DNA of 34,181 nucleotides from positions 1 to 34,181 of the forward strand of contig JAFGKM010000012.1 of NCBI GenBank assembly GCA_016928555.1, written 5' to 3'. This stretch comes from Candidatus Omnitrophota bacterium. GTDB taxonomy: Bacteria; Ratteibacteria; UBA8468; B48-G9; JAFGKM01. The position numbers and the translations under genes are program-made. Numbering within the stretch: the first letter of the stretch is position 1; each line of letters begins with the position of its first letter. This document shows, in pieces, positions 1 through 34,181 of the stretch. The notes below the pieces were generated by a model. That model was given only the letters and a program-made list of their open reading frames with translations, searched no databases and had not been told where the DNA came from.

Positions 1-6
1 CCTGAA

Positions 7-29
7 TCCTCCCCCCTCAAGGGGGAGGA
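7..29. repeat. Perfect 9-bp inverted repeat (TCCTCCCCC ctcaa GGGGGAGGA)
   Basis: Read directly: arms 7-15 and 21-29, 5-nt loop, downstream of the minus-strand deacylase. Confidence 0.7.
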
Positions 30-174
30 AACCCCTTGATATTGCTGCTTCTACTGCAAAATTTTTCATCTGTTTCTTGCCAGTACCTTCGGCCGGTAAA
101 AAAAGAAATTCTATGGTGTGCGGTAATACTTTTACAGTTTACTCCGACGGATATCGCACTGTCAATCTTTAAGG

Positions 175-1737
175 TCAGAATTTCAGGAGGAGTCTGCCGG
201 GGAGGAGGCCTGTAAGCATTCCCTTCTCTACAACCGGCATGCCGTTTACAATGACATAATCAATGCCTTCCGGCCTGCGGTTGGGATTTTGATATGTAGC
301 CCTGTCGGTTACTTTACCGGCGTCAAATATTACTATGTCCGCAAAATTCCCTTTCTTTATTTCTCCGCGTCCCTTGAGTTTCAGTTTCTCCGCAGGGGCT
401 TTGCTGAATTTGTAAACCGCCTCATCAAGAGAAAGGATTTTTCCCTCTCTTACATATCTGCCGAGAATCCTCGGGAACGTTCCCCAGAGGCGGGGATGGG
501 GACGCCTCCCGGGCAGTCCATCGGTACCCACGAACCCTATCTTTTCCTTCATTATTCTTTTAACCGACTCCTCGCTCATGGAAAAGAATACCATAAGAGG
601 ACAGCTCTTTTCTTCTGCGATAATGTCAAATAAAGTCTCCAAGGGGTCAACTCCCCTGTCTTCCGCAACCTCAAGAAGCGTCCTGCCCTCATACCTTCTG
701 TTTTTCAAAGTTTTCACCTGATTTACAAGTATCTTATCCGGACCGAGGAAAGAATAAAAACTGCCCTTTGCCGTTATATCTCTACGGGCTTTTCTTCTCT
801 CGCTGATGTCAGAAAGCCGGCTTAACAATTTCGCTTCCCCTCCCTCATGCATCCACCGGGGCAGGATAATTCCTGCGGTTGTTGAGGATGCGGCGTAAGG
901 ATACTGGTCGTAGTTGACGTTTATGCCGTTATCTCTCGCCTTATATAACATTTCCAGCATTTCATCAACTTTATCGGGAGGCGCCTTCAGATGCGAAACC
1001 TGCACGGATATGCCTGACTTTCTTCCTATTGATAAAACCTCTTTTACCGCGGGAAACAACGTAGGTCCCTCCCCTCTTACATGCGAGGCGTATATCCCGT
1101 CAAAACGCTTCAGAACGGAAGAAAGTTCAACAAGTTCCTCTTCCGGAGTAAAAACGCCCGGAGGATATACAAGGCCTGTTGACATACCCCAGCCTCCGGA
1201 TTCCATTATGCCCGTGAGAATTCTTTTCATCCCTGCAAGTTCATGGGTACTGGCAGGCCTGTCCTCAATGCCCATTACCGCCATCCTTATGTTGCCGTGG
1301 CCGGCAAGGGGAACAACGTTTGCCGCGAGGGGCATCTTTGAAAGGACATTGACGTAATCATTCCACAGGAAAGGCTCTTCCGCTCCCTTCAGCTGTCCGA
1401 GAATTGTGTTCCTATCCCTCTCAAGCAATCTGTCCTTTTCGTTTTCAGGGGAAGGGGCCGAGGAAAACCCGCAATTTCCGACAACCTCGGTGGTAATACC
1501 CTGGGTGATTTTGGCTGTACGGAAGATATTTTTGCCGAGGATAACGCGGTCATTGTGGCTGTGGAAATCTATAAAGCCCGGCGCTACGCACATACCGGAC
1601 GCATCTATGCATTTTTTGGCGGACTGTTTTATTTTTCCTACGGCAGTTATCTTTTCGCCTTCAATGCCTATGTCAGCCGTGCAGGGAGAGCCGGTTCCGT
1701 TTATTATTGTGCCGTTTTTTATAAGAAGGTCGTGCAT
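175..1737 (-). CDS. N-acyl-D-amino-acid deacylase / D-aminoacylase-like amidohydrolase
   Basis: 520 aa; N-term DLLIKNGTIINGTG, metal motif DFHSHND, GNCGFS, C-term PAEKLKLKGRGEIKKGNFADIVIFD typical of this amidohydrolase branch. Confidence 0.85.
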   Translation of the reverse strand: MHDLLIKNGTIINGTGSPCTADIGIEGEKITAVGKIKQSAKKCIDASGMCVAPGFIDFHSHNDRVILGKNIFRTAKITQGITTEVVGNCGFSSAPSPENEKDRLLERDRNTILGQLKGAEEPFLWNDYVNVLSKMPLAANVVPLAGHGNIRMAVMGIEDRPASTHELAGMKRILTGIMESGGWGMSTGLVYPPGVFTPEEELVELSSVLKRFDGIYASHVRGEGPTLFPAVKEVLSIGRKSGISVQVSHLKAPPDKVDEMLEMLYKARDNGINVNYDQYPYAASSTTAGIILPRWMHEGGEAKLLSRLSDISERRKARRDITAKGSFYSFLGPDKILVNQVKTLKNRRYEGRTLLEVAEDRGVDPLETLFDIIAEEKSCPLMVFFSMSEESVKRIMKEKIGFVGTDGLPGRRPHPRLWGTFPRILGRYVREGKILSLDEAVYKFSKAPAEKLKLKGRGEIKKGNFADIVIFDAGKVTDRATYQNPNRRPEGIDYVIVNGMPVVEKGMLTGLLPGRLLLKF

Positions 1738-1762
1738 GTTAAAATCTTTATTCCCTTGGAGA

Positions 1763-1807
1763 CGCAGGCTGAAGACCTGCGGCTACCAGTAGTGCGATGA
1801 ATCGCAC
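1763..1807. repeat. Two adjacent short palindromes (CGCAGG..CCTGCG and GTGCGAT-GA-ATCGCAC)
   Basis: Arms 1763-1768/1776-1781 and 1792-1798/1801-1807, all perfect, in the intergenic gap. Confidence 0.7.
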
Positions 1808-1935
1808 CGCTACAATCATTTCACCCCCGCCTTCTCTTGCGCCTCGTGCTTCGGTCAACGGGCTCACCGATTCGTCCCTCAGTGCTTACGGTGCTCATTA
1901 TCCTTCGCACCAGTATCCTATCCACTCAAGGAAGA

Positions 1936-2994
1936 TTAGATATTGTCATCAAAACACTGAACGCTCTTTTTAAAATCCCTGCCTTTTTTGACCAGCTCTT
2001 CGGCGGAATCCTTTCTCAGTCCTATTATCTTAATTCCCACATCTACCGTATTCTTAAGTATTTTTTCCATATCATTATAATGAGGCTGAGACATATTGAT
2101 TGCGTACAGTTTTTCAATCTTAGAAGCTTTTTCAATGTAGTGGTCGCCGCGGCCGCAGAAATGAATTCCGCCGCCGTCAAACACAGCAAGTAATTTTTCA
2201 TCGTAAGGTTTTATGAATTCTTCAAACATTTCAGGAGAAAGATTCATAGCAGAATCATCCCTCAAAAAGATATTGCCTTTATGAAGCATTGCCCATTGAG
2301 TTGAATATCCGTCCCGAAAAGGCACGAGTTTCGCCCATTCGTTCAAAAACGCTATGTATGTTTCCGTTATCAAATTGAGAATCCGGTGCACCAAATCTGT
2401 TTTGTCGATAAGGGAAATAAAGATGCTGCTTCCGTGCAGAAGTTCGCAAACATCCATGGGGCCCTGGAGGTCGGGATGAAAAATCCTTACATATTTTTTT
2501 ATTTTCGGGTAATTCCGCATAATATCAACAAACTTTTCCGCGCATTCAAAAACCTTGATTCCCAATCCCTGCCTTATGCTCGGGATGCCTTTCTCAAGCA
2601 GGCTCGCTATTTCTTTCTCTCCTCCCCTCAGCGGCATTGTTGTGGGCAGGGTATTCATTTTTTCATCCATTATGAACAACCGGGCTCCGAAAACGGAAGG
2701 CAGAATGCCTGTACCGTAATTACAACGTATATCCAGCAATTCCCCGCTGCCCCGGGATATTCTTTCAGAACACATTTTGAATTGTTGCAGCGCCATCAGT
2801 TCATAGTCATTGAGCGCTGAGTTTATTGATACTTCAGGCCATTCAACCGCCGGGTGATTTCGCCTTTCCCTGCACGGTATGAATATATCATCTTCCGTTC
2901 TGCCTTCCCAGAATGATTTCCAACTGTCGAGTAATTTGTCTTCAACTGGCGGGTCAATCCTGCTTTCAAGGTCTTCAAGGTATTTTTCAATCAT
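1936..2994 (-). CDS. Uroporphyrinogen decarboxylase (URO-D)-like protein
   Basis: 352 aa; pattern resembles URO-D-like/corrinoid methyltransferase relatives (DLQGPMDVCELLHGSS, GGGIHFCGRGDHYIE, INMSQPHYNDMEKIL). Probably not a haem HemE. Confidence 0.65.
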   Translation of the reverse strand: MIEKYLEDLESRIDPPVEDKLLDSWKSFWEGRTEDDIFIPCRERRNHPAVEWPEVSINSALNDYELMALQQFKMCSERISRGSGELLDIRCNYGTGILPSVFGARLFIMDEKMNTLPTTMPLRGGEKEIASLLEKGIPSIRQGLGIKVFECAEKFVDIMRNYPKIKKYVRIFHPDLQGPMDVCELLHGSSIFISLIDKTDLVHRILNLITETYIAFLNEWAKLVPFRDGYSTQWAMLHKGNIFLRDDSAMNLSPEMFEEFIKPYDEKLLAVFDGGGIHFCGRGDHYIEKASKIEKLYAINMSQPHYNDMEKILKNTVDVGIKIIGLRKDSAEELVKKGRDFKKSVQCFDDNI

Positions 2995-3009
2995 GTTACA
3001 TCTCCCGAA

Positions 3010-4212
3010 TTATCGCTGCAATTCAGACCTTCGGACTATCTCACGGTATGGAAATTCGATGATGAGGGAGGAAAGGAGGTTTACCGTGTAAGGAAGTATC
3101 CTTTCGTCAAGAGTGAAATTACCGCTGTGATGCGCCCCGCATTTATCCCCCATTCCTATGAATAAATATGACGACGGAACTTTTTGCGAGAAAAAGGCAA
3201 AGTCTTCTCCTCCCATTATAGGATGGTAATCAATCACATTGCCGGCAGGCAGTATGGCAGAGGCAAGACCTTTGAGTTTTTCCGAAAGCTTTGCGTCGTT
3301 GAGACATGAGGGCGAATAATTGTTGTACTCAAGTTCCCCTTTACAGCCGAAGCTTTCGCATATCTTCTTTATCTTCAGCCTCATTTCTTCAATTATCTTT
3401 TCCCGGATTTTGTTTTCCAGCGTTCTGACGGTTCCCTCAAGTTCAACCGTTTCCGGAATTATGTTGAAGGCGCTGCCCCCGTTAATTTTGCACACGGACA
3501 GAACCCCTGCTTTCATAGGGTCAAGGCACCTGCTGGGTATGGTCTGAAGGTTTTCCACAAGGCATGCGGCACATATGACCGGGTCTTTTGCAAGATGGGG
3601 GGCCGAGCCGTGCCCGCCTTTACCCTTGATTGTTATGCGGAAGGAATCAGTATTTGCCATAACCGGACCTTTTCCAATCCAAACTTTATAAAGCGGCATA
3701 TCGGAGAAGAAATGAAATCCTGTAAGATAATCCATGCCTTTGAGAACTCCTTCCTTAATCATTGCAGGAGCTCCTCCGGGCGGCTTCTCCTCGGACGGCT
3801 GGAAAATAAATTTCACGTTTACATTAAGATGCTTTTCAAGTTTTTTCAAAACTGCCGCCGTTCCAAGCAATACGGCCGTATGTCCGTCATGCCCGCAGGC
3901 ATGCATAATCCCTTTATTCACGGAGGCAAAGGGAAGCCCTGTCTTTTCCTCAACCGGAAGGGCATCCATATCCGCCCTTAAACCTATCGTTATGCCGGCT
4001 TTTCTGTCTATCCCCGCAACCACTCCGGTTTTTGCTTTCAATTTAAAAGGAATTTCATATTTCTTCAGAACACTCCTGATTTTTTCAGATGTTTTGTATT
4101 CCTCAAACCCGAGTTCAGGGTATTTATGGAAATGCCTTCTCCATGCAATAACGTCATCCTTTACTTTCGCCGTTTCCTGTTTTATTTTTTCCAATAACTC
4201 AGATTTTTCCAT
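3010..4212 (-). CDS. M20-family amidohydrolase (N-acyl-amino-acid / hippurate hydrolase-like)
   Basis: 400 aa; WRRHFHKYPELGFEEYKTS, GLRADMDALPVEE, HACGHDGHTA, FQPSEE, MGGEDFAFF motifs. Confidence 0.92.
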   Translation of the reverse strand: MEKSELLEKIKQETAKVKDDVIAWRRHFHKYPELGFEEYKTSEKIRSVLKKYEIPFKLKAKTGVVAGIDRKAGITIGLRADMDALPVEEKTGLPFASVNKGIMHACGHDGHTAVLLGTAAVLKKLEKHLNVNVKFIFQPSEEKPPGGAPAMIKEGVLKGMDYLTGFHFFSDMPLYKVWIGKGPVMANTDSFRITIKGKGGHGSAPHLAKDPVICAACLVENLQTIPSRCLDPMKAGVLSVCKINGGSAFNIIPETVELEGTVRTLENKIREKIIEEMRLKIKKICESFGCKGELEYNNYSPSCLNDAKLSEKLKGLASAILPAGNVIDYHPIMGGEDFAFFSQKVPSSYLFIGMGDKCGAHHSGNFTLDERILPYTVNLLSSLIIEFPYREIVRRSELQR

Positions 4213-4239
4213 TTTAGTGTGGATTTGCCCCCTCTTGTT

Positions 4240-5602
<1,363 letters not shown>

Positions 5603-5604
<2 letters not shown>

Positions 5605-5872
5605 ATTTATTTATCCTGTAGATATACTCGCCTTCTTTTACGTATCCGTGGTTTTCCCTGAGCATCTTTTCAGTGTAATAGGGGTCTTCCTCCATGGTAC
5701 GGATTTTTTCGCGCAGCGCTTCGTTCTCTTCCTGCAGTTTTATTATCTCGGTATTGTAATACTGCAGTTTGCGGTAATAAGTAACAAGGTTTTTTATTCT
5801 CGGTATGCTGATTAACACAAAGAAGACGCAGATGGAGATTACTATGACTTTTTTCCTGTCTCTTCTCCTCAT
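5603..5872 (-). CDS. Septum formation initiator, FtsB/DivIC family
   Basis: 89 aa; one N-terminal TM segment followed by a coiled coil (LQEENEALREKIRTMEEDPYYTEKMLREN); located between eno and serS. Confidence 0.8.
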
Positions 5873-5903
5873 TTGTTGCCTTTATCCCGCCTTTTGGCTC
5901 AGC

Positions 5904-7247
<1,344 letters not shown>

Positions 7248-7898
7248 TCAGATTTTATCCGCCAGATATTTTTTCAACGTCACAAGGTTGTCAAATAAAT
7301 TGATATCTTCAAGATTTTCAAGTTCTTCCCTCAAAGAAGACCCGGTTAGCAGTATGTATGTGTCAATAACTGCATTCCTTCCCGTTAAATAATCTATATT
7401 CATGTCGCCGGCAAAAAACATTTCGTTTCTATCGCTGCTGCCGCAAAATTCCATTATCTTAAACAGCATTTCAGGATGGGGCTTGGGGTTTCGCACGCTG
7501 TCCGCCGTGCATATTATATCAAAGTATTGTTTTATATTCAATTCTTCAAGCAGGGGCGCGACGGCGTATTCCGACCTGTTTGTAGCAACGCCGAGCCTAA
7601 AGTTTTTCCCTTTCAGGAAATCCAGCAGTTCAAGGCATCCGTCCATCAATTTTATGCGCCCTTCAAAAAATCTTATCTGGTTTTCTTTGTAAAGGGAGAG
7701 AAGCCGGTGGATATCAGGTTCCCTGACAAACCTGCCGGCGAGATTAACATCCCCTTTCCCCACTGCCCTTTTTAACGTCTCCCGGGAAATGGGAGGATAG
7801 CCGAGTTTTCCCAGCGCGCAGTTGAAAGCTTCAGTTACTGCGGCGTAGGCGTCAAGAAGTGTTCCGTCAAGGTCAAAAGCGGCAATTTTCTTTTTCAT
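7248..7898 (-). CDS. HAD-superfamily hydrolase, phosphoglycolate phosphatase-like
   Basis: KKKIAAFDLDGTLLDAYAAV, GVATNRSEYAV, NPKPHPEML, FAGDMNIDYLTGRNA. ATG at 7898 preferred over the GTG at 7910. Confidence 0.87.
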   Translation of the reverse strand: MKKKIAAFDLDGTLLDAYAAVTEAFNCALGKLGYPPISRETLKRAVGKGDVNLAGRFVREPDIHRLLSLYKENQIRFFEGRIKLMDGCLELLDFLKGKNFRLGVATNRSEYAVAPLLEELNIKQYFDIICTADSVRNPKPHPEMLFKIMEFCGSSDRNEMFFAGDMNIDYLTGRNAVIDTYILLTGSSLREELENLEDINLFDNLVTLKKYLADKI

Positions 7899-7908
7899 TT
7901 TGGGTATC

Positions 7909-7937
7909 ACTGTACACTAAACCCTTGATTGTGTCAA
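7909..7937 (-). promoter_or_regulatory. Putative sigma70-type promoter for the HAD-eno-ftsB-serS direction
   Basis: Minus strand TTGACA (7932-7937), 17-nt spacer, TACAGT (7909-7914). Confidence 0.5.
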
Positions 7938-8011
7938 CCGTCTAATATTTAGAAATCAGAAAATTGCAGCATATAGCATAGAGCGTGCAGGAAAGACAAT
8001 AAAGTCTCTAA

Positions 8012-8036
8012 CTATACGCTAAACGCTATACGCTAA
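8012..8036 (+). repeat. 11-bp direct repeat CTATACGCTAA x2
   Basis: Copies at 8012-8022 and 8026-8036, read directly. Confidence 0.7.
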
Positions 8037-8056
8037 TAAACGGGAGGTGAAAAAAG

Positions 8057-8431
8057 ATGAAAATGAAAAAAATACTTCTGGCGGGACTGGTTGTAACGCT
8101 CATTACGGCGGGAACACTCTTTGCCGAGGCTCCGCAGAACCAGGAAGGTTCCAGGGAAAGGCTTAGAAATGCTCTCCGGATAAGGCAGGAAATGCGCCAG
8201 ATTGAAAAAACAGCAATAGACAGCGACGCAGAATTGAAGGCCATAACGGAAGACATTAAGGAATTGCATCAGCAGATGCAGGAAAAACTGGAGATTAAAC
8301 TTAGAAACAACAAGGAATACCAGGGGAAGAAAAAAGAGCTTGAGGCGATGAAAGAAGAGTGGAAAAACAAGAGGCCTGGCCCCGGTCCTCAGCCCGGAAC
8401 TCCGATTGCGCCGCGCCTGTGGAAAAAATGA
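8057..8431 (+). CDS. Small exported coiled-coil protein, unknown function
   Basis: 124 aa; signal peptide MKMKKILLAGLVVTLITAGTLFAEA, E/K/Q-rich helical region, Pro-rich tail RPGPGPQPGTPIAP; SD GGGAGGTG upstream. Confidence 0.75.
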   Translation: MKMKKILLAGLVVTLITAGTLFAEAPQNQEGSRERLRNALRIRQEMRQIEKTAIDSDAELKAITEDIKELHQQMQEKLEIKLRNNKEYQGKKKELEAMKEEWKNKRPGPGPQPGTPIAPRLWKK

Positions 8432-8455
8432 AAAGACAGGGGAGGTAACCCTTGG

Positions 8456-8502
8456 AAAAAATAGGAAGGGGATTTCAAACAATCCCTTTCCTATTTTTAT
8501 TT
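8456..8502 (+). terminator. Putative Rho-independent terminator
   Basis: AAAAATAGGAAGGGGATttcaaacAATCCCTTTCCTATTTTTATTT: strong A/T-flanked stem right after the 8057-8431 gene. Confidence 0.7.
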
Positions 8503-8521
8503 ATTGGTGTATCATATAATT

Positions 8522-9388
8522 ATGTTCACCGGTATAGACATAATAACCTGCGTCGTCCTCTTAAGCGGCTTACTGCTCGGACTCATAAGAGGTTTCGTAG
8601 GACATATTCTTGACCTTGTCGGCATAATCTCCGGAATACTCCTCGCCTCTCTGGTTTACAGGGCGCCCGTAAATCTCTTTTCAAAGTTCGGCATACAGGG
8701 AAATCCCGTTGAACTGGTATGCTTCCTCGGAACGGCTGTTTTCCTCATATTTGCATTAGCGGTGCTTCTGGACATGCTTAGAAAAAGGGTCGATATCAAA
8801 CACATTGTGGACCGCATCTTCGGAATCTTGCCGGGAGCATTTACAGGGTTTATATTCTCGAGCCTCCTTTTCGTTACGATGAGCGTCTCTTTTGAATCCG
8901 CCATGGAGATACAGCAGAGCAAACTGCCCGGCTATACACTCAGGTTTTTGCCTGCAATTTACGAAAGAACGGACAGGATGGGCATAACCCTACCCAAGAT
9001 GATTTACCTGCCCAAGAAATATGCAGATGAATTCAACCCTGAAAATAAAGAAATCCGTTTCTGGAAAATAAATTTTACAAAATTTGACGGATTCACCTGC
9101 ATGGAATGCGAAGGCAGGGTTAAATTCGAAGGTTATTTTTTAAGGATTGGAGCAACAATGGTACCGAAGCTTGTCTGCACAACCTGCGGCAGGACGTCGG
9201 ACGGCTGCCAGACGTACGAAGGGTTTCACAAGCTCTACGGCAGTTGTCCGGTGGACCTGGCTGCGGATGGGTTAAGGTTTGACTGCGGCCGCTGGACAAA
9301 CTACAGGCTTATATCCCCGAAGGGATTATGCCCCGTTGACAATAAGAAGCTGAAATTCTGGGACTGGCATCCTCCCTCCAATTACTAA
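8522..9388 (+). CDS. CvpA-like membrane protein with C-terminal Cys-rich (putative zinc-ribbon) domain
   Basis: N-term MFTGIDIITCVVLLSGLLLGLIRGFVGHILDLVGIISGILLA with several TM segments; C-term has CMEC, CTTC and further Cys residues. ATG at 8522 preferred over the TTG at 8504. Confidence 0.7.
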   Translation: MFTGIDIITCVVLLSGLLLGLIRGFVGHILDLVGIISGILLASLVYRAPVNLFSKFGIQGNPVELVCFLGTAVFLIFALAVLLDMLRKRVDIKHIVDRIFGILPGAFTGFIFSSLLFVTMSVSFESAMEIQQSKLPGYTLRFLPAIYERTDRMGITLPKMIYLPKKYADEFNPENKEIRFWKINFTKFDGFTCMECEGRVKFEGYFLRIGATMVPKLVCTTCGRTSDGCQTYEGFHKLYGSCPVDLAADGLRFDCGRWTNYRLISPKGLCPVDNKKLKFWDWHPPSNY

Positions 9389-9648
9389 CCTTTCTTTTGA
9401 ATGTTTGACAGAAAATCCTCAAAAAGTCTGTTGACCATGGCCCGTCTTCTTTTTGATTTTATACGGCAGATAAATTTCCTTGCGCGATGCATGTTGAAAT
9501 CTTCGCTTATCTCAATCTCCGGCAGGTCGCGGAAAAAACCGGATTTTGCAGGATGAAAATACATGAAATCAACCAACGCTTTTTCCATGGTCGCAATCAT
9601 GGGGACCTTCATCCGAAGTTTTGTTAAATCCCAGGAAATATGTCCATT
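9385..9648 (-). pseudogene. Truncated AbiEi-type antitoxin / transcriptional regulator C-terminal remnant
   Basis: Frame reads NGHISWDLTKLRMKVPMIATMEKALVDFMYFHP...; the IATxEKALxDxxYF motif is characteristic of AbiEi-like antitoxins. A similar-looking frame continues upstream of the listed Met and ends at an in-frame TAA (9649-9651). Confidence 0.5.
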
Positions 9649-9666
9649 TTATAAGCCTAAATCTAA

Positions 9667-9695
9667 GTAATACCGAAAATAGATATATATGTCAA
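9667..9695 (-). promoter_or_regulatory. Putative promoter reading into the AbiEi remnant
   Basis: Minus strand TTGACA (9690-9695), 17-nt spacer, TATTAC (9667-9672). Confidence 0.35.
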
Positions 9696-9750
9696 CTTAT
9701 CGTATTATAAAAACAAAAACGTGTTTAAGTAAATCGCCGGCTTTCTATTT

Positions 9751-9842
9751 GCGTATAGGGCAAGACATCAAGGAAGAGGCAACGAGGCGTATGTAACAAT
9801 ACGCCGACGAAACCGATGACGCAGATAACGCTGCTGTATGCG
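9751..9842. repeat. Intergenic palindromic repeat element
   Basis: Central perfect GGCGTAT (9786-9792)/ATACGCC (9799-9805); outer imperfect GCGTATAG (9751-9758)/CTGTATGC (near 9834-9841). Confidence 0.6.
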
Positions 9843-9864
9843 TGAAGAGAAAACGGGGAGGGGG

Positions 9865-11169
9865 TTACTCGTAGCGGAGGGCCTCGATAGGGTCAAGATA
9901 CGCCGCCTTCCTTGCCGGATATATGCCGAAGGTTATTCCTATGGCTACGGATATGCCGAAAGAGACAAGTATTGACCAGTAGGTGATTATGGTAATCATA
10001 GATGCAAATTTCGTAACAATATTGGGTATTGCCATCCCGAGAAGAACGCCTATAAACCCGCCGATTGAAGAAAGAATGACGGCCTCAATCAGAAACTGGC
10101 TTATTATGTCCTTCCGTTTCGCTCCGAGGGCCCTTCTTATGCCGATTTCCCTTGTCCGTTCGGTCACTGTCGCAAGCATGATATTCATAATGCCTATGCC
10201 GCCGACAACGAGAGAAATGGCCGCGATGGCTCCGAGAACAATGTTAAATATTTTCTTTGTGTGCTCCGCCTGCTTGAGCAGTTGAAGGGGAACGAGTATT
10301 TCGTAATCCTGCTGTTTGTGGTTTGCGCGCAGGATATCCTCCGTGATGGCGGCGGTAGTGATAATTTGCTCGGTTTCGGCAACCTTAATAATCAAACGGT
10401 GGTATTTAACCCAGCTCCTGTCTATAGACATCCTGCCGCCTCTTCTTTCGCCGGAGGTATATTCACCGTAGTATATCCTCTGGGTGGTAAGCGGCATGTA
10501 TACGTCAAAATTGATATCCTCCGCTTCAAACCCCGTGCCGGATACGATTGCCCGTTCGCTGACGACTCCTATAACCGTAAAATAGTTCAGTCCTATCCTT
10601 ATGGTTTTTCCTATGGGTTCTTCAAGCGGAAAAAGCTTATTTTTTATGGAGGAGCCGAGAACGGCATAGGGTTTTATCATTTCATAATCAACCTGGTTGA
10701 AAAACCTGCCTTTCACCACAATGAGGTTCATAACTCCGGGATATCCGGGGTACGTTCCAACCAGGCGGGCGCTTGTGCTTTTGTCCAGATACCATACATC
10801 CCTTTTATCCTCCCATGTTGGAACAATCTGCTCAACCGAAGGGATGCTTTTTATCCTTCTCAAATCAAGCGGATTAATACCGTAAGCCGCGAGGAACGTT
10901 GTCTGCTGTTCAGTGCCCGGAGCGGGCGGAGGCTTTACCGCTCTGACAATTATGTTATTGCTCCCGAGCTCCTTAATTTTCTCCCTGGCTTCAAAACTCG
11001 CTCCCTCCCCGATTGCAAGCATGGCTATGACGGAAGCAACACCGAATACAATGCCCAGCATTGTAAGGAGCGAACGCAGTTTATGGAGATATATGTTCTT
11101 CCATCCTGCCCTGAAAATCCTTATTATGTGAAGTATGTTAAATCTCATTTTCCTCTTCTCCCCTCTCAT
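9865..11169 (-). CDS. ABC transporter permease, MacB/FtsX family
   Basis: 434 aa; [81 protein letters not shown] start at a later Met (MRFNILHI) is possible. Confidence 0.92.
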
Positions 11170-11218
11170 ATAAAAAGAGAAGAATCCTTAAGCGAATTGC
11201 AAGGAGCAGTTACAACAC

Positions 11219-11316
11219 ACGGTGAAAAGCAAAAGCGTTCGGACGAATACCTTGCTCGGAGCTGTCTGAACCCGCCAAAGAGGCGGGTGAGTTCTCCGAG
11301 AGTCCGATTTCACCGT
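11219..11316. repeat. Four-segment nested inverted repeat between the MacB-like permease and ATPase genes
   Basis: Arms: ACGGTGAAA 11219-11227/TTTCACCGT 11308-11316; TCGGAC 11239-11244/GTCCGA 11302-11307; CTCGGAG 11255-11261/CTCCGAG 11294-11300; ACCCGCC 11270-11276/GGCGGGT 11282-11288. All perfect. Confidence 0.85.
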
Positions 11317-11376
11317 AGTTTTGTCTGCGCCGCAGCACCTGAGCGAAGGGATTGCTTCCCTTTTTATATTCACCCT

Positions 11377-12051
11377 TCACTCCACAATTTGCCCGTCAAG
11401 TATCCTTATGACTATATCTCCGTAGTCGGCCACTTTGCTGTCGTGGGTTATGACAAAAAGAGTTGTGCCTTCCTCATTGAGTTTGTTAAGAAGCTCCATT
11501 ATCTCCCTGCCTGTTTTCGTATCAAGGTTGCCGGTAGGTTCGTCCGCAAGGATAAACGCCGGATTGTTTATCAGCGCCCTCGCTATCGCAACACGCTGCT
11601 GCTGGCCTCCCGAAAGCTCGGCGGGTTTATGCCTCACCCTGTCCTTAAGCCCGACAACTTCAGCCATAACGGAAGCTCTTTCAGCTATGCTCTTTTCGTT
11701 TATCCCCTGGTAAAAGAGCGGCAATCCTATGTTTTCTATCACGGTAAGGTGGGGTATAAGATTGTAGGATTGAAAAATGAAGCCTATTTTCCTGCTTCTT
11801 ATTTCGGAAAGGCTGTCGTCGCCAAGAGAAGATATTTCCTTCCCTTCCATGATATATTTTCCCGTAGTCGGAGTATCAAGGCATCCCAGAAGGTTCAGCA
11901 TGGTTGTCTTGCCGCTCCCCGAAGGACCCATAAGCGAGATGTGCGACCCTCTTTCTATGGCAAGGGATATATTTTTCAAAGCGGGTATCTTTATCTCGCC
12001 TATCTTATATATTTTGCTTATATTCTCAAACTCTATTAAGTTATCTGCCAT
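11377..12051 (-). CDS. ABC transporter ATP-binding protein, MacB/LolD type
   Basis: 224 aa; Walker [10 protein letters not shown], signature [15 protein letters not shown], Walker [13 protein letters not shown]. Confidence 0.95.
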
Positions 12052-13866
12052 TTAATCGCCTTCCGAAGAGGGCCTGCTCCGCTGACTTCCTTCAGTCCTC
12101 TCGCCTGTGCCTCTGCGTCTCTCCGCAGGGATGCCCTCTGCCGACGGAACGGAAGGAGTATTTTCTGCAGACACAACTGAAGGTTTTACCTGAGTCCCCT
12201 GCGAAACCCCCGCAGGAGCTGAATTTTGCTGTACGGGCAGGGAAGTCCCTTCTCCCGAAGCGGGGCCTTCCTTGAAAACGCCGCGCTCTTCCAACTCTGT
12301 CTTTTTAACTGCCGGCGTAACGGAGGTTCCCGGCTTCATGACAACCTTCTCCCCTTCGTGAAGGCCGCTTTTCACCTCCACCATTGTATCGCTGCTGTCG
12401 CCCAACTCAACCCTTCTGTCTGTCATGGTTCCGCCTTTAAGAACGGAACAGTAAGGCTGGCCGGACATGAAAGAAACCGCATTCACGGGCACTGCGATTA
12501 CATCCTTGATTTCCTTTACAATTATCTCCACCTGCGCGGTCATGCCCGGTTTGAGAAAATCGGTACTGCTGTCAAGAATTATAGTGGTCACATAGACGTT
12601 TATGTCGGGATTAAGAAACTTTATCGTTGAATCCGGCATAAGGGAGATTTTCCCGACCCTGCCCGTAAGAGAAACGTCGGGGAAAGCGTCAATCCTGACA
12701 TTCGCGCTTAAACCCCGGGTTATCCTCTTTATCGAGGATTCATGGACCTTTATCTCAACGCCCATGCTCCTGAAATCCGGCAGGTTAAAAAGCTCCTGGT
12801 ACTGCCTTATTGAAGTGCCCGGCTGTATCGGAGACTGAGACGCCCACGGCCGGCCGCTTGTCGCATAGGTGACAAAACCCTGGCTGGATGCCCGTATAAT
12901 GCAGTTTTCTATATTTTTTTCGACATCCCGCAGGTTATTGGTGTTCAGAATGTGGGTTGACCTTTTATTCCTGAGGTTTGCCTGCTCCTGAATCATTTTG
13001 GATTCGGCTGTTGCTATTACACGTTGAAGTTCCGATTGCGCCTCCTCGTAATCCGAAAGGAGTTTTTCCACCTGTTTTGTAAAATCGTATTTTAGGAACA
13101 GCTGGTATTCAAGCTCGGCCTGTTCCTGCGAAACTTCTTTCTGCTTAAGGGACAGTTTATCAGCCTCAAGCTCCATCTTTGTCACATACCCCTTTTCCGA
13201 AAGCCTCTGGCTCCATTCAACCTTGTCTTTTGCCCTTGCAACCTCTTCCTTTGCAAGGTCTATCTTGGTTTCAAGAGCCCTCTTCTTGTTAAGCGCCTCT
13301 CCGCCGAGATTATCGCTTCTGATTAAAACGGCAAAGTTTATCTCCTCGCTTCTGTCCGCAATGCTTTCCGCAAGAGAATCGCCCAGGTATTTCTTCAAAT
13401 CCATTTCGGCGAATTTTACCTTGAGCTCCGCCTGGGTTATGTCGCTCACATTCTGTTTTTTGAGTATTTCCAAACGCTGTTCGCCGTCTGTGAGCGCGGC
13501 CTGGCTGTTTTCCACGCTCAGTTTCAATTGTTCCCTTCTGTCTTCAAGGTCTTTTGAATCCAGCTTCACGAGAACCTTTCCGTTCCTTACGTCTTCCTCG
13601 GTTATCTGGATACCCTCGTCCACAACCTCGAGTATCGTCCTGCTGCCGGGAACTTCGTTGACAATTTTCTGCGACTGAAGCGCAACGAGGTTGCCGCCCT
13701 CCACAACGGAAATCAGAAGATTTTGTTTTTTCACTTCAAACAGTATGAAACTGCCGTACCTGCGTTTCTGTGCGCTGATTCTGCCCAGAACGGCAATTGC
13801 GGCAATTAATATAACAAGCAGGTAAAATATTTTATTTTTCAGTATTTTCTTTAGTAATATTTTCAT
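12052..13866 (-). CDS. Efflux periplasmic adaptor subunit, MacA/HlyD-like
   Basis: N-term TM, long coiled coil, VKSGLHEGEKVV; start MKILLKKILKNKIFYLL at 13866. ATPase gene follows immediately. Confidence 0.85.
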   Translation of the reverse strand: MKILLKKILKNKIFYLLVILIAAIAVLGRISAQKRRYGSFILFEVKKQNLLISVVEGGNLVALQSQKIVNEVPGSRTILEVVDEGIQITEEDVRNGKVLVKLDSKDLEDRREQLKLSVENSQAALTDGEQRLEILKKQNVSDITQAELKVKFAEMDLKKYLGDSLAESIADRSEEINFAVLIRSDNLGGEALNKKRALETKIDLAKEEVARAKDKVEWSQRLSEKGYVTKMELEADKLSLKQKEVSQEQAELEYQLFLKYDFTKQVEKLLSDYEEAQSELQRVIATAESKMIQEQANLRNKRSTHILNTNNLRDVEKNIENCIIRASSQGFVTYATSGRPWASQSPIQPGTSIRQYQELFNLPDFRSMGVEIKVHESSIKRITRGLSANVRIDAFPDVSLTGRVGKISLMPDSTIKFLNPDINVYVTTIILDSSTDFLKPGMTAQVEIIVKEIKDVIAVPVNAVSFMSGQPYCSVLKGGTMTDRRVELGDSSDTMVEVKSGLHEGEKVVMKPGTSVTPAVKKTELEERGVFKEGPASGEGTSLPVQQNSAPAGVSQGTQVKPSVVSAENTPSVPSAEGIPAERRRGTGERTEGSQRSRPSSEGD

Positions 13867-15430
13867 ATAGCTCCCCCTTCCACATACCTTCGTCGTCAAC
13901 CTCAAGGTACTCAGAAGAATAAAGAAATTTCAGATACGAAACAATGTAGTTTACCACCGCGGATGCAAGGTCGTTTTTTGCGCTCAGATAGGATTCTTCC
14001 GCATCCAGCAAATCTCTTGTCGTCGCTCTTCCCGCTTGCAGTAGAAGGTCGGTGCTTTCTATTCTCTTCCCGGCAAGCAGAAGACTGTTCTTCTGGATAA
14101 CGTAGCTCTGGTAATATTCCTCAAGGTTTCTGGACTGCTGGAAGACGTCCAGTATCACCGTATCCCTCTTGTTCTCAAAATTCCGCTGTGCGCTGTTCAG
14201 GCTGATAAGCGCTCTTTTATAACTGTTCCTTTCCGGAAGTTTGCTTAGGGGAAGGTCAAACTCAACGCCAGCCCTGTAAGAAAAATTCCTGAAATCAACG
14301 GTGGGATGGTCTTCTTCGTCCGTGCTGGCAGTTACATTCATTATCAGGTCCACTCTCGGCTTCAGATTATTCAGTGCAATCTTAATCTGCCGCTTAGAGT
14401 CTTCTACCCTGTCATAATCGGTAAGTAAATCCAGCCGTTTCTTAACCGCATTTCCGATGAATTCATTTACGTCTATATCCGGCTCCGTTATACCCGCTTC
14501 GACAAGCCTCTCCAGCAGAGTTTCGTCGGGAGAAACCACGGATTCCATCGGAATGCCGAGGAATATCTTGAAATTATCCAGCGCCGAAACATATGAATTC
14601 TGCGCGTTAATCCATCTCTGGTAGGCGGCATACTCGTTCTGGCGCGCCTGGTCAACCTGAAAAGGCGGAAGCCTGCCCGCCTCGGCAAGCATCTCTATCC
14701 TTTCCCGTGTAATCTTAAGGCTGTTGTAGTTATTGTAGTAGTTGTCGGTCCTGTTTTTAGTTAGGAGAATCTGCAGGAACTTCTCGGTGGTATCTATGGA
14801 AAAATTCTTCCGGTATCTCAGAAAAGACCTTATGCCGTAAACCGCGTCTCTTTCCGCCTGTATCAAATCTTCCTGCGCTATCTCCCTGCCCGCCCCCTTC
14901 AACAGCGGCTGGAGGATATTCATGGCAACTATGGTGCCTATATCGGTATCCGCATCTCCCGTGAGATACCTGACGAAATCTTTGGCTATATCAAAAGTAA
15001 TCTGCGCGCCGGTGGAAAGCCATCTTATCAGGTTGAAGCCAAGCCCCCCGGAAATATTCTCGTCGCCGTTCTTGCTCCAGGAAACATCGCCGCCCAAGCC
15101 GTACCTGTTGCCGAAAAGATAGCGCTGGTAGGTAAGGTCAAGAATATTCAGATATACGCTTTCCCTGTTTGACTTATATGTCCTGTTATTTTTTGAAGCG
15201 AGGATTATCGCATCTTTTAGTTCAAGCCGGATTGTTTCGGAAGAGACGCTGTCGCTTATATGCGCAAGGCTTGTTTCGGGAAGAACGTCATCCTGCATGG
15301 ACGCTTTTTTTTCTTCAATAATTTCATGAACCTGCCTGTCCGCGGATTTTTCCAGGTATTTTCCGGAACATCCGGAAAACACAGCAAGAAAAACCGGAAT
15401 AAAAAATATAATTCCTCTTTCTATTTTCAT
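13832..15430 (-). CDS. TolC-like outer-membrane efflux lipoprotein
   Basis: 532 aa; lipobox-like VFSGCSG, repeated helical OEP-type segments, upstream of the adaptor with a 35-nt overlap. Confidence 0.85.
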   Translation of the reverse strand: MKIERGIIFFIPVFLAVFSGCSGKYLEKSADRQVHEIIEEKKASMQDDVLPETSLAHISDSVSSETIRLELKDAIILASKNNRTYKSNRESVYLNILDLTYQRYLFGNRYGLGGDVSWSKNGDENISGGLGFNLIRWLSTGAQITFDIAKDFVRYLTGDADTDIGTIVAMNILQPLLKGAGREIAQEDLIQAERDAVYGIRSFLRYRKNFSIDTTEKFLQILLTKNRTDNYYNNYNSLKITRERIEMLAEAGRLPPFQVDQARQNEYAAYQRWINAQNSYVSALDNFKIFLGIPMESVVSPDETLLERLVEAGITEPDIDVNEFIGNAVKKRLDLLTDYDRVEDSKRQIKIALNNLKPRVDLIMNVTASTDEEDHPTVDFRNFSYRAGVEFDLPLSKLPERNSYKRALISLNSAQRNFENKRDTVILDVFQQSRNLEEYYQSYVIQKNSLLLAGKRIESTDLLLQAGRATTRDLLDAEESYLSAKNDLASAVVNYIVSYLKFLYSSEYLEVDDEGMWKGELYENITKENTEK

Positions 15431-15494
15431 AAATCTTTCCTATCCGTTAAAAATTGCATTTAATCTTTTTAGACGGCGGCGAGCCGGTATAAGT

Positions 15495-16760
15495 TTAGTC
15501 TTTTCTGCCTGGACAGATGTCTTTCCTGTAATGTTTCCCCTCAAACTCTATTTTTTCAGCGGCTCTGTAAGCATTCCCCGCGGCTTTTTCGATATCATCG
15601 CCAAGGGACGTTATCCCCAGAACCCTGCCGCCGGCAGTCACCACCCTGCCGTTTTCTTTTTTCGTACCTGCGTGGAATATCGTAACATCCGTATCTTTTA
15701 TTTCCGCAAGCCCCTTTATCTCTATGCCTGTCTTGTATTCCCCGGGGTAGCCTCCCGACGCAAGAATGACGCACACGGATTTCTTTTCGCTCCACCTGAC
15801 ATCCGCCTTTTCAAGCGAGCCTTCTATAACAGCCTCCATAATATCCGTAAGACTGCTCTCCATTCTCGGCAGGATTACCTGCGTTTCGGGGTCTCCGAAA
15901 CGGACATTGTACTCAAGAAGGCGCGGACCTTTTTCCGTCAGCATGATGCCGAAATATAACACCCCCCTGTAATCTATATTCTCCTTTTGAAGGCCTTTAA
16001 GCGTTGGCAGCACTATATCTTCACGTATGGTTTTCTCCATGCCGGAATTGAATGTGTCGGAGGGAGAATAACATCCCATGCCGCCTGTATTAGGCCCCCT
16101 GTCTCCGTCAAAAACCCTTTTGTGGTCTTTTGCCGGCACCATGGGAAGAAAAGTCTTCGTATCGGTAAAAGCCAGATACGACATTTCTGTTCCTGAAAGA
16201 CAGTCTTCTATAACGACCTTCTGATTTTCAGCACCGAAAATTTTGTCTTTGTATATTCCTGTAACGAAATCCCGCGCCTCCTCCATGTCCATGGAAACCT
16301 GCACGCCTTTGCCCGCCGCAAGCCCGTCGAACTTGATTACGCAGGGAAATTTTCTGTTCCCGAGGATTTTCATGCATTCTTCAAAACTATAAGAGACGGT
16401 AAAATCCGCGGTTGGTATCTTGTTCCTTTTCATGAAATCCTTCGCAAAACATTTTGAGGATTCCAGCATGGCGCCTTTTTTCACGGGCCCGAAAACTTTC
16501 ATTCCCTTCTGCCTGAAAACGTCGGATATGCCTGCGGCCAGCGGAACTTCGGGTCCGACAACGGTCAAATCAATTTTTTTGTCCAAAACAATGCCTGCGG
16601 TCTGTTCCGGCGAATTGGCATTGCCTTGCAGGCATTCCGCATCATCACATATCCCTCCGTTGCCGGGAACCGCAAACAAACCCGCATCCGGATTGTCCTT
16701 CCTGATTTTCCAGACTATCGCATGCTCCCTGCCGCCGCTTCCAATCACCAGTATTTTCAT
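15495..16760 (-). CDS. purD: Phosphoribosylamine-glycine ligase
   Basis: 421 aa; MKILVIGSGGREHAIVWK, VGPEVPLAAGI, PNTGGMGCYSP, YNVRFGDPETQVILPR. Confidence 0.97.
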   Translation of the reverse strand: MKILVIGSGGREHAIVWKIRKDNPDAGLFAVPGNGGICDDAECLQGNANSPEQTAGIVLDKKIDLTVVGPEVPLAAGISDVFRQKGMKVFGPVKKGAMLESSKCFAKDFMKRNKIPTADFTVSYSFEECMKILGNRKFPCVIKFDGLAAGKGVQVSMDMEEARDFVTGIYKDKIFGAENQKVVIEDCLSGTEMSYLAFTDTKTFLPMVPAKDHKRVFDGDRGPNTGGMGCYSPSDTFNSGMEKTIREDIVLPTLKGLQKENIDYRGVLYFGIMLTEKGPRLLEYNVRFGDPETQVILPRMESSLTDIMEAVIEGSLEKADVRWSEKKSVCVILASGGYPGEYKTGIEIKGLAEIKDTDVTIFHAGTKKENGRVVTAGGRVLGITSLGDDIEKAAGNAYRAAEKIEFEGKHYRKDICPGRKD

Positions 16761-16785
16761 TTGATATCCCCTTTAAAATGCGGAG

Positions 16786-16824
16786 AACTTGTTTTCAAGT
16801 TATATGGTTATATACCTGTTATAT
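16786..16824. promoter_or_regulatory. Perfect palindrome AACTTG-TTTT-CAAGTT plus GTTATAT direct repeats upstream of purD
   Basis: Palindrome arms 16786-16791/16796-16801; GTTATAT at 16799, 16807 and 16818. Confidence 0.4.
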
Positions 16825-16876
16825 GCTGCTTCGTCCGCGTTATACAACCGTATATCCATTTTACAGCAATTTATAG

Positions 16877-17611
16877 CTATAGTATTACCTTTTCCGTTAT
16901 CCCTGCATATTTGATAAGAAAAATAGCGGCGTTTGCAAAAAGATTGTTAAAAAAATGCACGCTTATTGATAGCCATAGATTATCATGCTTTTCAAAAATA
17001 TATGCAAGCAGTATGCCGAAAGCGAAGAGAGCCCCAATTTGAAATATTTCATTATGCAGAAGGGCAAAAAGCAGTGAACTTATAATAATCGCAGAGGGAA
17101 CTGAAAATTTCTCTTTTAAAGCGGTATAAATAACCCCGCGGAAGATGACTTCTTCGGCAAACGGGGCCGCTATACAGCTCAGGAAAAACATGCTGAACAG
17201 CACATAAAAAGAGTCTGCCTGCATGTAAACTGCGAAAATCTGCTGAGGCATCGCTTCAAGCCCCATGCTCTTGAAAAAGACGGACGAGAGAAGGGCTATA
17301 AGAAATAGAAGCGGCAGGAACAGCAGGTAAATTCGCAATCCTTTTCGGATGAAAGGAAAAACAGGCGGTTTTAGGATTGAAATAAGGTACCCGCCGAATC
17401 TCGCAAAAACATAGCAAAGGAGTACGGCGGTAATAAGCGATGTCCCGAACAATCCCAGCATTATCGCAAAGACCGGCTCTGCCGCGATACCGGGAAATTT
17501 AAAAGCGGCAAGGGATATCAGGCAAGAAAAAACAATTATTGCAGAAACAACCCCTACAGCGGCGGGAAAATCCGGCGTTCCATCATTCGCCGATAATTTT
17601 AGTCTCTTCAT
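16877..17611 (-). CDS. CPBP-family intramembrane metalloprotease
   Basis: Multi-TM; APFAEEVIFRGVIYTALKEK, LLFALLHNE, SVHFFNNLFAN (EExxxR, FxxxH, HxxxN-type motifs). Confidence 0.87.
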   Translation of the reverse strand: MKRLKLSANDGTPDFPAAVGVVSAIIVFSCLISLAAFKFPGIAAEPVFAIMLGLFGTSLITAVLLCYVFARFGGYLISILKPPVFPFIRKGLRIYLLFLPLLFLIALLSSVFFKSMGLEAMPQQIFAVYMQADSFYVLFSMFFLSCIAAPFAEEVIFRGVIYTALKEKFSVPSAIIISSLLFALLHNEIFQIGALFAFGILLAYIFEKHDNLWLSISVHFFNNLFANAAIFLIKYAGITEKVIL

Positions 17612-18683
17612 CCAGGTATATGCCTCGGAGATTCATCTCAAGGGTATGAGGAGAAGGAGATACGGCAAACCCTATTTCAGGTATAATCGTCTCTGACTGT
17701 ATAAGTTTTACGAGATGCTGGTTGAACGTCTGCATTCCGTATTCTGAGGCCGACGCCATTGCGGAATACAGCTTGTGCATTTTGTTTTCCTGAATCAGTT
17801 TGGAGATAATGGAGTTTACTATCATTATTTCGCATACGGGCACAAGCCCCGACTGGTCCTTTTTCGGAACAAGCTTCTGGCAGACGGTAGCCTTCAGGTG
17901 ATATCCTACTATTTTCCTGACCTGCTCATGCTGGGCGGAGGGGAAAAAATCAAGGATGCGCGCGATTGTTGAAAGAGTATCGACCGTATGCAGTGTCGCA
18001 AAAACAAGGTGCCCTGTCTCGCAGGCGTTTACGGCCGCCTGGAAAGTATTAACGTCCCTCAGTTCCCCGAGCAGTATTATGTCAGGGTCTTCTCTCAATA
18101 CATGTTTGAGGGCGGTTGTGAAAGAAGCCGTATCTATCCCCACCTCCCGCTGGTCAATGACAGACTTATCGTCTTTGTAAAGGTACTCTATGGGGTCTTC
18201 TATGGTTACAATGTGCTTTTCCTTCTGTTTGTTTATGTTCTGTATCATGGCGGCAAGAGTCGTTGATTTGCCGCAGCCGGTGGGGCCGGTAACAAGAACC
18301 AGGCCGTCCGGATAAAGAGAAATCTGGGCAAGTATTTCAGGCAGGTTTATTTCACCGAAGGTTGGTATCTCGTCCTTTATCCTTCTGAAGACAAGCCCCG
18401 TATAACCCCTCTGCTTAAAAGCGTTTACCCGGTATCTGCCCACCTCGGGGTCGTCAAAAGCAAAATCCGCTTCTTTGCTCTCGCCGAATAATTTAATCTG
18501 TGCGGCGGTCATTACCCTGTTCAGGATGGCTTCAATATCTTCCCTTGTCAGCAAACCGTCCCATTCCTCATAGGACTGCAATTCTTTTTTTATTCGGAAG
18601 ATGGGTTTCCTGCCGAATTTAATATGAAGGTCGGAAGCATCTTTTTCCTTCATGTATTTAAGCAAATCAATGAAATTTTTCAT
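17583..18683 (-). CDS. pilT: Type IV pilus retraction ATPase PilT-like
   Basis: 366 aa; DASDLHIKFGRKP, VTGPTGCGKSTTLAAMI, IEDPIEYLY, LREDPDIILLGELRD, TGHLVFATLHTVDT. Confidence 0.92.
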   Translation of the reverse strand: MKNFIDLLKYMKEKDASDLHIKFGRKPIFRIKKELQSYEEWDGLLTREDIEAILNRVMTAAQIKLFGESKEADFAFDDPEVGRYRVNAFKQRGYTGLVFRRIKDEIPTFGEINLPEILAQISLYPDGLVLVTGPTGCGKSTTLAAMIQNINKQKEKHIVTIEDPIEYLYKDDKSVIDQREVGIDTASFTTALKHVLREDPDIILLGELRDVNTFQAAVNACETGHLVFATLHTVDTLSTIARILDFFPSAQHEQVRKIVGYHLKATVCQKLVPKKDQSGLVPVCEIMIVNSIISKLIQENKMHKLYSAMASASEYGMQTFNQHLVKLIQSETIIPEIGFAVSPSPHTLEMNLRGIYLDEETKIIGE

Positions 18684-18874
18684 TTTTCTGCTTCCGCTTT
18701 ACCGTCCAGAACCGCTTTTTCCATAACAATCTGAATGGGGTCATGCTCCTTGCTTTCATCGGCGGCTTCGGCGCCGTTTATCACCAAATGGGTTCTCTCC
18801 GCAAGCCTGCATATCAATTCGTACATATTTGAATTCTTATCAAATTTGTCCAGCAGTTTAAGGTTTTTATTCAT
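18680..18874 (-). CDS. rpoZ: Probable RNA polymerase omega subunit
   Basis: 64 aa; FDKNSNMYELICRLAERTHLVINGA ... DPIQIVMEKAVLDGKAE aligns by eye with omega's FDLVLVAARRARQMQ ... VIALREIEEG; directly after rplQ. Confidence 0.6.
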   Translation of the reverse strand: MNKNLKLLDKFDKNSNMYELICRLAERTHLVINGAEAADESKEHDPIQIVMEKAVLDGKAEAEK

Positions 18875-18923
18875 TTTTTGTCTTGTTTTTTTTCACTTTT
18901 CACCCTTCAACTATATACTGTTT

Positions 18924-19274
18924 TCACTGAACCAGTTTAATTACAGCCATCCTTGAATTGTCGCCTGGTCTCGGAGAAAGCTTTATTATGCGGGTGCACC
19001 CGCCGCTCCTGTCTTTGCATTTTTCCGAAAGCTTCTTTACCTTGGCAATGCTCGGCGCGTGGTTAAGCATTGAATTTATACGCCTGTAACTCGCCATGTC
19101 TCCGGCTTTGCCGAGCGTTATTATTTTTTCTACGGTTCTCTGCAGCTCCTTCGCCTTAGCCTCGGTTGTCTTTATCTCGGCATGCTCAAAGAAACTGATT
19201 GCCATGTTTCTTATCAAAGCCTTGCGGTGCGATTTGTTTCTTCCTATTTTCCTTATGTTTTTCTTATGCCTCAT
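18924..19274 (-). CDS. rplQ: Ribosomal protein bL17
   Basis: MRHKKNIRKIGRNKSHRKALIRNMA. Confidence 0.97.
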   Translation of the reverse strand: MRHKKNIRKIGRNKSHRKALIRNMAISFFEHAEIKTTEAKAKELQRTVEKIITLGKAGDMASYRRINSMLNHAPSIAKVKKLSEKCKDRSGGCTRIIKLSPRPGDNSRMAVIKLVQ

Positions 19275-19292
19275 TTTTCCCGCCTCTTATTT

Positions 19293-20264
19293 TTACGCTT
19301 CCCCGCCCGTTTTCAAGCTGAGGCCCATTTTCCCGAGGGCCTTGTCCACTTCCTCTATTGATTTCTTGCCAAGATTTCTTATTCCCTCAAGTTCTTCCCT
19401 GGGAACGGCAAGCAGTTCCTCAAGAGTGCCTATTTTCTTTGAAACGAGCCCGTTTAAGACCCTTGTAGGAAGCTTAAGTTCGGATATGGGCATTTTCAGA
19501 TTTACCGAAGCTTTCTTGTCTTCCTTCCCTTCACTCTTCTTCTCCTTGGCTTCCTCTCCCACTCTCTGTTTTTCGCCTATTATGGAAAAATGCCTGTTCA
19601 TCAAACCCGTCACTTCCTTCACCGCATCCTTCGGAGCGATGGCGCCCGTAGTCCAGACTTCAAGTATAAGTTTTTCGTAGTCAACAAACTGCCCTACCCT
19701 AGTGTTTTCAACGTTAAAAGAGACTTTCCTCACCGGAGAAAAAATTCCGTCTATCAGTATGGTGCCGATAGCAGGCTTTGATTTGATAAACTTCATCTTT
19801 TCCTGAGGCATGTATCCCCTGCCCCTGGTAATTTCAATCTGGAATTTGACGGTTTTCTCCGTGGAAAGCGCGGCTATATGCAGGTCTTTGTTTAGCACCT
19901 CGGCGCTGCCGTCGCTTATCAGGTCCCCCGCACAAATCTCCTCTTTTCCGCTTATTTTAACTTCCGGAGTCAAATGAGGGAATTCCGTTATATTCGGCTT
20001 CAGGACAACCTGTTTTAAATTCATTACTATTTCGACAACATCCTCTTTAATCCCTTTTAAGACGGAGAATTCGTGCGATACGCCGTCCATTTTAAGAGCG
20101 GTTATCGCAACGCCTTCGATTGACGAAAGAAGGATTCTTCTTAAGGCGTTTCCTACTGTTACTCCATATCCCCTTTCAAGCGGTTCTATGACAATCTTGC
20201 CGTAATTATCCCTGTATGTTTCTTTTTCCCACACCACTCTTTCAGGAAATACGAATTCTTTCAT
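19293..20264 (-). CDS. rpoA: RNA polymerase alpha subunit
   Basis: 323 aa; EPLERGYGVTVGNALRRILLSSIEG, alpha-CTD LVSKKIGTLEELLAVPREELEGIRNLGKKSIEEVDKAL. Confidence 0.98.
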   Translation of the reverse strand: MKEFVFPERVVWEKETYRDNYGKIVIEPLERGYGVTVGNALRRILLSSIEGVAITALKMDGVSHEFSVLKGIKEDVVEIVMNLKQVVLKPNITEFPHLTPEVKISGKEEICAGDLISDGSAEVLNKDLHIAALSTEKTVKFQIEITRGRGYMPQEKMKFIKSKPAIGTILIDGIFSPVRKVSFNVENTRVGQFVDYEKLILEVWTTGAIAPKDAVKEVTGLMNRHFSIIGEKQRVGEEAKEKKSEGKEDKKASVNLKMPISELKLPTRVLNGLVSKKIGTLEELLAVPREELEGIRNLGKKSIEEVDKALGKMGLSLKTGGEA

Positions 20265-20277
20265 ATATTCATCCCCT

Positions 20278-20399
20278 TTACCCCGAACCGACGTTTTCTG
20301 TCGTTGCGAGGCGCATTATGCCGCGGCAATCTCAACCTTATTAGTCTCTCATCGAGATTGCTTCGCATCCGCTCGCAATGACAATCTGGTGAGGGGTTA
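20278..20399 (-). repeat. Copy A of palindromic repeat, rpoA-rpsD gap
   Basis: TGTCGTTGCGAG 20299-20310/CTCGCAATGACA 20372-20383 (11 of 12); GCAATCTC 20326-20333/GAGATTGC 20354-20361; outer TTACCCCGAACC/GGTGAGGGGTTA (9 of 12). Confidence 0.85.
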
Positions 20400-20426
20400 T
20401 TCTTTTTTTTATTGCCCCTGCCCCGA

Positions 20427-21059
20427 TTATTTTGAATACAGGTTGACAATCAACTGTTCGTTTATCGGAAGCGTCACTTCGTCCCTTAACGGAGCCCTGA
20501 CAATGTTAATGCTTAAATTTTCGCTATCCGCCTGCATCCATCCGGGAAGCATATGGGCTTTATACTCTTCAATGCATTCCTTGACCTGTTTTAAATATTT
20601 GCTTTCGGGATGCAGCTGGACCGTGTCTCCGCTCTTCAAAACATAACCCGGCCTGTCCACCCTCTTTCCATTGACCCTTATTTCGCCGTGGTTTATCACC
20701 TGCTTTGCCATCCTTCTTGAATAAACCCAGTTTGCCCTGAAGACTGTATTGTCCAGCCGGCTTTCAAGAAGCTTAAGCAGGTTTTCTCCAGTTATACCCT
20801 GCTGTTTTTTCGCCATGTCAAAATACCTGCGAAACTGCCTTTCCAGAACGCCGTAGTAAATTTTAACCTTGTTTTTTTCCATCAACTGTATCCCGTATTC
20901 CGATATCTTTCTCCTTTTTACAAAAGCGCCTTTTCTCTTCTTTTTTTTGTCCCGCATTTCCACGGCGCATTTTGCGGTTTCACATCTTCTTCCTTTGAGA
21001 TACAGTTTGGCGCCGTATTTTTTGCACGTTTTGCACAACGGCTTGGTCATCTTCGTCAT
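20427..21059 (-). CDS. rpsD: Ribosomal protein uS4
   Basis: CKTCKKYGAKLYLKGRRCETAKCAVE zinc motif; LLKLLESRLDNTVFRANWVYSRRMAKQVINHGEIRVNGKRVDRPGYVLKSGD. Confidence 0.97.
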   Translation of the reverse strand: MTKMTKPLCKTCKKYGAKLYLKGRRCETAKCAVEMRDKKKKRKGAFVKRRKISEYGIQLMEKNKVKIYYGVLERQFRRYFDMAKKQQGITGENLLKLLESRLDNTVFRANWVYSRRMAKQVINHGEIRVNGKRVDRPGYVLKSGDTVQLHPESKYLKQVKECIEEYKAHMLPGWMQADSENLSINIVRAPLRDEVTLPINEQLIVNLYSK

Positions 21060-21244
21060 TTTTAAATCTCCTTTACTCCGAACCCCTCTTTGCTACGCCC
21101 TATTGTGAGGAGTTTCGTTTTTCCTGCTTTTACTCTGAACCGATGTCTTTTTCGTATTGCCATCCCCGAATGTTGGAAGCGGGGACAATGCCAGTTTTCA
21201 CCGGATCCCTGCTTACTATCCGCAGGGATGACAAAAGACGTCAC
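21060..21244 (-). repeat. Copy C: composite of hairpins in the rpsD-rpsK gap
   Basis: ATCCCTGC 21205-21212/GCAGGGAT 21222-21229; CCCCG 21164-21168/CGGGG 21180-21184; minus strand has two CGGTTCAGAGTAAA / GGTTCGGAGTAAAGGAG variants. Confidence 0.65.
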
Positions 21245-21643
21245 TTAAACCTTCCTGCGTCTGGGCGGCCTGCATCCGTTGTGAGGAATCGGCGTAATAT
21301 CCTTTATGGAAATTACATTCAATCCGGCACCCTGCAGTGCTCTTATTGCCGTCTCCCTGCCCGAACCCGGACCCTTGACAAAAACATCCACTTCTCTCAT
21401 ATTGAACAGAGTCTGGCTTTTTTTGGCAAGGTTCTCCGCAACCAGCTGGGCCGCAAAAGGAGTGCCTTTCCTCGTTCCCTTAAATCCTGCCGTTCCGCCG
21501 CTGCCCCACAGGAGAACCCTTCCGCCCATATCGGTTATCGTAATGACCGTATTGTTAAAAGTGGCTTTTATATGGGCAACGCCTTTAAGAATATCTACGT
21601 TTTTCTTTTTCTTTTTTACATATTTTTTTTCATTTTCAGCCAT
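21245..21643 (-). CDS. rpsK: Ribosomal protein uS11
   Basis: [58 protein letters not shown]. Confidence 0.98.
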
Positions 21644-21652
21644 TTTTCACCC

Positions 21653-22066
21653 TTATTTTTTTGCGTCGTCTTTCGTTTTAAGCGCCTTTCTCGCAGACTT
21701 GTCTCTGATGACGCCCACGGTTTTCTTGGGACCTTTTCTTGTCCTTGCGTTTGACCTCGTCCTCTGTCCCCTGACCGGCAGGGAAAGGCGGTGCCTTGCA
21801 CCCCTGTAGGAATTTATCTCTATCAATCTCCTTATGTTCTCCGCCAGATCTTTCTTCAGGTCTCCCTCAACGGGGAGGTTTTTCTGCAGGAAGGAAGCTA
21901 TCTTGCCGAGCTCCTCCTCATTCATATCCTTAACCTTCTTGCTCCCGTCAATCTTGGTATAAGTGACAATCTTCTTTGCAAGAGTCCTCCCTACGCCGTA
22001 TATGTACGTCAGGGATATCTCAAGTTTTTTATTGTCAGGTATTTCAACTCCGAGTATTCTCGCCAT
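21653..22066 (-). CDS. rpsM: Ribosomal protein uS13
   Basis: MARILGVEIPDNKKLEISLTYIYGVGRTLAKKI ... SYRGARHRLSLPVRGQRTRSNARTRKGP. Confidence 0.98.
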   Translation of the reverse strand: MARILGVEIPDNKKLEISLTYIYGVGRTLAKKIVTYTKIDGSKKVKDMNEEELGKIASFLQKNLPVEGDLKKDLAENIRRLIEINSYRGARHRLSLPVRGQRTRSNARTRKGPKKTVGVIRDKSARKALKTKDDAKK

Positions 22067-22080
22067 TTTATGTCATCTCC

Positions 22081-22156
22081 TTTACCCCGAACTGACGTTT
22101 TCTGTCGTTGCGAGCCCCGTAATTTGGGGCGCGGCAATGACAATAAGGTGAGGGGT
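22081..22156 (-). repeat. Copy B of palindromic repeat, rpsM-rpmJ gap
   Basis: TGTCGTTGC 22103-22111/GCAATGACA 22134-22142; GCCCC 22114-22118/GGGGC 22126-22130; outer ACCCCGAAC/GGTGAGGGGT. First ~34 nt nearly identical to copy A. Confidence 0.85.
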
Positions 22157-22172
22157 TTTGATTTATCGTCTT

Positions 22173-22298
22173 TTACCCCTGCCGCTGTTTATGCTTGGGG
22201 CCTTTCTGCGGATTGCTGCAGATAACCCTCACCTCTCCCCTTCTTCTTATTATCTTGCACTTGGGACATATCTTTTTTACCGAAGCTCTTACTTTCAT
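22173..22298 (-). CDS. rpmJ: Ribosomal protein bL36 (missing from the supplied ORF track)
   Basis: Translated by hand: [41 protein letters not shown]. Confidence 0.96.
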
Positions 22299-22358
22299 TT
22301 TTTACTCCCGTTCAATTACTTAGTGCTTTTAAAGGCCGCCTGCTTTTCAGCAGAAAAG

Positions 22359-22577
22359 TCACATTCTCTTTGTTATCCTTCCTCTTGTCAGGTCGTACGG
22401 AGACAGTTCTACTAACACCTTGTCTCCCGGTATTATTTTTATGTAATACATCCTCATCTTCCCGCACAGATACGCCGTTATAACGGGGCCGTTTTCCAGC
22501 TCCACCAGAAAAGCGGTTCCCGGCAATGCTTTGGTAATCTTACCCTGAACCTTGATTTTCTCTTCTTTTTTTTCCAT
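22359..22577 (-). CDS. infA: Translation initiation factor IF-1
   Basis: [62 protein letters not shown]. Confidence 0.97.
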
Positions 22578-22584
22578 AAAAATT

Positions 22585-23325
22585 TCAAACCGTCAAAATT
22601 TCAGGCCCCCGCTTCATTATCAGAACGCAGTTTTCATAATGGGCGGCATACCCGCCGTCTTTTGTTACTACCGTCCAGCCGTCGTCGAGAATCCTGACGG
22701 CCGCCTTATGCTGGTTAATCATAGGTTCTATCGCAAGAACCATCCCTTCCTTTAAAACTTCTCCCGTACCGCTTCTTCCGAAGTTGGGAACTTCGGGATA
22801 TTCATGCAGGTTTTTTCCTATGCCGTGCCCCGCGAATTCTTTAACCACGGAAAAATTATTGCTCTTTACAAAGTTTTCTATCGCCGCACCTATGTCTCCC
22901 ACCTTCAGGTCAGGCAGGGCGGCCGAAATTCCGGCGTAGAACGAACCTCTTGCGGCTTCTATAAGCTTCTTGTGGATTTCCTGTATTTTCCCCACGGGAA
23001 AAGTGTCTGCGCAGTCGCCGCAATAACCGCGGTATACAACTCCTATGTCTATGGAAACTATGTCCCCTTCCTTCAGCATCTTGCCTTTGGAAGGTATGCC
23101 GTGGACGACCTCCTCGTTAACCGACACGCACAAGCCCGCAGGGTAGCCGTTATAATTCCTGAAAGCCGAAACTACGCCGTTTTTTCTTATCAGCTCTTCG
23201 CCTTTCTCTTCTATGTCATAAGTGGCAATGCCCGCTTCCACCATACAGCCCAATTCCACAAGTATCTTTTTGCATATTCCGCAGGCAGTCTTTATTTTCG
23301 CAATTTCACAGGTCGTTTTCACCAT
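22585..23325 (-). CDS. map: Methionine aminopeptidase type I
   Basis: [62 protein letters not shown]. Confidence 0.95.
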
Positions 23326-23963
23326 TTAGCAATCTTTTTTATTTCCGAGACGGTATCTTCAAGCTTTCCTTCTCCGGAAACCATGTGGAGTATATTTTTA
23401 CTCCTGTAATATTCTATCAGCGGGGCGGTCATCCGCCGGTAAACGTCCAGCCTTCTTCTTATAATTTCCTCTTTGTCGTCGTCCCTCTGGATAAGGGCCC
23501 TGCCGCAGAAGTCGCATATGCCTTCCTTTAACGGAGGGAGATTTACAAGGTGATATATTTTACCGCAGCCCCCGCACACCCTCCGCAGCGAAAGCCTCTC
23601 CACGAGAAAATCGTCGCCCGCCTTAAGATAGATAACCTTTGTTTCACCCGCATCGTCAACTATCGTGTCCAGCATCTCCGCCTGGACTATGGTCCTCGGA
23701 AAGCCGTCTATTATAAAACCTTCCCTGCATAACGGCCCGGTCAATTTTTCCTCTATCATCTTAATTACTATTTCATCGGGCACCAGCTCGCCTTTTTCCA
23801 TGTACTTGCCGGCATTTGAACCGGCTTCGGTCCCTCTCTTCAGATGCTCTCTCAACAAATCGCCCGATGAAATCAGTGGAAGCCCCCAGATTACCGAAAG
23901 CCGGCTGCCCACGGTGCCCTTCCCCGCACCGGGAGGCCCGAGCAAAATAAGTTTTTTTTTCAT
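23319..23963 (-). CDS. adk: Adenylate kinase with tetra-Cys LID
   Basis: LLGPPGAGKGTVGSRL, DGFPRTIVQAEML, LID CGGCGKIYHLVNLPPLKEGICDFCG, RRLDVYRRMTAPLIEYY. Confidence 0.96.
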   Translation of the reverse strand: MKKKLILLGPPGAGKGTVGSRLSVIWGLPLISSGDLLREHLKRGTEAGSNAGKYMEKGELVPDEIVIKMIEEKLTGPLCREGFIIDGFPRTIVQAEMLDTIVDDAGETKVIYLKAGDDFLVERLSLRRVCGGCGKIYHLVNLPPLKEGICDFCGRALIQRDDDKEEIIRRRLDVYRRMTAPLIEYYRSKNILHMVSGEGKLEDTVSEIKKIAKW

Positions 23964-25276
23964 TACCGGCCTTTCGCCTTCTTGATAAAACCCTGATAAT
24001 GCCTTACAAGCAGATGAGATTCAACCTGTCTCAGCGTCTCAAGCAGAACCGAAACGATAATCAAAAGGCCTATCCCGCCGAACAGGTTGGCAACCTCGCC
24101 GGGGATCCTCCTGTAAACAAGCATGATTATATAAGGAAACAGCGCTATCCCTGCCAGCATAAGCGAGCCGGGAAGAGTCAGCCGGTTTAAAATCCTTTCA
24201 AGGTATGCGGCCGTTGATTTCCCCGGCCTTATCCCCTGGATAAATCCTCCGTACTTCTTGAGGTCGTCCGAAACATTGTCCGGATTGAAAATAATGCTTG
24301 CATAAAAATAGCAGAAGAAAACGGTAAGCATTGCATAGAGCAGCATTCCGACGCCTCTTGTCGGCGAAAGGAACATGGATATCCTGGACAATATCGGGTT
24401 TGCGGAGAAAGCCATGAAAGTAGCGGGAAAAGTCAGTATCGAAATGGCAAAAATAAGGGGTATGACCCCTCCCTGATTGAGTTTTATGGGAAGATATGTC
24501 GTCTGCCCTCCGTAAACCTTTCTGCCCACAACCCTCTTGGCATACTGCACCGGTATCCTTCTTTCACTTTCGTTTATTATAACCGCAAAGGCAACCACGA
24601 CGAATATAAGCATAATCATAATGATAACAACAAGAAAATTTATTTCCCCGGACGCAACCAGCTGGGTCATGCGGGTAAAGGCAACAGGCATCCTTGAAAG
24701 TATGCTTGCCGTTATTATTAGAGAGATACCGTTGCCGATGCCTTTTTCGGTCATCTGCTCTCCGAGCCACATCAGGAAGATGGTGCCCGTTGTCAGCGTT
24801 ATAACCGTAGTAATCCTGAAAAGCCAGCCGGGATTGGGAACCATGACAATTTCGTTGAAATGGGCGGGGTTTTCCAGCCACAGGCTTATCGCAAAGCCCT
24901 GGAATATGCATAATCCGACCGTTCCGAAGCGGGTAAGCTGGGTAAGTTTTCTTCTGCCTTCAACGCCGCTTCTTCTTAGATTGTCAAAATACGGGACAAT
25001 GGAGGTCAGCAGTTCAAGTATGATGGAAACGCTTATGTACGGCATTATGCCGAGAGCAAAAATTGTTGCATTGCTTAACGACCCGCCGGAAAAGAGGTTT
25101 GCAATGCCGAGAAGGGTGTTTTGAAACTGTTCAAAAAACTGCGAGAGCGCCCTGCCGTCTATCCCCGGAGAAGGTACGTAGCAGCCTAAACGGTATACGG
25201 ACAAAAGCAGGACGGTAATTATAATTCTTTTCCTGAGGTCAGGGATTTTAAAACTGTCTCTGAATCCGCTTAACAT
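23963..25276 (-). CDS. secY: Preprotein translocase subunit SecY
   Basis: 437 aa multi-TM; YVPSPGIDGRALS, GIMPYISVSIILELLTSIVPYF, NQGGVIPLIFAISILTFPATF. Confidence 0.97.
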   Translation of the reverse strand: MLSGFRDSFKIPDLRKRIIITVLLLSVYRLGCYVPSPGIDGRALSQFFEQFQNTLLGIANLFSGGSLSNATIFALGIMPYISVSIILELLTSIVPYFDNLRRSGVEGRRKLTQLTRFGTVGLCIFQGFAISLWLENPAHFNEIVMVPNPGWLFRITTVITLTTGTIFLMWLGEQMTEKGIGNGISLIITASILSRMPVAFTRMTQLVASGEINFLVVIIMIMLIFVVVAFAVIINESERRIPVQYAKRVVGRKVYGGQTTYLPIKLNQGGVIPLIFAISILTFPATFMAFSANPILSRISMFLSPTRGVGMLLYAMLTVFFCYFYASIIFNPDNVSDDLKKYGGFIQGIRPGKSTAAYLERILNRLTLPGSLMLAGIALFPYIIMLVYRRIPGEVANLFGGIGLLIIVSVLLETLRQVESHLLVRHYQGFIKKAKGR

Positions 25277-25731
25277 TTTTTATTCCCCTGCATGATTTTT
25301 ACGGCCTTCCCCCCTGTTTTCTCTATTCTTTCCTTTGCCTTTGAGGAAAACGAATGCGCATGGATTTCAAGCTTCTTTTTCATGCCCCCTTCTCCCAGAA
25401 TCTTTATGTTCTCTCCCTTTTTTACAAACCCTCTCTCTTTAAGAAGTTCGGGGGTTACGGCGTCGTTCTCTTTGAAAACCTTTTCTATATCGCCCAGATT
25501 AATTATTTCTGCATACGATTTTTTCACGTGTGTAAAGCCGCGTTTCGGCAGCCTCCTGGCAAGAGCCATCTGTCCGCCTTCAAAATTATAGGAAAGGCTG
25601 TATCCTTTCCTTGATTTATGTCCTTTATGTCCGCGCGTAGAAGTTCCGCCGTGCCCCGAAGCATCTCCGCGGCCTACCCTCTTTCTGGAGCGTGTTGAGC
25701 CTGCTGGCGCCTTAATCTGATGTAACTTCAT
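25270..25731 (-). CDS. rplO: Ribosomal protein uL15
   Basis: Start [41 protein letters not shown] at 25731, preceded by GGAG. Confidence 0.96.
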   Translation of the reverse strand: MKLHQIKAPAGSTRSRKRVGRGDASGHGGTSTRGHKGHKSRKGYSLSYNFEGGQMALARRLPKRGFTHVKKSYAEIINLGDIEKVFKENDAVTPELLKERGFVKKGENIKILGEGGMKKKLEIHAHSFSSKAKERIEKTGGKAVKIMQGNKKC

Positions 25732-26197
25732 TCGTATCTCCTTCCCCGACGTTTCTAAGCTTAAGCAATGCCTTAACCGTAGCATTCATAACATTCAAAG
25801 GATTCGTCGAACCGAGGCATTTGCATGTGATGTCCGTTATTCCGCTGGCCTCAAAAAATGCGCGCATGGTCTTTCCCGCGACCATGCCGTGCCCCTTTAC
25901 CGCCGGTTTCAGAACAACCGTAGAAGCGCCGTATTTGGCCGTTACGTCATAAGGTATAGTCGTTTCCTTCAGGGGGATGTTTATCATATCCTTTTTGGCT
26001 CTATCTATTGCTTTGCGTATGGCTTCGGGAACCTCTCCCGCCTTGCCTGTTCCGAACCCGGCGTTTCCCTTCCCGTCGCCCACTACTACGAGCGCCCTGA
26101 AATTAAGGTTTTTGCCGCCTTTTGTAACCTTTGTCACGCGCCTTATTTCAACCACAACCTGTTTTTCCTCTTTCTCTCCTAACAGTTGTCTTTCCAT
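25712..26197 (-). CDS. rpsE: Ribosomal protein uS5
   Basis: [46 protein letters not shown]. Confidence 0.98.
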
Positions 26198-26571
26198 TAA
26201 AATTTGAGTCCTCCTTCTCTCGCGGCATCGGCAAGAGCTTTAACCCTTCCGGTATATTTGTAGCCGCTTCTGTCAAAAACAACTTTGCTTATGCCCTTTT
26301 CCAGCGACTTTTTTGCAAGCAGTTTTCCCACCTGAACGGCTCCGGCGGCGTTATATCCTTTAACCTTTTCCCCGCTCTGCCTAATCTCGGGCGATGTTCC
26401 GGAGACGGTCATCAGCACCCTGTTGGGATATTCTTCGTCAACAACAAGAGAAGCATATATGTACTTGTTGCTTTTGAATACTACAACCCTGGGTATATCC
26501 TTGCTCCCGAATATTTTTTTCCTTACCCTAAGATGTCTTTTCTTCCTTCTTTCTTCTTTTATCATTGTCAT
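26197..26571 (-). CDS. rplR: Ribosomal protein uL18
   Basis: [34 protein letters not shown] ... [26 protein letters not shown]. Confidence 0.97.
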
Positions 26572-27134
26572 TGCACCGCTCCCGCACCAGTCTTTCCGGC
26601 TTTATGCCTTACGTACTCTCCCCTGTATCTTATCCCTTTGCCTTTATAAGGTTCGGGCGGACACGCAGCCCTTATGACTGCGGCGTAATTTCCTGTCAGC
26701 TGTTTATCTATGCCCCTTACAAAAACTATGGTGTTTTTAACTATTTCCACCTCCACGCCCTGCGGGATATCAATCTCCACGGGGATTGAAAAGCCTATGG
26801 ATAAAATGAGCTTCTTCCCTTTAACCTCGCCCTTATATCCCACTCCGTGTATTTCAAGTATCTTTTCAAATCCTTCTTTCACGCCCTTTATCCTGTTTAA
26901 TATCAGCCTTCTCAACAGTCCCTGCAAAGCTTCCGTCTTTCTGTACAGCTTTCTGTCTTCGGAAGAAATCAGGTTTTTCACGGCAACCCTGCTCCCCTCG
27001 ACTGAAACTTCAAGGTTCGGAAAAATTTCCTGTTCCAGTCTGCCCCTGCTTCCCTCAAAAACAAGTTTCCCGTCTTTCTGTGAAACCTTCACGCCTTCCT
27101 GTATCTCAACCGGTTTTTTCCCCAATCTTGCCAT
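26568..27134 (-). CDS. rplF: Ribosomal protein uL6
   Basis: MARLGKKPVEIQEGVKVSQKDGKLVFEG ... PPEPYKGKGIRYRGEYVRHKAGKTGA. Confidence 0.98.
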   Translation of the reverse strand: MARLGKKPVEIQEGVKVSQKDGKLVFEGSRGRLEQEIFPNLEVSVEGSRVAVKNLISSEDRKLYRKTEALQGLLRRLILNRIKGVKEGFEKILEIHGVGYKGEVKGKKLILSIGFSIPVEIDIPQGVEVEIVKNTIVFVRGIDKQLTGNYAAVIRAACPPEPYKGKGIRYRGEYVRHKAGKTGAGAVQ

Positions 27135-27165
27135 TGTTTATCCCTTATTCGATTCTGTTCTGGGC

Positions 27166-27564
27166 TCACCATACGTGGAAAAGAAGTTCTCCGCCCAAAC
27201 CCTGCTCCTTTGCCTTCTTGTTGCTCAAAACACCTTTTGAGGTTGACAGCACAGCTATTCCCGCACCGCTTTTAATGTCGGGTATCCGGTTTTTGTCAAC
27301 ATAGACCCTGCTTCCGGGCTTGCTTATTTTCTTGATTTCCGTTATGGCTTTTTTCGTTTCGGAATAATAGCGGAGAAATACTTTGAGCGAAAGTTTTTTT
27401 TCCTCTTCCGCAGTTTCGTAATCTTTTATAAAACCTTCTTCTTTCAAAACCTTAAGTATCTCTTCCTTAAACCTGCTGTACGGAACGAGAACATAGTTTT
27501 TGTTGATGAGATTACCGTTCCTTATCCTGGTAATCATGTCGGACACAGTGTCGGTCATTGTCAT
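27166..27564 (-). CDS. rpsH: Ribosomal protein uS8
   Basis: MTDTVSDMITRIRNGN ... STSKGVLSNKKAKEQGLGGELLFHVW. Confidence 0.97.
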   Translation of the reverse strand: MTMTDTVSDMITRIRNGNLINKNYVLVPYSRFKEEILKVLKEEGFIKDYETAEEEKKLSLKVFLRYYSETKKAITEIKKISKPGSRVYVDKNRIPDIKSGAGIAVLSTSKGVLSNKKAKEQGLGGELLFHVW

Positions 27565-27573
27565 TTTCGCCTC

Positions 27574-27759
27574 CTACCAGCTCGCTTTCCTGACTCCGGG
27601 AATCTCGCCCTTTGACGCAAGCTCCCTGAAACATATCCTGCATATCCCGAATTTCCTGTAGTAAGCCCTCGGACGGCCGCATTTCCAGCATCTGTTCCTG
27701 CGCCTTACCGCAAACTTGGGCTCCTTTTTCATCTTCTCAAAAAAACATTTCCTTGCCAA
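27574..27759 (-). CDS. rpsN: Ribosomal protein uS14, zinc (C+) type
   Basis: 61 aa; [25 protein letters not shown] ... [11 protein letters not shown]. Confidence 0.97.
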
Positions 27760-27760
27760 T

Positions 27761-28306
27761 TTATTCCTCCCTTATTGGAAGTCCCATTTGTTTCAGAAGC
27801 AAAACCGTTTCCTTTTTGGTTTTAGCCGTTGTAACGAGGGTTACATTCATGCCTTTTACCTTGTATATTGAATTGTAATCTACCTCGGGGAAAATAACCT
27901 GCTCTTTAACGCCTATGGTATAGCCGCCTTTTCCGTCGGTGGAGTTTGAGGGAAGGCCGTTAAAATCCCTGACCCGCGGCAAGGCGACGGTTATCATCCT
28001 GTCAAGGAATTCGTACATCATTCCGCCTCTCAGCGTTACCGAAACGCCGCAGATGTCGCCCTTTCTCAGATTGAAGCCCGCAATCGACTTGCGGCTCCTT
28101 GTGATAACCGGCTTCTGCCCGGAAATAAGCGCCATTTCCTTCTGGGCGGCTTCGAGCACTTTCGCATCCTTGTTGTCCTTCCCTATCCCAGTATTCAAAA
28201 CAATCTTAACAAGGCGCGGTACCTGAAGGGGATTCTTGTATCCGGCAGTTTTCATAAACTCCGGCACGACTTTTTCTCTATAGTGCGTCTTTAACCTGGG
28301 CTCCAT
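27761..28306 (-). CDS. rplE: Ribosomal protein uL5
   Basis: [55 protein letters not shown]. Confidence 0.98.
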
Positions 28307-28307
28307 T

Positions 28308-28631
28308 TTACTTTACCTCTGCGATTTCATTGCATTTTTTGCAATATCTGACTTTTGAGCCGTCCTGAAGAGTCTTTCCCTTCAAAACAGTCCTTTTTGT
28401 GCATTTCATACAGAAATACATTACGTTGGAAACTGCAACCGGCTTTTCCATCTGCGTGATTCCGCCCTTCTTGTCAGCAGCTTTGGGCCTTGCGTGCTTG
28501 CGGACGAAGTTTATCCCTTCAACCAGAATTTTCCCCTCTTCCGGCATTACTTTTATGACCCGTCCCTTCTTGCCTCTGTCCTTGCCTTTTACCACCTGGA
28601 CAAAATCACCTTTTCTTAACCTGCATTTCAT
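28308..28631 (-). CDS. rplX: Ribosomal protein uL24 with C-terminal CxxC...CxxC
   Basis: LRKGDFVQVVKGKDRGKKGRVIKVMPEEGKILVEGINFVRKHARP; CMKC...CKKC. Confidence 0.97.
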   Translation of the reverse strand: MKCRLRKGDFVQVVKGKDRGKKGRVIKVMPEEGKILVEGINFVRKHARPKAADKKGGITQMEKPVAVSNVMYFCMKCTKRTVLKGKTLQDGSKVRYCKKCNEIAEVK

Positions 28632-29000
28632 TTATAACACCTCCGGCGCCAGAGAAATTATCTTAGTGAAATTGCTGTCGCGCAGTTCGCGGGGCACGGG
28701 GCCGAAAACTCTCGTGCCTCTCGGATTTTTTTCATCATCTATTATTACCGCGGAGTTATGGTCAAACCTTATAAGCGTACCGTCCCGCCTTTTTATGGCC
28801 TTGACCGTCCTTACCACGACCGCCTTAACCTTCTCTCTCTTCTTGACAATACCGTCCGGTATCGCATCCTTAACGCTGGCGACGATAATATCCCCCACAT
28901 TCGCATACTTCCTTCCCGAATGCCCGGGAATTCCTATCACCATGATTTTTTTCGCCCCGGTATTATCTGCCACCGTCAATACCGACATCAACTGTACCAT
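28632..29000 (-). CDS. rplN: Ribosomal protein uL14
   Basis: [26 protein letters not shown] ... [29 protein letters not shown]. Confidence 0.98.
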
Positions 29001-29301
29001 TTTGTTCCGTTTCTCCTTTCTCTATTACCTCTTCCACTCTCCATCTCTTGCACTTGCTCAGCGGCCTGCACTGCACAATCCTGACAGTATCGCCCGCATT
29101 AGAGATATTCGATTCGTCATGCGCCATAACCTTCTTGCGGGAACATACGAATTTTTTGTAGAAAGTATGTTTGGCTTTGCTTTCTATAAGTATTACCCGC
29201 GATTTATCCATCATGCCGCTCAGGACTTTACCGGTTTTTTCAATCCTTCCCGCTCTTTTTGCTTCCGCCTTTTTCTGTACTTCTTGCATTTTTCTCTCCA
29301 A
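28963..29301 (-). CDS. rpsQ: Ribosomal protein uS17
   Basis: [35 protein letters not shown] ... [28 protein letters not shown]. Confidence 0.95.
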
Positions 29302-29479
29302 TAAGCGTTTTAAGTATGCTTATCTCCCTTCTCTTCTTCTTTATTACGGAAAAATTTTTTAACTGCCCAGTGTGCAGCTGGTGCTTCAGCTTATAAAGCT
29401 GGTTTTCCGTTTCCGATATCTTTGCGTTTATCTCGTCCGCCGTTGATTCGCGCCATTTATTAAGTTCTTCTTTTTTCAT
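29240..29479 (-). CDS. rpmC: Ribosomal protein uL29
   Basis: [39 protein letters not shown] plus a basic C-terminal tail. Confidence 0.93.
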   Translation of the reverse strand: MKKEELNKWRESTADEINAKISETENQLYKLKHQLHTGQLKNFSVIKKKRREISILKTLIGEKNARSTEKGGSKKSGKD

Positions 29480-29482
29480 TTT

Positions 29483-29911
29483 TTATCTCTTTTCGGTTTC
29501 CGCCGCAGACACAAGCCTTCTTACTATTTTCGTCTTATAAGGTATCTTGTGTGAGGCGCGCCTCAGCGCCTCCACGGCCTGTTCGGGCGCCGTCCCCGCG
29601 ATTTCATACATAATCCTGCCGGGGAGAACGACCGCTACCCAGTGCGAAACGTCCGCTTTGCCTTTTCCCATGCGGGTTTCAGCCGGCTTTTTTGTTACTG
29701 GCTTGTCAGGGAAAATCCTTATCCATAATTTACCGCGCGATTTAAGATGGTGAGTAATCGCAATCCTGCCTGCCTCAATCTGGGAATTGGTAACCCACCC
29801 GGGAGCAATCATCTGCAGGCCGAAATCCCCGTAGAACAGGGTGCTGCCCCTTGTTGCTTTTCCCTTCATCCGCCCTCTCTGCGCTTTCCTGTACTTAACT
29901 CTTTTTGGCAT
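29483..29911 (-). CDS. rplP: Ribosomal protein uL16
   Basis: [33 protein letters not shown]. Confidence 0.97.
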
Positions 29912-30569
29912 CAACGGCATCGTTCTTCTCCTTCTGTTTCTCTTCCAGCACTTCTCCGAGATAGACCCACACTTTCAAACCGACCGTCCCGGACCTTGAA
30001 AAAGCCGTCGAAACGGCATAGTCTATCCTCGCCCTCAAGGTATGAAGGGGAACCTTCCCCTCCATATACTGCTCCGACCTGGATATTTCTCTTCCGCCTA
30101 TTCTTCCGCTTATCCTGACTTTTATCCCCAGGGCTCCGGACTGCAGCGAAAGCGCCATTGCCTTTTTTATGGCTTGGCGGTGCGGCATCCTCTTTTCCAG
30201 CTGCATGGCTATCGAATCGGCAAGAAACTGAGCACTCTGTCCCGGAGGGTTAACTTCAAAAACGTCTAAGCTTATCTGTTTGTTGAAGACCCCGTAAAGC
30301 TCGTCACGCACCATGTCGATTTCCGAACCTTTTCTTCCGAGTATCACTCCGGGCCTCGTGGTATGTATTTTAATTATGAGTTTGTCCTTTATTTTTTCTA
30401 TGTCAATCTTGCTTATTGTGCCGCGGGGAAACCTCTCCGTGAGATATTTTCTTATGCAAACATCCTCTTTAAGCAGTTCTTTGAATTGTTTCTTGTCAGC
30501 AAACCAGTTGCCTTTCCATCCTTCAATAATTCCCAATCTCATGCTCAGAGGATTAACCTTTTGTCCCAT
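29895..30569 (-). CDS. rpsC: Ribosomal protein uS3
   Basis: [29 protein letters not shown] ... [38 protein letters not shown]. Confidence 0.97.
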
Positions 30570-30912
30570 TTTGCTTTTTTCTCCGTTCAAGTTCTTCGAG
30601 TACTACTGTAATGTGGCTGGTTCTTTTCTTAACCATTACCGCCCGTCCCATTGTGGCTGAGCGGAATCTTTTTAAAACCGGGCCTCCGTCTACGGAAATA
30701 CTCTTGATTTTCCATTCCTCGGCAGGTGATTTCTGCATTGCGTTTTTCAATGCCGAGTTTATGGTTTTCTCAACGGCGCAGGTTCCCCTTTTCGGCATGT
30801 TTTTCAGTATATTCAAAGATTCCTGCACCTCTTTGCCTTTCAACGCGTCCGTAACGAGCCTGAGTTTTCTCGGGCTCTGCCTGATATATTTTGATTTTGC
30901 GATTACTTCCAT
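30553..30912 (-). CDS. rplV: Ribosomal protein uL22
   Basis: AKSKYIRQSPRKLRLVTDALKGKEVQESLNIL ... RATMGRA-like RFRSATMGRAVMVKKRTSHITVVL. Confidence 0.96.
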   Translation of the reverse strand: MEVIAKSKYIRQSPRKLRLVTDALKGKEVQESLNILKNMPKRGTCAVEKTINSALKNAMQKSPAEEWKIKSISVDGGPVLKRFRSATMGRAVMVKKRTSHITVVLEELERRKKQNGTKG

Positions 30913-30956
30913 TTGCTTGCTCTCTCCCCTGAAATACCCGCGCAGTCAGCCGGAAA

Positions 30957-31238
30957 TCAAGTCTTCTCTTTAGTTTTTTCCGTATGGCTGCCGTGTCCTC
31001 TGAATGTCCTGGTAGGTGCAAACTCCCCGAATTTGTGCCCTACCATATTTTCTGTAACATACACGTTTATAAACATCCTGCCGTTATGAACGGCAAAAGT
31101 ATATCCGATAAATTCGGGTATGACTACCGACGACCTTGCCCAAGTTTTAATAATGTCCTTCCTGCCGCTCTCCATATTCTTATTAACCTTTTTCAGCAGT
31201 TTTTCATTGACATAAGGGCCTTTTTTCTTTGATCTCAT
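30957..31238 (-). CDS. rpsS: Ribosomal protein uS19
   Basis: [18 protein letters not shown] ... [37 protein letters not shown]. Confidence 0.97.
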
Positions 31239-31256
31239 TATATTTCTCCGGCTTAA

Positions 31257-32075
31257 TTATTTCCGTTTTTGTAATATCTTCCTGTCGGAAGGCTTGCTTT
31301 TTCTTCTTGTTTTGTATCCCTTTGTCGGCATACCCCACGGGCTCTGGGAAAGATGCCCCTTGCTCCTGCCTTCCCCGCCGCCGTGCGGATGGTCAACGGG
31401 ATTCATGGCCACGCCCCTGACCGTAGGCCTTATCCCCAGCCATCTTGTTCTTCCCGCCTTGCCTATGGATACGTATTTAAATTCAGGGTTGCTCACCTGG
31501 CCTACCGTAGCCATGCAGTCTATATTGAAAAGCCTCACTTCCCCGGATGGAAGCTTTAACTGCGCATGCTGGCCGCTCTTGACCATAACGTTGGCAAGGG
31601 TTCCTGCGGACCTTGCCAGCTTGCCGCCCCTGCCGGGTATAAGTTCTATATTGTAGACATGGACGCCTTCGGGGATTTTCCTGAGAGGAAGCCTGTGTCC
31701 CGGCTTTATGTCCGCATCCGGCCCGCATTTTATTGCATCGCCGACTTTTAAACCTGCGGGCGCAACCATGTAGCTCTTAATCCCGTCGTTGTAAACCACG
31801 AGGGCTATCCTTGCTGAGCGGTTGGGGTCGTATTCTATGCTCGCAACCCTGCCGGCTATTCCTTCCCTGCCCTTGAAATCTATCTCCCTGTACAATCTTT
31901 TATGCCCGCCGCCTCTGTGCCTTGCAGTAATCTTGCCCTGATTGTTCCGGCCCCCTGTCTTACGCATACCTGCAACCAGTTTCTTTTCCGGCTTTCTTTT
32001 GGTGATATCGGAAAAATCCTGCAGAAGGGCATGCCTCTGTCCCGGCGTAACAGGCTTCAATTTACGTAATGGCAA
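31257..32075 (-). CDS. rplB: Ribosomal protein uL2
   Basis: [22 protein letters not shown] ... [22 protein letters not shown]. Confidence 0.98.
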
Positions 32076-32346
32076 TTTTATCTCCCTCCTTCAATGTCAC
32101 CACTGCTTTTTTATATCCAGGCTTATAACCTTCTATCCTGAATTTATAGTTCTTTTTCTTTCTCGGCATATTTACTATATTCACCTTCTCAACCTTAACG
32201 TTATATATTTCTTCAACGGCTTTCTTTATCCCGATTTTTCCTGATTTTTTGTCAACGCAGAAAGTATACTTGTTCCCGGCAGACGCCTCGTTGGATTTTT
32301 CGGTAACAACGGGAAATTTGACAATCTTAAACTGTTCACCCTTCAT
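32062..32346 (-). CDS. rplW: Ribosomal protein uL23
   Basis: [55 protein letters not shown]. Confidence 0.96.
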
Positions 32347-32987
32347 TGTTCTTCTCCAAGATATTCTTTTATTGCGCCAAAAACGCTTTTTTCCGCAATT
32401 ACCCTGTCGGACTTAAGAACTTCATAAGCGCTTAACTGATTTGAAAAATCGTACGTAACCGAGCTTATATTCTTCAGGGATTTTATCAGATTTCCGTTAC
32501 TTGCCCTGTCGTTGGCAAAAACAAAAAGAATTTTTTCATTTTCGCACCCTGCCTTTTTGAGAAAACCGGCAAAAACTTTTGTTCGGGGGCTCTCCAACTT
32601 CTCCGGCATAAAAAGGGCAAATCTGTCTTCATGCATTTTGTCTTTGAGAACTTCCCTGAGCGCGCTCTTCTTTACCTTCTTGGGCAGGCGCTGTCCGTAA
32701 TCTCTCGGGCTCGGCCCGAAAACAACTCCGCCGTGCCTCCATAACGGAGTCCGGCTGGAACCTACCCTCGCGCGCCCGGTGCCCTTCTGCCTCCAGGGCT
32801 TTTTACCGCTTCCGGAGACTTCTCCCCTTGTCTTTGCAGAAGAAGTTCCCTGTCTCCTGTTTGCCATATGGGCATTGACATAATAATAGATTATGTCTTT
32901 ATTCAGAGGCTTGCTTATCAGTTCCTCAGGCAGAGACTCCTCCGCAACAATTTTTCCCTGCATGTCGTAGACATTTATCTTTTTCAT
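32343..32987 (-). CDS. rplD: Ribosomal protein uL4
   Basis: RRQGTSSAKTRGEVSGSGKKPWRQKGTGRARVGSSRTPLWRHGGVVFGPSPRDY. Confidence 0.98.
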   Translation of the reverse strand: MKKINVYDMQGKIVAEESLPEELISKPLNKDIIYYYVNAHMANRRQGTSSAKTRGEVSGSGKKPWRQKGTGRARVGSSRTPLWRHGGVVFGPSPRDYGQRLPKKVKKSALREVLKDKMHEDRFALFMPEKLESPRTKVFAGFLKKAGCENEKILFVFANDRASNGNLIKSLKNISSVTYDFSNQLSAYEVLKSDRVIAEKSVFGAIKEYLGEEQ

Positions 32988-33622
32988 TTTTTCAACGCCT
33001 TTCTCACCACTATATATCCGTTTGAAGGTCCCGGCACCGCACCTTTCAGGAGAAGAAGGTTCTCTTCCGGAAGAACCCTGACAACAAGAAGATTTTGCAC
33101 CGTCACCCTTTTATTTCCCATATGTCCCGCCATGCGCTTGCCTTTAAAAACTCTCGCCGGGGTGGTTCCGCCTATTGAACCTGGGGCCCTGTGGGACATT
33201 GAGCCGTGAGTCGCGCCGCCGCCTTTGAAATGATGCCTTTTCACGACGCCCTGGAAGCCTTTTCCGATAGACCTTCCCGTAACGTCAACGTATTCTCCCT
33301 CTTTGAATATCTCCACGGTAAGTTTCTGCCCGACGGAAAATCCCTCGGCATCCTTATCGCTCCTCAGGCGCATTTCCTTCAGAACCTTCATGGCGGGAAG
33401 CTCTTTTTTCCTGAAATATCCCGCTGCGGGCCTGTTAAGCTTTTTCTCGGAGACTTCTTCAAATCCGAGCTGAACCGCCGTGTAGCCGTTTTCCTTCTCT
33501 TTCTTTATGTCAGTTATCCAGCAGGGCCCTGTTTTAACTATCAAAACAGGGAGAAGTCTGCCGTCCTGCCCCGCAAACATCTGGCTCATACCGATTTTTC
33601 TGCCTATTAAACCTATCTTCAT
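32984..33622 (-). CDS. rplC: Ribosomal protein uL3
   Basis: Start MKIGLIGRKIGMSQMF at 33622; GKGFQGVVKRHHFKGGGATHGSMSHRAPGSIG. Confidence 0.97.
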   Translation of the reverse strand: MKIGLIGRKIGMSQMFAGQDGRLLPVLIVKTGPCWITDIKKEKENGYTAVQLGFEEVSEKKLNRPAAGYFRKKELPAMKVLKEMRLRSDKDAEGFSVGQKLTVEIFKEGEYVDVTGRSIGKGFQGVVKRHHFKGGGATHGSMSHRAPGSIGGTTPARVFKGKRMAGHMGNKRVTVQNLLVVRVLPEENLLLLKGAVPGPSNGYIVVRKALKK

Positions 33623-33676
33623 TCCTCTTCTCCTCGCACACAACACACGCTCCGAATGAATTCTTGCCTGTGATTA

Positions 33677-33988
33677 TCAACTGAGTTTCATCTCAACTTC
33701 CACGCCGGCAGGTAAATTTAGCTTGCTGAGCGAATCTACTGTCCTTGCAGTCGGTTCTATCACGTCTATCACTCTCTTGTGAACCTTTATCTGAAACTGC
33801 TCCCTGCTTTTCTTGTTTACGTGGGGCGAACGCAAAACCGTGTAAACTTCTCTCTTTGTCGGAAGAGGGACAGGCCCGGAAATCTTTACACCGGTTTTTT
33901 TGAGCATCTCTATGATCTCTTTTGCAGACTGGTCCAGCAGCCTGTTGTCAAAAGCCTTTAGTTTAATCCTCATTCTTTTTCTTTCCAT
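33677..33988 (-). CDS. rpsJ: Ribosomal protein uS10
   Basis: [20 protein letters not shown] ... [28 protein letters not shown]. Start is one of 34012, 33988 or 33973. Confidence 0.95.
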
Positions 33989-34056
33989 GACTCCTTCTTT
34001 GTTGACATCCATAACGTTCCCTTGGATTTTGGAGTTGCAATATAAGCAAAATGGTT

Positions 34057-34084
34057 ATTATAACACAAAAAAAATAATTTGCAA
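34057..34084 (-). promoter_or_regulatory. Putative sigma70-type promoter between tuf and rpsJ
   Basis: Minus strand TTGCAA (34079-34084), 16-nt spacer ending in TGT, TATAAT (34057-34062). Confidence 0.6.
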
Positions 34085-34094
34085 CAAAAATATT

Positions 34095-34181
34095 TTACTT
34101 GCTTATTTCCGTTACGGCTCCCGCGCCGACGGTCTTTCCGCCTTCCCGCACGGCGAAGCGCTGGCCCTTTTCAAGAGCCAC
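34095..34181 (-). CDS. tuf: Elongation factor Tu, C-terminal end (truncated by the window edge)
   Basis: Translated by hand: VALEKGQRFAVREGGKTVGAGAVTEISK*; not in the ORF track. Confidence 0.93.
   Translation of the reverse strand: MALEKGQRFAVREGGKTVGAGAVTEISK

Follow-up and report, generated by a model that had tools for sequence, protein, structure and literature searches.

A palindrome inside a transporter operon is probably an old copy of a non-autonomous mobile element that adjoins ribosome-binding sites

Results

A large palindrome fills the gap between a transporter ATPase gene and its permease gene

The window (the whole stretch of 34,181 nucleotides analysed here) carries on its minus strand a transporter operon in which a MacB-type ABC ATPase gene (11377..12051; PF00005, 1e-33) is followed by a MacB/FtsX permease gene (9865..11148; PF12704, 1.8e-37; PF02687, 1.2e-21). 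The operon extends upstream with an HlyD-type protein and an outer-membrane efflux protein. In the ORF listing, the permease start is given as 11169, which falls within the element described below; since the N-termini of the relatives align with MRFNILHI, the start was placed at 11148, where the ATG is preceded by the Shine-Dalgarno sequence GAGAAGAGG. An imperfect palindrome of 202 bp (11168..11369, minus strand) takes up almost the whole 207-bp gap between the two genes; it sits between the ATPase stop codon and the permease ribosome-binding site (RBS) and is read in the operon direction.

The first-pass annotation had described four nested arm pairs of 9, 6, 7, and 7 bp, all of which were found exactly where it had placed them: ACGGTGAAA (11219..11227) with TTTCACCGT (11308..11316), TCGGAC (11239..11244) with GTCCGA (11302..11307), CTCGGAG (11255..11261) with CTCCGAG (11294..11300), and the covarying inner helix ACCCGCC (11270..11276) with GGCGGGT (11282..11288). 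As had been noted, AGCAAAAGCGT (11228-11238) interrupts the left arms, whereas the right outer arms follow one another without a break. The splitting stretch is not a recent insertion, since these 11 nt form a side hairpin in every aligned copy (ACGCTTTTGCT on the minus strand, 11228..11238; helix 6 of the covariation test). The hairpin proved to be larger than first noted because a fifth, outer arm pair of 15 nt with 93% complementarity (11168..11182 on the permease side, 11355..11369 on the ATPase side) extends the palindrome to about 202 bp. Between its end at 11168 and the permease ATG lie 19 nt, and a similar distance was found for the copy on contig C92 of the same genome.

Folding of both strands, which had been proposed as a check, gave a strong fold on each. 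A stretch of 141 nt folds at -56.5 kcal/mol on the plus strand and at -57.4 kcal/mol on the minus strand, with z = -4.4 against dinucleotide shuffles in both cases and none of 200 shuffles as good, and 221 nt of the minus strand fold at -83.8 kcal/mol (z = -4.8). The remark that no poly-T follows the palindrome is true directly beside the four arms, but the operon-sense strand ends with TTCTCTTTTTATAT, whose T-run pairs with the left A-run in the predicted fold. A terminator scan found none on the operon strand and a sole terminator-like match on the opposite (plus) strand; a GC-rich hairpin followed by an unpaired T-run is not seen on the operon strand of the window copy.

The junction of the two genes was compared with that of 11 relatives having an orthologous ATPase. 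The permease ORF overlaps the ATPase ORF by 11 nt in seven of them and starts 5-8 nt after it in two, with the ATG chosen automatically; L028 was read as 133 nt from an internal ATG, and L026 was not scored. No relative shows an element of about 200 bp at this junction. The expectation that the ATPase and permease genes are otherwise tightly coupled was thus borne out, as they overlap or lie 5-8 bp apart in relatives versus the gap of about 207 bp here, which indicates that the window copy is an insertion and that the relatives carry the empty site. By arithmetic, the window gap minus 202 bp leaves about 26 nt, in line with the relative G005.

The palindrome belongs to a multi-copy family with a conserved structure

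Hereafter, G000 denotes the genome of the window, and G017, G019, G023, G024, G025, and G027 denote other genomes of the same order. A DNA search at E <= 1e-12 found eight places in G000, including the window. Four of them are contig ends inside the same core, which is expected because assemblies break at repeats. Among 40 relatives, the same search gave sequence-level matches only in G017. The search of the genome and its relatives with a covariance model, another proposed check, extended the family to six of the 28 genomes of the order (G000, G017, G023, G024, G025, and G027). In the window, this model (R1) matches the conserved structured core (11203..11326, minus strand) with 114.7 bits and E 2.0e-25, a score that is not independent because the window copy is among the model's own sequences. 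Nothing near threshold was found with the Rfam covariance models. A scan of genome contigs for the conserved-core pattern returned 90 stretches, all from MAG JPMR_metabat.36, which I infer to be G017, and the same scan of viral contigs returned none.

The family is most abundant in G017, with at least 109 covariance-model matches and 107 near-full copies counted. Joining of the matches gave 93 sites, some of which may be one site seen from overlapping loci and are thus not all strictly independent, and 34 of the 93 are arrays of two to four units. The tandem period is 299 bp in one array checked. In the array at L086:4214-5369, four units of about 299 bp stand in tandem before one gene, and a linker joins the tail of the element to the left end of the next unit. 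The congeneric genome G019 (77% complete) has no copies, suggesting that the expansion in G017 is probably recent. The genes flanking a G017 copy fall on separate contigs of G019, so that a direct comparison of filled and empty sites is lacking within the genus. Single units are about 200-360 bp in length, non-coding, and multi-copy, as expected for a MITE, and the copies that were read contain no transposase ORF.

Covariation was assessed with 22 copies from G000 and G017. In these, 97.1% of the helix cells pair, compared with 27-49% when the partner is slid, and changes on both sides occur in 53 cells, compared with 16.4 +/- 3.3 in shuffles, a control that leaves the relatedness of the copies in place. 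The inner stem, for example, appears as ATTCGCC/GGCGAAT, GCTCGCC/GGCGAGC, and GCCCACT/CGTGGGC. Conservation between families of the order extends to the loops GAACTC, TCAGACA-like, and AAGGTAT. Uniqueness in the genome and arms that do not covary had been named beforehand among the grounds for giving up the repeat-family and regulatory readings; the element is multi-copy and its helices covary. MITE hairpins can be homogenised at the DNA level, and the covariation is therefore no proof of a function as RNA.

Better-preserved copies have inverted ends and 8-bp target duplications

The better-preserved copies are bounded by the inverted ends GGTTCTGTCAAA / GGTANTGTCAA, and terminal inverted repeats (TIRs) were found in G027, in G017, and in a second family of G000. 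The G027 copies are 251 bp in length with GGTTCTGTCAAA ends; a perfect 8-bp target-site duplication (TSD), TCGGAAAA, is present at L171/L204, and the flanks of L163 match at seven of eight positions. In G017, L092 has the perfect 8-bp TSD GCACTTTT. Both ends were scored at 31 G017 sites, where the identity of the flanks has its maximum at exactly 8 bp (0.415, versus 0.281 for mismatched pairs); many of these TSDs are degenerate, however, and the right ends were located by a fuzzy search that allowed up to four mismatches. A TA target of the IS630-type MITE kind, which the ATAT edges of the window copy had suggested, was dropped given the 8-bp duplications of the better copies.

The second G000 family was found by a search with end sequences and has the ends GGTTCTGTCAAAATACGG and GGTACTGTCAAG. 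A perfect TSD, GAATATTA, surrounds its 126-bp copy at L208. This family is a high-copy hairpin element with 17 matches, many of them at contig ends, distributed over contigs C10, C12, C26, C36, C39, C50, C54, C59, C62, C63, C65, C80, C88, and C90 (loci L199-L217 and L236-L246). The window copy has CGCTCAGGTGCTGCG in common with it. The window copy has neither GGTTCTGTCAAA ends nor an 8-bp duplication, and has the 15-nt outer arm pair instead. Thus, its membership of the transposed unit rests on the homology of its body (78% to the C92 copy) and on the empty site.

Two stray end-like sequences were also observed. Near the left edge of the contig, positions 56-87 of the window (minus strand) read GGTACTGGCAAGAAACAGATGAAAAATTTTGC, a close match to the left end GGTACTGTCAAGAAACAGATGAAAAAGG of the second G000 family and a probable remnant or insertion edge. 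At L198:1503 (contig C1 of G027), an isolated TTTGACAGAACC directly precedes a start codon, within the 3' end of the upstream gene and without an element; it is either a chance occurrence or an ancient remnant.

One end lies at a nearly constant distance before start codons

How are the copies placed relative to genes? Six-frame ORFs were used to score the neighbours in G017. Of 62 sites scored there, 60 have a downstream gene that reads in the same sense as the element, and both exceptions (L105 and L109) have sense starts preceded by a Shine-Dalgarno sequence at 20 and 22 nt. The upstream gene is sense at about 52 of 61 sites. The downstream gene is also sense in all six G000 copies that could be read, and in the second G000 family it is sense by ORF at seven of nine sites, the other two (L208 and L237) having a Shine-Dalgarno sequence and an ATG at about 23 nt by eye. 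In all four G027 copies, the core runs antisense to those neighbours that could be scored. The orientation is therefore not universal, as in these copies it is antisense to both neighbours.

At 52 of 60 scored sites in G017, the gene-side end lies 19-25 nt from the start codon, with a mean of 22.2 and an sd of 1.2 for these 52, and several of the eight outliers are due to a wrong end match or a wrong start and read as about 23 nt by eye. The Shine-Dalgarno sequence begins about 12 nt after the gene-side end in G017. The distance to the start codon varies no more than that to the Shine-Dalgarno sequence, and either of the two may be the feature recognised. By eye, eight of nine G017 sites with a native upstream gap of more than 30 nt or with divergent neighbours have the end at 21-24 nt, and most copies of the second G000 family lie 23-24 nt before start codons. 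In G027, the distance is 22 nt at L175 and 20 or 23 nt at L163. No start codon lies close to the G000 copies on C77, C2, and C36. The downstream genes are unrelated (gyrA, pgk, DHDPS, PDH E1, LemA, MlaD, and others), and the shared function expected of genes under a riboswitch was not found among them. Downstream of the hairpin, G017 tails such as those of L053 and L070 are purine-rich and have a TTGACA motif and an AAGACT...AGTCTT hairpin; such a tail belongs to the element and is a possible outward promoter.

No candidate transposase tracks the element

Among PF01797 (RAYT/Y1), PF12762 (IS1595), and PF00872 (Mutator), no transposase tracks the presence of the element. Y1 transposases are encoded in G000 and G017 and also in many element-free genomes, and were not found in the element-bearing G025 (65% complete) and G027 (62% complete). 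Mobilisation by IS1595 was rejected, DDE_Tnp_IS1595 (PF12762) being absent from the element-bearing G000, G023, G025, and G027. No autonomous copy with these ends was found in the element-bearing genomes. In G019, an IS256/Mutator-type locus (L227:374-2318) has the ends GGTACTGTCAAGTTTTTTCTGTAA / GGTTTTGTCAATTTTTTTCTGTAA and a fragmented transposase. Its ends begin with GGTACTGTCAAG and GGTTTTGTCAA, the first 12 nt being the same as in the left end of the second family in G000; its own two ends agree at 21 of 24 positions, and a matching TSD was not found. An integron attC site and a group II intron were also considered and set aside, as no integron array was seen and the element is too short.

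Discussion

I conclude, with a probability of roughly 0.8, that this is an old copy of a non-autonomous DNA element of the MITE type, with the palindrome forming its body, and I take the insertion of such elements to be aimed at the neighbourhood of ribosome-binding sites. The first-pass suggestion of a MITE/REP-like mobile palindrome gained support as to the MITE, given the multiple copies, patchy distribution, empty site, TIRs, and 8-bp TSDs, but not as to REP/RAYT. More tentatively, and at a little short of even odds, the mobile element may have a conserved RNA-like body and be targeted in a set orientation to about 22 nt upstream of start codons, with the body or its RNA possibly choosing the target. 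A DDE-type transposase acting in trans would move the element, the IS256/Mutator type being a candidate lead, and the autonomous partner would be a transposase gene bounded by GGTWCTGTCAAR ends. By inserting beside ribosome-binding sites and in one fixed orientation, the element would leave both neighbouring reading frames intact. In the window, the insertion would have separated two genes that overlap or almost touch in relatives, and the polycistronic mRNA would carry a hairpin of about 200 nt before the permease RBS. Such a hairpin should break the translational coupling of the ATPase and permease ORFs and may expose the operon RNA to processing. The element may act in cis on the downstream gene, a possibility kept in play by its conserved fold, its biased orientation, and its fixed distance from the start codon.

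The same mobile element might instead insert nearly at random, with its orientation and spacing left by purifying selection between stop codon and RBS; the surviving orientation would then be the one whose RNA or outward promoter harms least. Most G017 copies begin less than about 40 nt from the upstream stop codon, which leaves little room for tolerated insertions where operon gaps are short, and the fixed spacing could partly reflect selection there; three frames are closed by stops at the left end, and many tails have the -35-like TTGACA. Selection alone would permit larger distances where gaps are long, but of the nine sites with native gaps of 37 to >800 nt or divergent neighbours, eight hold 21-24 nt, and the mostly 23-24 nt of the second G000 family also counts against it. 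I regard this alternative as a live one with the odds leaning against it.

The remaining explanations fare worse. A repeat of the REP/BIME type, moved by a RAYT (Y1) transposase, would account for a palindromic, intergenic element in G000 and G017, both of which have Y1 transposases. It is hardly credible in view of the size of about 200-360 bp, the failure of Y1 to track the element (a co-occurrence limited by the incompleteness of the genomes), and the TIRs and 8-bp TSDs, which are not known as REP features. A covarying structure with conserved loops, mostly sense and immediately before the RBS, is what a non-mobile cis-regulatory RNA leader of a regulon (riboswitch- or attenuator-like) would present; with functionally unrelated downstream genes, no copies in G019 against at least 109 in G017, tandem arrays, TIRs, TSDs, empty sites, and no Rfam match, this is quite improbable as the primary identity. 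As for the window copy alone, the strong hairpin before a U-rich stretch on the operon-sense strand could make it a terminator or attenuator setting the ATPase:permease ratio. The pairing of that U-tract with the left A-tract in the predicted fold and a terminator match on the plus strand only make such a role unlikely.

Small hairpin elements are common in bacteria, and the literature covered describes them as scattered, intergenic or intragenic. What is unusual about the MITE-type element proposed here is its constant and mostly oriented distance from start codons: related families in three genomes, two of them in G000, converge on one end 22-23 nt before the start codon, mostly in sense. 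No published match for this spacing was found in the literature searched, a weak negative given the poor coverage of subscription journals. If targeting is true, it would be a bacterial counterpart of positional retrotransposon targeting, by which an element could spread harmlessly through dense operons, to more than 100 sites and even before the essential genes gyrA and pgk, with the reading frames unbroken. If selection is true, the copies would provide a map, of near-base precision, of where a bacterial leader tolerates insertion. In either case, the palindrome observed here splits a transporter gene pair that normally overlaps.

Among known systems, the ERIC/IRU elements of enterobacteria are intergenic, long-hairpin, and non-autonomous, 127 bp in length with a 7-bp TIR and TA at the termini, and the pages of Delihas 2007 (PMC2229807) drawn on here also describe them inside operons, co-transcribed, and with an orientation that matters for the effect on mRNA stability. 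The present element is likewise an intergenic, long-hairpin, non-autonomous element that can lie within operons; it differs in its 8-bp TSD, GGTTCTGTCAAA ends, and fixed start-codon spacing. According to the same pages, the Correia/NEMIS elements of Neisseria, of about 107 or 155 bp with a 24-bp TIR and TA at the termini, are transcribed with their neighbours and processed by RNase III, and outward promoters have been proposed for them (PMC2229807). These too are hairpin MITEs, but the portion of that source drawn on mentions no fixed RBS spacing for Correia (PMC2229807). ERIC and Correia offer precedents for the effects on mRNA that may occur near the window copy. The pneumococcal BOX, RUP, and SPRITE sequences are high-copy, small mobile repeats of intergenic regions that can be transcribed within operons, and their orientation effects concern expression, not the spacing of insertion (PMC3049150). 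In a comparison by description, no homology to the present element was noticed; its G017 arrays consist of whole units of about 299 bp in tandem. Insertion sequences of the IS256/Mutator group generate TSDs of 8-9 bp, a length shared by the present element, and the G019 locus of this type has ends similar to those of the second G000 family. Ty3 and similar retrotransposons insert at a fixed distance upstream of tRNA genes. The likeness to Ty3 lies in positional, gene-sparing insertion and not in membership, since the present element is a bacterial DNA-type element that adjoins the ribosome-binding sites of unrelated protein genes.
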